Source of the DNA: Pedosphaera parvula Ellin514
Lineage (GTDB): Bacteria > Verrucomicrobiota > Verrucomicrobiia > Limisphaerales > Pedosphaeraceae
Assembly: GCF_000172555.1 (NCBI RefSeq)
Contig: NZ_ABOX02000013.1
Location: 62,001-126,000 of the forward strand
Direction of reading: 5' to 3'
DNA length: 64,000 bases
Positions 1 to 64,000 of this stretch are shown one piece after another (within the stretch, counting starts at the first letter, position 1; every line of letters begins with the position of its first letter). The position numbers were made by a program, and so were the translations under genes. The notes below the pieces were generated by a model that saw only the letters and a list, made by a program, of their open reading frames with translations, was not told the origin of the DNA and ran no database searches.

Positions 1-500
1 TCGGCGGGACATCCCCTTTGTGGACGCCACTGGGTACAGGCCTCACGAACATGCTCGGGAAGGTCGTTTACGCTAACGGGTTGTACATGGCCCAGGCCGG
101 CAACTATTTTGCAACCTCAACGGATGGAACCAACTGGATTCAGCATGCCAAACAAATGCCGGGCAACGCCAGCACGGATGTGAGCGTGGCAACCGATGGC
201 AATCGCTTGGTAACAATTGGCACCACTCGCATCCCTGGCACCGACAATTTGGCGAATGGTTTTATTTACACCTCGGACCCGCTCGTGGAACTGCACATGA
301 CTAACGATCCTGCGACCAAGTTGGTGCTTTCCGGCTTGGAAGGGCGAACCTACCAAATACAGTCTGTTGATAATGTTCCCGCAGTTTCCAATGCCTGGCG
401 TACAAACCTGGCCTTGCAACTGACAACAACACCCTACACGTGGACCGACAATACCGCGACCAACTCTCAGCGGTTTTACCGCGCAGTGTTGCTGCCTTGA
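1..500 (+). CDS. C-terminal part of a large secreted repeat protein (partial, cut by window edge)
   Basis: The reading frame is open to the left edge, so only the last ~165 residues are seen. The visible part has a 'YANGLYMAQAG..FATSTDGTNW' element of the kind repeated in verrucomicrobial secreted proteins that resemble beta-propellers or photosynthesis-assembly (Ycf48-like) proteins. A C-terminal beta-rich domain follows, with 'GRTYQIQSVDN', 'WRTNLALQ' and a terminal 'ATNSQRFYRAVLLP'. The same type of ending closes the Kelch protein that ends at 43382, so it is probably a shared C-terminal domain of exported proteins. Substrate and role are unknown. It is not separated from the cassette-like array by any other recognisable gene. 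Confidence 0.75.
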   Translation, partial: GGTSPLWTPLGTGLTNMLGKVVYANGLYMAQAGNYFATSTDGTNWIQHAKQMPGNASTDVSVATDGNRLVTIGTTRIPGTDNLANGFIYTSDPLVELHMTNDPATKLVLSGLEGRTYQIQSVDNVPAVSNAWRTNLALQLTTTPYTWTDNTATNSQRFYRAVLLP

Positions 501-796
501 GCCTATGACACATGGTTCGCGGCCGATTTGAAAATAGTCGGCGGTTTCCTGCCCATTGGTCCGCGCACACAGCTCGGACCTCCAATGCCGTGGCCATTCG
601 AGGAGGCGTAGGAAGGATTGCAATTGGTGGCAATACGAGGGGCTTGACCCCTTTCGTTTCATCCCGACCACTTGACTGCGATGGTTAGAACTCATAGGGT
701 TGAACCGCTAATGAAAGAAGGGAGTAATTCCCAGTTGGTCGACCATTATCAATTTGGCAGGAATTATTTCCCACCGGTTAAATAGTTACGCTGCTT
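501..796. other. Intergenic stretch without a gene; REP-like palindrome at 639-651
   Basis: No convincing reading frame is present; overlapping frames on the minus strand are antisense to the preceding gene. A short inverted repeat GGGG-CTTGA-CCCC lies at 639-651. It resembles GGG-ATCTGA-CCC at 2723-2734 inside the cassette-like array; both look like remnants of REP palindromes linked to IS200-type transposases. GTTAAAT at 777-783 fits the integron R' box GTTRRRY, 13 bases before the next start codon. I could not find a convincing partner R'' box, so an attC site here is only possible. Confidence 0.4.
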
Positions 797-1120
797 ATGA
801 TCGCTCTCGAAGTCAGAAAGAATGGCAAACGGGTCTGCATCGCTGGCGCGGAAGATTTGGCCGTGTTGAGCACGAACATCGCCGCCGTCGGCAAGCTCGG
901 AAAGAAGACCGTTCCGGCTCGGCCAGACGAAACCACAGGTGAGATTCATTACTCTGTTGGCGGTCTCACCTCGCGGCCTGACCCAGACAAGGACGTTCAT
1001 GTGAGATGGAAGTCTGTCGCCCCTCTCAAAGTCGGAGACGTTATTGAGGTCAGGATATTGGAAACAGAGAAAGTTGACCGTGCAACATCCCGAACCAAGG
1101 CAAAAAGAAAGCGGACCTAA
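797..1120 (+). CDS. Small conserved-looking protein of unknown function (first cassette-like gene)
   Basis: The product is 107 residues, soluble, with no signal peptide or membrane segment. It begins 'MIALEVRKNGKRVCIAG', has a central 'HVRWKSVAPLKVGDVIEVRILE' beta-strand pattern and ends in a Lys/Arg-rich tail. I do not recognise a named family. Its stop codon lies inside the R'' box of the attC-like site that follows (1115-1121), which is a common arrangement in integron cassettes. It is the first member of a run of short, co-directional unknown genes. An alternative frame starting at 754 is judged a shadow. Confidence 0.6.
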   Translation: MIALEVRKNGKRVCIAGAEDLAVLSTNIAAVGKLGKKTVPARPDETTGEIHYSVGGLTSRPDPDKDVHVRWKSVAPLKVGDVIEVRILETEKVDRATSRTKAKRKRT

Positions 1121-1172
1121 CCATGCCCGTAGCGCACGGGGGCAGGCCGTTGCGGAGCTTGGGTTGTCAGGC
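1115..1172 (+). repeat. attC-like site B
   Basis: The left box ACCTAAC (1115-1121) is an exact R'' match (RYYYAAC) and continues CATGCCCG. The right side reads GGAGCTTGGG and then GTCAGGC (1166-1172), an R' box with one change from GTTAGGC. The two boxes pair at five positions, and the other two pairs become G-T wobbles on the bottom strand. The next ATG is 12 bases later. Confidence 0.5.
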
Positions 1173-1184
1173 TTCATCACGCGT

Positions 1185-1571
1185 ATGAGGATTCGAACTT
1201 TCATCGTTTCATTATTTTGCCTCGCGCTTGTCGGTTGTACGACGACCGAGCAGTATGCCGCTCAGCGCCGTCAGCGTTTGCTGGCTACATATCCGCCCGG
1301 CACGACCACACGAGCGGATGTCCAGAAGCGGTGGTCTCGTGTTCAGCCTGATATTTCAGAGACGCGGCCCACGTCCGGCTGGAGTGCTTCTGCTCAACCG
1401 TTGGTGCGTGCGCGAGTCGCCGCCAGCGAACAGCGCACTGGCAGTGCCGTTTATCGCTGCGAGCGATACTTTGGACCGGATGGCTGGTCAGGTGGTTTGT
1501 GCTGGTGCTGGTTTTATTATGATGACCAAGACCGCATCGTTGATGCGGAGTGGCAGTGGCACACAGACTGA
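1185..1571 (+). CDS. Small lipoprotein of unknown function
   Basis: This start was chosen because it opens a classical lipoprotein signal: 'MRIRTF', a hydrophobic stretch and the lipobox 'LALVGC', giving 128 residues. The longer frame from 1044 would run through the preceding attC-like site. The mature part has 'YPPGTTTRADVQKRW', typical of small bacterial lipoproteins in which a short helical motif precedes a beta hairpin (SmpA/BamE-like in layout). It ends in an aromatic, Cys-containing region 'GGLCWCWFYYDDQDRIVDAEW', again like the last strands of such domains. A BamE-like fold is a guess. It should be an outer- or inner-membrane-anchored periplasmic protein. Confidence 0.6.
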   Translation: MRIRTFIVSLFCLALVGCTTTEQYAAQRRQRLLATYPPGTTTRADVQKRWSRVQPDISETRPTSGWSASAQPLVRARVAASEQRTGSAVYRCERYFGPDGWSGGLCWCWFYYDDQDRIVDAEWQWHTD

Positions 1572-1735
1572 GTTTGTGTGGTTGCCGCGTACCAGGGCAC
1601 TGCAGCGACTTGAGCAATTTGGGAGATTGTGAAAGGAGTATGGCTCTGTAGTATGGAGCGATAGGCCGAAGGTCGAGGCGGCGGAAGCCAACGAGTCCAC
1701 TGAACTGATTATGAGATTGCGCCAAGCATATAAGA
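1572..1735. other. Non-coding part of a cassette, with a degenerate attC-like arm
   Basis: No supportable gene is present. GGGCACTGCAGCGACTTG at 1595-1612 is 16/18 identical to the sequence at 2668-2685 in site E, and resembles the 'GCGCTGCAGCGA' left arm of the better sites. This suggests an eroded or truncated attC followed by about 120 bases with no identifiable content. Confidence 0.4.
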
Positions 1736-1798
1736 ACCTAATTCTAGCGGGCCATCGCGGTTGCTATCGGCGCCCGTCCTGAGCTTGGGGCATTAGGC
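1736..1798 (+). repeat. attC-like site C
   Basis: The left box ACCTAAT (1736-1742) and right box ATTAGGC (1792-1798) are complementary at six of seven positions. The usual AAC/GTT core has become AAT/ATT on both sides, which looks like a compensated change. The internal arm reads CCTGAGCTTGGGGC. The next gene starts 10 bases after the right box. Confidence 0.6.
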
Positions 1799-1808
1799 CT
1801 ATTCGAGT

Positions 1809-2048
1809 ATGTCCAAAAGATTACGGTTTATTTTATGGTGCATATGTTTCGCTGGGTTTTGTGTCTCGTCTGCTTGCTTGTCGATGAAGACATTCCAGCG
1901 GTTAAACACAGATGAGGGATTTGTTTTTGATCCTTTACAGCGCAATTCGGCGGGGCATTACTCGATTTGGCTTTACCCGACCGTCGTCTTTTTATTTTGC
2001 ACGATTGTTTTGACTTGGCGGCTGGTCAAGTTGAACCACAGAACATGA
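1809..2048 (+). CDS. Small two-helix membrane protein, unknown
   Basis: The product is 79 residues. A first hydrophobic segment at ~6-25 ('FILWCICFAGFCVSSACL') could be a signal peptide or membrane helix; a Cys at ~23 gives a weak lipobox. A second segment at ~53-70 ('WLYPTVVFLFCTIVLTW') is a clear membrane helix ending in a basic tail. The start is 10 bases after the right box of site C and the stop is 8 bases before the left box of site D. The gene therefore fills its cassette exactly, which is the main reason to believe it. Function is not known. Confidence 0.5.
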   Translation: MSKRLRFILWCICFAGFCVSSACLSMKTFQRLNTDEGFVFDPLQRNSAGHYSIWLYPTVVFLFCTIVLTWRLVKLNHRT

Positions 2049-2055
2049 GCCATAC

Positions 2056-2147
2056 GCCCAACCATGCGCCGCAGCGAACGGCGGCATCACGTCGAGGTTG
2101 CAATCGGCACGACCTGTGGCCACCGTCGCTGAGCTATGGCATTAGGT
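2056..2147 (+). repeat. attC-like site D (best-defined)
   Basis: The left box GCCCAAC (2056-2062) is an exact RYYYAAC match; the right box is ATTAGGT (2141-2147). The arms CCAT..CAGCGA..CGG and CCGTCGCTGAGCTATGG are complementary except for extra unpaired bases in the left arm, as expected for attC. C-A mismatches on the top strand become G-T wobbles on the bottom strand, the strand that integron integrases recombine. Confidence 0.65.
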
Positions 2148-2157
2148 GGCTGTGCGC

Positions 2158-2655
2158 ATGATCACCGCCAACGACATCGGAATTCTACTCTCTATTGCCA
2201 GAGCAGGCAGTGACTACGAGGCCATCAAGCGATTGCTTGCCGAGACGCAGTGGGAGATTGAGGAGGATGAGGTCGACCTTGGTTTTTTGCGTATCTTCAT
2301 TCACGACACGAGCGGTGAGTGCTATCGGCTTATCATCGGTTACCGTGACCCTGACCACCCTCCTTATTTTTTACTTACCTTTTCCGTGGTGCCCGAGCTC
2401 GAGAAGCATGTGACCGCGTTCAATGCCTCATTTTGGTCCGCGGCGGAGATGCTGACACGATACTTCGGCGCACCTACAGTGAGCGGCGACCGACATTTTT
2501 CATTTCGCAGCTGGCCATATGCTTATCACAGATGGTCGTTGCCCGAGGGTGAGTTCACTCTGGTTCAGGACGAGTTCGACATTCAGGAAGGCATGGATGT
2601 TACACTATGGATGCACCCAGTCGGCACTTCGCTGGACGAGGTAGTGCGCGAATGA
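2158..2655 (+). CDS. Soluble protein of unknown function, cassette gene
   Basis: The ATG at 2158 is preferred over an in-frame GTG at 2146, because the GTG lies within the right box of site D. The product is 165 residues, acidic and without signal peptide. It starts 'MITANDIGILLSIARAGSDYEAIKRLL' and has alternating aromatic and charged residues consistent with an alpha/beta fold. I cannot place it in a family. Its overall shape recalls small immunity or SMI1-like proteins, but no diagnostic motif is seen. It is flanked on both sides by attC-like sites. Confidence 0.55.
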   Translation: MITANDIGILLSIARAGSDYEAIKRLLAETQWEIEEDEVDLGFLRIFIHDTSGECYRLIIGYRDPDHPPYFLLTFSVVPELEKHVTAFNASFWSAAEMLTRYFGAPTVSGDRHFSFRSWPYAYHRWSLPEGEFTLVQDEFDIQEGMDVTLWMHPVGTSLDEVVRE

Positions 2656-2659
2656 CTCT

Positions 2660-2762
2660 AGCAAACCGGGCGCTGCAGTGACTTGCGAATATGAATGGGA
2701 GCAAATGTTTGTGTCATTACTTGGGATCTGACCCCTTCAAATTAGGAACTGAGCGGTTTAGG
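2660..2762 (+). repeat. attC-like site E (degenerate)
   Basis: The left box is poor (AGCAAAC, 2660-2666), followed by GGGCGCTGCAGTGACTTG. The right end is CTGAGCG then GTTTAGG (2756-2762), eight bases before the next start codon. The loop contains the REP-like palindrome GGGATCTGACCC at 2723-2734, which may be a later insertion that lengthened the site. Confidence 0.4.
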
Positions 2763-2770
2763 ATATCAAA

Positions 2771-3055
2771 ATGAAAACAACAACGCGTCCGTTTTGGTTC
2801 AAAGCATGCCCGCTTCTAGGCTATACATGGGCTATGTTGTTGCTTTTGGTTGTTCTGCCATTGAGCTTGTTTGAGGCTTATTTTTGGTCGGGCATGCAAT
2901 TTCGCGAAGCAATCCAACCGACAACAACCGAGAGATGGTCTGCTTTTATTCATGAGTTCATCTGGATATTTACCCATCGTTTATGGTTCTTATTTTTGCC
3001 CCTCGTGTTGCCAATCTGGTGTGCAGCACGAAACCGAAAGAAACTTGAAGAGTAA
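2771..3055 (+). CDS. Small two-helix membrane protein, unknown
   Basis: The product is 94 residues with two membrane helices: ~15-38 ('LLGYTWAMLLLLVVLPLSL') and ~66-85 ('THRLWFLFLPLVLPIWC'). A basic 'ARNRKK' follows the second helix, so both ends are probably cytoplasmic. The start is 8 bases after the right end of site E. No family is recognised. It could be a small membrane partner or an immunity-type protein, but nothing in the sequence decides this. Confidence 0.5.
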   Translation: MKTTTRPFWFKACPLLGYTWAMLLLLVVLPLSLFEAYFWSGMQFREAIQPTTTERWSAFIHEFIWIFTHRLWFLFLPLVLPIWCAARNRKKLEE

Positions 3056-3082
3056 AGCATTAAGATGGATAAAAGAGCGGTT

Positions 3083-3167
3083 GGCAAACTGATCAAGAAG
3101 CAAGCTCTGCGCTCCGCGCACAGTGGTCCGGCGGCGGTCGATGAGCTTGAACACAGCTTTATTAGCA
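3083..3167 (+). repeat. attC-like site F
   Basis: The left box is GGCAAAC (3083-3089) and the right box ATTAGCA (3161-3167). An internal perfect inverted repeat CAAGCTC/GAGCTTG (3101-3107 and 3143-3149) supplies the arms. GAGCTTG before the right box is shared with sites B and C. The next ATG follows after 4 bases. Confidence 0.45.
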
Positions 3168-3171
3168 CCAC

Positions 3172-3561
3172 ATGACTGTCCGTTCCGCTATCATCAACAT
3201 CGTAATGATTGTGGGATTGCTCAGTTCCTTGGTTGGCTGCACGAAAAAGCTCGACCCCGACGAGACTGTTATCATCCAGCTTCGGAAGGCGGGCTCGGAT
3301 CTTTCCAAGCCGCACACCATTGATTTCTACCTCTATTTTCCCAGCGAGTCTGCGGCGGAAGAGGCCGCGACGCGCATGAGACTGACCGGCTACACGGTTG
3401 AGGTCAAGCGAGCAGCCAAGGGTGATCATTGGCTTTGCTTGGGGACGAAGCAGGTGATTCCTGAGCTGTCCACGATTCAGGCGATTACGCGCGATCTCGA
3501 CGGCCTGGCCAAGTCTTTGCATGGTGATTACGATGGATGGGAAGCGAAGGTTGAGAAGTGA
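3172..3561 (+). CDS. Lipoprotein with an RraB-like domain
   Basis: The product is 129 residues. It has a lipoprotein signal at 1-23 ending in 'SSLVGC' and then a domain resembling RraB (regulator of RNase E activity B): 'FYLYFPSESAAEEAATRMRLTGYTVEV', a central 'HWLCLG' strand, and a final 'LAKSLHGDYDGWEAKV' that is close to the RraB C-terminal signature. Known RraB is cytoplasmic and binds RNase E; a membrane-anchored, exported copy could not do that, so the fold has probably been reused. It is the first of two genes in one cassette-like unit, with no attC-like site before the next gene. Confidence 0.6.
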   Translation: MTVRSAIINIVMIVGLLSSLVGCTKKLDPDETVIIQLRKAGSDLSKPHTIDFYLYFPSESAAEEAATRMRLTGYTVEVKRAAKGDHWLCLGTKQVIPELSTIQAITRDLDGLAKSLHGDYDGWEAKVEK

Positions 3562-3595
3562 TATGCCGCCCCGCCGGATTGTCGGACGAATTCAT

Positions 3596-4228
3596 ATGAA
3601 AATTGTACTGATGATAGTTTTATGCAGTCTGGCCATACTCGCGGCTGGCTGTGCTACATCACATTCCTCTGCTACCGCTTGGGAATACAAACCCAAATCG
3701 GAGACGACATTTCCAGGGTCCACTTGGCCTCGCATTTTAGAGGTGGAGGAAGTATACGAACTCGACTACACCAAGGACTGGATTCACCTCCAATTCCCCA
3801 TCAGAGATGCGGCGGACAGCGAAACACTCTACAGTTTCATCTGCGTCGGTGGGAGCGATGAATATCTGGATAGTCTCTCAGGCGTGACTGGGGTGAATTT
3901 CGTCGGTTGGCTCGGATGTGTGCTCGTCGAAGGTATTGAATCGTTCAGCGAGTCCAGTCTCCTGGCGGAAGAAGACGACCCATATTGGCACACCCGGGGA
4001 CGCGTTAGTGGCGCTGATCTGATAGGAAAGCGAGGAGAGTATCCGGAGTATGGGCGAGTCCGCCACTTCAGGCTCAGGGGACTCAAGCTGACTTTGGAGT
4101 TCTTCGACATACAGGAGACTTCGGAAGGAGAGATCAGCAAACTCAAGATGAGAGTGCGGGTCGTGAACGATCCGACCGCTCATTCGGCGTTTGCCGAGCC
4201 ATCCGGATACCAATATCCCGACAAATAA
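3596..4228 (+). CDS. Lipoprotein of unknown function
   Basis: The start at 3596 gives a clear lipoprotein signal ('MKIVLMIVLCSLAILAAGC'); the open frame reaches back to 3521 but overlaps the preceding gene. The mature part is ~190 residues and rich in acidic and aromatic residues ('ILEVEEVYELDYTKDW', 'GVNFVGWLGCVLVEGIESF', 'RHFRLRGLKLTLEFFDIQ'), probably mostly beta. No known domain is recognised. Only 34 bases separate it from the RraB-like gene, so the two may be co-transcribed and mobilised together. Confidence 0.6.
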   Translation: MKIVLMIVLCSLAILAAGCATSHSSATAWEYKPKSETTFPGSTWPRILEVEEVYELDYTKDWIHLQFPIRDAADSETLYSFICVGGSDEYLDSLSGVTGVNFVGWLGCVLVEGIESFSESSLLAEEDDPYWHTRGRVSGADLIGKRGEYPEYGRVRHFRLRGLKLTLEFFDIQETSEGEISKLKMRVRVVNDPTAHSAFAEPSGYQYPDK

Positions 4229-4250
4229 AAGACTTCCAACACATCACTGG

Positions 4251-4327
4251 AGCCAACCAGCGTTGGTGCGGTCGGTTCCGCTACGCGGTTCACGTCGCGA
4301 GTTGCCGGCGGCTCAGATACGTTAGCC
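4251..4327 (+). repeat. attC-like site H
   Basis: The left box is AGCCAAC (4251-4257) and the right box GTTAGCC (4321-4327). Five of seven positions pair, and the two A-C contacts become T-G wobbles on the bottom strand. The next ATG follows after 8 bases in the context 'TTACACC-ATG', similar to those at 3172 and 43857. Confidence 0.5.
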
Positions 4328-4335
4328 GTTACACC

Positions 4336-4956
4336 ATGTCACTCCGAACCACACTTTTTCTAGTCATCGCGCTCGTCGCAGCATCTTGTTCGAGGCATCA
4401 CGAGCAAGTGGCCGATAAGCCTGCTAATTATGATGTGGTTCTTCTCCCAACCCCGGAGTTCCCGCTAACCGAAGCCAGAAAGGTTGCAACCACGGTAGCG
4501 AATGATACAGGTCTGCACGTCCTGACGGCATTGCCGCTGGGCACTCGGGATTGGAAGCCATATCCCGACAGGCCCCAATACGACCCCGAAGAATTGAAGA
4601 CTCTTGCTCTGCCGGTTATCGAGCGACTCAAGACCAACTATGGCGGCAAGGTGTATGTGATTCTTACGTCGCGTGACATAGGCCCATCTGACAAGAGCCT
4701 CAATTTTGTGTTCACCCAGCATTTCCTGGCTCAAAAAATTAGCGTGGTATCCGCAGCCCAAATGTTGTTCGACCAGCAAGGACACCAAGCACCCCTGAAC
4801 ATCATCGAAAACCGCCTGCGAAAAATGCTCCTTCGCACGATAGCTCTTCAGTATTACGAGTTGCAAGGCAGCTCAGACATTCGTGACGTGACGTATTCCC
4901 CGCTGATGAGTGTGAGCGATTTAGACCAGATGGGTCTTACGCTTAAACTCAAATGA
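4336..4956 (+). CDS. Archaemetzincin-like lipoprotein lacking the zinc motif
   Basis: The product is 206 residues. A lipoprotein-type signal at 1-18 ends 'LVAASC'. The layout recalls archaemetzincin-type proteins: an N-terminal alpha/beta half, 'VYVILTSRDIG....LNFVFTQHFLAQKISVVSAAQM' matching the 'D..NFVFG....VVS..R' core, then 'RLRKMLLRTIALQYYEL' where metzincins have HExxHxxGxxH, and finally 'YSPLMSVSDLDQMG'. The zinc-binding histidines are absent, so it is probably not an active protease. The family assignment is an inference from this pattern. It has no ribosome-binding site of note and follows attC-like site H directly. Confidence 0.5.
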   Translation: MSLRTTLFLVIALVAASCSRHHEQVADKPANYDVVLLPTPEFPLTEARKVATTVANDTGLHVLTALPLGTRDWKPYPDRPQYDPEELKTLALPVIERLKTNYGGKVYVILTSRDIGPSDKSLNFVFTQHFLAQKISVVSAAQMLFDQQGHQAPLNIIENRLRKMLLRTIALQYYELQGSSDIRDVTYSPLMSVSDLDQMGLTLKLK

Positions 4957-4967
4957 AAAGGCAAGGT

Positions 4968-5045
4968 TACTAACCATGCGCTACAGCGACCCCGGCATTC
5001 GTTCAGGAAATCCTTTTCGACATTCAATATAAGCATTCGCTAGGC
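4968..5045 (+). repeat. attC-like site I (last of the array)
   Basis: The left side is TACTAAC (4968-4974), continuing CATGCGCTACAGCGAC, which is the common 'AACCATGCG' arm also seen at 2060 and 44322. The right side is GCTAGGC (5039-5045), one change from GTTAGGC. The DNA beyond is AT-rich and cassette structure stops here, so this is taken as the end of the array. Confidence 0.45.
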
Positions 5046-5077
5046 AGGTTTTTCGCTTAAAAAGGAAGAAATAATAG

Positions 5078-5105
5078 TTGACACGGAATCTAAAAAAGAT
5101 ATAAA
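5078..5105 (+). promoter_or_regulatory. Predicted sigma-70-type promoter
   Basis: TTGACA (5078-5083) is a perfect -35 box. It is followed after 16 bases by TATAAA (5100-5105), a near-perfect -10 box, in AT-rich DNA on the plus strand. The nearest accepted gene starts about 425 bases downstream. Confidence 0.5.
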
Positions 5106-5400
5106 AATCCGTATAAAGAGTTGCTGATAACATTTAATATGATTATGAACGTATGAATGAGAGAAAGTCTGAGCGATTTTGTGGGTGCCAATTAATACGT
5201 GCTTCGGTCTATCTTGCGTTAAACTGAGATGAAATTTTCCAATTATCCGAACGAGGGGTGGCCGGTTGTCAGTCGTGCGTTGAGAGGCATTGCGTTGGGT
5301 TTCCAGGGAATCACGGCGGTGGCGAGAGAAGTTTTCAGTTTCAAGGGTTCAGTTTTTAGAGGAAAAAACATTGGGCGTTTGCTGGTTGAGGTCGGAAGCC

Positions 5401-5440
5401 ATCGGAAGGTATCGGAAGGTATCGGAAGGTATCGGAAGGT
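5401..5440 (+). repeat. Four perfect tandem copies of a 10-bp unit
   Basis: ATCGGAAGGT is repeated four times without mismatch at 5401-5440, ~90 bases upstream of the gene at 5531. The unit contains a GGAAGG purine core. It may be a slippage-prone array in the leader. Confidence 0.9.
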
Positions 5441-5530
5441 TACTTTGCAAGTGGTTCCTACATATCTTGTAGGCAATTCTTCCCTCTCCATTTACTTGCC
5501 ATTGCCGCGGAAACACGGCAATCTCATATA

Positions 5531-6361
5531 ATGATGAAAAGTCTGCTCAAACACAGCCGTGTGCTTGTACTGGCCGGTTCGCTCCTGGTCGGCTTGCTTG
5601 CAAGCACCACCGTCCATGGGCAGACTTCGCTTACCGCAGATGAGATCATGCAACGGGCGGTGAAGCGTTCTGAATCCAACGAGGTCCGCGATGCCAAGCC
5701 GAATTATGCTTACACCAAGCATACGGTGACTGAAGAGATGGACAGCAAGGGGCACGTGAAGGAGCATCGGGAAAAAATTTACCAGATGCTGGTGGAATCC
5801 GGTTGGACCTCCGCAAAACTTGTGCAGTTGAACGGCCAGAGTCTTTCAACGGAGGAATTAAAGAAGCAGGAGGAGAAGGAAGCTGCGGAGCGCCAGAAGT
5901 ACACCGATTCACGCCTCAATAAAAAAGGGGATAACCGTGAAAACTTCCTTACCTTCGACATTATTGAGCGCTTTAAATTTACTTTGGTTGAGGAAAAGGA
6001 ATTTAACGGGCGTCCCACTTACGTCATCGTTTTTCAACCCCGGAGCGCTGACCTGCCCGTCAAGAAGATCACGGATCGTTTTCTCAATCAGGTAGGGGGC
6101 ACATTATGGGTGGATAAGCAGGAATTTGAGCTGTCCAAGATTGATGCCCACCTGCAAAATGAAGTCGCCCTGTGGGGCGGAATGATTGGTGTGTTGAGAA
6201 AATGTAATTTCGTGCTGGAACGGACCCGCATGCCCGATGGCGCGTGGTTTAGCAGCGCGTCCAACGGCGTTTTCGAAGGGCGCAAGCTCCTCGAACCGAT
6301 GAAGGTGTTGACCAAATCGGAATCCACCAACTTCCGTAAACTATCGCTCGCCAGGGATTAA
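5531..6361 (+). CDS. Exported LolA-like outer-membrane lipoprotein-sorting family protein
   Basis: The product is 276 residues. A signal peptide at ~1-31 ends 'TTVHG-QTSLTADEI'. The remainder resembles the long LolA/LolB-fold proteins of unknown cargo: 'LTADEIMQRAVKRSE', a charged helical insertion at ~105-130 ('EELKKQEEKEAAERQKY'), then 'FTLVEEKEFNGRPTYVIVFQPR' and 'GGTLWVDKQEFELSKIDAHLQ', the strand pair typical of these half-barrels. It is probably periplasmic and may bind lipid or lipoprotein. It lies 15 bases upstream of the SUI1-type gene, but the two functions are unrelated. Confidence 0.7.
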   Translation: MMKSLLKHSRVLVLAGSLLVGLLASTTVHGQTSLTADEIMQRAVKRSESNEVRDAKPNYAYTKHTVTEEMDSKGHVKEHREKIYQMLVESGWTSAKLVQLNGQSLSTEELKKQEEKEAAERQKYTDSRLNKKGDNRENFLTFDIIERFKFTLVEEKEFNGRPTYVIVFQPRSADLPVKKITDRFLNQVGGTLWVDKQEFELSKIDAHLQNEVALWGGMIGVLRKCNFVLERTRMPDGAWFSSASNGVFEGRKLLEPMKVLTKSESTNFRKLSLARD

Positions 6362-6376
6362 GAATGGGGTTTCTCG

Positions 6377-6769
6377 ATGTCCAAAAAGCAGAAGATTGAT
6401 CTGACGCCAACCGGGCAGGGATTGAATAATCCTTTCGCGTCGTTAAATGTCGGCGGGGAATTGCCACCCGGACCGGCGGATAAACCGGCTCCGACTCAGA
6501 ATTCGGAGCCGCCCAAGCCCTCGAAATATGGCCGGGTGGTGCTGCGCAAGGAAAAGGCCCATCGCGGTGGGAAAACGGTGATTGTCATCTACGATTTCGC
6601 GCCGAATATCAGTTTGAAATACATCGAATCGCTGGCTGGCAAGCTGAAGGCAGCCTGCGGTTGTGGCGGAACCACCAAGGAGCGCACCATCGAAATACAG
6701 GGCGATCAACCCGGTCGCATCCGGACGTTGCTGGAAGAGGAAGGTTTTCGAGTTGCAGGAGTCTCCTGA
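6377..6769 (+). CDS. SUI1/eIF1-type translation factor (YciH-like)
   Basis: The product is 130 residues. A proline-rich, probably disordered N-terminus (1-55) precedes a SUI1 domain: 'VVLRKEKAHRGGKTVIVIYDF', 'LKYIESLAGKLKAACGCGGTTKE' and 'IEIQGDQPGRIRTLLEEEGF'. These are the hallmark eIF1/YciH motifs, including the GCGGT loop and the GDQ turn. Bacterial members are thought to influence start-site fidelity on the small ribosomal subunit. It lies 18 bases upstream of a YhbY-type ribosome-assembly gene, which supports a ribosome-related pair. Confidence 0.9.
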   Translation: MSKKQKIDLTPTGQGLNNPFASLNVGGELPPGPADKPAPTQNSEPPKPSKYGRVVLRKEKAHRGGKTVIVIYDFAPNISLKYIESLAGKLKAACGCGGTTKERTIEIQGDQPGRIRTLLEEEGFRVAGVS

Positions 6770-6787
6770 ACGCGTGATGCTATTCGT

Positions 6788-7102
6788 GTGCAGACGCCAT
6801 TATCCAACGCCGAGTTACGAAAACTGAAGGCCCGGGCTCAATTGATGGAGCCGATTCTCAAAGTCGGCAAAGCCGGCTTGAGTGAAGCCTTTTTAAAGAG
6901 CGTGGATGAAGCCCTGGCTCATCACGAGTTGGTTAAAATCAAATTTGCTGACTTCAAGGAGGAGAAAAAGACCCTCTCCCCCCAATTGGCCGAGAAGACT
7001 TCCAGCCATCTGGTCATGCGCGTTGGGAACGTAGTGGTCCTTTACCGCAAAAAGGCTGAGGCGACCAAGGCGGAAGAAGGCGCGGTTTCCAATCCCTCCT
7101 GA
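6788..7102 (+). CDS. yhbY: CRM-domain ribosome-assembly RNA-binding protein (YhbY family)
   Basis: The product is 104 residues and starts at GTG. The CRM/YhbY domain covers ~5-95: 'LRKLKARAQLMEPILKVGKAGLSE', where the GKxG loop contacts RNA, then 'LAHHELVKIKF' and 'GNVVVLYRKK'. It is known to associate with pre-50S ribosomal particles. The C-terminal ~12 residues are a charged extension. It is probably co-transcribed with the SUI1-type gene immediately upstream. Confidence 0.9.
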   Translation: MQTPLSNAELRKLKARAQLMEPILKVGKAGLSEAFLKSVDEALAHHELVKIKFADFKEEKKTLSPQLAEKTSSHLVMRVGNVVVLYRKKAEATKAEEGAVSNPS

Positions 7103-7164
7103 AAAGCCTTGCCAGTCGGCTGGGTTGCAGGTGTAAAACTACTCAGTTACAACCCGCCTGAAGC

Positions 7165-7581
7165 CTAGCGTGGCTGTTGCTTGAGCAATGACGCCACCAC
7201 GTCAATCAATTCAGATGCCTGGTAAGGCTTGGCCAAAAAGTGGTCAGGTTTGGCCGGGGCGTTTTGGAAGATGTCTTCGCCTACAGTGCCGCTGACCAGG
7301 AGGATTTTCTGGTTTGGATCAATGCGCCGAAACTGCTCGATCAATTCCATGCCATTCATGGTGTGCATGGCATAATCGGTGATCAACACGGCCGGCTTGG
7401 GATTGGCTTTGGCGTAGGTTTGCAGGGCGACTTCCGGATCGCGGAATGATTTTATATTATGACCCTGCGGTTCGAGAATGACAGTTGCCAATTCCAACAA
7501 CATTGGCTCATCATCCACCACATAGATCAGGGCCCCGGAATTTTTGACAGGGTGGGAGCAGTTCGTTTTAGTTTCAGTCAT
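7165..7581 (-). CDS. Single-domain response regulator (receiver only)
   Basis: The product is 138 residues from the ATG at 7581; a longer frame to 7620 lacks support. The receiver fold is complete: acidic pair 'VVDDEP' (D23, D24), phospho-acceptor D69 in 'VLITDYAMHTMNG', the Ser of 'LLVSGT', and the Lys of 'LAKPYQ'. No output domain is present, so it should act by protein-protein contact (CheY- or Spo0F-like) or as a phosphate sink. No kinase is adjacent; the nearest is the hybrid kinase at 11.5-14.4 kb. Confidence 0.85.
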   Translation of the reverse strand: MTETKTNCSHPVKNSGALIYVVDDEPMLLELATVILEPQGHNIKSFRDPEVALQTYAKANPKPAVLITDYAMHTMNGMELIEQFRRIDPNQKILLVSGTVGEDIFQNAPAKPDHFLAKPYQASELIDVVASLLKQQPR

Positions 7582-7796
7582 TGGCGATAATCCTCTCGCG
7601 AAACGCAGTCGTTCGTGCACAGTTAAAACCCATTTGTAAACCTTGGCAAGTTGTCTTTAAGCGCTATTTTTGGAAATGGGGTGTTACTCGTATGTTCCTT
7701 GGTTCAAACAAATTCCCGTTGCGCGGTTGGCTCACACGACGTAAGATTTAACCCATCTGAGGTACCGAACCTGCCATCTTACCCACGAAGGCACTT

Positions 7797-9227
7797 ATGA
7801 AATCCGACAAATCATCCTTTAAAAAGGTCGTAAAAAAGGTCACAAAATCGATTCAGGAACGCAGCGCGGCGGTGGCCAGCAAACTGAAGGCCACGGGTAA
7901 GGTCAAGACAGCCGCCCCGGAGAAAGTTGCGGCTGCCACATCGAAAGAGAAAGAGAAGGCCAAGTCAGTTGCCAAGCCCAAGACCGCAGCTAAAACACCT
8001 CCTCCAGTTCCCATTCCTGAGAATGAGAAGCCGCCCGTCCTGGCAAAACTGAAAAAGAAAGTTGCGGCCAAAAAGGCTTTAAAAATACCTGCGATTCTCC
8101 TCGAAGGGGATCAACCCACCATTCCCGCGCCCACCGGGCCAGGCCAGCGCTATGCCTTGGGGCCGGTCCCGCCGCCAGTGCATCTGGGCGGAGTGGAAAC
8201 AGCCGGTGAATTGCCCGAGGCCTATGGCACCCAGCAATTGCTGCTGGCCGCCCGCGATCCCCACTGGCTCTATGCCCGGTGGGATCTGACTCGTGAACAG
8301 CAGCGCAAATACAATGCACTTTCCGTGGATCGACACCTCATCGTAAAGGTTTTCATGGAGGCAATCAAAGGTGAGCCAATCTCCATCGTCCATGTCCATC
8401 CTGAATCGAATCATTGGTTCGTCCCGGTGGAGCAGGCGGGAAAAAAATACCTGGCGCAGTTGGGATATTTTCAGCCGGACGGCAAATGGGTGACGATCTC
8501 CACTTCGGGAGCCACTTTGACTCCGCCGGACACCATGTCCGAGGATGTCACGGCCCAGTTCGCAACCATTCCCATTGATATTCCCTTCACCCAGTTGGTC
8601 GAAATGGCCAAAGAAGCGGTGCGCCTGAATGTGCCGCTGACTGAAGTCGTGCGACAACTCAAGGCGAGCGGTTATCAGATACCAATGCAGGAGGGCACTG
8701 TTCCAGTGATGAAGTGGACTGCTGAGCAGGAGCGTGCGTTGTCGGCCATCATCACCATGGACAAGGTTCGTCGCGTGTGGATGGGCTCGCTAGAAATCAC
8801 CGAATTGATTCGCCGACAACTGCAACAGGAGATCTCTTCGATGGGCGTGATGCAACTCGGACAACCCACATCGCCGGTGGGGGCGATCACGAGCGTTTCC
8901 AGTCCATTTGGCGGCGTCCAGCGGGGTCAGAAGAGTTTCTGGTTCAACGTGAATGCGGAACTCATCATTTATGGCGCCACCGAGCCGGATGCGACAGTAA
9001 CGATTGGAGGGCGCAGGATTAAACTGCGTCCGGACGGTTCGTTTAGCTACCGATTCGCATTGCCGGACGGCAAATATAATCTTCCTGCCATGGCGATTTC
9101 TGCCGACCAAACCGATGGCCGCGCGGCTGATCTGAGTTTTGGTCGCTCGACCGCCTATCGTGGTGAGGTCGGAAAACATCCTCAAGACCCGGCGCTGAAA
9201 CCGCCGCTGGTTGAAAACGTGAGCTAA
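7797..9227 (+). CDS. DUF4912-domain protein beside a GH57 enzyme
   Basis: The product is 476 residues. Residues 1-100 are Lys/Ala/Pro-rich and likely disordered, histone-tail-like in composition. A DUF4912 domain follows at ~140-245: 'LPEAYGTQQLLLAARDPHWLYARWDLT', a middle section, and 'GKKYLAQLGYFQPDGKW'. A later part carries a small beta domain ('AELIIYGATEPDATVTIGGRRI', 'RPDGSFSYRFALPDG') of Ig-like type. DUF4912 genes often sit beside GH57/DUF1957 glucan enzymes, as here; a role in glucan binding or in organising the branching enzyme is an inference. Four bases separate it from the next gene. Confidence 0.8.
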   Translation: MKSDKSSFKKVVKKVTKSIQERSAAVASKLKATGKVKTAAPEKVAAATSKEKEKAKSVAKPKTAAKTPPPVPIPENEKPPVLAKLKKKVAAKKALKIPAILLEGDQPTIPAPTGPGQRYALGPVPPPVHLGGVETAGELPEAYGTQQLLLAARDPHWLYARWDLTREQQRKYNALSVDRHLIVKVFMEAIKGEPISIVHVHPESNHWFVPVEQAGKKYLAQLGYFQPDGKWVTISTSGATLTPPDTMSEDVTAQFATIPIDIPFTQLVEMAKEAVRLNVPLTEVVRQLKASGYQIPMQEGTVPVMKWTAEQERALSAIITMDKVRRVWMGSLEITELIRRQLQQEISSMGVMQLGQPTSPVGAITSVSSPFGGVQRGQKSFWFNVNAELIIYGATEPDATVTIGGRRIKLRPDGSFSYRFALPDGKYNLPAMAISADQTDGRAADLSFGRSTAYRGEVGKHPQDPALKPPLVENVS

Positions 9228-9231
9228 TATT

Positions 9232-9636
9232 ATGGATCGGGATTTGGAACATCTGAACCTGCTGTCCATTTTTTATTACATCGCGGCCGGGCTCGGCCTC
9301 CTGGCCACGTGTTTCATTCTGCTCTATTTCATCGTCATCAGCGGCGTCCTGGCTTTCGTTCCAAAGGGACCTCACGGGCCGCCGACACAGATTTTGGTGC
9401 CAATCATGATGGTTGTTGGAGGCTTTGTCTTTCTCCTCAGCCTGACCATGGCGTTCCTGACATTTTTAACGGGACGTTTTTTAAAGCAGCGGAGGCATCA
9501 CCTCTTTTGCGTGATCATGGCGGTGATTCACTGTCTGAGTTTTCCATTTGGCACCATTTTGGGTGTGTTCACCATCGTGGTGCTGCAAAGGCCCCGGGTG
9601 CAGCAAATGTTTAACGAGATGGCGCCAGTTGCATGA
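9232..9636 (+). CDS. Integral membrane protein, unknown
   Basis: The product is 134 residues with about three membrane helices at ~13-42, ~55-82 and ~90-115. A basic loop 'GRFLKQRRHHLF' sits between helices 2 and 3. No named family is recognised. The gene is packed between the DUF4912 gene (4-base gap) and the next small membrane gene (4-base ATGA overlap), so translation is probably coupled. Confidence 0.7.
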   Translation: MDRDLEHLNLLSIFYYIAAGLGLLATCFILLYFIVISGVLAFVPKGPHGPPTQILVPIMMVVGGFVFLLSLTMAFLTFLTGRFLKQRRHHLFCVIMAVIHCLSFPFGTILGVFTIVVLQRPRVQQMFNEMAPVA

Positions 9637-9863
9637 ATCCCTATAATCGGATTGCGTTAACGGTCATTCGATTGGTGGCCGCAGGGTGTTTGCTGATAAG
9701 CATCATGAATCTGGGATTGTACTATCTTAAAAGTCAAAAGGACAGAGTGCCCATGCATGCTGGACGCTTTTTATGGCTCGCCATTCCGCTTGTGATAGGC
9801 ATCGTTCTGCTGGTAAAAAGCACCGCCATCGCACGTCGTTTGACTGAGGACTTTGATGAATGA
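9633..9863 (+). CDS. Small two-helix membrane protein
   Basis: The product is 76 residues with helices at ~8-30 ('LTVIRLVAAGCLLISIMNLGL') and ~47-64 ('LWLAIPLVIGIVLLV') and an acidic C-terminus 'LTEDFDE'. It overlaps the previous stop by ATGA. It belongs to the same apparent operon as the DUF4912 gene and the GH57 gene 90 bases downstream. Function is unknown. Confidence 0.65.
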   Translation: MNPYNRIALTVIRLVAAGCLLISIMNLGLYYLKSQKDRVPMHAGRFLWLAIPLVIGIVLLVKSTAIARRLTEDFDE

Positions 9864-9952
9864 TAGTTTTGAATGCGGGCTCCGCTGCCCGGTTTCAGTT
9901 TTTAAATAATGGATTGAAGGTTTTTGGCAGTTGGGAATTTTAATACACGGGC

Positions 9953-11527
9953 ATGCAAGGTTATCTTTCTTTGGTTCTCCACGCGCATCTGCCGTTCGTG
10001 CGTCATCCCGAATACGACAAGTTTCTCGAGGAGAACTGGCTTTTCGAGGCAATCACCGAGACCTACATCCCCTTGATCCAGGTAATGGATGGCTGGTTGC
10101 GTGATGGCATGGATACTCGCTTGACCATGACTTTGTCGCCCACGCTCTGCTCCATGCTGCTCGATCCTTTATTGCAGGACCGCTATCTGGGGCATTTGGA
10201 TTCCCTTATCGAACTGGCGGAGAAGGAGGCCTTGCGCACCCACTGGGACGATTCCTTGCGTCCGCTGGCGCAGATGTATCAGCGGCGCTTCATAGGCATA
10301 CGAGACACTTACTTTTCCTATGGGCGCAACCTCGTGGGCGCTTTCCGCAAGTTCCAGGAGCAGGGCAAGCTGGAGATTATAACATCGGCGGCCACCCATG
10401 CGTTGCTGCCGTTGATGGCCAATCATCCGCAATCCATTCGCGCACAAATTCTGGTGGCGCGTGATCATTACCGCAGTTGTTTCGGTTGCGACCCGCGCGG
10501 CATCTGGTTGCCGGAATGTGCCTACGTCGAAGGGGTGGAAAACGTTTTGCAGGAGGCAAACATCCGTTGGTTTGTCATCGACACCCACGGAATTTTGCAT
10601 GCCCGCCCGCGCCCGCGATACGGAGTTTTTGCGCCCATCTTCACTCCCAACTGCATTGCCGCATTTGGCCGTGATCTTGAATCCGCCAGGCAGGTCTGGA
10701 GTAAACACGAAGGTTATCCCGGTGATGTGCGCTACCGGGATTTCTATCGTGATATCGGCTTTGATCTCGATTTTGATTATGTGAGGCCGCACCTGCCTGA
10801 CCCAAACCAACGCGGCTTTACCGGCATCAAGTATCATCGCATCTCGGGTGATGCGCCGGAAAAGCAGGCTTATGACCGCGATGCTGCCCTGAGCATGGCT
10901 GCCGAACATGCAGGGCACTTCCTGGGAGAACGCATCAGGCAGGTACAGCACCTGGCATCGATCATGGATCGTCCTCCCATCCTCATCTCGCCTTACGACG
11001 CGGAGTTATTTGGCCATTGGTGGTATGAAGGTCCCGAGTTTCTGAATTACGTTGTGCGCAAGGCATATTACGACCAGAAGGTTTTTGATTTGGTCACGCC
11101 CCATCAGTACTTGTGCAAGCATCCCACCCAGCAGGTGGCAACACCCAGCGCGTCGAGTTGGGGCTCTGAAGGTTATTGGAATGTTTGGCTGAACGAAACC
11201 AATGAATGGATTTATCCCCATTTGCATATTGCACAGGAGCGAATGACAGAACTGGCACGCCGATACCCACAAGCGAATGGCATCACCTTGCGGGCGCTGA
11301 AGCAGGCTGGGCGCGAGTTATTGCTGGCGCAAGCGAGTGACTGGCCATTTATCATGCGTACGGGCACGAGCCCGGATTACGCAAAGAAGCGGGTGAAGGA
11401 TCATATTCTGCGGTTCATTGCGTTGCACGAGCAACTCACAACAACCAGCATCGACGAAGCGTGGCTCTCGAAAATAGAGTTTATGGACAATATCTTTCCG
11501 GATATCGATTATCGCTACTGGGCTTGA
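9953..11527 (+). CDS. GH57 glycoside hydrolase, predicted 1,4-alpha-glucan branching enzyme (DUF1957)
   Basis: The product is 524 residues, typical of GH57 branching enzymes. The N-terminal catalytic (beta/alpha)7 domain opens 'LSLVLHAHLPFVRHPE'. E188 in 'GIWLPECAY' is the expected nucleophile and D349 in 'ISPYDAELFGHWWYEG' the acid/base. The C-terminal DUF1957 helical domain ('DWPFIMRTGTSPDYAKKRVKDHI') is complete. It forms alpha-1,6 branches in glycogen-like glucan in the cytoplasm. It is the last gene of a plus-strand group with DUF4912 and two membrane proteins, and runs tail-to-tail with the kinase downstream. Confidence 0.88.
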   Translation: MQGYLSLVLHAHLPFVRHPEYDKFLEENWLFEAITETYIPLIQVMDGWLRDGMDTRLTMTLSPTLCSMLLDPLLQDRYLGHLDSLIELAEKEALRTHWDDSLRPLAQMYQRRFIGIRDTYFSYGRNLVGAFRKFQEQGKLEIITSAATHALLPLMANHPQSIRAQILVARDHYRSCFGCDPRGIWLPECAYVEGVENVLQEANIRWFVIDTHGILHARPRPRYGVFAPIFTPNCIAAFGRDLESARQVWSKHEGYPGDVRYRDFYRDIGFDLDFDYVRPHLPDPNQRGFTGIKYHRISGDAPEKQAYDRDAALSMAAEHAGHFLGERIRQVQHLASIMDRPPILISPYDAELFGHWWYEGPEFLNYVVRKAYYDQKVFDLVTPHQYLCKHPTQQVATPSASSWGSEGYWNVWLNETNEWIYPHLHIAQERMTELARRYPQANGITLRALKQAGRELLLAQASDWPFIMRTGTSPDYAKKRVKDHILRFIALHEQLTTTSIDEAWLSKIEFMDNIFPDIDYRYWA

Positions 11528-11535
11528 GGCAGGTT

Positions 11536-14352
11536 CTATTTCCTTTTTTCGAGAAGCTCTCGAACTTTTAGCAGCAGGTCGTTCGAGCTGTACGGTTTTT
11601 GGAGCAGTTCCAAACCTTCCACCTGGAAATAACCCGCCTCCAGCGAGTTGCCACTGTAACCACTGCAAAAGAGCACCGGCACACCCGGGTGAGTTTCGTT
11701 AATGCGGCTGTAAGCTTCCTTGCCTCCCAACTTTGGCATCACAACATCCAACAGCAGCAGGTCCACGTCTTTGGCATGCAGAGCAAAAAGATCGCAGGTC
11801 TCTTCACCGTTGCTGGCGGCAATGACCCGGTAGCCGACGCGTTCGAGGGTTTTGACTGCCAATTGACGGACCATTGGCTCATCCTCGGCCAGGAGAATGG
11901 TTTCGGTTCCCCCCGGAGGGACAGTGTGGAGATTCTGCTCCACCATTTCGGAAACACGCTGGGCCATCGGAATATAAATCTTAAATGTCGTTCCCAAACC
12001 AGGCTCGCTATACACATGAATCAGTCCTTCATGCTGGCGAATAATTCCATAGACAACTGAAAGACCGAGACCGGTGCCGCGTCCTTTCGGTTTGGTCGTG
12101 AAAAAGGGTTCAAAAATGCGACTGAGTGTTTCGCGGTCCATCCCCATGCCGTTATCGGTTACGGTGAGCAGAATAAAATTCCCGGCCCTGGCCCACGGAT
12201 GATCTTCACAGAACGAGTGATCAATAACGAAGTTTTGTGTCTCCAGCGTGAGTTGCCCGCCATTCGGCATCGCATCGCGCGCATTCACGCACAGGTTCAG
12301 GAGCACCTGTTCCAACTGGCCCTTATCGGCAAAAATATTTTCCAAATGTTTGCCGGCGAGGAAATGAATTTCAATATTTTCTCCGATCAAACGGCGGAGC
12401 ATTTTGAGATGGTCGGCCACCAGCTGGTTAATATCCGTGTCCGTCTTCTGCATGGCCTGCCGCCGTCCAAAGGCAAGCAACTGGCGCGTGAGCTGGGTCG
12501 CTCGTTCGGCAGCTTTCTGGACCTGTTCCAAATGATGCCCCAGTTCGTGTTCCGATGCGCTGCGTGCCAGCATGGTATAACCCATGATCACCTGCAAAAG
12601 GTTGTTGAAATCATGCGCCACGCCGCCAGCGAGCAAGCCAATGGCCTCCATTTTTTGGGCCAGTCGCACTTGCTCTTCCAGGGCTGTCTCCCTGGTCACA
12701 TCGCGTTCCACGGCGATGTAGCTGGTAATTTTCCCTCCCTCGTCTCGAATGGGATAAATGGAAACATCCGCTTCAAACTTTTGACCATCCTTCTTGCGGG
12801 AAACGAAACGTCCGCTCCAACTGCCGGAAACCGCAATCCGGCCAACCAGGTGCGCGAATTCGAAGTGCGCTTCTCCGTCCTGCGGCAAACTGTTGATGTG
12901 GCGTCCAACCATGGCCTCACGACCATAACCGGTAATGCGTTCGAAGGCGGGATTGACATATTCAATCAACCCGTCGAGATCGAGATGGATGATGATATCC
13001 GTCGATTGCTCGACCGCTGTGGCCAAACGCACCAGATTATCTTCCGCTCGCTTGCGCTCGGTGATGTCGGTCATCATCACCAATCGTGCCTTTCGGCCTT
13101 CAAAGGTCAGTGAGTGGGAGTTGATGTCGACGAGAATAATGCTGCCGTCCTTTTTTAAATGACGGAATGGGCCCAACAGTTGGAGGCCATCACCCATGGT
13201 CTGCATTTTTTTCACCAGGAATGGAACATCCTCTGGAGGACGGTAATCCTTGAGGGTCATCGCCAGAAATTCCTCGCGGGAATATCCGTAGTGATGGATG
13301 GCGGCTTCATTTGCGGCGAGCACCCGCAGCGTCTCGATGTCGTAAACGATCAGAGGGCTGGGGTTGCGGTCGAAGAGGAGTAAATATTTTCGTTCGGAAG
13401 CATGGAGTGCTTCTTCCGATTGGATGCGTTCCAGCGCGGCGCCGCAGTAGTCCGCAAGGCTTTGGAGAGTTCTTAAATCCTCCCTGGAGTAGGCATGGAG
13501 TTTGTAGCTCTGGATGGATAAGAAGCCGGCAACTTTCAGCGAACTGCGAATCGGGACAAACATCAGGGAAGCTGCCGGACGATTCACGTCGCCAAAGCGC
13601 ATCGTACTGTTCGGTTGAGACTGTGGGTTCTCGCGCAGGATGAGCTGGGCGCCTTCGGCGAGAACCCTGCGCATGGTTGCGGTCGGTTCGCCACCGTCGC
13701 CGCTGGGAGCAACTTCGGTGCGCAAGCCATTCATCAAATCCATGGCCAGAACACTGTTAATCACATCCTGTTCAGAGGAGTAGGAGTCGAGAAAACAACC
13801 GTCCCAACCAATGAGTTGATCGGCAGCGTCCAGAATGGTCCTCGCGGCATCCCGCGGCGTCCTGGCGGCGCTGAGGCGCTGGCCGAGGACGGAGAATACA
13901 GCGCCGCGAAATTCGGCCCGCTTGCGTTCGGTGATGTCTGTATTTGCGCCAATCCATTCGCGGACCTGGCCCTGTTCGTCGAAGACCGGCACGGCGCGGG
14001 TAAGCATGTAACGCCATTGACCATCGTGGCGCTGCAATCGGTGCTCGATGGAATAACTGGCAGTGTTGGCGACTGCGGTCTTCCAGGCACTTAACGTAAG
14101 TTGCTGATCCTCGGGGTGGACGGCCTTCAGCCATCCGAAATCGACGCTTTCCTGATGAGTCAGGCCAGTGAAGGCTTCCCAGCTTGGATTTTTCGAAGTG
14201 AGGCGTCCATCGGGTCCAGCTGTCCAGATGGCCTGCGCTGTGGCCAGCACCAGTGAACGGAAACGCGCCTCACTTTCACGCAGATGTTGTTCAGCGGACG
14301 AATGTTGGGGAGTCGAATCGGGGCTTTCATCGAACCGCGAAGGTTGCTTCAT
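11536..14352 (-). CDS. Hybrid sensor histidine kinase (PAS-GAF-PAS-PAS-HisKA-HATPase-REC)
   Basis: The product is 938 residues, with no membrane helix, so it is cytoplasmic. In order: PAS/PAC at ~25-146 ending 'WIGANTDITERKRAE'; GAF at ~155-310; PAS at ~320-435; PAS at ~440-557; HisKA with phospho-His H580 in 'LLAGGVAHDFNNLLQV'; HATPase with 'NLCVNARDAM', 'DNGMGMD' and 'GRGTGLGLSVVYGI'; and a C-terminal receiver with D869 in 'LLLLDVVMP'. The HDFNN form of the H-box is typical of hybrid kinases that use an internal receiver. The ligand is unknown. It has no adjacent response regulator; the single-domain receiver at 7.2-7.6 kb is a possible partner. Confidence 0.92.
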   Translation of the reverse strand: MKQPSRFDESPDSTPQHSSAEQHLRESEARFRSLVLATAQAIWTAGPDGRLTSKNPSWEAFTGLTHQESVDFGWLKAVHPEDQQLTLSAWKTAVANTASYSIEHRLQRHDGQWRYMLTRAVPVFDEQGQVREWIGANTDITERKRAEFRGAVFSVLGQRLSAARTPRDAARTILDAADQLIGWDGCFLDSYSSEQDVINSVLAMDLMNGLRTEVAPSGDGGEPTATMRRVLAEGAQLILRENPQSQPNSTMRFGDVNRPAASLMFVPIRSSLKVAGFLSIQSYKLHAYSREDLRTLQSLADYCGAALERIQSEEALHASERKYLLLFDRNPSPLIVYDIETLRVLAANEAAIHHYGYSREEFLAMTLKDYRPPEDVPFLVKKMQTMGDGLQLLGPFRHLKKDGSIILVDINSHSLTFEGRKARLVMMTDITERKRAEDNLVRLATAVEQSTDIIIHLDLDGLIEYVNPAFERITGYGREAMVGRHINSLPQDGEAHFEFAHLVGRIAVSGSWSGRFVSRKKDGQKFEADVSIYPIRDEGGKITSYIAVERDVTRETALEEQVRLAQKMEAIGLLAGGVAHDFNNLLQVIMGYTMLARSASEHELGHHLEQVQKAAERATQLTRQLLAFGRRQAMQKTDTDINQLVADHLKMLRRLIGENIEIHFLAGKHLENIFADKGQLEQVLLNLCVNARDAMPNGGQLTLETQNFVIDHSFCEDHPWARAGNFILLTVTDNGMGMDRETLSRIFEPFFTTKPKGRGTGLGLSVVYGIIRQHEGLIHVYSEPGLGTTFKIYIPMAQRVSEMVEQNLHTVPPGGTETILLAEDEPMVRQLAVKTLERVGYRVIAASNGEETCDLFALHAKDVDLLLLDVVMPKLGGKEAYSRINETHPGVPVLFCSGYSGNSLEAGYFQVEGLELLQKPYSSNDLLLKVRELLEKRK

Positions 14353-14648
14353 GATGGTACAGCTTCTGATTGCTCGACCTAATTTTTTTCACGGGACCGA
14401 GTCTGTCCACGTACCCTAGCGAAGAGATTTTTGAAAAGCAAGCAATCCGCTGTGTTGACAGCTTAAAACTTATCAACAGTCACACAGCGTCAGAAATACC
14501 GATTCATCAACGGCTTTGCTGCCGAGCTTTTGGGATTTATCGAGTTTCGGGTCGACTTATTCACAGTAACTGCGCGTGGGAGTGATGACAATATTCTCCA
14601 GGTCAACGATTCCCTACAATATGCTGATCAGGGAATTGGGGGCTGAGC
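14353..14648. other. Intergenic region upstream of the hybrid kinase
   Basis: No gene is supported. The region is AT-richer than its surroundings and must hold the kinase promoter on the minus strand. I see no convincing -35/-10 pair or terminator. Confidence 0.3.
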
Positions 14649-14864
14649 TCACTGATTGTGTTTAGAGCGGGCGAGCTCGAACAACCAGACGGCCAGACCG
14701 GCAAAAAAGAGAAAGGCTATTACGCTTGACCATAACGGAAACCGATAGCCAGCCAGAATGATATCTTGGTGCATCACCAGTCGGAACAGGTGCGCCACGG
14801 CTATCAGTCCGAACAATGCACCTGCTATGCGCAGCCCCAAGCTTTGTGAATTCGCATTTTGCAT
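14649..14864 (-). CDS. Small two-helix membrane protein
   Basis: The start at 14864 is supported by a strong ribosome-binding site GGGAGG seven bases upstream; the open frame to 15008 has no such support. The product is 71 residues with helices at ~10-28 ('IAGALFGLIAVAHLFRL') and ~43-62 ('SSVIAFLFFAGLAVWLF'), and a basic C-terminus 'LARSKHNQ'. The pattern resembles small verrucomicrobial inner-membrane proteins of unknown role. It lies 133 bases downstream of ligA in the same direction. Confidence 0.65.
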   Translation of the reverse strand: MQNANSQSLGLRIAGALFGLIAVAHLFRLVMHQDIILAGYRFPLWSSVIAFLFFAGLAVWLFELARSKHNQ

Positions 14865-14997
14865 ATGTACCTCCCTTCCAGTCTCGACTTGCCGAAAGCT
14901 GTTTGCAAGTCGGGTGAAGTTGAACGCGGGCGACATTCTTATTGTGACCAGGATTTTAGATGACCCATGCGAATAGCAATTACCAAGGGTCGGGTAA

Positions 14998-17055
<2,058 letters not shown>

Positions 17056-17230
17056 TCAAGCTGGGGCCTTGTTTACGCATTAATGCTGCACCCCCAATCA
17101 ATTACCTTTCCTTAAAGCCGGTGGCAAGCGGACAAAGCACTTGTAGCAAACAGTTATGAAACTTATAGTCTGGTTGTCTGTCTTCGCGTGCGGGCTTCCT
17201 TCCCGGCCTTGTAGATCGACATTTTTTGAT

Positions 17231-19042
17231 ATGACCGATTCAACACATACACCCGAAATCTCGGATTCTCTATCCGACTTTACCACCAATTCCAGAGTTC
17301 TGCTGCTTTCCGGCATGGCCGCCATTATTGGCGCTATTAGTGCCGGTGTCGCGTACGGATTACTTTGGCTGATCAGCTTAATCACCAATATTTCCTTCTT
17401 TCACCGGTTCAAGGTGGAGGATGTGACGCCGCAGGATGCCCATATTGGGGCGTGGGTAATCATCATTCCGGTGATCGGTGCGCTTATCATTGGTTTAATG
17501 GCGCGGTACGGTTCGCCCAAGATACGCGGGCATGGGATTCCGGAGGCGTTGGAAGCGATTTTGATCGGTCGAAGCAAACTGGAGCCGAAAGTGGCGATAT
17601 TGAAGCCGATTTCTTCAGCCATTTCCATTGGAACTGGCGGTCCGTTTGGCGCGGAGGGGCCGATTATCATGACCGGCGGGGCTTGTGGTTCCTTGTTTGC
17701 TCAATATTTTCATCTGACTGCCGCTGAACGCAAGACCTTGCTGGTCGCGGGTGCGGCTGGCGGCATGGCTGCCATTTTCTCGACGCCCATTGCAGCAATT
17801 TTGCTGGCGGTGGAATTGCTGCTTTTTGAATGGAAGCCGCGCAGTTTGATTCCCGTGGCGGTGTCTGCCATCATGGCTTCGGCCATGCGTGTTCCTCTTT
17901 TGGGCGCGGGACCGATCTTCCCGGTATTACCTCATGGAGCCATGACAGGTGCTGAGCTGTTGGTCGCTGGCGTGGTGGGTATCGCCGCTGGTTTGGCCTC
18001 CGGAGCCGTCACCACCCTGGTTTATGCGCTCGAGGATGCTTTCAAAAAGTTGCCGATTCATTGGATGTGGTGGCCGGCGATTGGTGCAGTGTTCGTCGGC
18101 ATCGGTGGTTACATTGATCCGCGGGTGTTGGGGGTGGGATACAAATTAATTCACGGATTGTTGCGCGGGGAATTGGTCGGAGCGGCGGTCTTGGGTTTGC
18201 TGATTGGCAAGGCGATCGTCTGGTCCATCGCGCTGGGATCGGGAACTTCCGGCGGTGTGCTGGCTCCGTTGCTCATAATGGGCGGCGCGCTGGGGGCGTT
18301 GTTGTCGCGTTGGATTCATATAGGCGATACCGGGCTTTGGGCCATGGTGGCAATGGGGGCGATGATGGGCGGCACCATGCGTGCACCATTTACAGGGACG
18401 ATTTTTGCGCTGGAATTGACGCATGATTTGAATGCCTTGCCAGCAGTGATGATTGGTTGCATTGCTTCCCTGGGAGTAACGGTGTTGCTCTTGCGGCGAT
18501 CCATCCTGACCGAGAAAATTGCGCGCCGGGGACGGCATATCAGTTGTGAATACAGTGTCGATCTGTTCAGCCTATTGCGCGTGGGCGACGTAATGGATGC
18601 CAATCCACCCACCATCCCCGGTGATATGCCGGTGACGCAGTTCTCGGACCTGATTGCCCAGGGTGATCCGCAACTGACGCGTCGCCAAGGGACGTTGATC
18701 GTGGATGGGAGTGGTGATTTGGTAGGGATTATTACGCGTGGGGATGTGGTGCGTGCATTGCAGGGAAAGGCCGCTGAGAAAAATACCGTGCTGGATTCGG
18801 GCAAGAAAAATCCCGTTGTCACGTACACAGATGAACTGCTCAACGTGGCGATCAGCAAGATGCTGAAGCAGGACGTGGGGCGATTGCCGGTGGTGGAGCG
18901 AAGTAACCCAAAGCGGATTGTTGGTTACTTGGGGCGGGCAAACATCATGGCGGCGCGCACCAAGCACATGGAAGAAGAAGATTTGCGCGAGAAACATCCG
19001 TGGCTGGCGCGAACGTTGCGCTGGCCGAAGTTCGCCAAATAG
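17231..19042 (+). CDS. ClC-family chloride channel/antiporter with CBS domains
   Basis: The product is 603 residues from the ATG at 17231; the frame extends to 17156 but the extra segment has no clear function. The ClC core has 'GSPKIRGHGIPEALEAI' (GSGIP-like), 'GTGGPFGAEGPIIMTGG' with the gating Glu at 142 (GxEGP), and 'GSGTSGGVLAPLLIMGGALG' (GxFxP-like region). The C-terminus carries a CBS pair from ~445 ('DVMDANPPTIPGDMPV', 'LVGIITRGDVVRAL', 'GRLPVVERSN'). It is an inner-membrane anion channel or H+/Cl- exchanger, probably regulated by nucleotide binding to the CBS pair. It is divergent from ligA. Confidence 0.93.
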   Translation: MTDSTHTPEISDSLSDFTTNSRVLLLSGMAAIIGAISAGVAYGLLWLISLITNISFFHRFKVEDVTPQDAHIGAWVIIIPVIGALIIGLMARYGSPKIRGHGIPEALEAILIGRSKLEPKVAILKPISSAISIGTGGPFGAEGPIIMTGGACGSLFAQYFHLTAAERKTLLVAGAAGGMAAIFSTPIAAILLAVELLLFEWKPRSLIPVAVSAIMASAMRVPLLGAGPIFPVLPHGAMTGAELLVAGVVGIAAGLASGAVTTLVYALEDAFKKLPIHWMWWPAIGAVFVGIGGYIDPRVLGVGYKLIHGLLRGELVGAAVLGLLIGKAIVWSIALGSGTSGGVLAPLLIMGGALGALLSRWIHIGDTGLWAMVAMGAMMGGTMRAPFTGTIFALELTHDLNALPAVMIGCIASLGVTVLLLRRSILTEKIARRGRHISCEYSVDLFSLLRVGDVMDANPPTIPGDMPVTQFSDLIAQGDPQLTRRQGTLIVDGSGDLVGIITRGDVVRALQGKAAEKNTVLDSGKKNPVVTYTDELLNVAISKMLKQDVGRLPVVERSNPKRIVGYLGRANIMAARTKHMEEEDLREKHPWLARTLRWPKFAK

Positions 19043-19098
19043 TTTCAGCGTTCACATTCAGTCTGGACAAGTGTCGGGCGGAGAATCAAATTTCCGGC

Positions 19099-19674
19099 AT
19101 GGCTTTGACACCTTCAACCATGTTGCCGCTCGGCACGAGCGCGCCCGATTTCCACTTGCCGGATACCAACGGAAAGACTGTTTCGCTGGCAGATTTCAAA
19201 GATGCCCCGGCGTTGGTGGTTATCTTCATGTGCAATCATTGTCCTTACGTGAAGCATATTCGTGAGGGCTTGGCGCAGTTTGGGCGTGATTACCAAGCCA
19301 AAGGAGTCGGGATTGTGGCCATCAGTTCAAATGACGCAACGGGTTATCCGGCAGATAGTCCCGCAGCCATGAAGGAAGAAGTAAAGTCGGCGGGTTACAC
19401 CTTCCCTTATCTTTACGATGAGACGCAGGCGGTGGCAAAGGCTTATCGCGCAGCCTGCACGCCGGACATTTATCTGTTTGATCGGGAGAAAAAGCTGGTG
19501 TATCGCGGGCAATTTGATGAGAGCCGCCCGCGCAACGGATTGCCAGTGACAGGCAGGGATTTGCGTGACGCAGTGGAGGCTGTGCTGGCAGCGAAACCGG
19601 TTTCGCAGGATCAAAAGGCGAGCATGGGTTGTAACATCAAGTGGAAATCCGGGAATGCACCGGATTATTTCTGA
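19099..19674 (+). CDS. Thioredoxin-fold AhpC/TSA-like protein
   Basis: The start at 19099 avoids overlap with the ClC gene and gives 191 residues. The peroxiredoxin/TlpA-like fold reads 'LGTSAPDFHLPDTNGKTVSLADF', 'LVVIFMCNHCPYVKHI' and 'AACTPDIYLFDREKKLVYRGQFD'. The CNHC pair replaces the usual WCxxC or TPxC motif and is typical of the 'redoxin, CNHCPYVK' subgroup. The C-terminal 'SMGCNIKWK' is also typical of this group. It probably acts in the cytoplasm in thiol redox chemistry; the substrate is unknown. It is followed 21 bases later by the ROK kinase gene. Confidence 0.85.
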   Translation: MALTPSTMLPLGTSAPDFHLPDTNGKTVSLADFKDAPALVVIFMCNHCPYVKHIREGLAQFGRDYQAKGVGIVAISSNDATGYPADSPAAMKEEVKSAGYTFPYLYDETQAVAKAYRAACTPDIYLFDREKKLVYRGQFDESRPRNGLPVTGRDLRDAVEAVLAAKPVSQDQKASMGCNIKWKSGNAPDYF

Positions 19675-19695
19675 TTCCGGCTCCGGCTGATTCTC

Positions 19696-20616
19696 ATGCA
19701 ACAAAACTACATCGGGATCGAGATCGGTGGCACGAAGCTGCAGATCGTCGTGGGCGACGGTGCCGCAAAGATTTTGGAACGACATCGATTCACAGTCGAC
19801 CGGGTTCAGGGAGCTGAGGGGATACGCAAACAGATAGAGGAAACTCTTGGCAAGATCGTGCCCGGCGTAAAGCCAGCAGCGATAGGAGTCGGTTTCGGTG
19901 GGCCGGTGGATTGGAAAGCCGGGAAGATTTGTAAATCGCATCAGATCGAGGGTTGGTCGGAATTCGACATGGTTGGCTGGATTAAGGGCCTGGCGAATGT
20001 GCCGGTCGTAGTGGATAACGATGCCAACGTGGCCGCGTTGGGTGAAGCACTGCATGGAGCCGGGGTTGGTTTTAATCCGGCATTTTATGTGACGCTCGGA
20101 AGCGGAGTGGGCGGTGGTTTGGTGCTGAACGGCAGCATCTATCATGGTGCGAAGCCAGGAGAATCGGAGATCGGGCACGTGCGGTTGGACCGGCGGGGAA
20201 CAATTTTGGAATCACGCTGCTCGGGGTGGGCAGTGGATGCAAGAATTCGTGAGCTTAAGGAGCGGCATCCGGAAAGTTTGTTATGCAAACTGACGGAAGG
20301 TGCAACAGGCGGGGAAGCAAAGCACCTTGCGTCCGCGCTCCAACAAAAAGATGCAGTTGCCCGAAAGCTGCTGGAAAAGGTAACGGAGGATCTGGCATTT
20401 GGACTTTCGCATGTGGTGCATCTCTTTCATCCGGAAGTGCTTGTCATTGGAGGCGGGCTTTCGCATGTGGGTGAGCCGTTGCGGGCGGCGGTGGAGAGGG
20501 CGCTGGAATATTTTATCATGGGAGCATTTAAGCCCGGTCCAAGGATTTTATTGGCTGGCTTGGGGGAAGATGCGGTGCCGGTGGGGGCGCTGGAACTGGC
20601 GAGACAGGTAAAGTAG
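19696..20616 (+). CDS. ROK-family sugar kinase, lacking the usual zinc motif
   Basis: The product is 306 residues. ATP-binding and ROK motifs are present: 'IGIEIGGTKLQIVVGD', 'GVGFGGPVDWKAG', 'VVVDNDANVAALGEA' (catalytic Asp in DND) and 'TLGSGVGGGLVLNG'. After 'ESEIGHVRLD' the CxCGxxGCxE zinc cluster seen in most ROK kinases is replaced by 'RRGTILESRCSGWAVD', leaving one of the expected cysteines. The reaction is probably phosphorylation of glucose or a related hexose. It is followed by a SIS-domain isomerase, suggesting sugar-phosphate metabolism. Confidence 0.85.
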   Translation: MQQNYIGIEIGGTKLQIVVGDGAAKILERHRFTVDRVQGAEGIRKQIEETLGKIVPGVKPAAIGVGFGGPVDWKAGKICKSHQIEGWSEFDMVGWIKGLANVPVVVDNDANVAALGEALHGAGVGFNPAFYVTLGSGVGGGLVLNGSIYHGAKPGESEIGHVRLDRRGTILESRCSGWAVDARIRELKERHPESLLCKLTEGATGGEAKHLASALQQKDAVARKLLEKVTEDLAFGLSHVVHLFHPEVLVIGGGLSHVGEPLRAAVERALEYFIMGAFKPGPRILLAGLGEDAVPVGALELARQVK

Positions 20617-20679
20617 AAGCGCATAATCCACGAATTCTCTCTGTGCTTTTTTCCGCGAAATGGCATACTAACGCAACTA

Positions 20680-21252
20680 ATGAAGCAATGGATTAATGAT
20701 TTTGTTACGGCGCAGAAAGCGGCTCTGGATTCGATTCCCGTGGAGGCTGTGGCGCAGGTGATTGAGAAATTGAAGCAAGCTGTGGCTGAGGATCGCCAGA
20801 TTTTCGTCTTTGGCAACGGCGGCAGCGCGATGAATGCCTCCCATTTCGCCACCGATTTGGGCAAGGGTTCCTCCGACAAAATCGGCAAGCGTTTCCGGGT
20901 GCTTTCGCTCAATGACAACGTGAGTTGGATGACGGCGATCGGCAACGATTACGCCTATGACCAGATTTTTGTGCGCCAGTTGCAGAACTACGGCAGGAAG
21001 GGCGACCTCGTGCTGGCTTTAAGTGTCAGCGGCAATTCTCCGAACGTGGTGCATGCGCTGGATTGGGCCAATCAGAATGGCTTGCACACCGTTGCGCTCG
21101 TGGGTGCCAAGAAGGGTCGTATGGCGGAGATTGCGCACCAGGCCATTGTTATTGATTCCACGCATTATGGGCGGGTGGAAGATGCGCAGATGGGTATCTG
21201 CCATATGCTCTGTTACGCCTTCATGGAAAAGCCGGAAATCGCGAAGCTTTAG
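20680..21252 (+). CDS. SIS-domain sugar-phosphate isomerase (GmhA-like)
   Basis: The product is 190 residues. The single SIS domain has 'QIFVFGNGGSAMNASHFATDLGKG' (the GNGGSA phospho-sugar loop of GmhA), 'GDLVLALSVSGNSPNVVHAL' and 'VEDAQMGICHMLCYAF'. This is the phosphoheptose isomerase/DnaA-initiator-associating subgroup. It probably interconverts sedoheptulose 7-phosphate and a heptose phosphate for lipopolysaccharide core, but substrate choice cannot be read from the sequence. It is likely co-transcribed with the ROK kinase and is followed by a terminator. Confidence 0.85.
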   Translation: MKQWINDFVTAQKAALDSIPVEAVAQVIEKLKQAVAEDRQIFVFGNGGSAMNASHFATDLGKGSSDKIGKRFRVLSLNDNVSWMTAIGNDYAYDQIFVRQLQNYGRKGDLVLALSVSGNSPNVVHALDWANQNGLHTVALVGAKKGRMAEIAHQAIVIDSTHYGRVEDAQMGICHMLCYAFMEKPEIAKL

Positions 21253-21267
21253 AGTCGTGAAGGTTAG

Positions 21268-21289
21268 AAGGTCCGTTTTTCGGCCTTTT
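21268..21289 (+). terminator. Rho-independent terminator
   Basis: AAGG-(T)-CCG / CGG-CCTT forms a 7-bp stem with one bulged T around a five-T loop, ending in TTTT. It lies 16 bases after the SIS-domain gene. Confidence 0.55.
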
Positions 21290-21347
21290 AACCAAGTTTC
21301 CAGCCTGGAAAGGGTTGCAACACGGCGAATAGGCGTTAAGTAAGACT

Positions 21348-23027
21348 ATGGCCGTTTCAGCGCTGATTCGCAGCAAACTTAACGAATTGCCCCATAAGCC
21401 CGGCATCTACCTGATGAAGGATAGATTCGGTACGGTGATTTATGTGGGTAAAGCGCGAGATTTGCGCAAGCGAGTCAGCCAATATTTCCATCCTTCCCGC
21501 AAGATGGGTTGGGACCTCAAGTTCAAGGCGCTTACCGAAGCCATTTACGATTTGGATGTCCACGTGGTCCGTAGTGAGCCGGAAGCATTGCTGCTCGAAG
21601 GCAAGCTGATCAAGGAATTCCATCCGCGCTACAACATCAGCTTCAAGGATGATAAGCGATTCCTGATGCTGAAGGTCAACCTGAACGACCCCATTCCCCG
21701 GTTTACGCTAACCCGGTTCAAGCAGGATGACGGAGCGCGTTACTTCGGACCTTTCGCACATTCCTCCGCTTTGAAGAATACCCTGACGATGATACGTCGG
21801 CAGTTTCATTTGCGTGGGTGCCGACCGTTGACGCCCAACGAGCGGGATTACAAACATTGTCTCTATGGCAACCTGAAACATTGCACGGCTCCATGTATTG
21901 GGAATGTGACGCGGGAACAGTATCTGGCGCAAGTGCAGGCGGCGTGTGATTTTCTTTCCGGTCAAGGTGAGGAAATGCAGGAGCAGCTCGCCGAGGAGAT
22001 GAAGAAAGCAGCGGCAGCGCAGGATTACGAGCGCGCGGCGATGTTGCGCGATGCCATTTCCGATTTGAGGCAGACCACGAAGAAAACCGTCAAGTTTGAG
22101 CGACTCCCATATAACCTCCCGCTGGCCATCGAGCCGCAACGGGATTTGGCTGAGTTGGGACAGGTCTTGGATTTGGCCGGGCCGCCGATGCGCATTGAAG
22201 GATTTGATATTTCCAACATCAGCGGCACGTTCGCAGTGTCTTCGTTGGTGAGTTTTAAGAATGGACGCCCTGATCGCTCGAACTACCGCAAGTTCAAGAT
22301 GAAGTCGGTGGTGGGGCAGAATGATTTTGCCTGCATGGCGGAGACCATAAGGCGTCGCTACAGTCGATTGCTGCGCGAAGGAAAAGAAGCCCGAAAGGCA
22401 ATGGAGGCAGCTTCAGCCAATGCAGTGCCGCAACCGTCAGAGAATGCATCGGAGGTTCAACCCGCATTGCCAGGCTCACCACTGCCGTCAAACCTGCCGG
22501 ACTTGATTTTGATCGATGGTGGCAAGGGGCAATTGAATGCAGCCTGCGAGGAGTTGGAGAAACTCGGATTGAGCCAGATTCCCATCATCGGGCTGGCGAA
22601 GGAGTTTGAGGAGATTTATCGGCCGGGTCAGAGTGAACCGCTGCGTTTATCCCATGCTTCCGGGGCGCTGAAGTTGTTGCAACGGGTGCGCGATGAATCG
22701 CATCGATTGGCCAACACATATAATGCCGAACTGCGGTTGAAGAAAATTTCCGAGAGTATTTTGGATGAGTTCCCGAATATTGGGCAACGGCGCAAGGCGG
22801 ATTTATTAAAGAAGTTTGGTTCCGTGCAGCGCTTGCGGATTGCGACCGTGGAGCAGATCGCGGAAGTGCCCGGGTTCGGCGGCAAGATGGCGGCGGATTT
22901 GAAGGCGTTTCTTGAGGCGCGATCTTCGACACCGGTGCTGACAACCAAAGAGGGTGAAGACGGACAGGAGAAGCCGGCAGAAACCGCGCAACAAAAACAG
23001 CCCCCTGAAATCGATTTGCAAGGCTGA
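21348..23027 (+). CDS. uvrC: Excinuclease ABC subunit C
   Basis: The product is 559 residues, a little shorter than E. coli UvrC. The GIY-YIG nuclease domain is at 1-90 ('KPGIYLMKDRFGTVIYVGKARDL'), the Cys-rich 'CLYGNLKHCTAPCIG' at ~165-180, the UVR motif at ~205-240 ('AAAAQDYERAAMLRDAISDL') and the RNase H-like second nuclease has 'IEGFDISNISG' and 'PDLILIDGGKGQLNAA'. A helix-hairpin-helix pair follows near ~485-525. An Ala/Pro-rich insertion at ~350-385 lies within the second nuclease domain. The last ~35 residues are a Gln/Glu-rich tail. It makes the dual incisions of nucleotide excision repair with UvrAB. Confidence 0.97.
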   Translation: MAVSALIRSKLNELPHKPGIYLMKDRFGTVIYVGKARDLRKRVSQYFHPSRKMGWDLKFKALTEAIYDLDVHVVRSEPEALLLEGKLIKEFHPRYNISFKDDKRFLMLKVNLNDPIPRFTLTRFKQDDGARYFGPFAHSSALKNTLTMIRRQFHLRGCRPLTPNERDYKHCLYGNLKHCTAPCIGNVTREQYLAQVQAACDFLSGQGEEMQEQLAEEMKKAAAAQDYERAAMLRDAISDLRQTTKKTVKFERLPYNLPLAIEPQRDLAELGQVLDLAGPPMRIEGFDISNISGTFAVSSLVSFKNGRPDRSNYRKFKMKSVVGQNDFACMAETIRRRYSRLLREGKEARKAMEAASANAVPQPSENASEVQPALPGSPLPSNLPDLILIDGGKGQLNAACEELEKLGLSQIPIIGLAKEFEEIYRPGQSEPLRLSHASGALKLLQRVRDESHRLANTYNAELRLKKISESILDEFPNIGQRRKADLLKKFGSVQRLRIATVEQIAEVPGFGGKMAADLKAFLEARSSTPVLTTKEGEDGQEKPAETAQQKQPPEIDLQG

Positions 23028-23123
23028 AGATACGGACACGATGTTGGCGGGAACAGTGAATCCATAGGGGCAACTTCCTGTAAGACGGCACATCGTTGGT
23101 ATGTATAATGCTCAATCCGGAGC

Positions 23124-24344
23124 ATGGATTGCGTGGGTTTGTTAGAAGGGCTTCTCATTATACCGCATTTCTTTGGCCTGGTTGGGCAAAGTTGGGCAAT
23201 ACCTTCTTTAAAGTGTCGCCGATTGAGGCGAATTCTGCCGGTAGTGTTGCTGTTGGGATGCATCGGCAGTGCCGTCGGGGCGAATGAGACGCTGCCTTTT
23301 TTGCAGGTGGGCGCGCAGTCCTATACGAACGTGGTTGTGACAGGTAAGACGGCGACGGATATATTTATCCGCCATGCACAAGGGATGGCGACGGTAAAGG
23401 TCAGACATTTGGATAGCGCCACCCGAGCCCGTCTCGGCTATCCGGCGGCGGAGCCTTTCAAGGCAACAGCAATGGTGCCAACCGCACCGCAACTTGTCAC
23501 GCAGGCCACTGCGGACGCACCTACCCCTCTGTCCGAAACGCGGAACGACCCCGTTCAGCAATTGAAGCGGTTCGGGATTCCATTGCTTCTGTTGGTCATC
23601 GGCTTGCAGGTGTTGAAATACCTGACGCGGTCGAAGCGGGCGTGCGATGATGAATCGACGGCCTGTGCCGAGGGCAGTCCAGATTTGAAGTCGATCATTG
23701 CATCGAACCGGCCCCTGAAATCGTTGAAGGAACTTTTTCCGTATGGGATCACGGACTCGAGCCTCATGGAGTATGGCAAGGCGAGGCATCGCCGGCACAC
23801 CGGTGCGGAACAAAGTCACTGCGAGATCTGCCACAGCACGGCGGTGAGTCAGTTACAGGCCTATCGTTGGATTACCATGGTCCAACCGAAGTTCACATTC
23901 ACGAGCTTTAATTTTCTGATGCTGTTTTTCGGACGCATTGGAATCACGCTTCAGCAAACGGAGATTAGCTTTGAGACGGCTCATTGCGTCTGCCAGTCCT
24001 GCGCGGTGCGAACCCGGATTCGGAGAATGCTCTCGGTGGTCGCAAAGGGTATCGCCTTTTTCGTTTTACTTCTCAGTCTGGCTGTCACTGTCATGGGGGG
24101 AGGTTCGGTGGTGTATGACTCCCTGCAAGGCAATCCGGTGGATCACGAATTTCTGTGGCTGTTTTTCGCGGGTCTGGGCGGCCTTTTTATTTCATGGCTT
24201 GGACACAAATGCGAAAGGAGCTTGCGAATCCCGTCGCCATTCCGTTCCATCGGCCTGCACCCATTTTGGCTTTCACGCGTTTACGTGATTCGGAAGTGTG
24301 AAAGCCGGGTTCCCGTCAGCGAGAGAGCGGGTGTGAGTGGTTGA
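23124..24344 (+). CDS. Membrane protein with two CxxC pairs, unknown
   Basis: The product is 406 residues; the true start may be later, just before a hydrophobic signal segment at ~35-55 ('RRILPVVLLLGCIGSAVGA'). The next part, 'GAQSYTNVVVTGKTATDIFIRHAQGMATVKVRHLD', is a small beta domain I associate with verrucomicrobial exported proteins. A membrane helix lies at ~150-165. The cytoplasmic or lumenal middle region has CxxC pairs ('CEIC', 'CQSC') and may bind metal. Two further helices lie near ~310-360. No enzymatic motif is seen. Confidence 0.6.
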   Translation: MDCVGLLEGLLIIPHFFGLVGQSWAIPSLKCRRLRRILPVVLLLGCIGSAVGANETLPFLQVGAQSYTNVVVTGKTATDIFIRHAQGMATVKVRHLDSATRARLGYPAAEPFKATAMVPTAPQLVTQATADAPTPLSETRNDPVQQLKRFGIPLLLLVIGLQVLKYLTRSKRACDDESTACAEGSPDLKSIIASNRPLKSLKELFPYGITDSSLMEYGKARHRRHTGAEQSHCEICHSTAVSQLQAYRWITMVQPKFTFTSFNFLMLFFGRIGITLQQTEISFETAHCVCQSCAVRTRIRRMLSVVAKGIAFFVLLLSLAVTVMGGGSVVYDSLQGNPVDHEFLWLFFAGLGGLFISWLGHKCERSLRIPSPFRSIGLHPFWLSRVYVIRKCESRVPVSERAGVSG

Positions 24345-24503
24345 CTTGGGAACGAAATGTTAAGCCATCCAGCGTCGCGTTCTCAGTCGTCGGTCCCGGC
24401 TTTAGCGAGATCGGGGGGCGGGGACTATTTACCCATTTTCAAGGTGGGACAGCTTTGAGTTGCGTGCAGACATTTTTTGGATGAGAATGCGGCCTCAGAA
24501 CTT

Positions 24504-25223
24504 ATGAAGCGATTCAATGCTAAATACGCTGTTCTCACGTTTTTAGGGGGATGCATGCTTGCGACCCAGATGGCCGGCGCAGCGGAGTTGGACCCGGGCA
24601 AGCTGCCACCGCCCTCAACCAGGAAACCAGATTTCAAAAAGGATATTGAGCCGATCATCGAGAAGAATTGCCTCCGCTGCCATGGGCCGGAGAAGCAAAA
24701 GGGCAAATACCGAATGGATTCACGCGAAGCCGCGCTGAAAGGGAGCAAAGGGCCGGTGATTGTGCCGGGCAAGAGCGATAAGAGTCGCCTGGTGTACATG
24801 CTCGGCGGACAGGTGGAAGACATGTTGATGCCGCCGGAGGATGCTGGTGGCCCGCTCACACCGCAACAGATTGGAATTATTCGCGCCTGGATTGATCAAG
24901 GTGCGGAATGGCCGCAGGAAGCAGGCACCGCAGTGGCGCAGGTGGATTACAGCAAGGAAGTGGAACCGATTTTCAAGGCGTCGTGTGCTGAATGTCATAG
25001 CGGTGCAGAGGCGAAGGGCGGTTTCAGTGTGGACTCGAAGGAAGCAGTGCTGAAAGGTGGCAAGAGTTATGGCAAAGTGGTGGTGCCCGGTGACAGCAAG
25101 AAGAGCACGCTGATCTCGATCGTCTCCGGCAAGGATGAAGACATTGCCCAACCGGAGAAACACAAATTATCCAAAGCCCAGGTGGACGTGCTAAAGAAGT
25201 GGATTGATCAAGGAGCCAAATAG
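24504..25223 (+). CDS. Di-haem cytochrome c-type protein (planctomycete/verrucomicrobial type)
   Basis: The start at 24504 gives a signal peptide ('MKRFNAKYAVLTFLGG...GAAE') and 239 residues. Two tandem PSCyt1-like domains each carry a haem-binding CxxCH: 'EKNCLRCHGPEKQKGKYRMDS' and 'KASCAECHSGAEAKGGFSVDS'. Each domain ends with an 'IxxWIDQGA' helix, and 'MPPED' offers the distal ligand Met in the first. The duplicated layout suggests an internal gene duplication. It is exported to the periplasm for electron transfer or redox sensing. It is 13 bases upstream of the VanX-like gene, an unexplained pairing. Confidence 0.85.
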   Translation: MKRFNAKYAVLTFLGGCMLATQMAGAAELDPGKLPPPSTRKPDFKKDIEPIIEKNCLRCHGPEKQKGKYRMDSREAALKGSKGPVIVPGKSDKSRLVYMLGGQVEDMLMPPEDAGGPLTPQQIGIIRAWIDQGAEWPQEAGTAVAQVDYSKEVEPIFKASCAECHSGAEAKGGFSVDSKEAVLKGGKSYGKVVVPGDSKKSTLISIVSGKDEDIAQPEKHKLSKAQVDVLKKWIDQGAK

Positions 25224-25236
25224 TTTGCTGTTGGTT

Positions 25237-25860
25237 ATGCGACGCAAACACGGATGGCTGGCGATTGCGGGCTCTCTCCTGTTGCTGGCTGGCTGCAGTA
25301 CCAACAAACAGATGGCTGACCTGGTCGATGTGAAAAGAGTAGTGCCCGGAGTAGTGTTGGATATTCGCTATGCGACCACCAACAATTTTACGGGGAAAAA
25401 GCTTTATCCCGTGGCCAAATGCTGTCTCCGCAAGGAAGCCGCAGTGAGCCTCAGAGAGGTGCAGGAGGAATTGCACGAACTGGGTTATGGGCTGAAGATT
25501 TATGATGGTTACCGTCCGCTTTCCGTGCAAAAGAAAATGTGGGAGGTGTATCCGCATGAGGATTATGTGGCGAATCCGGCGAAGGGGTCACGCCATAATC
25601 GCGGTGCAGCGGTGGATTTGACGTTGATCAGGCTGGATGGGACCGCGGTGTCGATGCCGACCGAGTTTGATGATTTTACGGAGAAGGCGCACCGGAACTA
25701 TATGGATCTGCCGGAGGAGCAAATTCAAAACCGCGAATTGCTTGCGCGGATAATGACGGCGCACGGATTCAAGGGGTTGCCTGCCGAATGGTGGCATTTT
25801 GATTACAAGAATTGGGAGCGGTACGAGATTCTTGATATCGATTACTCCAGGATCAAGTGA
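25237..25860 (+). CDS. D-alanyl-D-alanine dipeptidase, lipoprotein form (VanX/DdpX family)
   Basis: The start at 25237 opens a lipoprotein signal with lipobox Cys20 ('LLLLAGC'); the product has 207 residues. The zinc dipeptidase motifs are complete: SxHxxGxAxD as 'SRHNRGAAVD' (H120, D127), catalytic E184 and zinc ligand H187 in 'EWWHFD', plus 'GYRPLSVQ'. The family cleaves D-Ala-D-Ala. With no vanH/vanA or sensor pair nearby and an exported location, peptidoglycan recycling or scavenging is more likely than glycopeptide resistance. Confidence 0.88.
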   Translation: MRRKHGWLAIAGSLLLLAGCSTNKQMADLVDVKRVVPGVVLDIRYATTNNFTGKKLYPVAKCCLRKEAAVSLREVQEELHELGYGLKIYDGYRPLSVQKKMWEVYPHEDYVANPAKGSRHNRGAAVDLTLIRLDGTAVSMPTEFDDFTEKAHRNYMDLPEEQIQNRELLARIMTAHGFKGLPAEWWHFDYKNWERYEILDIDYSRIK

Positions 25861-26008
25861 GTCGTAGGAGGGTTTGCAAAACCGGATTGTGTCACAATAA
25901 GCGCGACTTCAGGTAAATGGCTGATACTGTGCGGAGGTTGGGAGCGTGGATTTCGGGATTACAATGCCTCGCTCAGCAAATGACACCGGTTGTTGATTAA
26001 CATCGTCT

Positions 26009-26407
26009 ATGAATATACAAGTTGCCGTTTTGTGTGATGCCGCGACGGATTCGGGAGGCAAGCTGAACATTTTAGGGGCGTTTGACGGGTTGAATCCGCC
26101 GCAGTTCCCGTTTGTCTACGCGCAGTGTTGCATCGCGTTGCGGCTTACGTTTACGAGTGAGGAGGAAGGGACGCATCAATTGCGGCTGACGTTCATGGAT
26201 GAGGATGGAAAAATGTTGATGCCGGGAATCGATTTGCCCATTGCAGTGGCCATTCCTGCAGAGTCGCATTTTGCGACTTCCAATGTCATCGTGGTGCATC
26301 CGCCATTGAAGTTTGAAAAGGCCGGACTGTACTCGGTCGATATTTCGTTGGATGGCCGGCAGCAGGGGAGTATTCCACTGCTGGTGCGGGGGACAAGGCA
26401 GGGGTGA
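26009..26407 (+). CDS. Conserved protein, DUF6941-like
   Basis: The product is 132 residues, soluble, without signal peptide. The pattern 'VAVLCDAATDSGGKLNILGAFDGL..PQFPF' at the N-terminus, then 'HQLRLTFMDEDGKML' and a final beta strand before 'GSIPLLVRGT', fits a widespread all-beta family that I recall as DUF6941. No function is established to my knowledge. It ends 28 bases before a strong bidirectional terminator and faces nagB. Confidence 0.6.
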   Translation: MNIQVAVLCDAATDSGGKLNILGAFDGLNPPQFPFVYAQCCIALRLTFTSEEEGTHQLRLTFMDEDGKMLMPGIDLPIAVAIPAESHFATSNVIVVHPPLKFEKAGLYSVDISLDGRQQGSIPLLVRGTRQG

Positions 26408-26435
26408 TGTGTTTTTGATGTATGCAAAAATGGAA

Positions 26436-26461
26436 AAGGCGCGGAGAAGGTCCGCGCCTTT
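26436..26461. terminator. Strong bidirectional intrinsic terminator
   Basis: A perfect 10-bp stem AAGGCGCGGA/TCCGCGCCTT encloses a five-base loop (GAAGG). It is preceded by A-runs and followed by TTT. It lies between the convergent DUF6941-like gene and nagB and can serve both. Confidence 0.8.
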
Positions 26462-26487
26462 GAACCAATCAAAACCATTTAGTCTTC

Positions 26488-27273
26488 CTAGAGCAAGCTG
26501 ATGGAGTCGGTGTCCACGAACATGGTGGCGTGGGGTTGCTTGCGAAGGATGGAGGCCGGGCAGGCGGTGCTGATGGGGCCTTGCAAGGCGTCCTTGATTG
26601 CCTGGGCTTTGCGTTTTTCCGGAGCGATGCAAATCACTTTTTTGGCTGAGCAAAGGGTGGGGATGGTCAAGGTCAGGGCATATTGTGGCACGGCATCCAT
26701 GCCAGGGAAATGACCTTCACCGACCTGCTGCAAACGACACTTTTCATCAAGCTTGGCGATGGTGACCTGACGTTTGTCTTCGAAGTTGGCGACCGGCGGA
26801 TCATTGAACGCCAGGTGACCGTTCTCGCCAACACCAAGGCAGCAGAGATCAATGGGTTGTGCCTTCAACAGCGCGGTATAACGGTCACACTCATCCATCG
26901 GGAGCAGGGCATCGCCTTCGAGGTAATGGAAGGCCCTGGGCTTGACGCGGCTTTCGACGCGTTCGCGCATGTAGCGGCGGAAACTGGCCTTGTGATCGCC
27001 GGAGATGCCGAGGTATTCATCCATGTGAAAGAGAGTGATCTTGGACCAATCAACCCCGCCGAGCTGGATGAGGGCTTCGAGAAATTTGATCTGGGAATTG
27101 CCCGTGGCAAGAATGGCGGCGGCCGAGCCTTTGGCGGCGAGCACTTCGCGCAGATAAGCCTGGACGACGCGGGCAACATCCTGCGAGAGGTCAGCCTGAC
27201 TCGCATAGACGCGCACAGGCAGTGCATCGACTTGAAATGTTTTGACGGGCATTACTGAGGATACAGTGGTCAT
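26488..27273 (-). CDS. nagB: Glucosamine-6-phosphate deaminase
   Basis: The product is 261 residues, standard for NagB. Motifs: 'ILATGNSQIKFLEALI' (phosphate loop), 'LFHMDEYLGISGDHKASFRRYM' (with the general-base Asp), and 'LGVGENGHLAFNDPP' (GxGxxGHxxFN). It converts glucosamine 6-phosphate to fructose 6-phosphate and ammonia in amino-sugar catabolism. A later start at the second Met (27252) is possible. No nagA or uptake gene is next to it. Confidence 0.92.
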   Translation of the reverse strand: MTTVSSVMPVKTFQVDALPVRVYASQADLSQDVARVVQAYLREVLAAKGSAAAILATGNSQIKFLEALIQLGGVDWSKITLFHMDEYLGISGDHKASFRRYMRERVESRVKPRAFHYLEGDALLPMDECDRYTALLKAQPIDLCCLGVGENGHLAFNDPPVANFEDKRQVTIAKLDEKCRLQQVGEGHFPGMDAVPQYALTLTIPTLCSAKKVICIAPEKRKAQAIKDALQGPISTACPASILRKQPHATMFVDTDSISLL

Positions 27274-27422
27274 GACATTAAATTTTCTTCGTTACAACCC
27301 GCAAACATTAGGTAAAGGCGGCGCGGGATGCAAGAGTCGGGTAAAGGACCGAAAACCAGGCATGATTGGGCAAGCCGTCCGGCGTGTATTTTCCGGGATC
27401 ACTGTTTATCCAAAACCAGAAT

Positions 27423-28739
27423 TCACTTCGCGACTGGGGAGTCTTGCAAAGATGCGGCTTCAACTCTTTTTAATAGAGTGCATTTAGGATCAAGCGTTCT
27501 GGCAAGGTCGGTAAACCTTTTACACTCTTCAAGGTTGCCACGTCGCTTCTCTGCAATCGCTATGTGGCAGGCATCGCCAGCCTTGGATTCGTTATCGGAA
27601 TGTTTTTCCATGGCCTCTTTGAGCAACGCGATGCCTTCGTTCAGGCGGCCCATTTCCACAAGCACGGTTCCGCGGGTGCCTCGATAAGCCGGGACAAAGG
27701 GAAGTTCCACCAAAACCGCCTCGGAGAAGCGATCGGCTTCCTTGATTAGTGCTTCGCCGCCAAGAAAAGAGTTCGCATAGGCAATGTTATTGAGCATGAG
27801 ACAGCGGTAGTTTGCGGGAAGATTGGGACGATTTAATACGTCCAGAAAGACATCGCGGGCTTCCGTGAACCGTTCAGCGGCGAGCAGCGTTGCGCCCAGA
27901 CAAGAGAGGAGGGGGAGATTGTCAGGATAAAGATTAAGTCCTGTGTGCAAGATTTCATAAGCCTTGCCAAAGTTTTTTTCCTGAAGAGCCTTTTGGCCTT
28001 CGGCATTATAATAACCCAGTGGTTTTAGAGCAATTTCGTTATCGGATAGATGCAAGGTTTTCCAGATGCTGAGCCCGTCATTTGGAATGTCTCCGAAAAC
28101 TGTGTGGATGCGGCGCGGCCACAGGTTGAAAGTAAATAGGAATAGATTGGCGAGCAGGAACATGCTGGCTGGCTGGATGCCGCCCATGACGTTGAAATTG
28201 AGGGCCTGTTCAGGGAATAACAGCAGGGTCACGCCAGCAAGCAGGAGGTTTGCCAGCGGGCCCGCAAAGATTGCCAGCAGTTCCTTCCGACGGTAGGCAA
28301 AAGTTGTCCGGTGCGCCCAGATGGCGAAACCACCGAAGGGAATAGAGTTGAATTGAAGGTTGAAGCCACAGAAGGACCTTTCATAAACGGTGGCGCCCAA
28401 GCCGATGATCACATGATAAACACGGCACCCGCAGGCCTGCGCGGCGAAAGCATGGCCGAATTCGTGCGGCAAAGTTGTCGGGATCATCAAAACGTAAAAG
28501 AGGAGCAGATTTAGCAGAAACATTCCGAATGTTTTATCTGCGGGCAACCAAAGAAATAGTAGAGAGATAATTCCGCACATCGCATAGGCCGCGAGGGTGC
28601 GTTTATAGGCTCCCTTTGTGACTTCCAGCCAACATTCCGGGCAACGGCGCAGGACGCGGCTACTGTGCGGAACTTCAATGCGATAGAAAGCTCCCTCGAT
28701 GGAGGTTTCAGTGCCGCAGCGATCGCACTTGATGGACAT
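27423..28739 (-). CDS. Membrane M50-type zinc protease fused to TPR-like repeats
   Basis: The start at 28739 avoids overlap with the upstream gene and gives 438 residues. The N-terminus has a zinc-ribbon-like pair of CxxC motifs ('CDRCGT', 'CPECW'). Membrane helices follow, with the M50/site-2-protease motif HEFGH at 92-96 and a second motif region around 'AGPLANLLLAG' and 'NLWPRRIHTVFGDIPNDG', where an Asp is expected. The C-terminal half (~245-438) is helical TPR-like ('NLYPDNLPLLSCLGATLLAAERFTEA', 'GTVLVEMGRLNEGIALLKEA'). It probably performs intramembrane proteolysis; the repeats may select partners. It is the last of three minus-strand genes with ygfZ-like and ugpC-like. Confidence 0.8.
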   Translation of the reverse strand: MSIKCDRCGTETSIEGAFYRIEVPHSSRVLRRCPECWLEVTKGAYKRTLAAYAMCGIISLLFLWLPADKTFGMFLLNLLLFYVLMIPTTLPHEFGHAFAAQACGCRVYHVIIGLGATVYERSFCGFNLQFNSIPFGGFAIWAHRTTFAYRRKELLAIFAGPLANLLLAGVTLLLFPEQALNFNVMGGIQPASMFLLANLFLFTFNLWPRRIHTVFGDIPNDGLSIWKTLHLSDNEIALKPLGYYNAEGQKALQEKNFGKAYEILHTGLNLYPDNLPLLSCLGATLLAAERFTEARDVFLDVLNRPNLPANYRCLMLNNIAYANSFLGGEALIKEADRFSEAVLVELPFVPAYRGTRGTVLVEMGRLNEGIALLKEAMEKHSDNESKAGDACHIAIAEKRRGNLEECKRFTDLARTLDPKCTLLKRVEAASLQDSPVAK

Positions 28740-28758
28740 GAGTGATGGAAATGCGATT

Positions 28759-29850
28759 TTAAGCGGGTTTGAACGGAAACTCCACGATGTGGGAGGAAAA
28801 CTCACCTTCGCCAGTGCGAAGAATTAATTCCGAGCCGATCTGGTTTGCTTCCTTGCGGACGTAGCCGAGAGCGAAGTTGCCGTTGAGCTTGGAGGAGGAA
28901 ACGGCGCTGGTGATGTAGCCGACTTCCTTGCCGTCGTGGAACAGTTTGTCGCCTTTTGCTGGCAGGGTTTTAAGTTTGTCATCGAGTCGCAGGCCGCGGA
29001 GGGCTTTGGCGACCTGCCCGTAAGTGCGAATGCGGGCGATGACTTCCTGGCCGATGTAACAACCTTTGGAATAGCTGATGGCGCGCGCCTCGATGGCTTC
29101 GGGGGCGAGATTGGTTTCATCCATGTCGGCACCGAAGCGTGGCAGGCCGGCTTCGATGCGGGCACGCTCCAACGCTGTCCAACCGCCTGCGGAGCCGCCT
29201 TGTTGTTTGGCCGCCGCGATGAGCTTATCGGCTACCGCGCCGAGTGCAGGCGTGGGCACGAAGAGGTCGAAACCAACTCCGCCGGTTCGCGGGTGGTTCA
29301 TCAAATAGATTTCGCCGAGGTTTGGGTTGTTGATCGAGGTTAACGTGAGCGGTTGGGCGGGAATTTCCAAGTCGAGTCCCAGACTGCGAATCGCAGCTTC
29401 CGATTTCGGACCTTGAATGCTGAGTTGTCCATAAGCGGCAGCGACATCAATGATCTGAACATCATCGGCAATGATATATTTCTCGAGGCGTTCGGAGACA
29501 ACTTTGGTCAAGCCGGGTTCGAAGTCGAGGAGTAGTTCATCCTTCAAGGCATAGATGTTGAGGTCGCTCTGCAATTTGCCTTTGGCTGTTACCAGCGCGG
29601 CATAACAGCCTGTGCCTGTGCGCAAGCCTTGAACATTATTGGTAACCTGCCCGTGCAGGAAGCGCACGCGATCGGCACCGGTGAGGCATATGCGGCTCCG
29701 AAAACTGAGATCCAGCACGGCGGCGCTTTCATGCAGCGCGCGGTATTCAGAAACAGGATCGCCATAATGGTCGACCACTTCCATGCCGCTTACTTCTGTG
29801 AAGACAGCGTTTAGTCCGTGATGAAATTCATGTAAAGCCAGTGCTTCCAT
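28759..29850 (-). CDS. ygfZ: Folate-binding YgfZ/GcvT-family protein
   Basis: The start at 29850 ('MEALALHEFHHG') is used; the frame to 30051 runs antisense through the next gene and is rejected. The product is 363 residues. The aminomethyltransferase-like N-domain has 'LTGADRVRFLHGQVTNNV' and 'ERLEKYIIADDVQI'. The YgfZ signature 'KGCYIGQEVIAR' is intact, placing it with the iron-sulphur-cluster-assembly factors rather than GcvT proper; no glycine-cleavage partners are nearby. Spacing to the M50 gene is 19 bases. Confidence 0.9.
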   Translation of the reverse strand: MEALALHEFHHGLNAVFTEVSGMEVVDHYGDPVSEYRALHESAAVLDLSFRSRICLTGADRVRFLHGQVTNNVQGLRTGTGCYAALVTAKGKLQSDLNIYALKDELLLDFEPGLTKVVSERLEKYIIADDVQIIDVAAAYGQLSIQGPKSEAAIRSLGLDLEIPAQPLTLTSINNPNLGEIYLMNHPRTGGVGFDLFVPTPALGAVADKLIAAAKQQGGSAGGWTALERARIEAGLPRFGADMDETNLAPEAIEARAISYSKGCYIGQEVIARIRTYGQVAKALRGLRLDDKLKTLPAKGDKLFHDGKEVGYITSAVSSSKLNGNFALGYVRKEANQIGSELILRTGEGEFSSHIVEFPFKPA

Positions 29851-29893
29851 AAAGTGAATGTAAGGGTTCAGGGGAGTGGCCGCACAGAAAATT

Positions 29894-31018
29894 TTAGAGG
29901 ATGACCATTCCGGTGTTCGGATCGAAGAAGTGTGCGTGATGCAGATCGAAGAGGAAATTGGCAGATTGGCCAGGGGACGCGGAGCTGGCAGCAGCGGTGC
30001 GTACGGTGAAGGAAGTTGCGCCGAGTTTGGCGTAGAGATAGGTTTCCGCACCCATCGATTCGGCTAGTTCGATTGTGGCAGAGACAATCCAATTGGTATT
30101 AGCTCCAGACGCAGGAGTTGCGTAACTAATATGCTCGGGACGAATGGCGAGAATAACTTCTTTGCCGATGCGGGTTTGTAAGCGATCCTCCAAGGCGCGG
30201 TCGAGGTTGAGAGTGATGTCTTGGGCGGTGTCGAATTGGAAGGAGAGTCCTTGAGCATCCCGGAGAATTCTTCCTTGAAAAATATTGATCGCAGGAGAGC
30301 CAATGAAGTTCGCGACAAACAAATTTGCCGGTTGGTTGTAGATGGTTGCCGGTTGGTCCACCTGTTGGAGAACGCCCTGTTTCATGACGGCGATGCGGTC
30401 GCCGAGGGCCATGGCTTCACTTTGATCGTGGGTGACGAATATCATCGTGCTGCCAAGCTGAGTGTGGAGCTTGTGAAGCTCCTTGCGCATCTGAAGGCGC
30501 ATGGGGGCGTCGAGATTGGAGAGTGGTTCGTCGAAGAGGAAAACCTTTGGCTTGCGCACGATAGCGCGGCCAAGCGCGACCCGTTGACGTTGGCCACCGG
30601 AAAGAGCTTCGGGCAGGCGATTGAGGCAATCCTTAATATCAAGCATCTCTGCTGCCTCGCGAACACGTTGGCCGATTTCCTTTTTGGGAAGCTTACGCAC
30701 TTGCAAGCCGAACGCCATGTTCTCGTAGGCGGTCATGTGCGGGTAGAGCGCGAAAGTTTGAAACACCATGGCCAGGTCGCGATCCTTCGGCGGAACGGTG
30801 TTGATGACTCTGCCGTCGATCGAAATGTTGCCGGTGGAAATTTCATCAAGGCCGGCAATCAGTCGGAGAGTGGTGGTCTTACCGCAGCCGGAAGGGCCGA
30901 CGAGCACGAGAAACTCGCGGTCTTCAACTGTCAGATTGAGGTTGTTTACCGCCGAAATGGCTTCACCTTTGGGACCCTTGAAGGTCTTGCCCAGGTTTTC
31001 GATGACAACGCGTGCCAT
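29894..31018 (-). CDS. ugpC: ABC transporter ATP-binding protein, UgpC/MsmK/MalK type
   Basis: The product is 374 residues. Nucleotide-binding domain: Walker A 'GPSGCGKTT', signature 'LSGGQRQRVALGRA', Walker B 'VFLFDEPLSNLD' and H-loop 'FVTHDQSEAMAL'. The C-terminal regulatory TOBE/OB domain is typical of the carbohydrate-importer ATPases ('VILAIRPEHI'). No permease or binding-protein genes are adjacent, so it probably serves several sugar ABC importers encoded elsewhere, as MsmK does in other bacteria. The last residues ('FFDPNTGMVIL') are intact. Confidence 0.93.
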   Translation of the reverse strand: MARVVIENLGKTFKGPKGEAISAVNNLNLTVEDREFLVLVGPSGCGKTTTLRLIAGLDEISTGNISIDGRVINTVPPKDRDLAMVFQTFALYPHMTAYENMAFGLQVRKLPKKEIGQRVREAAEMLDIKDCLNRLPEALSGGQRQRVALGRAIVRKPKVFLFDEPLSNLDAPMRLQMRKELHKLHTQLGSTMIFVTHDQSEAMALGDRIAVMKQGVLQQVDQPATIYNQPANLFVANFIGSPAINIFQGRILRDAQGLSFQFDTAQDITLNLDRALEDRLQTRIGKEVILAIRPEHISYATPASGANTNWIVSATIELAESMGAETYLYAKLGATSFTVRTAAASSASPGQSANFLFDLHHAHFFDPNTGMVIL

Positions 31019-31218
31019 GCCACATTTTTATTGGGCGCCAATGGAATGTCGAGATTGTCTTTAAGCGCGGGGGAAAGATATTTTGGCGTGAAAAGTAGAT
31101 TGATGGAAGTAAAACTTTTCGACCTTACATAGGCCATTGCATCTTTGTTTCAGAATGGTAATGTCCCTGACTCATAATTAATTGAGTTTTGAAGATTATC
31201 TAAAGAACAAGAGATACC

Positions 31219-32442
31219 ATGAATCTGGATACGCTTTATTCTGAACTGACATTAAAAAACAAAGCCAAGCTAGTGCTGCTGGTGATGGATGGACTTGGCG
31301 ACCTGGCCACTAAGGGGCAGGGGCATCTAACACCTCTCGAAGCGGCAAAGACTCCCAATCTAGACGCTCTGGCGAAGGACGCAGCACAAGGCCGCATGAT
31401 CCCCGTAGCTCCCGGCATCACTCCCGGCAGTGGACCTGGGCATCTGGCGCTCTTTGGCTACGATCCGCTTGAGTTTCAAGTGGGCCGCGGTGTGATCGAG
31501 GCCCTTGGGCTTGGAATTGAACTCAAGGCTGGCGACGTTGCTGCGCGGGCCAATTTCTGCACGCTGGATGGCAAAGGCATCGTGACGGATCGTCGTGCGG
31601 GAAGAATTGAAACCGCTGTTTGTGAAGAGCTGTGCGAATTACTTTCCAAAAAAATCAAAAAGATCGGCACCACCGAAGTCATCATCAAAGCGGGCAAGGG
31701 CCATCGCTTTGTGGTGGTGTTCCGCGGCAAAGGTCTGGAAGGCCCACTGACCGATGCCGATCCGCATCACGAAGGGGCGCCGATTCCTTCTGCTGTGCCA
31801 GTGAATAAAAAATCGGCCAAGGCCAAAAAGGCAGCCGATCTGGTGAAGCAATTCTATAAATTGGCGTTGCCGATCATCGCCAAAAAACATCCTGCGAATG
31901 GTTTCCTCATGCGCGGTATCGCGCACCAGCCGCACATTCCCACTTTCGAAGAGCGTTATTTGCTCAAGCCCGCATGCATCGCTGTCTATCCCATGTACAA
32001 GGGTTTGGCTCAATTGGTTGGCATGACCAAGCTGGAGGGAACGCAGACCATCGCTGAGCAATTCGAGCGTTGTGTCGCGGAATACGACAACTACGACTAC
32101 TTCTTCATCCATTATAAATACACTGATATGTACGGCGAAGATGGAAACTTTGATGCCAAGAAAAAAGCCATTGAAGAATTCGATGCTGCCTTGCCAATAC
32201 TGTTGAAGAAGAACCCTGACGTGCTGGCCATCACAGGAGATCACTCCACTCCGTGCGCCGCAAAAGGTCATTCATGGCATCCGCAGCCGGTGTTGCTCTC
32301 CTCGGAATTGTCCGGCTGGGACAAGCTGGAACGCTTTACTGAAACGGGTGCCAATGGTGGATCGCTCGGAATTTTTGAAGCGAAATTTTTGATGCGCTTA
32401 ATGCAGGCGAATGCAAAAATGTTCGACAAGTTCGGCGCTTAA
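31219..32442 (+). CDS. apgM: 2,3-bisphosphoglycerate-independent phosphoglycerate mutase, archaeal type
   Basis: The product is 407 residues. The alkaline-phosphatase-superfamily core has metal-binding 'VLLVMDGLGDLA', the Ser nucleophile region 'GITPGSGPGHLALFGYDP', 'ARANFCTLDGKGIVTDRRAGRI', and near the end 'LAITGDHSTPCAAKGHSWHP'. This is the ApgM family rather than the longer GpmI. It interconverts 3- and 2-phosphoglycerate in glycolysis. It is divergent from ugpC and followed by a weak terminator-like hairpin. Confidence 0.95.
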   Translation: MNLDTLYSELTLKNKAKLVLLVMDGLGDLATKGQGHLTPLEAAKTPNLDALAKDAAQGRMIPVAPGITPGSGPGHLALFGYDPLEFQVGRGVIEALGLGIELKAGDVAARANFCTLDGKGIVTDRRAGRIETAVCEELCELLSKKIKKIGTTEVIIKAGKGHRFVVVFRGKGLEGPLTDADPHHEGAPIPSAVPVNKKSAKAKKAADLVKQFYKLALPIIAKKHPANGFLMRGIAHQPHIPTFEERYLLKPACIAVYPMYKGLAQLVGMTKLEGTQTIAEQFERCVAEYDNYDYFFIHYKYTDMYGEDGNFDAKKKAIEEFDAALPILLKKNPDVLAITGDHSTPCAAKGHSWHPQPVLLSSELSGWDKLERFTETGANGGSLGIFEAKFLMRLMQANAKMFDKFGA

Positions 32443-32468
32443 AAACGTTCCTCGTTGAAAAAAAATAT

Positions 32469-32502
32469 CGCCTTCATGTAAAAAAAAGATTGCACGAAGG
32501 CG
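32469..32502 (+). terminator. Possible terminator hairpin
   Basis: CGCCTTC (32469-32475) and GAAGGCG (32496-32502) are perfect inverted repeats separated by a long A-rich loop. They are followed by AAAATTATTTTT. The long loop makes it a weak candidate for ending apgM transcription. Confidence 0.4.
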
Positions 32503-32603
32503 AAAATTATTTTTGATTGATGAAAATAGTACTGGTCAGGTGTGAAATTTATGTCTTAATCAAATCAATGAATCAAACCACTAACTGATCGGAGGTGAGT
32601 TTC

Positions 32604-32651
32604 GTGGCTGCTAAGAAAAAAGCAAAGAAAGCTGTTAAGAAAAAAAAGTAA
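32604..32651 (+). CDS. 15-residue Lys/Ala-rich peptide ORF
   Basis: A GTG start at 32604 is preceded by a strong Shine-Dalgarno sequence GGAGGTGA ending five bases before it. The frame encodes MAAKKKAKKAVKKKK and stops at TAA. The composition matches tails of histone H1-like (Hc1-type) proteins. It may be a real small basic peptide, a leader peptide for the downstream exonuclease gene, or the remnant of a longer Lys-rich protein. The ribosome-binding site is the best I saw in the window for so short a frame. Confidence 0.45.
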   Translation: MAAKKKAKKAVKKKK

Positions 32652-32737
32652 CGTTCAAATGAAATGCCAGGATGGAAAACCTGGTCCGTGTGACAGGTTT
32701 CCCATCCTGGTTGTCTGACCTCCCGGTTCTTCGCCCC

Positions 32738-33457
32738 ATGGCAACCATCGTATTTGATATCGAGACTTCTGCAGTGCCGCTGGAAAACTTTGATGAAGTA
32801 CAGCAGGAATATCTCTTTCGCGAATTGGAAAAAATCGAAGATGAAGTCCAGCGTGAAAACCGGCGCGCTGAAATTCTTCGCCAGTTCAGTCTCTGGCCGT
32901 TTACTGCACAGGTGGTGTGCATTGCCATGTTAAATGTCGATACGGTGCGGGGCCAGGTGTTGTTTACGGCTGATGACTATGATGAAGATGAGGTCCAGGC
33001 CGGTCCCGTGGAATTTGTTCCCTGCGTGGATGAAGTCGAATTGCTGACTGCCTTTTGGGATGTGGCTCAGCATTATGATTCAGTGGTCACATTTAATGGG
33101 CGCGGTTTTGATGTTCCCTTCCTGTACCTGCGCTCGGCAGCGTTAAACGTCCCTATCACGCGCAAGAACTGGCTGGGATATCGTTATGCGGTCGAGCCTC
33201 ATTGTGACCTTGCAGAACAACTTACTTTTTATGGTGTGAGCGGTCGCGAGGGGGCGGCGCGGCGGTTTAATCTGGATTTTTATTGCAAGATTTTCGGGAT
33301 CGAATCACCCAAGAGCCATGGCGTCACCGGCATGGATGTCAGCAACATGATGGCTGAGGGGCGTTATCGGGAAATAGCAGAGTATTGCCTGCGTGACGTG
33401 CATGCCACGGTTCTTCTCTACCGTATTTGGAAAGAGCGCCTGGCCGGCATCAAGTAA
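32738..33457 (+). CDS. 3'-5' exonuclease of the PolB-like (DnaQ fold) family
   Basis: The start at 32738 ('MATIVFDIETS') is chosen because the exonuclease motif begins there; 239 residues. ExoI 'VFDIETS' (D7, E9), ExoII 'SVVTFNGRGFDVPFLYLRS', and ExoIII 'AEYCLRDVHATVLLY' (YxxxD-like) are present, as in the predicted 3'-5' exonucleases related to DNA polymerase B. It is probably involved in DNA repair or RNA processing. It lies upstream of the HpnG-like gene with 22 bases between. Confidence 0.85.
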   Translation: MATIVFDIETSAVPLENFDEVQQEYLFRELEKIEDEVQRENRRAEILRQFSLWPFTAQVVCIAMLNVDTVRGQVLFTADDYDEDEVQAGPVEFVPCVDEVELLTAFWDVAQHYDSVVTFNGRGFDVPFLYLRSAALNVPITRKNWLGYRYAVEPHCDLAEQLTFYGVSGREGAARRFNLDFYCKIFGIESPKSHGVTGMDVSNMMAEGRYREIAEYCLRDVHATVLLYRIWKERLAGIK

Positions 33458-33479
33458 CTGGTCCATCATTCATATCCTC

Positions 33480-34136
33480 GTGGGTTCATCGTCTTCAATA
33501 GATCCAGCAGCGCGGGTGCTGGTATGTTTTGCAGTAAAGGAAGAAGCAAAATTCTTTGTCACTACTCAATGCGAGCGCATTATTACTGGAATGGGAGTGA
33601 GGAACGCGACCAAGGGTATTGAGGGTGCCTTATCGAAAAACAAACCAGACCTGGTTTTGACCACCGGTTTCGCAGGAGGGCTTAATCCCAGACTTAAGAC
33701 CGGCTCAGTTGTCTTTGAGGAGGATGAGGATGCCGGTTTACGCTCTCTACTGACAGGATTGAATGCAACTCCGGTACGCTTCCACTGTGCTGACAGAGTG
33801 GCTGTCACCTCGGCGGAGAAGAAGGCGCTTTGGGTCGCCACTGGAGCCGATGTGGTGGAAATGGAATCATCGATCATTCGCAAGGTCTGTCGCGCGCAAA
33901 AGATTCCCAGCGCTACCATCAGAGTGATCTCCGATGCCGCTGATGAAGACCTGCCGCTGGACTTCAATGCCTTGATGACCCCTGACGAGCGTATTGATTT
34001 TGGAAAGCTTGCCTGGAAGTTGATGTGCGGCCCACAAAAAATTCCGCAGTTGATGCAGTTTCAGAAGCGCACGATTGCCGCCGCGCGCAATTTGGCGGAT
34101 GTGCTGGAGAAGCTATTGTTGGCCCGACGACGTTGA
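33480..34136 (+). CDS. Nucleoside phosphorylase-superfamily protein, HpnG-like
   Basis: The GTG at 33480 avoids overlap with the exonuclease and gives 218 residues; the frame reaches back to 33393. Motifs: 'RVLVCFAVKEEAKFF', 'ITGMGVRNATKGI', 'DLVLTTGFAGGLNP', 'VVEMESSIIRKVCRAQKIP' and 'VISDAADEDLPLDF', as in MTA/SAH nucleosidase-type phosphorylases. Because HpnD- and HpnK-like genes follow on the other strand, it is best compared with HpnG, which releases adenine from adenosylhopane. That functional link is an inference. The stop overlaps the end of the EamA-like gene by 24 bases, tail to tail. Confidence 0.75.
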   Translation: MGSSSSIDPAARVLVCFAVKEEAKFFVTTQCERIITGMGVRNATKGIEGALSKNKPDLVLTTGFAGGLNPRLKTGSVVFEEDEDAGLRSLLTGLNATPVRFHCADRVAVTSAEKKALWVATGADVVEMESSIIRKVCRAQKIPSATIRVISDAADEDLPLDFNALMTPDERIDFGKLAWKLMCGPQKIPQLMQFQKRTIAAARNLADVLEKLLLARRR

Positions 34137-34562
34137 AGTGGCCGAGGAAGCAGGTTGCTGCTTTTTGGATTCCTGCAATTTCTCGCTATAGGTAATCAAG
34201 CCTGCACCAATGACAATCAGGCAGACGCCGCCCCACCGCAATGGTGAAACGTGTTCGCCCAAAACAAATTTCGCCGCGATGGTTGTGAACACGAATCCCA
34301 ACGCCGTGAGTGGCCAGATAAAGCTGACATCCCCGCCTTTGGACATCAAAACCAAAAGGCAGCCAAAGAAGAGCGCCTCAAAAAATACTCCCAAAATAAT
34401 GTTGCCGTTGGTAATGCCACGCTTAATCACGCGCAGCACTTCCTGCACGGAAATTTTTTCAACGTCGCCGACCTGTTTGAGACCTTTGTTGAGATAAACA
34501 ACGCCGACGGCTTCCAGTGTCAGACCAATCAGCAAGATAAAGATTAATTTGGTTACGCTCAC
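34113..34562 (-). CDS. EamA/SMR-like small multi-helix membrane protein
   Basis: The product is 149 residues with four to five membrane helices ('KLIFILLIGLTLEAVGVVYL', 'ILGVFFEALFFGCLLVLMS', 'FIWPLTALGFVFTTIAAKFVL', 'RWGGVCLIVIGAGLIT'). This is the half-size EamA/DMT fold seen in lipid-carrier and drug transporters such as ArnE/ArnF-like proteins. The C-terminus is a Ser/Gln-rich tail. It is one base downstream of the HpnK-like gene, so it may handle a modified hopanoid or sugar lipid; that is inferred from context only. Confidence 0.75.
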   Translation of the reverse strand: MSVTKLIFILLIGLTLEAVGVVYLNKGLKQVGDVEKISVQEVLRVIKRGITNGNIILGVFFEALFFGCLLVLMSKGGDVSFIWPLTALGFVFTTIAAKFVLGEHVSPLRWGGVCLIVIGAGLITYSEKLQESKKQQPASSATSTSSGQQ

Positions 34563-34563
34563 G

Positions 34564-35397
34564 TTATAAATCCTGATAGCGAATCAATTGAATGCCGAGT
34601 TGGGTCACCAGTTCCTTTACCTTGGGGCTGATGAGGGCCTCATATTCGTTCCTAAATTCGTCGAGAGAAGGGTGGGAGTAAAGCTCCGAATCTCCTTTGG
34701 GCAAGTGAGGCAGAAGCTTCGTCAAGTAACGTTCGTCCACCTTCGCGTTCTGAAGCAGGCCGAACACTTTATGCGTGTGGCGAATGCCACGTTTTTGCAG
34801 GTGTGGGCGTGCGCGACCGGAAAGGCAAAGATAAATAAAGGCGTGACTGCCCCGGTAAAGCCATTGGCCGGAGACCAGTTTTGCGTTCAGCCGAAAAGGG
34901 TCGCGTGTAAGCCGCAGTCGCTCAATCCCAAGCTCCTTCGCGTCTTCCATGAGAATGCGGAAAACGGTTGGATGCAGATGCATGTGCAAATGGCCGTTCA
35001 CATGATCCATGACCAGGCCCGTGGCTCGAAAGCGCTTAAACTGCTCGTGAATCTCGGCGCGCAATTGTTCGTGCAGGCTGCGTCTGCTAAAATAACGGAA
35101 GCCAACAGCGGCAGGTTCATTCCCAAACTCGGCTTTTTCATTCACCAGACCGGGAATTTTCTCCGGTGTTAGGGCTGAGCGACCACACAGGAGGGATAAG
35201 TGCAAGCCCACACCGAGACGTGGGTTCTCCCTGGCCAGGGCAACGGCTTCATCGCAGGCTGGTTCATTCACCATCAAGCTGCCCGTGGTAAGAATGCCTT
35301 CGCGGTGAGCGTGGATGACAGCCTGATTGATGGAGTGGGAGCGCCCGAAGTCATCTGCGTTGACTATCAAACGCCTGGCGTTCTCAAGGCGTGCCAT
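34564..35397 (-). CDS. hpnK: ChbG/HpnK-family deacetylase
   Basis: The product is 277 residues. The carbohydrate-deacetylase-like fold has 'RLIVNADDFGRSHSINQAVIHA' (metal-binding ADDFG), 'GVGLHLSLLCG' and 'VMDHVNGHLHMHLHPTVFRIL' (metal-binding His cluster). This is the ChbG/HpnK family; the C-terminal 'KGDSELYSHPS' is also typical. It overlaps the HpnD-like gene by 14 bases, which supports the HpnK assignment over chitobiose deacetylation. Confidence 0.85.
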   Translation of the reverse strand: MARLENARRLIVNADDFGRSHSINQAVIHAHREGILTTGSLMVNEPACDEAVALARENPRLGVGLHLSLLCGRSALTPEKIPGLVNEKAEFGNEPAAVGFRYFSRRSLHEQLRAEIHEQFKRFRATGLVMDHVNGHLHMHLHPTVFRILMEDAKELGIERLRLTRDPFRLNAKLVSGQWLYRGSHAFIYLCLSGRARPHLQKRGIRHTHKVFGLLQNAKVDERYLTKLLPHLPKGDSELYSHPSLDEFRNEYEALISPKVKELVTQLGIQLIRYQDL

Positions 35398-36253
35398 AAT
35401 TCGGGGTCATCAGGCCGGAGGTGACGCGGAAGCCCGTGCGAAGAATTAAAAGGATCTTCTGCCATTTGCTGAGCCTGGTTGGCTGGGGACCAAACACATC
35501 AAACTCCTGGCGTTCCAGTTTTTTAAGCAGCCGCCAGTAAACTGATCCCATTAGTTCGGCAGCAACCATGGATCGGCGATCGACTTTTGGCAAAGTGATG
35601 CGGGCCTGGTGATAAAAGTAACGGGCACGCTGATCCACGCTTTCGGCCAGTTTGAAAAACCTCCCGGAATACTCGAACCGGAGGATTTCCTCTTCAGACA
35701 CATTAAACTTTTTTAATTCCGAAAGCGGCAGGTAAATGCGGCCGCGTTCAGCATCCGAACGGACATCCCGCAGAATGTTTGTCAATTGCAGCGCCTTCCC
35801 GAGATAGATGGCATAATCGCGGCAGGCTTTGTCCTGATACCCAAAGATCTCAATGCTCAACAGGCCGACCACGGAAGCGACGCGATAGCAGTACTGTTCC
35901 AAGGCCTCGTAATCCGGATAGCGCTTGATATCCAGATCCATCTCGACGCCTTTGATTAACTCATCGAACAGTCCAAAGGCGAGGTGACACTGTTGAATGA
36001 CGGGTTGGAGCTCCCGATTAACGAGGAACTCAGGTGTTTGATTATTGCAGGCGCGCTGGATGTCTGTGCGCCAGGCTGAAAGCCGTGTCCGGCGTTCAGG
36101 CGTCGGCACGGATTCATCATCCGCCACGTCATCGACTTCCCGACAGAAGGCGTAGAGAGCTGACATCCCGTCACGTTTAGCTTTGGGCAACAGAATAAAA
36201 GCCAATGCCAGATTGGAAGCGCTCTTTTGCGTGATCGTCCGACTTTCTTGCAT
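35384..36253 (-). CDS. hpnD: Squalene/phytoene synthase family protein, HpnD-like
   Basis: The product is 289 residues. First Asp-rich motif 'ALYAFCREVDDVADD', second 'LGKALQLTNILRDVRSDAERGRIYLP', and 'YYxA'-like 'YFYHQARITLP', all standard for trans-isoprenyl diphosphate synthases of the HH type. With HpnK next to it, HpnD (presqualene diphosphate synthase) is the favoured reading; a phytoene synthase cannot be excluded. HpnC, HpnE and squalene-hopene cyclase are not in the window. Eight bases separate it from the small membrane gene upstream. Confidence 0.85.
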   Translation of the reverse strand: MQESRTITQKSASNLALAFILLPKAKRDGMSALYAFCREVDDVADDESVPTPERRTRLSAWRTDIQRACNNQTPEFLVNRELQPVIQQCHLAFGLFDELIKGVEMDLDIKRYPDYEALEQYCYRVASVVGLLSIEIFGYQDKACRDYAIYLGKALQLTNILRDVRSDAERGRIYLPLSELKKFNVSEEEILRFEYSGRFFKLAESVDQRARYFYHQARITLPKVDRRSMVAAELMGSVYWRLLKKLERQEFDVFGPQPTRLSKWQKILLILRTGFRVTSGLMTPNYGTP

Positions 36254-36260
36254 GATTCAA

Positions 36261-36623
36261 TCAGGACGAATAGGGCGTGGTGGAGTTTTGCTGCTCGTCT
36301 CGCAACGGAGGCAGTCCGTGGGTTTGTGCGAGAGTCGGATTAAACGAGCGTTGAGGGTGGCTGCTGCGGCGCACCCTCCGCTTCTTCGTGGCTGGTGGAA
36401 CGGGTTCTGCCATGCCGCTTTTCTGTCCATTCTGACCCCGTGAGTGCGAACGATGTTGATGCTGGTGTCCGCGTGATGGTTTTCGAAAATATAGGATCCA
36501 AACCAAACACAAGAGTACTACACACAGAAGTCCGGCAAAAATCGACAGCGTCTCCTTCAATTCCGGTGTCAGGTCACTGAAGGCTCCGTTGAGGGAGGCC
36601 AGGAAGAAGATTCCAGATGTCAT
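36261..36623 (-). CDS. Small membrane-anchored basic protein
   Basis: The product is 120 residues. One membrane helix at ~25-45 ('TLSIFAGLLCVVLLCLVWILYF') is followed by a His/Arg/Gln-rich cytoplasmic tail ('RGHQHQHRSHSRGQNGQK', 'KKRRVRRSSHPQRS'). It overlaps the stop of the sigma-54 regulator by ATGA and lies 8 bases before the hpnD-like gene, so it belongs to the same transcript. No known family. Confidence 0.55.
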   Translation of the reverse strand: MTSGIFFLASLNGAFSDLTPELKETLSIFAGLLCVVLLCLVWILYFRKPSRGHQHQHRSHSRGQNGQKSGMAEPVPPATKKRRVRRSSHPQRSFNPTLAQTHGLPPLRDEQQNSTTPYSS

Positions 36624-38054
36624 GGAGTGGCGTCCTTTCCAATATGTGCGGTGGGCTCCTCTTCGGTATCGGTGCCCGTGCCGATGTTCAGGCGCTGCAT
36701 GCGGTAGCGCAGGGCATGGCGGCTGATTTTGAGCTGCTCTGCACTCTTGGTAAGGCTGTAATGATTTTGCTCAAGAACGTGCGCAATGAGGTCCTTTTCG
36801 AAATCAAACATCATCTCGTCAAGCGACTGATTGCCGATTGTCTTCGCCGGAGGCGCGGCCTTGCGCAAGCCGGTTTCGATGTCGAAATTGGGCAGACTTT
36901 GTGGCTGAATCTCAGTCGTGGTTTCGAGGATTAACGCGCGCTCAATTACATTGCGCAACTCCCGAACATTGCCTGGCCAATGATGGGACAACAGTTTCTG
37001 CTGCGCCATCTTGGCGAACTTTTTGACCGGCTTTTTAATGGTATGTCCGAAATGCTTTAAAAAGTGCTCGGCCAACAAAAGCACATCCTGGCCGCGTTCA
37101 CGCAATGGCGGCAGGCGAAACTGCAATACATTCAGCCGATGAAACAGATCCTCCCGGAATTCGTTTTGACGAATGGCCTCAATGATGTCGCGATTGGTGG
37201 CAGCAATCAAACGCACATCGACCCTGAGTTCCTGGGTGCCTCCAACCCTGGTAAAAAGTGCCGTCCTCAAGGAAGCGAAGCAACTTCGCCTGCAACGGCC
37301 GGCTCATATCCGCGATTTCATCCAGAAAGATCGTTCCGCCGTCGGCTTCTTCCACCCGTCCGGCCTTCTGTTTCAAAGCTCCCGTGAAGGCTCCCTTTTC
37401 GTGGCCGAAGAGTTCGCTTTCCAAAAGAGTTTCCGGAATGGCCGCGCAGTTGATGCGAATATAATTTGCACTGGAACGCTGGCTAAGGCAGTGCATCGCC
37501 CCGGCCACAAGTTCCTTGCCGGTGCCGCTTTCGCCTAGAACCAGCACCCGGGCATCGGTGGGGGCGAACGTTTGAATCATCTGCCGCATGTCACGGACGC
37601 CCTGTGAATCGCCCACAATCTGCTCCAACTGATAAGTTTCATTGGCGCGCGCCCGGAGCGTGGCGTTTTGATGCATCAAACGATGCCGTTCAGAGCAACG
37701 GGCCACCGCATGCAACAACTCCTCGGGCGCAAATGGCTTGGCGAGGTAATCAAAAGCTCCGGCTTTGATGGCTTCGACGGCCAGCTTGGGCGTGGCATAA
37801 GCCGTGATCATCAGAATCGGCAATTCAGGCCAGCGGGCATGAACCTTGCCGATTAATTCGTAGCCGCTTATTCCGCCGAGACGGGCATCCGTGATTACTA
37901 AAAGGAATTCCTCTTGTGCCAGCACGTTCAAGGCTTCTTCGGCGGATTCCACTGGGCGCACAGCATAACCTTCGTCGGAAAGGACAGTCTTCAACGAAAG
38001 ACGCATGTTCTTTTCGTCATCCACGACGAGCACTGGTGGCAGCGAGGTACTCAT
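36620..38054 (-). pseudogene. Sigma-54-dependent NtrC-type response regulator, frameshifted
   Basis: Two frames join into one 478-codon NtrC-type protein. The receiver domain has the phospho-acceptor in 'LLVITDARLGGISG'. The AAA+ domain has Walker A 'GESGTGKE', the sigma-54 contact loop 'HEKGAFTGALKQ', Walker B 'GGTIFLDEIADM' and 'RLIAATNRDI' in the second frame, then R-finger region 'WPGNVRELRNVIER'. A Fis-type helix-turn-helix closes it ('SLTKSAEQLKISRHALRYRM'). Near 37245-37252 (plus strand ccctgg) one extra base moves the frame just after 'LLRFLEDGTFY', before 'RVGGTQELRVDVRL'. Either a real inactivation or a sequencing error; the rest is well conserved. Confidence 0.8.
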
Positions 38055-38064
38055 TTACTTATAC

Positions 38065-39546
38065 TTATCTTATAAACGTTCTGGCTGGAAATAATAGGAT
38101 GAACCGTGCTCCCTTTCCAAGCTTTGATTCGATGCGGATCGTTCCTCCGTACAGGTCCACATTATGTTTTACGATGGCCAATCCCAGTCCCGTGCCCTTC
38201 TCCTTGTTCGTATAGTAGGCTTCGAAAACCTGGTTTACTTTGTCCGCCGGAATGCCTGGGCCGCTATCTCCCACCACTATCTCGACCTCATTGCCGGTTT
38301 GGGAATGAACGCTGATTGCGAGGTGTCCCGAACCATTCATGGCTTCCCGCGCATTTTGGAGCAGGTTGACCAAAATAACCGATAAGTGGCTCCGCTGCAT
38401 CATCAATGCCGGCAGGTCATCGCCATAGTCCCGCTCCACGTTGATGGCGTAATTGGCGCCCATGGGCAGAACTTCATGGATTGCCTTGTCCAACTCTTCT
38501 GCCACATTTAACTTTTCAACCCGCCCTTCGCTTAACTGAGCATAGCCCATTAATTGCGTGATAATCCGGTCTGATCGTTCAATTTCCTCCCTGATGATTT
38601 CAATTTGTTGCGAGACATCCCGTTTGCCCTCTTTGATGCCGCGTTGAAGCGAATAGGCGGCGTTATTAATGATTCCCAATGGGTTTTTAAGTTGATGCGC
38701 GATTTCCGCCGCCAGACGCCCGGCCGCCTTCAGTTCGCTATTGCGCGCCATGGCCTCCCGGGCCTCCTGTTCTGCCTGCCGATCACGGAAGGCAAGCAAT
38801 TGGACCCCGTAACAGGAAAAAGTCATCAACCACAGAATGATTAGACGCAGAAGAAACGGCTCCGTGGTTGGCTCGGGAGTAATTGTTTCCGACGCAAAAT
38901 TCCCATTAGCCATGAATTGAGATTGAGCAGGATGAGCAGGAACTTTCTTGGTCAGCATCGGTGATGGCAACGGAGTTGAGGTGAGATCGCTGTCACTAAT
39001 ATTTACATTCAGTAACCCGACACCCAGGTAGAACACGCTCAGGCTCAGGTTCAAAACGATTTGCGGCGTGGCCAACGGAATGCTGATGGCATTGATAATA
39101 ATCAAACCGGGAAACATCCAAAACAAATTGCTATCAAAGCCGCCTGTCTCCAGCGTCAAACCCGCCAGCAACAGACCATCGAAAAGCCCCGTTGTGAACA
39201 CCAGCCACTGCACCAACCCCGCGGGAAAACGTTTCAGCAATAGCAGTATGGCGGCCATGGCGTTGAAGATCAGGTAAAAGATGAAGAAGTGTTGAATCGT
39301 CTCCAGGATTTTTTCCCGTGGCGTTCCAGGCTGTGGCAACCAGCGCGAGTAGAACAGGTAGTAAAAAACAATGGCCGTAACCACCAACCGGGTGGGCAGC
39401 ACGATGTTGCGTTGCACCGCCAGAATGCGCGATGCCTGCGTTGCCGGTTCCGGCAGCGGCATCGCCAGCAATCTCGGCAACCACTCCGTCTTGCGCCAGT
39501 TCGTAAAGTTTATAGCCAATCGCCAGGTCTCCTCATGCGGGGTCAA
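38065..39546 (-). CDS. Membrane sensor histidine kinase, partner of the sigma-54 regulator
   Basis: The product is 493 residues. About five to six membrane helices lie in 45-260, with a short periplasmic or loop segment rich in Ser/Thr/Pro at ~185-225. HisKA with 'LAAEIAHQLKNPLGIINNAAYSL' (phospho-His in EIAHQLKNP), HATPase N-box 'VNLLQNAREAMNG', G1 'VGDSGPGIP' and G2 'KGTGLGLAIVKHN' are intact. It is 10 bases upstream of the regulator and 14 bases downstream of coaC. It forms a two-component pair that should control a sigma-54 promoter; its signal is unknown. Confidence 0.9.
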   Translation of the reverse strand: MTPHEETWRLAINFTNWRKTEWLPRLLAMPLPEPATQASRILAVQRNIVLPTRLVVTAIVFYYLFYSRWLPQPGTPREKILETIQHFFIFYLIFNAMAAILLLLKRFPAGLVQWLVFTTGLFDGLLLAGLTLETGGFDSNLFWMFPGLIIINAISIPLATPQIVLNLSLSVFYLGVGLLNVNISDSDLTSTPLPSPMLTKKVPAHPAQSQFMANGNFASETITPEPTTEPFLLRLIILWLMTFSCYGVQLLAFRDRQAEQEAREAMARNSELKAAGRLAAEIAHQLKNPLGIINNAAYSLQRGIKEGKRDVSQQIEIIREEIERSDRIITQLMGYAQLSEGRVEKLNVAEELDKAIHEVLPMGANYAINVERDYGDDLPALMMQRSHLSVILVNLLQNAREAMNGSGHLAISVHSQTGNEVEIVVGDSGPGIPADKVNQVFEAYYTNKEKGTGLGLAIVKHNVDLYGGTIRIESKLGKGARFILLFPARTFIR

Positions 39547-39560
39547 TTAATTCATCCATT

Positions 39561-40115
39561 CTACTGCCAGCTCACCAGTTCCACGGCCCGATGCACAATT
39601 GCCTCCACCGGCCAGAGCCTGCCCACCCCCTCATAACCGCACGACAACATCCCTTCCTCCGGCCCGATGAACTCCACCATACGCCGCTTCAATGTTTCCA
39701 CATTCGCCTGCGTCGCCGGATGCAACCACATCTTGCCGTTCATGGCCGGCGCTACGAGTACCTTCGCTTTCGGATTCAACGCCAGTGCGATGCAACTCAG
39801 CGCATCATCCGCCAGGCCATGCGCCAGCTTGGCGATGGTGTTGGCCGTCGCCGGAGCGATCAACAGCAAATCAGCCTCATCCGCCAGCTTGATGTGCGTC
39901 GGCTTCCAACCTTCCTCCTCATCATAGAGGTCCGTTACCACCGGATTGCGCGACAACGTCTTGAACGCCAGCGGCGTGATGAACCGCAACGCGTCCGCGG
40001 TCATCACCACCTGCACCGAGCAATTCTGCTTGGTCAACTGGCTCGTTAACTCCGCCGCTTTGTAGGCGGCGATCGATCCCGTCACACCCAGAACAATGTT
40101 TCGCGTTGCGCTCAT
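39561..40115 (-). CDS. coaC: Phosphopantothenoylcysteine decarboxylase domain protein, stand-alone
   Basis: The product is 184 residues, only the flavoprotein half of CoaBC. 'NIVLGVTGSIAAYKAAEL' (FMN loop), 'WKPTHIKLADEADLLLIAPATANTIAKLAHGLADD' with the catalytic His in THIKLA, and PAMNGKMW (substrate clamp) are present. It decarboxylates phosphopantothenoylcysteine in coenzyme A synthesis. The CoaB ligase half is absent here and must be encoded elsewhere, or the protein has another substrate. It heads the minus-strand run leading to the kinase. Confidence 0.88.
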   Translation of the reverse strand: MSATRNIVLGVTGSIAAYKAAELTSQLTKQNCSVQVVMTADALRFITPLAFKTLSRNPVVTDLYDEEEGWKPTHIKLADEADLLLIAPATANTIAKLAHGLADDALSCIALALNPKAKVLVAPAMNGKMWLHPATQANVETLKRRMVEFIGPEEGMLSCGYEGVGRLWPVEAIVHRAVELVSWQ

Positions 40116-40664
40116 GAAATTTTCTCTCTTTATCGCGATCCTAATATTAATCCTTAACGTTTCCTTTATGCAAAGCTAAAGAACCGCCCAAACGGCTCTC
40201 ATAATTCGCATCAAATTTTATTTTTGAACTGTCGTTAACTGCCCTTGATCGCCATTTCCCGTCCGAATCCTGGCGCAAACTCCGCGCCCTTCGGGATACC
40301 CAACTGCTCCAACCCCTTTCACCCCCATCTTCCTCCCGATCCCAGTCTCTTTTTGTACTCTCATCCTCCCACTTTACCGAACTCCTTGGACACAGACTGT
40401 CCAGCCGTATAAGTCCGGATGCGATTGGCAAGCGTCTCCCAAGGCAATCTGCACTAAAGGCTTGCAAGGGTACCGTCGCCCAAATTCCTAAACCACCAAA
40501 AATAGTTTTACCTCTCCCGTCAGGAGCCTTTCAAAAGCATGGCTCCTCATATGTTTCTCACAACCTTCGTCATTGACGTTCTTCCTGACTGTGGTCATCC
40601 TCCGGTCGCTTTTAAGTAGTTGTCGAGTAACGAACTGCATACTGGAGGTAACCCAAGCCGCCGA
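40116..40664. other. Divergent intergenic region, no gene seen
   Basis: About 550 bases lie between coaC (minus) and the Kelch gene (plus). A minus-strand frame at 40147-40467 (Arg/Ser-rich, no domain, no ribosome-binding site) is not accepted. Promoters for both flanking genes must lie here, but I cannot point to clear boxes. GGAGG at 40642-40646 is a possible but distant ribosome-binding site for the Kelch gene. Confidence 0.35.
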
Positions 40665-43382
40665 ATGAACACTCAAATCAAATCCACGCTCACTCTTCAA
40701 CCCTTTCTAGCATTGGCTGCGCTGGTGCTGAGTTGGGCGGTTATTCCTGCGGCCCAGGCTGCTTCGTGGTCAACCAACAGCCTAATGAACAGTGCCCACA
40801 ATTGGCATACCGCCACCCTCCTGCCCAACGGCAAGGTGTTAGTTGCTGGCGGTTCTACCAACTACGGGATCGGATATGACCCTACCGGCGTCGCCGAACT
40901 GTTTGATCCCGCCACCGGATTGTGGACTGCCACAAGTTCAATGATTCATGCGCGCGAATTGCACACCGCTACCTTGCTGCCCAGCGGCAAGGTGCTCGTG
41001 GCAGGTGGCTCCATCAACACCCCGCCTTATGAGTTTTCCAGTGCTGAGCTTTTTGATCCAGCCACCGGGACGTGGTCGCCGACCAGTTCCATGAATTTCA
41101 CACACGACGGTCACACGGCCACTTTGCTGCTGGACGGCCGGGTGCTCATCGCCGCAGGCTACGGTGACACTGGGAGTTTTACTGACGCGGAGCTTTATGA
41201 ACCCTCCAACCAAACATGGACAGCCACCGGCAAGCTCCACGTCCCACGTCAGGTGCATTCTGCGACGCTGCTGGCCAATGGCAAGGTGCTGGTTGCAGGA
41301 GGCACGGATCCGCAAGGAATTCCCATTGCCGACGTGGAACTGTATGATCCAGCCACCGGAGCATGGACACTCGGCAACCCATTAACCCTCCCACGAGCTG
41401 ATTTCACTGCTACATTGCTCCCGGATGGCAAGGTGCTGGTTGCGGGTGGTTACGATAGCGACGGGTACACCACCAGCGCGGAATTATACGATCCTGTCAG
41501 TGGTGCATGGACATTGACCGCGCCCATGAATGCGGCCCGTTTAAGTCACACAGCCAATCTATTGCCCAATGGCAAAGTTCTCATCAGCGGGGGCGATATC
41601 TGGTCTCCTTCGACGTCGGAATTATACGACCCGGTAACGCAGTCATGGACAAACTCGGCCACTTTAAGCATGCGACGTTTTGATCATTCCGCAACTTTGC
41701 TCGCCAACGGCCAGGTGCTGGTGGCAGGAGGTCACTATGATCTCGGAGACTTTTTGTCCAGTTCCGAGGTTTATGATCCTGCCGCTGATCCGGCGACCGG
41801 CTCATGGACGAACACCAGTCCCCTGAGCGTCGATCGGGAATATCACACAGCAACCTTGCTCCCCAGTGGAAATGTGCTCGTTGCCGGCGGGTGGAGTGAC
41901 TATGGCATCCCACTCGCAAACGTGGATGTATACAATCCGGCTTCCAGGACATGGACTGCAACCCAGCCGTTCAATACCGCCCGCTTGAGCCATACTGCCA
42001 CTCTATTGCCGAACGGCAATGTGCTCGTGTCCGGCGGCATCGATAACTCATACAGCGGAGTTGCGAGCACTGAGTTATTTGATGCGGCCAGCGAGACATG
42101 GACGAACTCAGGCTCCCTGAATGCAGAACGCTGGACTCACACCGCGACTCTCCTCCCCAATGGGTTGGTGCTTGTTGCCGGAGGCGCCAACGGCACCAAC
42201 TTTCTTTCCAGCGCCGAGCTCTACAATCCATCCACTGGAGTCTGGACTCTGACAGGGGCGCTCAACATTGGTCGGCAGATTCACACCGCAACCTTATTGA
42301 AAAATGGGCAAGTGCTGGTGGCAGGTGGCTATGTGGGAGGATATTCTCTTTCCAGCGCGGAGCTATATAATCCGGCGACCGCGGCATGGATTTTGACCGG
42401 CAACTTGAACGTCTCACGCCATTCACATACTGCGACTTTGCTGCCGAACGGGAAGGTTTTGATTTTCGGAGGGTTGCATGACAATACTTCCCTTTCCAGT
42501 GCGGAATTGTATGACCCAACCACGGGCAAATGGACCCTGACCGGTTCGCTGGGCACAGGCCGACACGAGCACTGTGCCACCCTGCTGCCTAACGGGAAGG
42601 TAATTGCCTCCGGAGGCTTGGACCAGGACAAGAACCCCCTTTCCAGTGCCGAGCTATACGATCCAGCAACCGGAATCTGGCTGCCAACAGGCGGGCTGGA
42701 CACGCCGCTTGCTTCTCACACCGCCACTCTCTTGCTCGACGGCAAGTTGCTGGTTACAGGTGGACTAAGTTTATCCAACAGCCTTCTTGTGAACGCGGCT
42801 CTGTACGATGTCGGGTTGGGCTTCTCCAACTCCTGGCAACCGCAAATTGCCTCGATCACATCCAACCTCAATTTGGGAGGCACTCTCGCCCTCACTGGTT
42901 CCGGGTTTCGCGGCATTTCAGAAGGTTCAGGTGGCAATGGTTCTCAAGCTTCGGCGGGCGATCATCCTCTCGTACAACTGCGGAGCATCGAAAGCGGGCA
43001 ATCCACCTTCCTGCTGACCACGAACTGGTCGACGAATATTTTCAATTCTGCGCCAGTATATGGTTTCCCTCCGGGCTATGCGCTGGTCACGGTCTTCGTC
43101 AACGGCATTCCCGGCACCAGCAGCGTTGTGAACGTCAGCGTGCCAGTCCCCGTCGCGACGAGGCTGACCTGCGCCCAGCAAGGGACCAATGGCTTCCAGT
43201 TCACTTTCACCAACACGGTAGGAGCATTCTTCGGCGTGCTGACCACCACCGACCCCGCGCTGCCATTGACCAATTGGGCGACGTTTGGCGGCGTGACCGA
43301 AGTTTCACCCGGCCATTTCCAATTCACGGATGCGCAGGCGACGAACAGTCCGCAACGCTTTTACCGCTTGCGCTCACCCTAA
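40665..43382 (+). CDS. Secreted Kelch-repeat protein (14 repeats) with Ig-like and C-terminal domain
   Basis: The start at 40665 ('MNTQIKSTL') gives a signal peptide cleaved near 'PAAQA-ASW' and 905 residues. Fourteen Kelch-type repeats of ~48 residues follow (unit 'HTATLLPNGKVLVAGG...SAELYDPATGTWT'), from ~45 to ~720, enough for two beta-propellers. An Ig/IPT-like domain comes at ~720-830 ('SITSNLNLGGTLALTGSGF'). The last ~70 residues form the domain ending 'QATNSPQRFYRLRSP', shared with the protein at 1-500. The repeats point to carbohydrate or protein binding on the cell surface. An upstream in-frame start at 40620 is less likely because the signal peptide would be extended. Confidence 0.88.
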   Translation: MNTQIKSTLTLQPFLALAALVLSWAVIPAAQAASWSTNSLMNSAHNWHTATLLPNGKVLVAGGSTNYGIGYDPTGVAELFDPATGLWTATSSMIHARELHTATLLPSGKVLVAGGSINTPPYEFSSAELFDPATGTWSPTSSMNFTHDGHTATLLLDGRVLIAAGYGDTGSFTDAELYEPSNQTWTATGKLHVPRQVHSATLLANGKVLVAGGTDPQGIPIADVELYDPATGAWTLGNPLTLPRADFTATLLPDGKVLVAGGYDSDGYTTSAELYDPVSGAWTLTAPMNAARLSHTANLLPNGKVLISGGDIWSPSTSELYDPVTQSWTNSATLSMRRFDHSATLLANGQVLVAGGHYDLGDFLSSSEVYDPAADPATGSWTNTSPLSVDREYHTATLLPSGNVLVAGGWSDYGIPLANVDVYNPASRTWTATQPFNTARLSHTATLLPNGNVLVSGGIDNSYSGVASTELFDAASETWTNSGSLNAERWTHTATLLPNGLVLVAGGANGTNFLSSAELYNPSTGVWTLTGALNIGRQIHTATLLKNGQVLVAGGYVGGYSLSSAELYNPATAAWILTGNLNVSRHSHTATLLPNGKVLIFGGLHDNTSLSSAELYDPTTGKWTLTGSLGTGRHEHCATLLPNGKVIASGGLDQDKNPLSSAELYDPATGIWLPTGGLDTPLASHTATLLLDGKLLVTGGLSLSNSLLVNAALYDVGLGFSNSWQPQIASITSNLNLGGTLALTGSGFRGISEGSGGNGSQASAGDHPLVQLRSIESGQSTFLLTTNWSTNIFNSAPVYGFPPGYALVTVFVNGIPGTSSVVNVSVPVPVATRLTCAQQGTNGFQFTFTNTVGAFFGVLTTTDPALPLTNWATFGGVTEVSPGHFQFTDAQATNSPQRFYRLRSP

Positions 43383-43840
43383 CCCGGGCGGTATCCAATA
43401 CCTCGAACCTTTTTCGTGCCACCGCATATTCTCGCTAACCAACGCGATCAATCTAGGCACGCGTAAATTCCATCGCCTGGAGCAACCTTGATTTTCGCTG
43501 ATACCGAATACCCGATTGAAAAGCTGTGAAGGCTAATCCCTTCATTCAGGTTTGCACAGCAAGAGCCCCCGGAGCGCCGGTTTCCAAACCGGCTTACGAT
43601 GAAGCATCCACGAAAATCTCCATTTCCACCACTCCTGCAATCCCACGCCTTCCTGGTTCGTGGCTGTAAGTCGCATCGGATTGGGAACGGCTGGGGAGGA
43701 TTTTGCTTTGAAATACGACGGCTGGTTCGGATATTAGAAGCCGGTGTCGTTGATAATAAACCACTACCGATTGTCGCAAACCGTTAAATTAAACGGTTCA
43801 ATATACGAACCAGAGGTTACATATCAAATAGTCAGACGGC
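43383..43840. other. Intergenic stretch with a perfect 18-bp palindrome
   Basis: No supportable gene. GCCGGTTT-CC-AAACCGGC at 43575-43592 is a perfect palindrome and may act as a terminator-like hairpin or REP element; there is no T-run. A second, looser inverted repeat AACCGTT...AACGGTT lies around 43780-43800. The stretch ends at the R'-like box of the cassette-like gene. Confidence 0.45.
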
Positions 43841-44324
43841 GTTAGGTCACCACACCATGAGACTCAAAATTGATCTTCCGACAACTTGGTCACAGCAGAA
43901 GAGCCCGAACGGCCCTGCGACCTTCTGTCGCGAGGCCAGCACGAACGCGTTTCAGGTTTCTTGGGCCGAGTATCGCGGCGGGAAGCCACTGCCGGAAATC
44001 ACGGCTGACAGTTTGAAGCAGATGGCGACCAACTTCGGACGAAAGAACGGGTTTGGGCAGATGGCTAAGCCATCCGGTGGCGCTTGTAGATTCGGCAGCT
44101 TCGGGACGGCAGTCTTTAGTTCCGTAGAGCACCCCCGTATTCAGATATGGTTTATCAGCGACGGTCGCGAGCACATCATGGCCACGCACATTTGCGTCAG
44201 CGAGCCAGAGTCGAGCGAGGTCGCCGAGGTGGAGCAGATTGCGAGTAGTCTGGAACTTGGCCCTGAACAGCCAGCAAAACCGAAGTGGAAGTTTTGGTGA
44301 TTGAGTATGACCATGCCGTCTAAC
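43841..44324 (+). mobile_element. Isolated gene cassette-like unit bounded by integron-type boxes
   Basis: GTTAGGT at 43841-43847 matches the R' consensus GTTRRRY exactly and is followed after 9 bases ('CACCACACC') by an ATG. After the gene, GTCTAAC at 44318-44324 matches the R'' consensus RYYYAAC exactly and continues CATGCG, the arm shared with sites at 2063 and 4975. A full downstream site was not found, so this may be a decayed single cassette far from the main array. Confidence 0.45.
43857..44300 (+). CDS. Small protein of unknown function in a cassette-like unit
   Basis: The product is 147 residues, soluble, without signal peptide. It begins 'MRLKIDLPTTWSQQKSPNGPATFCR' and has 'GGACRFGSFGTAVFSS', 'IQIWFISDGREHIMATHI' and an acidic helix 'EPESSEVAEVEQIASSLEL' before a 'KPKWKFW' tail. 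The alternation of strands and a final helix resembles small immunity or DUF-type proteins, but I do not recognise the family. Integron-type boxes on both sides are the reason for linking it to the array at 1.1-5.0 kb. Confidence 0.6.
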   Translation: MRLKIDLPTTWSQQKSPNGPATFCREASTNAFQVSWAEYRGGKPLPEITADSLKQMATNFGRKNGFGQMAKPSGGACRFGSFGTAVFSSVEHPRIQIWFISDGREHIMATHICVSEPESSEVAEVEQIASSLELGPEQPAKPKWKFW

Positions 44325-44408
44325 CATGCGTCCTTCGAACGCGACCCTTACCCGCCGCGGAATCTTAACGGTTTCAACTTTTTCCACACCTTCCTTAGAC
44401 GATGCCTT

Positions 44409-45152
44409 CTAGCGCAGACCACCCGTGACATAGAGCGTCTCGCCAGTCATCCAACTCGAGTCCGGTGAAGCCAGAAAAACGACCGCAGGCGCGATGTCCT
44501 GTGGCTGGCCGATGCGGCCCAGCGGGATGGACTGAGTCAAAGTCTGGAATCGTTCAATCAGTCCCGCTGAATGCGTTCCCTCAGTTTCAATCGGGCCGGG
44601 ATTGACTGAGTTCACGCGGATTTTGCGCGCCCCGAGTTCCTTCGCAAAGGTACGGGTGAGTCCGTCAACGGCCGATTTGGTCGCGTTGTAAACCGCAGTG
44701 CCCGCAGGTGACAGCGTGCTGACGACGGAACTCGTGTTTACAATACTCCCACCCTCCGCACCGAAGTATTTTAGTGCTTCCTGTGTCGCAAGAATGAGGC
44801 CGAGGACATTGAGGTTGAAGTGACGGTGAAAGTGTTCCTCAGTGATCTGCCCAAGCGGAGCCGGCTCATAGATGCCCGCGTTGTTCACGAGCACGTCGAT
44901 CTTGCCGAACGCCTTCTTCGCCTCGGCGAAGAGCTTTTCAATCTCCGCCTGCTTGGCGACATTGGCCTGCACCGCAATTGCCTTACCACCTTTTTTAACA
45001 ATTTCGCCGACCACCTTATCCGCGCCCTCCTTGCTGGATGAATAGTTGACGACCACTGCCGCGCCCTCAGCCGCGAGTACTTTGGAGATCGCGGCCCCGA
45101 TGCCTTTGGAGGCACCGGTGACCACGGCTACTTTGCCTGTGAGTTTATTCAT
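44409..45152 (-). CDS. SDR-family oxidoreductase (3-oxoacyl-ACP reductase-like)
   Basis: The start at 45152 ('MNKLTGKVAVVTGASKGIG') gives 247 residues; the frame runs on to 45362 only by chance. Classical SDR motifs are intact: TGASKGIG (NADPH loop), 'VLVNNAGIYEPAP' (NNAG), Ser of 'IVNTSSV', and YNATK (YxxxK). The C-terminal 'SSWMTGETLYVTGG' is standard. It reduces a carbonyl compound, most likely xenobiotic or fatty-acid-like; substrate is not readable. It is downstream of the alpha/beta hydrolase gene in the same direction with 46 bases between. Confidence 0.92.
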   Translation of the reverse strand: MNKLTGKVAVVTGASKGIGAAISKVLAAEGAAVVVNYSSSKEGADKVVGEIVKKGGKAIAVQANVAKQAEIEKLFAEAKKAFGKIDVLVNNAGIYEPAPLGQITEEHFHRHFNLNVLGLILATQEALKYFGAEGGSIVNTSSVVSTLSPAGTAVYNATKSAVDGLTRTFAKELGARKIRVNSVNPGPIETEGTHSAGLIERFQTLTQSIPLGRIGQPQDIAPAVVFLASPDSSWMTGETLYVTGGLR

Positions 45153-45198
45153 ATGCGTTGACAAGTTTTTCGTTTGTTTGGAACGGAATGCTTTTGTG

Positions 45199-46020
45199 TT
45201 AACCCTTGAAGAATGCCAGGAGGTCTTCATTGACCCGGTCCTTAAGCGTCGTGCACATGCCGTGCGGTGCTCCCTTGTAAACCTTGAGCACCGCATTCTT
45301 GACCAATTTTGAAGACTGCATTGCTGCCGCGCCGATCGGCACGATCTGATCGTCGTCCCCATGCAGGACCAATGTCGGCACGTCGAACTTCTTCAAGTCC
45401 TCGGTCATATCCGTCTCGGAAAAGGCCTTGATGCAAAAGTACGAAGCTGGAAAACTGGCCATTATCCCCTGGAGCCAGAATGACTCGCGCACCCCTTCTG
45501 AAATTTTTGCACCCGGACGGTTGTAGCCATAGAATGGCATGCTGAGGTCCTTCCAGAACTGCGAACGGTCCGCAACGACGGCAGCGCGAAGCTGGTCAAA
45601 CGCCTCGATGGGCGTGCCAGCGGGGTTGGCAGCCGTCTTCAGCATCAGCGGCGGCACCGCGCCGATCAATACTGCCTTCGCCACGCGCTTCGTGCCGTGA
45701 CGGCCAATGAAACGTGCAACTTCGCCGCCGCCGGTGGAGTGGCCGACATGAATTGCATTCTTTAAGTCAAGCTTTTCGACCAGCTCCGCGAGGTCATCGG
45801 CGTACGTGTCCATGTCGTTGCCTTGCCAAGGCTGGCTTGAGCGCCCATGGCCGCGGCGGTCATGCGCGATGCAGCGGTAGCCACGGGAGGCCAGAAAAAA
45901 CATCTGATCCTCAAAGGCATCCGCACTCAGCGGCCAGCCATGACTGAAAACAATAGGCTGCCCTGTACCCCAGTCCTTGTAGTAAATTTGTGTGCCGTCT
46001 TTGGTTGTAATCGTATTCAT
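45199..46020 (-). CDS. Alpha/beta hydrolase of the non-haem chloroperoxidase type
   Basis: The product is 273 residues, cytoplasmic. The fold is complete: '[17 protein letters not shown]' (oxyanion hole HGW), nucleophile Ser in '[14 protein letters not shown]', acid Asp in '[12 protein letters not shown]' and His in 'KGAPHGM'. It belongs to the cofactor-free chloroperoxidase/arylesterase group. It probably hydrolyses small esters; pairing with the SDR suggests a short detoxification operon. Confidence 0.9.
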
Positions 46021-46575
46021 GGATTTCTTTTCTTTCTTCTTTTTGTGTTTCGTTTATGTGAGCGGAAGATTGGTTTCAGCGATCAACGTCGCAACTGGCA
46101 GGCTGATTGCAGCCGCCATTCCAGCGCCGATAATGAGAAATTGGCATTGCGCCGCGCCAACGCACGGCGGAATCTTATCGAGACAGTGATCTGGCAACCT
46201 TCCCATGGCATTTCCAAAGTTCATTCTATTGGCCCTTAAAGCAAGTGTTCTTCATTTTTAGAACGCGTTGTTTATTTGCCTTCGCGGCATTGCACAGCCG
46301 TGCAATGCGGCCCAACATGCAGTAAAGCGAGAATTTAGGAAGAAAAGGCCAACGGCAGTTGATGAAATTGGTCGAACCGTTTACTTGCTGCTGATTTCGT
46401 GGAAAAGCCGCTTCGCTCACAGGCGACTGTCTCGCGTCAGGCTGTAACAGCAAGACCTTAAGTTCTGATGGATTTGACTTGTGATCTTCCGACAAGGAAT
46501 GTGAGAAAGGGAAGTCAGACCTCCCGGATGTAACCCTCGCGGTAGGGTCTGTTTATAACAACGCTTAATACGATT
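46021..46575. other. Intergenic region of ~555 bases, nothing recognised
   Basis: Open frames on both strands (for example 46226-46495 minus, 45992-46189 plus) overlap one another, lack ribosome-binding sites and show no domain. The region should carry promoters of the divergent hydrolase and HAD genes. Confidence 0.35.
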
Positions 46576-47331
46576 ATGATTCGTACCAAACGAAGAAATC
46601 TGGCCGCACGCCGAACTGCGGGCAGGAGGATACGCAGCAAAACCTCAGGAGCCGTCCCAGCTTTTTTGTTCGATCTGGATGGAACGCTGGTGGATAGCGT
46701 TTATCAACATGTCCTCGCCTGGCGCGAAGCTCTGGAGGATTCAGGCATCGAAGTTTCCGTCTGGCGCATTCATCGAAGGATTGGAATGAGCGGCGGCCTC
46801 TTTGTGAATGCTCTTTCACGCGAAACCGATCGCACACTGTCAAAGGAACAGGCAGATAAGATCAAGCGCGTGCATGCCGAAGCTTACGCGCGCATGATCG
46901 GACAGGTTCGACCGCTTCCCGGCGCCCGCGAACTGCTCGATCACCTCTCACGGGCCGGAATTCCCTGGGCCATCGCCACCAGCGGCCGCATGGAGAGCGC
47001 CGGTCTGGCATTGAAAATCCTCGGCGTGGACCCGCGCAGGGCGACCGTGATTACCAGAGACATGGTCCAACATGCCAAACCCAATCCTGATCTCTTCCTC
47101 GCCGCTGCCAAACGCTTGGGCGTGAATATCCACACTTCGATCGTTGTGGGTGACAGCGTCTGGGACCTGCTCGCCGCCCGTCTGGCAAACAGTCTCGGGG
47201 TGGGTCTGCTTTCAGGAGGCTATGGTGAGGACGAACTTGAAAAAGCGGGTGCCTACCGGGTTTATCAAGACCCGGCAGATATGTTGCAGCACTTGGATGA
47301 GATCGGTGTCAGGGCCATCTTTGCGGAGTAA
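46576..47331 (+). CDS. HAD-superfamily phosphatase (PGMB/Gph-like)
   Basis: The product is 251 residues. Residues 1-30 are a basic extension. Motif I 'AFLFDLDGTLVDS' (two catalytic Asp), motif II 'WAIATSGR', motif III Lys in 'HAKPNPDLFLAAAKRL' and motif IV 'IVVGDSVWDLLAARLA' are all present, with a helical cap between motifs I and II. It probably dephosphorylates a small sugar phosphate or phosphoglycolate; substrate is unclear. Confidence 0.9.
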   Translation: MIRTKRRNLAARRTAGRRIRSKTSGAVPAFLFDLDGTLVDSVYQHVLAWREALEDSGIEVSVWRIHRRIGMSGGLFVNALSRETDRTLSKEQADKIKRVHAEAYARMIGQVRPLPGARELLDHLSRAGIPWAIATSGRMESAGLALKILGVDPRRATVITRDMVQHAKPNPDLFLAAAKRLGVNIHTSIVVGDSVWDLLAARLANSLGVGLLSGGYGEDELEKAGAYRVYQDPADMLQHLDEIGVRAIFAE

Positions 47332-47620
47332 GCATCAGCAACCGGGAGAGTAATTAAATGGTGGGGCGAGGCTCCGTCGAACCCTGACAAAGCCCGAGAC
47401 TTCAATCAATCTTGCCCCTCCACCCGCGTACGCAACCCACACTCATATCCAACTCCAGACTGCAAGTTGTCCACCCCTTTAGGTCCCTTTAGGGTGCTCC
47501 GATCCCTCATCCCTTTTAACTGGTCACTACTTCAAAATCGTCTGGAAAACATTTGCCGTCTTTTCGTCAGAGACTTCTGACGTGACTTATATTCCACCCG
47601 CTCTACCATCCCTGCCAACT
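47332..47620. other. Intergenic region, nothing recognised
   Basis: About 290 bases with no supportable gene. It should hold the promoter of the thioredoxin-type gene; no clear boxes were identified. Confidence 0.3.
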
Positions 47621-49351
47621 ATGAGGTCAAATCCTGAGGCATTGCCTTTCTGCCAGCGCGGCATCGTTCAGTTGTTCATGCTGTCTCTTCTCTTTCTGTC
47701 AGCTCCTATACATGCCGATACCCCGCCAGTGAACGCTGAGCTTTCTGTTCTCGGCAGGCAGGTCTTGAAGTTGTTGCAGATCCACGATGCCGAGCAATTC
47801 TCCACGAACGTTGCTGCTTCCTTGCAAGACTGGCGCAAGGTGCAATCCGCCAGTACCATGGTGACGAAGGAGAATCCGCTGAATCCCGCATTCGAGAAGC
47901 ATTTGGAGCGGCAGCGCATGGTGATTGCCGAAAGCGCCCGCATCGTGCTCGCCCAGGCAAAGCGCCTCGGCCTGGATTCCGCACAGGTGCATTTCACCTT
48001 CAAAGAAGCGCGCTCTTCGCAGGCCGGCACCACTCGCAATCCCTTAATACAAGCGGAAGGGGAGGACCTGTCTTATCTGGATCAAGCCATCATCGTGTTG
48101 ACAGCCGAGCCCGCTGGCGGTGTTCAGACGAACTCTTCTTTGCCCGGTCAATACGAACTGTGCCTGGCCCATGTGGCGAAATTCCCCGGGGGTTGGCGCG
48201 TGGATCAGGGCATTCGCTGGCTACGATTCCCTGCCGGGGTTGCAGATGCAGAGATGACTCATGAACTCGACCTCTTGACCAAAATTGATAAACACAAGTC
48301 CATCAGCGGCTCCGATGACCCTGCCATGGCCGCACTGGGAGAGTCCATCGCGCGATTTATCCAGCAGAAGGACGAGAAAAGTTTCATTTCGCAAGCCATC
48401 CGCTCCAGGGATGAAATATGGGCGGATTTCATGAAGACGCATGCCTCTGAAAAGCCCGCTCCAAATCGCAAGGAACTTGAAGCGGATTGGCAGCCTTGGC
48501 GGGATGGAATTACGGAGTCAGCCCGCGGCCTGCTGGCTCAATTGGATCAATACGGCATCGATTTCACCGGGGCAAAACTCAGCGTGAAGCGCTCTGAAGT
48601 CGAGCATGCCTACCAGTATTCTTCCTTCGGAAAATTGGAGGACACGGACGGCTATCCCTTCAAGGTTGCTTTTACCGTTGAATCCGACCAGAAGTCCAAG
48701 ACTGGCAGGCCGATTGCCGGAGAATACGTGGTGATGGCCAAGCGCACCAAACGTACCGACAAGCGGTGGGTCTTGGAGGGAGATTTCTGGTGGTCCAAAT
48801 TCCCGGCCGGAGTGCTCGACGAAGCACAACAAAAGGAATTGGAGTATGAAAACTATGCCCAACTAAAGGGCTCCCTGCCGCCGGGTGCCGATGCCCCCAA
48901 CGTCGAGTTTGTGCGCGTGGATAATCAGAACAAACTCAAACTCTCCGATTTTCACGGCAAGGTGCTCGTGTTGGATATCTGGGCTACCTGGTGCGGTCCG
49001 TGCCAGGAACCAATGGCCAAATTGCAGCTATTGGCGAGCAAGCACCCCGAATGGAAGGGCAAGGTCGAAGTCGCGTCGCTGAGCATTGACGATGACCTCG
49101 CGACTGCTCAAAAACATCTCAATAAGCGTGATTGGACCAACAGTTTCAATCTTTGGGCCGGACCGGGCGGCTACAAGTCAATTCCCGCCAAGGGGTTTCG
49201 TCTGTATGGAGTTCCCACCCTCTATGTCATCAATACCGAAGGCAAGGTCGTCACTGCCGGGCATCCCGAAATCTTGCAGACCGAAACGTTGGTTGAGATG
49301 CAACTCAATAAGGCAAAAGATCTAACGCCCACTCCCGCAGAAACCCACTAA
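47621..49351 (+). CDS. Exported TlpA-like thioredoxin protein with duplicated N-terminal domains
   Basis: The ATG at 47621 opens a signal peptide ending 'SAPIHA-DTPP'; 576 residues. Two related N-terminal domains lie at ~35-225 and ~230-415, each closing with 'W..RFPAGV.DAE' or 'WWSKFPAGVLDEAQQKEL'. The C-terminal thioredoxin-like domain (~425-570) has 'VLVLDIWATWCGPCQEPMAKLQ' with the WCxPC active site and 'GVPTLYVINTEGKVV' with the cis-Pro. It is probably a periplasmic disulphide reductase of TlpA type; the duplicated N-domains have no known function. Confidence 0.85.
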   Translation: MRSNPEALPFCQRGIVQLFMLSLLFLSAPIHADTPPVNAELSVLGRQVLKLLQIHDAEQFSTNVAASLQDWRKVQSASTMVTKENPLNPAFEKHLERQRMVIAESARIVLAQAKRLGLDSAQVHFTFKEARSSQAGTTRNPLIQAEGEDLSYLDQAIIVLTAEPAGGVQTNSSLPGQYELCLAHVAKFPGGWRVDQGIRWLRFPAGVADAEMTHELDLLTKIDKHKSISGSDDPAMAALGESIARFIQQKDEKSFISQAIRSRDEIWADFMKTHASEKPAPNRKELEADWQPWRDGITESARGLLAQLDQYGIDFTGAKLSVKRSEVEHAYQYSSFGKLEDTDGYPFKVAFTVESDQKSKTGRPIAGEYVVMAKRTKRTDKRWVLEGDFWWSKFPAGVLDEAQQKELEYENYAQLKGSLPPGADAPNVEFVRVDNQNKLKLSDFHGKVLVLDIWATWCGPCQEPMAKLQLLASKHPEWKGKVEVASLSIDDDLATAQKHLNKRDWTNSFNLWAGPGGYKSIPAKGFRLYGVPTLYVINTEGKVVTAGHPEILQTETLVEMQLNKAKDLTPTPAETH

Positions 49352-49566
49352 TCAGCCGCTCTAATTTTGTTGGTAATCATCACCAACTTAGCCTGTCTCC
49401 GGGGTTCCGAGAGAAGTGGAATTTGTCCATTATGCGGACATCGCGTCTCGATTTGGGATTCACCCCGTCCCCTGACATGTTAAAAACGCCAGTAAACTCG
49501 AAGGTATAACAATTGCTTATTAATCCTGGGCCGGACATCGCTGCTGGTCCGGATAATTGAAATATT

Positions 49567-49710
49567 ATGTACCCGATTGTTATATCCTCTGTTGTTGCCG
49601 TCCTTTCATTGGTCGGTTTTGTCCTCGGTGCAGTCACCATCGAGGATCGGTTAGGTCGGTTAAAGTCCCGGAGAAAACGTGGCGGCAATCGTAAACAAAT
49701 GCCGCAGTAA
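49567..49710 (+). CDS. Possible 47-residue single-pass membrane protein
   Basis: The frame encodes a short N-terminus, a hydrophobic segment ('PIVISSVVAVLSLVGFVLG') and a strongly basic tail ('RLKSRRKRGGNRKQ'), a convincing small membrane protein with the tail inside by the positive-inside rule. It lies in a ~415-base gap between the thioredoxin gene and a convergent gene. The upstream sequence has an inverted repeat CCGGAC...GTCCGG at 49531-49552 and no strong ribosome-binding site. It may be real or chance. Confidence 0.4.
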   Translation: MYPIVISSVVAVLSLVGFVLGAVTIEDRLGRLKSRRKRGGNRKQMPQ

Positions 49711-49766
49711 AAGCCTGACCACGAAATCGAACGAGATTAATTTCTTTGCTTTCTACTCGCCGGACT

Positions 49767-51080
49767 TCACTTCTCAAGAGATTGCAACATCTCCAAAGCC
49801 CTCCCCGCAATTTCAATCTCCTGTTCTGTCGCCTGCACCTTCACAACTCCAGTGCGTCGATAAAATGTGACCGACTTCCCGGTGCTCGTCAGATCATTGG
49901 CATCCAATCCCAAACCCGCCGCAATGAAGAATGTTCGCACCACATTTTGCAGATCATCATTATTCATGGAGGCATACTTGACAGTCAGATTGGTGTTCGC
50001 ATTCCCCACACTGTTGCTGGCACCTCTGCAAAAGTTCATTCCGCCAAGCGCTTCCAGTCCCTGGTAAAATCCATTCGTATTGGTCAGCTGAAAATACTTG
50101 GCCGGATAAACAGGCTCGGGACGCGGCACTGGCTTCCACTGGTCGTGTTTGACAATGTATTCTTTGGACTCGTCCTTTTCCAGATTGGGTGGGCGATGAT
50201 CAAACGCAAAAAGTTCTTCCGGTGCCGTGTTCTTCCGCGCCAGATCGCTCGCCGAAAAACTGATTCGCTTTACATTGATTTCAGTGACGGTGTGCATGGA
50301 GGACTCTGCGTGCGCCAAAATTGCTCCCAATTTCAAAGCCGCTTTTGTTGGAAACGTATGCCCATTCAAATTTGTCGTCTGCAATACTTCATATCTAAAT
50401 TCCCAGAAACCGTTCTGATACGGAGGCGGATAGCGCCTGATATCCTCCATCAACTCGATATAGTAACCATTGTTGGTGATGTTCAGTTCCGAAAGAAAGG
50501 CCTTCTCCGGTTCGAGATATCTGGCCGCGAACGTTCCTTCATTGCGTGGATCGTTGAAGAGGTCCAAGGCACAGTTGGGCAGATTCAGAAACCGACGCAT
50601 ACGGTTGCCCTCAATTATCGGCAATTCGGGGTGCGGGCAGAAGCTGAGCCATGCAGTGAGCTCTGCCCAGTGTCCAGGTGCAGGAAACAGCATGGGGCAG
50701 GCCGAGGCGCCTGTCATTGCCTTGCTATTGGTGTTCCCGGCAAACAGAATATAACTGCGCACACCGTCCGGGATTCTCATGCAATCAGAAACCAGAGGCG
50801 TGTGTGCCTTCGCATGCGGGTATTTAATTTCCACCTCCCACCACCCATTACTGTACGCAAACCGGAAATCTGCTTCCTTATTGTGATCCGACTCGGGATT
50901 GCCAGGATGGTAAACTGGAGTGGTGACGGTCCCCTCCGCAACAAACGGCGGAATCACCTCCGCTGATAAACCCATCCGAATCCCCATGACGATGCCGACG
51001 AGAACCAACAACACAAGCTGCCATCGCTTTATAATGTAAAATCCGACATCTGCATTTCGACTTGGGCTGTGATCTCTCAT
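49767..51080 (-). CDS. Exported protein of unknown function
   Basis: The start at 51080 ('MRDHSPSRN') gives 437 residues with an N-terminal signal anchor at ~20-38 ('WQLVLLVLVGIVMGIRMGL'). The body has no catalytic motif I recognise; it contains 'GWWEVEIKYP', 'PGHWAELTAWLSFCPHPELP' and a C-terminal ~65-residue region 'NNDDLQNVVRTFFIAAGLGLDANDL' through 'VKVQATEQEIEIAGRALEMLQ' that looks like the short beta-alpha-beta domains common at the ends of verrucomicrobial exported proteins, near STN-like folds. It faces the HEAT-like pair divergently. Confidence 0.7.
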   Translation of the reverse strand: MRDHSPSRNADVGFYIIKRWQLVLLVLVGIVMGIRMGLSAEVIPPFVAEGTVTTPVYHPGNPESDHNKEADFRFAYSNGWWEVEIKYPHAKAHTPLVSDCMRIPDGVRSYILFAGNTNSKAMTGASACPMLFPAPGHWAELTAWLSFCPHPELPIIEGNRMRRFLNLPNCALDLFNDPRNEGTFAARYLEPEKAFLSELNITNNGYYIELMEDIRRYPPPYQNGFWEFRYEVLQTTNLNGHTFPTKAALKLGAILAHAESSMHTVTEINVKRISFSASDLARKNTAPEELFAFDHRPPNLEKDESKEYIVKHDQWKPVPRPEPVYPAKYFQLTNTNGFYQGLEALGGMNFCRGASNSVGNANTNLTVKYASMNNDDLQNVVRTFFIAAGLGLDANDLTSTGKSVTFYRRTGVVKVQATEQEIEIAGRALEMLQSLEK

Positions 51081-51259
51081 AGGGATTGACCTCCACGCAT
51101 ATGCTGATTTGACCGACACTAATCTCGCTTCCTGATATGTCAATCCCGTTCGGTCCAACTTACTGAATCCTTCTTGTTGCGCTGAGATCGACTACAGTTG
51201 ACATCTTCACCCGTTCTTTTCAGTATCAAGCTCATGAGCAAAGCCAGGGCCAGCCAGAA

Positions 51260-52174
51260 ATGAAACACCGCAAGCGCACTTTCCTTGCGCTGCCATGCCT
51301 GCTCCTGCTCGGCGGCCTCGCCTGGCAGGTGCTGCGACCACGCGAACCGGTCTATCAGGGCAAAACCTTGACCCAATGGCTCAGGCAGGGGATTGGTAGT
51401 ACAAACGCTGAAGATGAAAAACTAATTGTCAAGGCGGTCACAATTATTGGCACCAACGCGCTTCCCGTTCTCCTCCAAAAAATCCAGGCCACCGATTCTC
51501 CTCTCAAATTAAAATTCATTTCCCTGATCGAAAGGCAGTCGTTCGTTGAAATCAAATTCACAAAAGCATGGGAGTCAAAGTCCGAAGCCACCGAAGGCTT
51601 TTGCATTCTCGGCCCCAGCGCAAAACCCGCTGTGCCCAAATTGACTGAGTTGCTTCAGTACGACGACTCCGGCTATGTGGCGATGTCATTGGCGGGAATC
51701 GGTATTGATGGTGTCCCGCCTCTTGTCCAGGCATTGACCAACAGTAACTTAGGCGTGAAATACAGAGCACTTGATGCTTTGAAAGGAATGGGACTTGTCC
51801 GCTTCATCGACAACTGGCCGCCTGACAGATTGGCCATTATCCCCGAAGTCGCTAAAATTGCCGTTCCGCCTCTTTTGGAATGTTTGGAGAGCAAGGATCA
51901 GTTCACTCGTGCCAGAGCCGCCAAGACACTCGGTGCATTAGGTTGTGAGCCGGATCTCGTAGTCCCTGCTTTAATAAACCAACTCAAGGAAGCGAACTAC
52001 AACCCACGAGTCGCAGTTCCTGCGTTGCAGGCGCTGGCTATGTTAGGTCCCAGAGCAAAAGCCGCGGTACCCGTCCTTCTGCAAGCTCTCAACGACCCTG
52101 CATTTCTCGCTCATTCAGAAGTTACCAATGCTCTCAAAAAAATCGACCCCGCCGCCGCGGCCCGCATAAAATGA
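51260..52174 (+). CDS. Membrane-anchored HEAT-repeat-like protein, copy 1
   Basis: The product is 304 residues. An N-terminal membrane anchor (~8-24, 'LALPCLLLLGGLAWQVL') is followed by a short linker 'REPVYQGKTLTQWLRQGI' and HEAT/PBS-like helical repeats ('GTNALPVLLQKI', 'KPAVPKLTELLQYDDSGYVAMSLAGIG', 'RAAKTLGALGCEPDLVVPALINQL'). Such repeats bind proteins. A tandem paralogue starts at its stop codon (ATGA overlap), and their N-terminal halves are almost identical in DNA. Confidence 0.85.
   Translation: MKHRKRTFLALPCLLLLGGLAWQVLRPREPVYQGKTLTQWLRQGIGSTNAEDEKLIVKAVTIIGTNALPVLLQKIQATDSPLKLKFISLIERQSFVEIKFTKAWESKSEATEGFCILGPSAKPAVPKLTELLQYDDSGYVAMSLAGIGIDGVPPLVQALTNSNLGVKYRALDALKGMGLVRFIDNWPPDRLAIIPEVAKIAVPPLLECLESKDQFTRARAAKTLGALGCEPDLVVPALINQLKEANYNPRVAVPALQALAMLGPRAKAAVPVLLQALNDPAFLAHSEVTNALKKIDPAAAARIK
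51302..51540 (+). repeat. 239-bp near-identical block, copy 1
   Basis: This block matches 52213-52451 with a single difference (T at 51502 against C at 52413), offset by exactly 911 bases. It covers codons of the anchor and first repeats of both HEAT-like genes. The flanking sequence of the genes is much more divergent, suggesting gene conversion. Confidence 0.9.
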
Positions 52175-53085
52175 AACACCCCAGGCGCATCCTCCTCATC
52201 CTGCTATCATTCCTCCTGCTCGGCGGCCTCGCCTGGCAGGTGCTGCGACCACGCGAACCGGTCTATCAGGGCAAAACCTTGACCCAATGGCTCAGGCAGG
52301 GGATTGGTAGTACAAACGCTGAAGATGAAAAACTAATTGTCAAGGCGGTCACAATTATTGGCACCAACGCGCTTCCCGTTCTCCTCCAAAAAATCCAGGC
52401 CACCGATTCTCCCCTCAAATTAAAATTCATTTCCCTGATCGAAAGGCAGTCACTTATCCAGCTCGACTTACCAACTGCATACGAGTCAAGATGCGAGGCC
52501 TTCGGGGGATTTTTCATACTTGGCCCACTGGCAAATCCGGCTGTTCCTAAATTGGCTGAACTGCTCCCATACGACGACGACTCCGGGTTTGTCGCATTTT
52601 CGCTGGCAGGAATAGGTCTGGATGGTGCCCTGCCTCTGGTTCAGGCATTAACCAACAGCAACCCGGGTGTTAAACACAACGCGCTTGAGGCCTTTGGGCT
52701 GATGCGATCTCTCTATTCCGGCACAAACTATGCGCCTGACAGATTGGCCGCGATTCCCGAAGTGGGTAAAATTGCAGTTCGTCCTCTTTTGGAATGTTTG
52801 GAGAGTAAGGATCGCCTCGCACGCGGCGAAGCCGCTCGCGCGCTCGGCTCATTAGGTTGTGAGCCAGACCAGGTAGTGCCTGCCTTAATACACCAACTCA
52901 AGGGAACGAACTACAGCTCACGACCCGCCCTTGAGGCTCTGGGCATGTTTGGCCCCAAAGCAAAAGCTGCCGTGCCAGCTCTTTTGGAAGCTCTCAATGG
53001 TCCTACTTTCGGCGATCGCTCAGAACTCACCAATACTCTCAAAAAAATCGACCCCGCCGCCGCAGCTCGGGCCGGGGTAAAATGA
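52171..53085 (+). CDS. Membrane-anchored HEAT-repeat-like protein, copy 2
   Basis: The product is also 304 residues, with the same layout as copy 1: anchor 'ILLSFLLLGGLAWQVL', the same linker, and HEAT-like repeats. The first ~95 residues match copy 1 almost exactly, while the rest is clearly diverged ('PTAYESRCEAFGGFFILGPLANPAVPKLAELL', 'NPGVKHNALEAFGLMRSLYSG'). Start overlaps the stop of copy 1 by ATGA, so translation is probably coupled. Confidence 0.85.
   Translation: MKHPRRILLILLSFLLLGGLAWQVLRPREPVYQGKTLTQWLRQGIGSTNAEDEKLIVKAVTIIGTNALPVLLQKIQATDSPLKLKFISLIERQSLIQLDLPTAYESRCEAFGGFFILGPLANPAVPKLAELLPYDDDSGFVAFSLAGIGLDGALPLVQALTNSNPGVKHNALEAFGLMRSLYSGTNYAPDRLAAIPEVGKIAVRPLLECLESKDRLARGEAARALGSLGCEPDQVVPALIHQLKGTNYSSRPALEALGMFGPKAKAAVPALLEALNGPTFGDRSELTNTLKKIDPAAAARAGVK
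52213..52451 (+). repeat. 239-bp near-identical block, copy 2
   Basis: Partner of the block at 51302-51540, one mismatch in 239 bases. Confidence 0.9.
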
Positions 53086-53216
53086 AACCGACCGAAAATT
53101 ATGACTTTGCCAGATCATCAATGTGCCATTTCCTTCGGCGACGGCGACCGGATGGTTGGTCTGACGCCGACGTTGAAAGCTCGCTGAGATTAGATGAAAC
53201 CGCAGGCAAGCCTTGA
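53082..53216 (+). CDS. Possible 44-residue ORF after the HEAT-like pair
   Basis: ATG overlaps the stop of copy 2 (ATGA), exactly as copy 2 overlaps copy 1, and the frame starts with MKP like its neighbours (MKH). It has no anchor or HEAT motif and is Arg/Ser-rich. It may be the remnant of a third paralogue or a chance frame. Confidence 0.25.
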   Translation: MKPTENYDFARSSMCHFLRRRRPDGWSDADVESSLRLDETAGKP

Positions 53217-53226
53217 TGCGGTGCCG

Positions 53227-53613
53227 TCAGGCAGTTTGATGTGGCTCCCTATAATAAAGCAACCAACCGCGCGCAACCCAACACACGCCCCAGGCACTCC
53301 AGGCGTAGAGAAGATAACGCGAAACCTGCAACCAGGATTCACCGGCATCGAGCACATGAGGTGAACTCAACATTAATGTGACCCCAATCAAGCCCGGAAG
53401 CATTGCCAGGGCAAATGGAAGCCCAAGCAACAGGACAACCCGGCGACCCAGACGGGCCAGACCCACGCTCGTCACGGCGAGAAAGGCGCAACAACCGAAC
53501 GCCAAAGTCCACACGCTAATAGGAAGCATGATGGCAGCCAGTGCAGACAGAGAGAAAAAGACAATGAAGAAAGCCTTTGCAGGTTCCTTTGGATATTTGG
53601 TTGTTGGTGTCAT
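53227..53613 (-). CDS. Membrane protein, unknown
   Basis: The product is 128 residues with three to four membrane helices ('AFFIVFFSLSALAAIMLPI', 'VWTLAFGCCAFLAVTSVGLA', 'VVLLLGLPFALAMLPGLIGV', 'LLYAWSAWGVCWVARGWLL'). No named family. The start overlaps the stop of the upstream gene by ATGA. Confidence 0.65.
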   Translation of the reverse strand: MTPTTKYPKEPAKAFFIVFFSLSALAAIMLPISVWTLAFGCCAFLAVTSVGLARLGRRVVLLLGLPFALAMLPGLIGVTLMLSSPHVLDAGESWLQVSRYLLYAWSAWGVCWVARGWLLYYREPHQTA

Positions 53614-54137
53614 TGTTTTGGTGAGTGGCCCGTTGCGGACGGATCTACCACATTCGCTGCATCGACATCCTGAGCCGGGCCTCTGGAATTTTTTATCTGC
53701 TTGATCAGTGCTTCAATAAACGAATCAAATTTGGGAGCATCCTTTCCCGCACGTGCGATATCCAGGATGGCCAATCCTGCCGCGTTCTTGAACCGCAAGA
53801 ACTCAACCTTGCGGTAGGTGGCTGCGCACAAAATGAGGCCAGCCAAACCAACGGTGGCAATCATCCCTGGTGCCAGGGCTGTGAAAGACATTTTAAAACC
53901 GCTGACAAGAACAGTGGACGTTACGAAAGCGATTACCGCCATCCAAAGGCCAACTCCAAAGTTTACGTTGCGCACTCTCAACCGGTCGTAATTGGGGTCC
54001 AGAGTATTGAGAGGAATCACAGTTTCAAATTCCGAGTGCAGTGTCCTCTTGCCGTTCACGGCGAGCTTGTCTGAAAATAGGGTGAACTTGCGAGAACCGT
54101 CGAATCGAACTTCAGAATATGTGGCAATTGTCTCCAT
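53610..54137 (-). CDS. Membrane protein with two central helices, unknown
   Basis: The product is 175 residues. A soluble N-terminus (~1-55, beta-rich 'ATYSEVRFDGSRKFTLFSDKLAVNGK') is followed by two membrane helices ('GVGLWMAVIAFVTSTVLVSG', 'MIATVGLAGLILCAATY') and a C-terminal helix with 'FDSFIEALIKQIK'. The layout resembles small bacterial PH-like membrane proteins. It is translationally coupled to the next gene (ATGA). Confidence 0.65.
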   Translation of the reverse strand: METIATYSEVRFDGSRKFTLFSDKLAVNGKRTLHSEFETVIPLNTLDPNYDRLRVRNVNFGVGLWMAVIAFVTSTVLVSGFKMSFTALAPGMIATVGLAGLILCAATYRKVEFLRFKNAAGLAILDIARAGKDAPKFDSFIEALIKQIKNSRGPAQDVDAANVVDPSATGHSPKQ

Positions 54138-54281
54138 TTTCTTGGACCTGTTTGACCCTACAACACTCCCTCATGCCCCTCAAGAGCATTTAGTTACCAG
54201 GTGATGCCGGGTAAACTATGTTTTCTGAAGATGGCGATACAGGCCACGGCCAAGTTTAATTGTGGAAAAATCGACTCAGGT

Positions 54282-57200
54282 TCAGTTGCCGGAAATGCCG
54301 GGGTTATGTCGAAAACTTTCGGGTGGGCCAAGGTAACTCGGCTTCACCCCGCCGCAGTCCACGACGATTTTTTGCAACAAGACGCCGGGATCCACCATCC
54401 AGTATTTCAGCGTATGATAACCGGGCTTGGTCAACTGATGCGTGGAGTAAGTCCAGCGAGCGTTGTCGCCAACGACTTTTTCCCAGTCGGTATTTCCGTT
54501 CTGCGCCTTGTAGTCGGCCGGCACGGGCGTGATCATCTGTGGCTGCTCGTCGTCAATTGAAATGGCGACGCGCAATCCGCGTCCCGGGACAAAATTCAAT
54601 GTGGGCGAGGTGATGGTGGCCACTTTCACCGTGCCGGTGCTGAACAGATACATCTGGTATTCCAGGCACGGCGAATCCTTGCCGGGCGTCGCACTCGGCG
54701 CCGTTACGGGCTGGGTCGCGCGCAGGCCAGAAAGTGTGCGTCCGTAATCCTGGATTTTTATCCAGCGATTGGACCCGGCGGTGATGTTGCGCGTGAAATG
54801 TTCCGGCTCAATGGATACAAAACCTTCACCCTCCACAAAGCCGCGCAACGAATGGCGAGTTGGCTCCGTCGGGTTGAAGGCATTCACTCTCACGACCACT
54901 TCTTTGGCCGTGCCGATAAGTTTTACCGTGCCGCTGGCTTGGCCCTTCGGCGCCCCGTTCCAATCCACACTCACCCACAGGCGCTGGTCTTTTCCGAGGG
55001 TGCCGGTCGTTTCAGAAAGCTTGATCCACGGTTCGCTGATGCTGGCGGTGAACACAAAAGCATTTTTACCCCGGTTGAACACCTCAATGTAATGCCGGTG
55101 CTGGTTGAAGACATCGAACGACGGCAGCACGGCTTCATTGGTGGTGCGGGACCAGTCGGATTCAGAACCCTCCACGGCCACGCCCATTGCCGCCGAGGCG
55201 GGCACGTCGGTCTCGGTCAGGTGGATGGCGCATAGGCTGTTTTGAGGCGGATCATTCCAATTGGTGTAACCCAGATGCGTTTGATCCATAAAATGATTCC
55301 AATTGCCGCCGGCAAAAGTCTGGTTGAAATACGTCATCAAGTTGGTGTCTGCCGCGAAAAGTTGCCTGGTTTCGGCGGCATAGTCGTTCGCGCTCGCCCG
55401 GCCTTGCCGCTCGTACAATGCATTTTTCCCGGCGGCGAGATACAGTTCGTTCACGAGCGCGCTGGCCTTGGTGGGAAACAGCACCAATTCATAAAATGCA
55501 TCACGGCGGGCGACGGGCAGTTTTTGGAAAATCGCCTCGGCTTTCGAGCTGATGGCATTAAAGTCCGCCACCACGGTTTCCGCCTCCTGATAATTCACCA
55601 GGCTGTAAGTGCCGGGTGCGAGCATCTCGGGTTTGCGCCGGCCATTGTATTTGGTGTATTTGGAAATGATGTCCGCGATGTCGCCGGCATACGTCGGGCC
55701 AAATTCCCGTTCCGACCAGAGCCGGGTGTATTCATGAATGTTGGTATTGCCCCATCGTTGCGGATTCCAGGCCAGGTTCATGAAATACTCGAGCGGGAAT
55801 TCGCAACCTTTCAGGTGGCCGACGTTCACGATCCAAACTCGGTCGGCACCATATTCAACCGCGAGCGACATCTGATCCCAGACCTTGGCAATCGGGCTGG
55901 TGTTGAGCCACTGGTAATTGCGCGGGCTCCCGTGATAATCCAAATGATAATACACGCCCGCACCGCCGCTACGCTGGCGTTCCGCGGCGGTCGGCAGGCG
56001 GCGAACATTGCCCCAATTATCCTCAGCCCACAACAAGGTCACGTCGTCCGGCACACGCATTCCGGCGTTGTAAAAATCCAGAACCTCCTTGTAGAGACAC
56101 CAGACTTGGGGTACCCGGGTCACGTCGGGATTCTTCTCCTCGGCGATGATCTGCCGCTGCACGTCCACGATATGTTTGAGCAACTCCATGTTCGCCTCCG
56201 GCCCGCCTTCGGCCATTGGCGTGTCGTTCGCGCCGCGCAAACCAAGTGTGATCAGGCTTTCAAAATCCTTGTTTCGCCGGACGCCTTCGCGCCAGAAATT
56301 CTGGAGGACATCGGGATATTTTGCGTAGTTCCAGCTGCCCAGCGTCTTTTGATGGCGGCGATCCCACTCCTTTTGCGCTCGCAACATCGGCTCCTGATGC
56401 GAGGTGCCCATCACGATGCCGTATTCATCCGCCAACGCCGGGTTGTTCGTGTCGTCCTCGTTGAAGGCGTTGTTCCACATGGCCGGCCAGAGATAATTGC
56501 CCTTCAGCCGGAGGATTAGCTCGAAGATATTCGTGTAGAACGCATGGCTGTAATTCGCCACGTCCGGCGGCACCGGCGGATTGGTGCTGATCGGAACCGT
56601 GCCGTATTTCATTCCGATCCAGTTGCTCAAGTCCGGCCATTCGTCGTTCAGAAAAATCCCGCGATATTTCACCGCAGGCGGGCCTTGCACAAATTTTCCG
56701 GCTTTCACAAAAAGCTCGGAGTGTTGCGTTGGCGGCACGTCGGCCCAGTAATGCCACGGCGAAACTCCCATCTGTTCGGACAATTCGTAAATGCCGTAAA
56801 TCGTCCCACGCTTATCACTACCACAGATGACGAGGGCTTGTGCCACTCCGGGCAGGGGATGCGGCACCACTTGGATGAGCGCGGCTTCCCAACGGCCTCG
56901 AATGGAACTCACGTCAATCTTCCGCTCGGCCTCCAGCCAGTCAATCATCTCACAGCGGCCAATCGTTCCCACAATAATGACCTGCCGGCCGGAGACGGCC
57001 GAATCGTGCATCAACGTCGGCGTGATTCCGGAAACGCGACGCATATCGGTTTGCAGATCACCCGCCGCCCGCAACACGCCGGGCCAGTCGTTGGTGTCTG
57101 AATAGATTCCTGCCGCCTTGCCCTTGGTGAAGAGAGCGAAACTCCCGCGCCCGGCCGTGTTGTTCACGAAAGATTCCATTCCCAGCGCAAACAAGGATTT

Positions 57201-57284
57201 CTGACCAAGCGCTGTCAACACCAGCAGGCACAATATCGTTACCAGCCAGCTGCGATGCGTATTAAAGGGAATGCGGAGTTTCAT
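54282..57284 (-). CDS. GH115 xylan alpha-1,2-glucuronidase
   Basis: The product is 1000 residues with a signal peptide at ~1-33. The GH115 layout is clear: an N-terminal domain ('AAGDLQTDMRRVSGITP', 'VIIVGTIG'), then 'CGSDKRGTIYGIYELSEQMGVSPWHYWADVPP', 'RGIFLNDEWPDLSNW', 'LKGNYLWPAMWNNAFNEDD', 'MGTSHQEPMLRAQKEW' and 'LLWAEDNWGNVRRLP', which are family hallmarks including candidate catalytic acids in the NDE and ED positions. A C-terminal domain of ~200 residues completes the enzyme. It removes (4-O-methyl-)glucuronic acid side chains from xylan. It is the last gene of the xylan locus. Confidence 0.92.
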   Translation of the reverse strand: MKLRIPFNTHRSWLVTILCLLVLTALGQKSLFALGMESFVNNTAGRGSFALFTKGKAAGIYSDTNDWPGVLRAAGDLQTDMRRVSGITPTLMHDSAVSGRQVIIVGTIGRCEMIDWLEAERKIDVSSIRGRWEAALIQVVPHPLPGVAQALVICGSDKRGTIYGIYELSEQMGVSPWHYWADVPPTQHSELFVKAGKFVQGPPAVKYRGIFLNDEWPDLSNWIGMKYGTVPISTNPPVPPDVANYSHAFYTNIFELILRLKGNYLWPAMWNNAFNEDDTNNPALADEYGIVMGTSHQEPMLRAQKEWDRRHQKTLGSWNYAKYPDVLQNFWREGVRRNKDFESLITLGLRGANDTPMAEGGPEANMELLKHIVDVQRQIIAEEKNPDVTRVPQVWCLYKEVLDFYNAGMRVPDDVTLLWAEDNWGNVRRLPTAAERQRSGGAGVYYHLDYHGSPRNYQWLNTSPIAKVWDQMSLAVEYGADRVWIVNVGHLKGCEFPLEYFMNLAWNPQRWGNTNIHEYTRLWSEREFGPTYAGDIADIISKYTKYNGRRKPEMLAPGTYSLVNYQEAETVVADFNAISSKAEAIFQKLPVARRDAFYELVLFPTKASALVNELYLAAGKNALYERQGRASANDYAAETRQLFAADTNLMTYFNQTFAGGNWNHFMDQTHLGYTNWNDPPQNSLCAIHLTETDVPASAAMGVAVEGSESDWSRTTNEAVLPSFDVFNQHRHYIEVFNRGKNAFVFTASISEPWIKLSETTGTLGKDQRLWVSVDWNGAPKGQASGTVKLIGTAKEVVVRVNAFNPTEPTRHSLRGFVEGEGFVSIEPEHFTRNITAGSNRWIKIQDYGRTLSGLRATQPVTAPSATPGKDSPCLEYQMYLFSTGTVKVATITSPTLNFVPGRGLRVAISIDDEQPQMITPVPADYKAQNGNTDWEKVVGDNARWTYSTHQLTKPGYHTLKYWMVDPGVLLQKIVVDCGGVKPSYLGPPESFRHNPGISGN

Positions 57285-57362
57285 CGAAATTATTTAGCGG
57301 GTGGAAATCTTCGCTGATTTCCAGGCGACGCTGCTTCCATCACATTTCGGTGTGGTAACCTT

Positions 57363-59066
57363 TCACCGCTCTCTGACATCAGGAGCAGATGGCGTGCTGG
57401 CGGATTGAACGGTATCCTGGCCGTCATATTCAAACCAGTCAAAATCCGCCGGCGTGGTGTTGGCCTGGCCGTTTCCCGAGGCGAACATTCCCACGATGAC
57501 GCCGGTGAAGTCAAAGGCAGCCCCTTTCTGAGCCGTGAGCGTTTCCGTCGATAAATCCCTGGTGCGCGCCGAACCGAGCCGGTGTTTCAGGCCATCGGTG
57601 CCGGCCCAGAAAAACTCATAGCTCAAAGGGGCGGCTTGAATGCTCAACACCAGTCCGCCGGCCGGCACCTCCTGATAAATCACCGGTTCAACCACCTGTC
57701 CGTCCAACACCTTGCGGAGGCCGACCGACCGTTTGCCGTCGTGCCTGGTCACGACAATTTCGACATGATTCCGGTCATTACCCCGCAGCACGAGGCCGGC
57801 CTCCTCGTTGGTTTGCTGCGGTTCAAACGAGATTTTGGCGGCCATGCGGGAGTTAAAATCTGTCTGGCAGCGGCCCACAAAAGTGGGTGAAGCCACATCG
57901 TTCAAACTTACGGCCGAACCTTTCAGGCGCAGCCAGCCGGGTCGCTCTGTCAGCGAATAATTCTGCATCTCCGGGTTGCGAATGAACGTCCAGCACGGTC
58001 GAAGACTGGCCGCCTCAAATTCATCCCGCGCCGGTTCGTCCGGCCAGGGATGTGGCGGTAGTTTCGGTGCCTTGACCGTGGCAGCAATCGGTTTCCCATC
58101 GTTGATTACGGGCCAGCCATTTTCCCAGGTGACCGGCGCAAGAAATGTCTCCCGGCCGAGGTGATGAAACTGGCCGCCTTGCGGACGAAAACCGAGAAAC
58201 GCCACCCACCAACCATCAGGTGTCTCAACCAGGTCGCCGTGACCCATCGCCTGGAATGGATTTTCCGGCAAATGGCGGTGAGTGAGGATCGGATTCTTTG
58301 GATCGGGCTCAAACGGCCCCCACGGCGAATCACTGCGGGCGACGGTCAGGGAATGATCGTAGCTCGTGCCGCCTTCGGAAATCATCAGGTAATATTTGCC
58401 GTTGATTTTGTAAAGATGCGGCCCTTCCGGCCATCTCCCACCGGTGCCGCGCCAAAGTTCCTTGATGTCACCCTCCAGTTTTCCGGTCTGCACATTCAAC
58501 AATTGCTGCCCGGAGAAACCATGTTCGCCGCCGACCTGCCGCGTATAATACACCTTGCCGTTGTCATCAAAAAAGAGCGACGGATCGATGCCATCCTTGT
58601 CGAGCCAGACAGGATCAGACCACGGTCCGGCGGCATTGGTGGACGTGACGTAGAAATTGCCTCCGCCCCAGACCAACGTGGTGATCATGTAAAAAGTTCC
58701 GTCGTGGTAACGCAACGTCGGCGCAAAAATACCGCCGGAGGCGCGCATATGATCCAGATTCAACTGGCTTTTCCGCGTTAACACGTGACCCAGCTGCTGC
58801 CAATGAACCAGGTCGCGACTGTGAAAAATCGGCACGCCGGGGAAATACTCAAACGAGCTGTTGACCAGATAAAAGTCGTCCCCCACACGGCAGATGCTGG
58901 GGTCGGCGTGGAATCCTGGAATGACCGGCTCATTGAACATGGCGGAGGCGGAATTGACACTTTCCACCGCATGAGCCATGAAAGCCGTCGCTCCAAATTT
59001 TATCACCACGGCCAAAGCCAGCAGTCGCTGTGGCATCATTCGACGGAAGATTGGCAACGTGGCCAT
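57363..59066 (-). CDS. GH43 beta-xylosidase/arabinofuranosidase with C-terminal beta-sandwich
   Basis: The product is 567 residues. A signal peptide is followed by the five-bladed propeller: catalytic base Asp in 'IPGFHADPSICRVGDDFYLV', pKa-modulating Asp in 'DGIDPSLFFDDNGKVYY', and general-acid Glu in 'RWPEGPHLYKINGKYYL'. The C-terminal ~200 residues are the GH43_C2-type concanavalin-like domain ('EAGLVLRGNDRNHVEIVVTR'). It likely releases xylose or arabinose from xylo-oligosaccharides in the periplasm or outside. It sits 78 bases upstream of GH115 and 72 bases downstream of xylA. Confidence 0.92.
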   Translation of the reverse strand: MATLPIFRRMMPQRLLALAVVIKFGATAFMAHAVESVNSASAMFNEPVIPGFHADPSICRVGDDFYLVNSSFEYFPGVPIFHSRDLVHWQQLGHVLTRKSQLNLDHMRASGGIFAPTLRYHDGTFYMITTLVWGGGNFYVTSTNAAGPWSDPVWLDKDGIDPSLFFDDNGKVYYTRQVGGEHGFSGQQLLNVQTGKLEGDIKELWRGTGGRWPEGPHLYKINGKYYLMISEGGTSYDHSLTVARSDSPWGPFEPDPKNPILTHRHLPENPFQAMGHGDLVETPDGWWVAFLGFRPQGGQFHHLGRETFLAPVTWENGWPVINDGKPIAATVKAPKLPPHPWPDEPARDEFEAASLRPCWTFIRNPEMQNYSLTERPGWLRLKGSAVSLNDVASPTFVGRCQTDFNSRMAAKISFEPQQTNEEAGLVLRGNDRNHVEIVVTRHDGKRSVGLRKVLDGQVVEPVIYQEVPAGGLVLSIQAAPLSYEFFWAGTDGLKHRLGSARTRDLSTETLTAQKGAAFDFTGVIVGMFASGNGQANTTPADFDWFEYDGQDTVQSASTPSAPDVRER

Positions 59067-59138
59067 AGGATAAAAATTTAATGTTCGGCACCCGCGTTCA
59101 CGGAAGCCAGGAGCATACCGTTAATCATGCGAGTTTTC

Positions 59139-60452
59139 TCAAATGAATTCATTGATAAGATTTTCGAGGAATTCCTGACGGCCGCTGGTATTCGGCGTCA
59201 CTTCACCCTTCTTGAGCATGTAAGCTTCCAGTTCTTTCATCGTGGCTTTACCGGATTCAATCTTAGAACCGAGGCTGGAGTCCCAGCTTGCGTAGCGTTG
59301 CTTCACAAACTCCGCCAACCGTCCATCCTTGCGAATCGCCGCCGCGATTTTCAGTCCCCGCGCAAACGCATCCATCCCGCCAATGTGCGCGTAGAACAGA
59401 TCCACCGGCTCGAAACTTTCCCGCCGCACTTTCGCGTCAAAATTCACGCCGCCGGTTTTGAAGCCACCATATTTCAACACACTCAACATCGTGTAGGTGG
59501 TCAGATAAATGCTCGTCGGGAACTGATCCGTGTCCCAGCCGAGCAATTCGTCGCCGGTATTCGCGTCAATCGAACCCAGCGCCCCCGCTGCCCCCGCCAC
59601 TTCCAGCTCATGCTGCATCGTGTGGCCCGCCAGCGTTGCGTGGTTGGTTTCGATGTTCAGTTTGAAGTGTGGCAACAGGCCATGCTCCCGTAGGAAGTTC
59701 AGGCACGCCGCCGCGTCCGAATCATACTGATGCTTCGTCGGCTCCTTCGGCTTCGGTTCGATGTAAAACTGGCCTTTGAAACCGATCTGCTTCTTGTAAG
59801 CCACCGCGAGGTGGAGCAGTTTCGCCAGATGCTGCTGCTCGCGTTTCATGTCGGTGTTGAGCAGGGTCATGTAGCCCTCGCGACCACCCCAGAACGTGTA
59901 GCCTTCCCCGCCGAGCTCGTGTGTTACTTCCATCGCCTTCTTCACCTGCGCGGCGGCGTAGGCGAAGACATCGACATTGCAACTCGTGCTGGCACCATGC
60001 ACGAAACGCGGGTTGGAGAACAAATTCGCCGTGCCCCACAACAGCTTGATGCCGGTGCGTTTCTGTTCTTCCTTCAACACTTTGGCGACGGCGTCAAAAT
60101 TCTTGTTCGATTCGGCCAGCGTCCTGCCTTCCGGCGCAACATCCCGGTCATGCCAGGCGTAATAGGGTGCACCGAGTTTCTCGATGAACTCGAAAGCGAC
60201 GCGCACGCGGTTCTGAGCGTTCTTGACACTGTTGCTGCCGTCGTCCCACGGACGCTGCATCGTCCCCGCGCCAAACGGATCGCTGCCGGTGCCCCGGAAC
60301 GTGTGCCAATACACCACGGCGAATCGGAGATGGTCGCGCATGGTTTTGCCGGCGACGATTTCGTCGGGATTGTAATGCTTGAACGCCAGCGGGTTTTTGG
60401 ACTTCGGACCTTCGTAGGCGATGGCGGAGATTTTTTTGAATGTGTTGCTCAT
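59139..60452 (-). CDS. xylA: Xylose isomerase
   Basis: The product is 437 residues, class II length. Catalytic and metal residues sit in '[13 protein letters not shown]' (catalytic His), '[17 protein letters not shown]', '[17 protein letters not shown]' (metal Glu), '[19 protein letters not shown]' and '[19 protein letters not shown]'. It converts D-xylose to D-xylulose in the cytoplasm, the first step after import. It lies between GH10 and GH43 in the locus; xylulokinase is not in the window. Confidence 0.97.
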
Positions 60453-60551
60453 TAAATGCTTTGCGTGTGTTTGTGGTGTCGGCTGGGCAGGTTTACAGCA
60501 CCTGCGCCATTAAATTGGAGGTGGTGCAGTGGATAATTTTTACCGAAGTTA

Positions 60552-61718
60552 TCAAGGCTGATTCAAACTGATACTTTCATCCACCGTCGAACGTCGGGTG
60601 GTTTTGATCTGGCGGGCGGTTTCCAGCACGCTCGCGTAAGCTGGCTTGGGCTTGTCTTCCCGGTCAAAGAGCAGCGGATAATTGGTCCGGCCCTTCACCG
60701 GCCAGTTGTTCAGCCAGGAACCGCCGTCGGCCACGCCCCAGAACGTCACCCGTTCCATGTCCGCGTGGTGTTTGACATACACGGCAAATAGTTCAGCGTA
60801 ACGCCGCGCGAGCGCCTGCTGGACGGACTTGGGCAGCCCGTTGGTGTAAGGATTGAGTGCGGGGTTTTGGGCGACTTTGAGCCCCACGTCCGCACCGGTG
60901 CCTGCACCGGCAGCGGGAAGCACATCCACGTCCAACTCGGTGATGCTCACCTTTACGCCCAGGCGGCTGAAGGCTGTGATTGTGTCACTCACTTGTTTTG
61001 CGGTGGGCCAGTCCAGATGTGCGTGTTCTTGAACGCCCACCGCCACCAGATGAATGCCCGCCGCCTGGAGTTGTTTGACCAGAGCGACCGCTCCGGCGCA
61101 TTTGGCGGGATTTTCCAACGCATAATCATTGTAGTATAGCTCTGCCTCCGGATCGGCGTCGTGGGCGAACTGATACGCTTTCACGAGAAATTCAGGCCCG
61201 ATGATTTTAAGCCACGGCGACGGACGCAAGGTACCGTCCTCGTCCAACGCCTCATTCACCACGTCCCAACCTTTCACACGTCCCTTATAACGACCGACCA
61301 CCGTCTGGATGTGATTGCTCATGCAGTTGAGCAGTGTCGCGCGATCAACCGGCTTGCCATTCGGGCCTCGAAAAACCCAGTCCGGCGTCTGGTGATGCCA
61401 GACCAGCGTGTGGCCGATGGTGAACATGTGGTTGTGCTCGCCAAAGGTAACAAAACGGTCCGCCGGATCGAAGTTGAATCGGCCCGGTTCCGGGTGGATA
61501 CTTTCCCACTTCAATACATTTTCCGGCGTGATGGAGTTGAACTGCTTTTTCACGAGCGTGGCCTCCATGCCGTTTGAACTGGTGAACTGCGATTCATTCA
61601 GTGCCACGCCCACAAGGAAACGGTCCTTGAAGGCGTCTTTCAGCGTGGGCTGGGCGAGGCCGACACTGGTTACGGCCAATACGACCGTGCTGGTCAGACA
61701 AAACAGGTTTAATTTCAT
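60552..61718 (-). CDS. GH10 endo-1,4-beta-xylanase
   Basis: The product is 388 residues. A signal peptide at 1-22 ends 'SVGLA'. The (beta/alpha)8 barrel shows 'NSITPENVLKWESIHPEPG', 'GHTLVWHHQTPDWVF', acid/base Glu in 'VKGWDVVNEALDEDG' and nucleophile Glu in 'VSITELDVDVLP', then 'FWGVADGGSWLNNWP'. No carbohydrate-binding module is attached. It cleaves the xylan backbone outside the inner membrane. Its start overlaps the transporter stop by ATGA, so the two are translationally coupled. Confidence 0.95.
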   Translation of the reverse strand: MKLNLFCLTSTVVLAVTSVGLAQPTLKDAFKDRFLVGVALNESQFTSSNGMEATLVKKQFNSITPENVLKWESIHPEPGRFNFDPADRFVTFGEHNHMFTIGHTLVWHHQTPDWVFRGPNGKPVDRATLLNCMSNHIQTVVGRYKGRVKGWDVVNEALDEDGTLRPSPWLKIIGPEFLVKAYQFAHDADPEAELYYNDYALENPAKCAGAVALVKQLQAAGIHLVAVGVQEHAHLDWPTAKQVSDTITAFSRLGVKVSITELDVDVLPAAGAGTGADVGLKVAQNPALNPYTNGLPKSVQQALARRYAELFAVYVKHHADMERVTFWGVADGGSWLNNWPVKGRTNYPLLFDREDKPKPAYASVLETARQIKTTRRSTVDESISLNQP

Positions 61719-63253
61719 ATCGTAATCGTTTCAACTCCCGGCGGCGCAGAGCGGCGTCGGCGCGCAGCGAGATCCTCGGCCATTTCAACCGTGGCCTTTT
61801 TGTTCAGTTTATAGGCGCAGAGCAATAACGTGCAGACCGCAAAGAGAATTCCCACCACCAGCCCGGTGGTTTCGCGAAAACCCGCCACGGCATCCGGCGC
61901 GTCCGGCAGCTTGGTGTCGTAGTTAAAAAATCCCGCCATGATCCAAAGGAACGATGCCGAGCCGAGCGCCAGACCCGCTTTCAAGGTGAAACCGATCGTG
62001 GCAAAAACCATCCCTGTGAAGCGCCGGCCGGTTTTCCACTCGGAATAATCTGCCACGTCGGCGTAGATCGCCCAGATCAATGGCACAGTCGGCGCGTAAA
62101 CGATGGAGCCAAGAATTGTCAGCGCCACCATCCCGTTCACCGATGTCGGCGGCAGCAGGTAAAAGGCGAAAGCATTCAATGCCGAGAGACCAAAACCCGC
62201 CACGGCCACGGCTTTCTTACCAAAGCGCCGTGCAAAAGACATCGAGAGCATGATGACGATAATCGTCGTGGTGGTGCCAATCATGTTGACGATGCTGTTG
62301 AACACGTCGGCGACGTTGGTGCTGGTGAGGTTCGCTTTATCGCCGTGAACGATGTAACCGAGCCATTCCAGCACACCGCCCGGCTTGGGCGCATCAGGCG
62401 CAAGCGCGGGCGCGGTCAAACCGAGTTGGTGCACCCAGTCAAACATCGCCACCTTGTCCGCGTAATGATGGTAGTAGTTGTAGCTGGCACCGCCTCGGAA
62501 CGAGAGAATGGCAAAATGTACGAGCGTCATCAGCGCCATGATCCTCCACGGACTGTTCTTGAGCAGGTCCGCAAAATCCTGTTTAGGCGGGGTTTTCGCC
62601 TCCGCCAACGGCTGCACACGTTCGCGCGTCGTTAAAAATGCCGTTAGAAACAAGATCAAACAGACTGCCGCCCAAATCGTCATGGTAATCTGCCAGCCGT
62701 ATTGCCGGTCGTGCCCCACCGCGAATTTGGCTACCAGCGGCAACGTGAAACCGCCGACGATGAATTGGGCGATATTGACGGCGATGAAACGGTAGGAATT
62801 GAGCCGGGCGCGCTCATTTAAATCAGCTGTCATCACCGCGCCCAACGCCGAATACGGCATGTTGTTCATCGAATAGAGTGTCATCAGCATCGTGTTGGTG
62901 ATGACGGCGTAGGCAATCATCGCGCCCATGCTCCAGCCTTTCGGCGTGGTGTAGGCCAGGATCATCACCACGGTCCACGGCACCGCCGTCCACAATATCC
63001 ACGGACGAAACCGGCCCCAGCGCGTGCGGGTGCGGTCGGCCAGCACACCCATGATCGGATCGAAAACCGCGTCCCATAAACGCGGCCACAGCAGGATTGC
63101 AGCGGCAGCGCTGGCGGTCAGCCCAAAGACGTCTGTGTAAAAATTCAACTGAAACAAAATCATGGACATGAACACGAAGTTCGCCGCCGCGTCCGCACCG
63201 CTGTAACCTGCCTTCTCAGTGAAGGTCAGGTTTTGCTGAAATTGTTCGTTCAT
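61715..63253 (-). CDS. GPH-family (glycoside-pentoside-hexuronide) cation symporter
   Basis: The product is 512 residues with 12 predicted membrane helices. 'EKAGYSGADAAANFVFM' at the N-terminus, 'LLWPRLWDAVFDPIMGVLADRTRTRWGRFRPWIL' (the family DxxxDPxxGxxxDxxxxRxGxxRPW signature) and later 'PLIWAIYADVADYSEWKTGRR' are typical. It imports xylo-oligosaccharides, xylosides or glucuronides with Na+ or H+. In this locus it connects GH3/GH10 hydrolysis to the cytoplasmic xylose isomerase. The last residues are basic. Confidence 0.93.
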   Translation of the reverse strand: MNEQFQQNLTFTEKAGYSGADAAANFVFMSMILFQLNFYTDVFGLTASAAAAILLWPRLWDAVFDPIMGVLADRTRTRWGRFRPWILWTAVPWTVVMILAYTTPKGWSMGAMIAYAVITNTMLMTLYSMNNMPYSALGAVMTADLNERARLNSYRFIAVNIAQFIVGGFTLPLVAKFAVGHDRQYGWQITMTIWAAVCLILFLTAFLTTRERVQPLAEAKTPPKQDFADLLKNSPWRIMALMTLVHFAILSFRGGASYNYYHHYADKVAMFDWVHQLGLTAPALAPDAPKPGGVLEWLGYIVHGDKANLTSTNVADVFNSIVNMIGTTTTIIVIMLSMSFARRFGKKAVAVAGFGLSALNAFAFYLLPPTSVNGMVALTILGSIVYAPTVPLIWAIYADVADYSEWKTGRRFTGMVFATIGFTLKAGLALGSASFLWIMAGFFNYDTKLPDAPDAVAGFRETTGLVVGILFAVCTLLLCAYKLNKKATVEMAEDLAARRRRSAPPGVETITI

Positions 63254-63267
63254 GATTTGAATGTTTT

Positions 63268-64000
63268 TTATTTTACAACCCGGAGAACCACCTTTTGCAA
63301 ATCTACATCGCGGGAGGAATTGCCGACCATGATTTCAAACTCGCCCGGCTCGACGACGTATTTCATGTTCACGTCGTAAAAGGCCAGCGATTCCGGCGTG
63401 AGGTCAAGCGACACGGTTTTCGTTTCTCCCGGCGCCAGGGTAATTTTCTGAAAGACTTTCAATTCCTTCACCGGCCGCGTCACCGAGCTGATGAGATCGC
63501 GGACATAGACTTGAACCACTTCCGTCCCGGCGCGTTTGCCAGCGTTAGTCACGTCCACCGAAACGTGCGTCGAGCCGGTGCGGGAAATGATTTTTTTGGC
63601 GAGCCGGACATTTTTGAAGGTGAACTTCGTGTAGCTCAAGCCGAAGCCGAACGGAAACAAGGGCGTGGCTTCGTCCCACAAAAACCCGCGCCGCGCCGAC
63701 GGCTTGTGGTTGTAAAACACCGGCAACTGGCCGACGGAACGCGGAATCGAGATCGGCAGCTTGCCGCCGGGATTGTGGTCGCCGAACAAAACCGCGGCAA
63801 CTGCGCTGCCGCATTCCTGGCCAAGATACCAGCATTCCAAAATCGCCGGAACATTCTGTGCGACGTGATTAATCGCCAGCGGACGGCCATTGAACACGAG
63901 CGCGACAACCGGCTTTCCCGTGGCAAGCAGCGCCCTGATGAGTTCGTCCTGATGGCCGATCAAATCGAGGCTCGTGCGGTCGCCCATGTGCTTGAGACTC
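63268..64000 (-). CDS. GH3 beta-glycosidase, C-terminal part (partial, cut by window edge)
   Basis: The frame is open to the right edge, so the N-terminal (beta/alpha)8 domain with the nucleophile Asp lies beyond it. The visible ~244 residues include the end of the GH3 C-domain ('GDRTSLDLIGHQDELIRALL', 'PVVALVFNGRPLAI', 'PAILECWYLGQECGSAVAAVLFGDHNPGGKLPIS', 'FPFGFGLSYTKF') and a complete Fn3-like domain ('VSVDVTNAGKRAGTEVVQVYV'). In this locus a beta-xylosidase activity is likely. It is the first of the genes seen in this operon, 14 bases upstream of the transporter. Confidence 0.9.
   Translation of the reverse strand, partial: SLKHMGDRTSLDLIGHQDELIRALLATGKPVVALVFNGRPLAINHVAQNVPAILECWYLGQECGSAVAAVLFGDHNPGGKLPISIPRSVGQLPVFYNHKPSARRGFLWDEATPLFPFGFGLSYTKFTFKNVRLAKKIISRTGSTHVSVDVTNAGKRAGTEVVQVYVRDLISSVTRPVKELKVFQKITLAPGETKTVSLDLTPESLAFYDVNMKYVVEPGEFEIMVGNSSRDVDLQKVVLRVVK

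Follow-up and report, generated by a model that had tools for sequence, protein, structure and literature searches.

A single gene cassette behind a dispersed attI-like repeat in Pedosphaera parvula Ellin514

The window, by which we mean the whole stretch of 64,000 nucleotides of Pedosphaera parvula Ellin514 that was analysed, carries an array of gene cassettes (the main array) and, apart from it, a single cassette with one short gene (Table 1). An earlier note on this DNA had proposed such an isolated cassette, and in this it was right. The cassette lies immediately behind a repeat that is dispersed in the genome, and its attC site is reduced to an R'' box and the six nucleotides CATGCG. Directly upstream of the locus is a gene for a protein of 920 aa with ~14 kelch-type repeats (40620-43382), and the interval between this gene and the dispersed repeat holds a short palindromic REP-like intergenic repeat (43549-43631) of which the genome has many copies.

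Table 1. Features of the cassette locus and of the main array in the window
Feature	Position	Strand	Remarks
attI-like site, type C, heading the main array	707..785	+	crossover 785^786; similarity upstream of intact intI
degenerate attC, main array	1115..1172	+	R1 15.6 bits, E 0.073
degenerate attC, main array	1736..1798	+	R1 19 bits, E 0.0071
complete attC, main array	2056..2147	+	R1 88.6 bits; one of the nine R1 training sequences
attC 5' arm, right end of main array	4968..4997	+	21/30 positions of the 5' arm consensus
attI-like docking repeat, type B	43663..43831	+	crossover 43831/43832; BLAST copies in own genome
gene cassette, corrected limits	43832..44330	+	leader, ORF and remaining attC 5' piece; based on the similarity block with L146
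GTTAGGT, formerly taken as R'	43841..43847	+	leader sequence, not crossover; GTTTTTT in L146
cassette gene	43857..44300	+	147 aa; no family in Pfam, NCBIfam, PHROGs or PADLOC
attC remnant, R'' box and CATGCG	44318..44330	+	13-mer RYYYAACNATGCG; 3' arm missing

Besides the family collections named in Table 1, plasmid records also gave no match to the cassette protein. A search of 40 related genomes, that of Ellin514 included, did not find the gene in the other 39, so that its conservation in all relatives, which the earlier note had named as the observation that would tell against an insertion, was not seen. A scan of GTDB species genomes returned 15 matching stretches, one of which encodes a relative. 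This only homologue found, L146, comes from the metagenome-assembled genome RYN_621 (Verrucomicrobiales) and is 78% identical across all 147 residues. Judged by the substitutions that separate the two, the gene is under purifying selection (dN 0.106, dS 1.42, dN/dS 0.075 over 147 codons, with dS near saturation). The structure prediction for the protein is poor, with a mean pLDDT of 51.4 from a two-sequence alignment.

The homologue sits in another row of cassettes, and the same gene is thus found as a cassette in a second context. The L146 gene is, by reading, the third in a row of short genes. An attC site stands directly before it (24 bits, E 5.4e-4 with the attC model described below), a second attC in the interval between genes 1 and 2 is visible by eye and was missed by the model, and an unrelated chromosomal gene follows the cassette gene. 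Around the hydrolase gene downstream of the locus in the window, by comparison, 12-14 kb stretches of genomes G001, G002 and G005 have nothing else conserved, and the neighbourhood is not syntenic.

The limits of the cassette are set by its alignment with L146. At the DNA level the similarity forms one block, 43834-44321, in which 383 of 492 positions are identical and which can be followed by eye from 43832. It begins with TCAGACGGCG in the window and TTAGTCGGCG in L146 (TCAGAC/TTAGTC) and ends inside the R'' box. Its onset coincides with the point where similarity to the dispersed repeat stops, the repeat ending at 43831 and the homology starting at 43832-43834. The cassette therefore starts at 43832 (AAATAG^TCAGAC), and its left edge lies at a crossover of the attI/attC kind. 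The earlier note had drawn the interval as 43841-44324, with the gene flanked by two exact boxes, GTTAGGT as R' and GTCTAAC as R''. Both boxes and the reading frame between them are present, GTCTAAC at 44318-44324 being followed by CATGCG at 44325-44330, but GTTAGGT is not an edge of the cassette: homology begins further upstream, and the aligned bases of L146 read GTTTTTT, which makes GTTAGGT a chance match in an unconserved leader. The interval is corrected to 43832..~44330. Such 7-mers prove nothing by themselves, as each is expected by chance 2.3-2.4 times in any 64 kb; the window holds four copies of GTTAGGT (2.3 expected) and one of GTCTAAC (2.4 expected). The string TCAGACGGC (43832-43840) was considered as the scar of a deleted earlier cassette and rejected, because L146 shows it to be the start of the present one.

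At the right end a piece of an attC site is left. The 13-mer RYYYAACNATGCG begins 17 nt past the stop codon and has two exact matches in the window, here and at 2056 in the main array, against 0.2 expected per 64 kb in a Markov control; the earlier observation that the two places share the CATGCG arm is thereby borne out. Beyond these 13 nt the arm agrees with the consensus of the attC 5' arm at background level (15 of 30 positions, ungapped). No 3' arm was found: within the next 230 nt the best match to it has 12 of 24 positions, against a mean of 12.2 in shuffled sequence, and the attC model, run downstream with its filters off, gave a best match of 2.8 bits (E 1.8). CTTAGAC (~44395) was tried as the right arm and discarded, since the model scores 44318-44400 at 0.7 bits (E 7.2). 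The 3' end of the cassette thus consists of R'' and 6 nt in place of an attC hairpin. As the 3' arm is lost, excision should be blocked, and the cassette is probably locked in place for want of it. Cassettes with a truncated attC are a described kind, in the account of PMC12901181.

The attC sites were represented by a covariance model, R1, trained on nine complete attC of the Ellin514 genome itself. These nine form a covarying hairpin, with 93.1% of the cells paired. Both sides are changed in nine of the 20 pairs, a count reached by 8 of 500 shuffles, whereas the pairing percentage and the covariation score were reached by none of the 500, and sliding the hairpin partners by 1-3 columns brings the pairing down to 20-50%. 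R1 recognizes at least 24 places in the genome on 8 contigs (E<=1e-3; best 150 of 1644 candidates scored), nine of which are its training sequences, in agreement with the earlier suggestion that cassettes are scattered over the chromosome. Within the window, only the site at 2056 is a good and complete attC. Where the main array ends on the right, a 5' arm begins at 4968; neither a 3' arm nor a complete attC was recognized there. Eight main-array ORFs were compared with Pfam, and the sole clear match is that of the ORF at 3172-3561 to RraB (regulator of ribonuclease activity B, PF06877; E 1.2e-23). Elsewhere in the genome, another cluster of attC, accompanied by an attI-like site, lies at C34:58000-74223 (L177), and single attC matches lie on C9:60700 (L178) and C56:29863 (L179).

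The repeat to the left of the cassette is one of three kinds of attI-like sequence, for which the labels types A, B and C were coined in this analysis. It belongs to type B, which BLAST finds at five other places of the Ellin514 genome (two on contig C2, the others on C46, C1 and C35) with 71-86% identity; across 245 genomes of the order, BLAST gave outside the Ellin514 genome only pieces of 27/31 bp (G085/G102). The copies elsewhere in the genome end in a ATATTAATNG-like string, followed by TTRRRY and then by a different short ORF each time, and type B copies of this genome hold inverted repeats GGTTCGTATATT...AATATACGAACC. Type A comprises 16 BLAST places, partial ones counted, on C15, C22, C10, C36, C55 and C66. 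Type C comprises the head of the main array and a copy on C53, a match on C20 (25 bp, E 0.0066) being left out of the count. The cassette is accordingly not simply a remnant of the main array, the other origin that the earlier note had offered, as that array has an attI-like site of its own and of a different type.

All three types are read as attI docking sites, since related repeats adjoin intI fragments or an intact intI. On C15 and C22, the opposite strand of type A copies holds pieces of the 5' part of an integron integrase gene. A type A site in G005 directly abuts a 5' intI fragment (E 9e-5), as does a type B-like site in G085 (E 1e-14). For type C, window positions 707-763 are similar to sequence upstream of an intact intI in two genomes, G208 (L055; 79% identity over 57 bp, 72-128 nt upstream) and G049 (L042; 78% over 55 bp, 95-149 nt upstream), the distances being counted from the onset of similarity to intI. 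Beside the type B copy of the window no intI piece was found, nor was any intI trace found beside the copies on C2, C46 and C35; at the C1 locus there is just a C-terminal recombinase piece ~6 kb off. C15 and C22 (L025-L028) have many 5' intI pieces beside attI-like sites in one region, and two truncated modules on C15 are contained in a 326-bp duplication (96% identity).

The similarity between copies falls away at the junction. Ten type A copies, compared ungapped in 10-nt bins, are 66, 85, 89, 92, 93 and 83% alike from -60 to -1, 60% alike at 0..+9, the bin that holds TTRRRY, and 23-28% alike from +10. Five type B copies, taken without that of the window, are 81% alike at -10..-1 and 45% in the two preceding bins, with 21-28% further up, where the copies differ in gaps; past the junction they are 56% alike at 0..+9 and 22-33% beyond. 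The crossover is followed by TT at 17 of 18 sites of the Ellin514 genome and at 25 of 26 sites of G001, a genome of the same genus, and is preceded by G at 17 of 18 and 21 of 26, respectively; the G001 junctions were located with patterns derived from those same sequences. An end of the form G^TTRRRY with different cassettes after it, as expected of attI, is thus found across both sets of sites. In the window the junction has C as the second base after the crossover (G^TC, not G^TT). A promoter within attI would explain why copies are kept, a suggestion with slight support: the mean best promoter match is 7.8/12, barely above the 7.1/12 of shuffled sequences, a match of >=9 occurs at 4 of 44 sites, and a search at the junction in the window found none on the + strand.

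A profile built from the attI-like sites, R2, recognizes at least 19 sites on 12 contigs of the Ellin514 genome (E<=1e-3; best 150 of 2872 candidates scored). Sixteen of the 19 trained the profile, the new ones being those on C55, C1:203376 and C34; the copy in the window was among the training set, so that its match is not independent. The profile gives weaker scores to the two type C sites (E 0.0015 and 0.0385) and does not match L042 (G049) or L055 (G208). With stricter filters and at E<=1e-4, R2 has matches in six of the 245 genomes of the order, namely that of Ellin514 (17), G001 (14), G005 (4) and G007, G081 and G043 (one each). Ten stretches of G001 yielded 27 matches at E<=1, of which 26 were kept; the one left out of the counts (L160:1362-1390) is partial, has no junction end and lies 26 nt upstream of a kept site. 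Some of the G001 copies are 400-2600 bp apart, and runs of them are found on L163 (at 318, 1098, 1518 and 2038) and L166 (at 5832, 6973, 7840 and 8479). In these two stretches (L163:1-2600 and L166:5500-9251) the four attI-like sites of each run are spaced ~400-1200 bp apart with a different short ORF after each, and some of the sites come after an attC 5' half, so that the arrays are punctuated by attI, not attC. The genomes are drafts, and contigs may adjoin.

A CTAAC-type attC start precedes 11 of the 26 G001 sites, with no 3' arm visible, and the tandem type B sites preceded in this way may be long attC sites and not attI. Against this, G001 sites that stand behind chromosomal genes argue for attI, as does the G085 site beside its intI fragment.

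No intact intI was found in the Ellin514 genome, and with it no complete integron: all 12 TIGR02249 matches fall below the 265-bit cut-off. As the genome is 95.9% complete, an intact gene could be missing from the assembly. The best matches, on C34 (85 bits) and C28 (75 bits), were rejected as IntI and taken for XerC/D from their sequence; weaker ones lie on C91 and C1, and the C15 intI piece that was tested scores 49 bits. In the order as a whole, 79 of 245 genomes have a TIGR02249 match over the cut-off. None of the six R2-positive genomes is among the 83 listed with TIGR02249 at E<=1e-60, and G085 combines a weaker attI-like site with an intact intI.

The explanation that we consider very likely is that the locus is an integron cassette docked at an attI-like site by site-specific recombination, the site being one of ~20 dispersed in a genome in which no intact integrase was found. 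In favour of this are the copies of the repeat that share one junction and then continue into different ORFs, the cassette homologue that begins where the repeat ends, the covarying hairpin formed by the genome's own attC, and the absence of a TIGR02249 match over the cut-off from this genome when 79 of 245 genomes of the order have one. Docking is weakened by the G^TC of the window junction, by an attC that is down to 13 nt, by the failure to find an intI piece beside the window copy or an empty site, and by the single homologue known for the gene. The dependence of the R2 match in the window on its own training, the failure of R2 at L042 and L055 and a promoter signal barely above shuffles weaken it further. 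The earlier idea of an insertion at a scattered place thus stands as regards the single cassette but not as regards the place, which is behind an attI-like repeat and is not arbitrary.

The junction and the missing arm were observed; which enzyme acted, and in what order the steps came, we infer. An IntI that has since disappeared, or that acts in trans, would have linked a circular cassette to the repeat at G^TT, and the G^TC of the window would be this G^TT altered later. Loss of the attC 3' arm afterwards would have fixed the cassette in place. The gene may have been kept as useful, perhaps transcribed from a promoter that the attI module contains, a step that is weakly supported.

A little short of an even chance is given to decay in place, in which each attI-like copy would be the relic of a separate full integron that lost its intI where it stands, with no spreading of the site. 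The 5' intI fragments beside the type A copies on C15 and C22, and those at the type A site of G005 and the type B site of G085, are in keeping with such relics. The copies of the window, C2, C46 and C35, without any intI trace, and that of C1, with just its C-terminal piece, are not, and the 26 copies in the fetched stretches of G001, some of them closely spaced, also speak against it; furthermore, the duplication on C15 points to the copying of modules that were already truncated. It is improbable that IntI placed the cassette at an arbitrary secondary site of the attG kind, without attI. PMC8618304 gives such insertion among the proposed origins of cassette clusters that lack an integrase, but the flank is here a repeat with five other places in the genome, at least four of which have a like junction and a different gene. 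That a MITE- or REP-like repeat lies by chance upstream of an ordinary chromosomal gene, with no integron involved, is very improbable, because the inverted repeats of the type B copies and the adjoining short repeat with its many copies, which would suit it, are set against one fixed junction followed by different short genes, several with attC nearby, against a relative of the gene in a cassette row with attC before it, and against related sites that abut intI fragments.

Docking at a dispersed site leads on to a broader proposal, which we make tentatively: attI itself may be mobile and may have multiplied in the genus. Truncated modules, some fused to attC 5' halves, would then travel with cassettes and give rise to attI-cassette arrays and to scattered stations of one cassette. 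If this is true, many places on the chromosome could be loaded by a single integrase, lost by now or acting in trans, and every gene captured would have a docking site, and perhaps also a promoter, to itself, with no shared promoter at the head of an array.

The usual description of an integron has a single integrase, a single attI and a single array. This picture is broken by two genomes of the same genus that have ~20+ attI-like copies each and in which no intact integrase was found. Such genomes make it possible to ask, in a natural setting, whether attI spreads and functions when it has no intI of its own, and their many attI variants are natural material for recombination assays.

Clusters of attC that lack an integrase occur commonly (PMC9024848, PMC8618304), and so do intI pseudogenes, which make up more than a third of integrase genes in the account of PMC2426708. 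A CALIN is a cluster of at least two attC without intI, by the default of IntegronFinder 2 (PMC9024848). The locus resembles CALINs and single-attC elements in that cassettes are dispersed without a nearby intI, but it has no complete attC and is not a CALIN; CALINs are defined by attC, whereas here an attI-like module heads each site. As no complete attC is present, an attC search misses the locus. Surveys based on attC or intI overlook some cassettes, the one in the window having neither beside it.

In class 1 and class 2 integrons, a short stretch of attI, of 14-18 nt in the case of attI1, is known to stand in for the attC of some cassettes, as described in PMC12901181, which cites one case of replacement by a complete attI1 and gives a crossover between the L box of attI and the R'' of attC as the proposed origin of these delta-attI-type cassettes. 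The likeness to the present sites is an attI sequence in the place of attC, from gene to gene. As that source presents them, however, the delta-attI-type cassettes are single replacements, mostly of 14-18 nt of attI1, in mobile integrons that have an integrase, whereas the modules described here are ~50-300 bp long and number ~20+ per genome on many contigs, with no intact integrase found. The sedentary chromosomal integron with a decayed intI is similar in its chromosomal arrays and intI pieces, but there the rule is one attI beside one intI, as stated in PMC9024848, and here there are many attI-like copies, most without an adjoining intI piece. The single replacement of attC by attI is thus known; in the literature searched, no title or abstract among the matches listed describes attI dispersed over a whole genome.

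Elsewhere in the window, the stretch 51243-53069 is a tandem duplication with a period of ~911 bp, the pieces of which are 76-92% identical.
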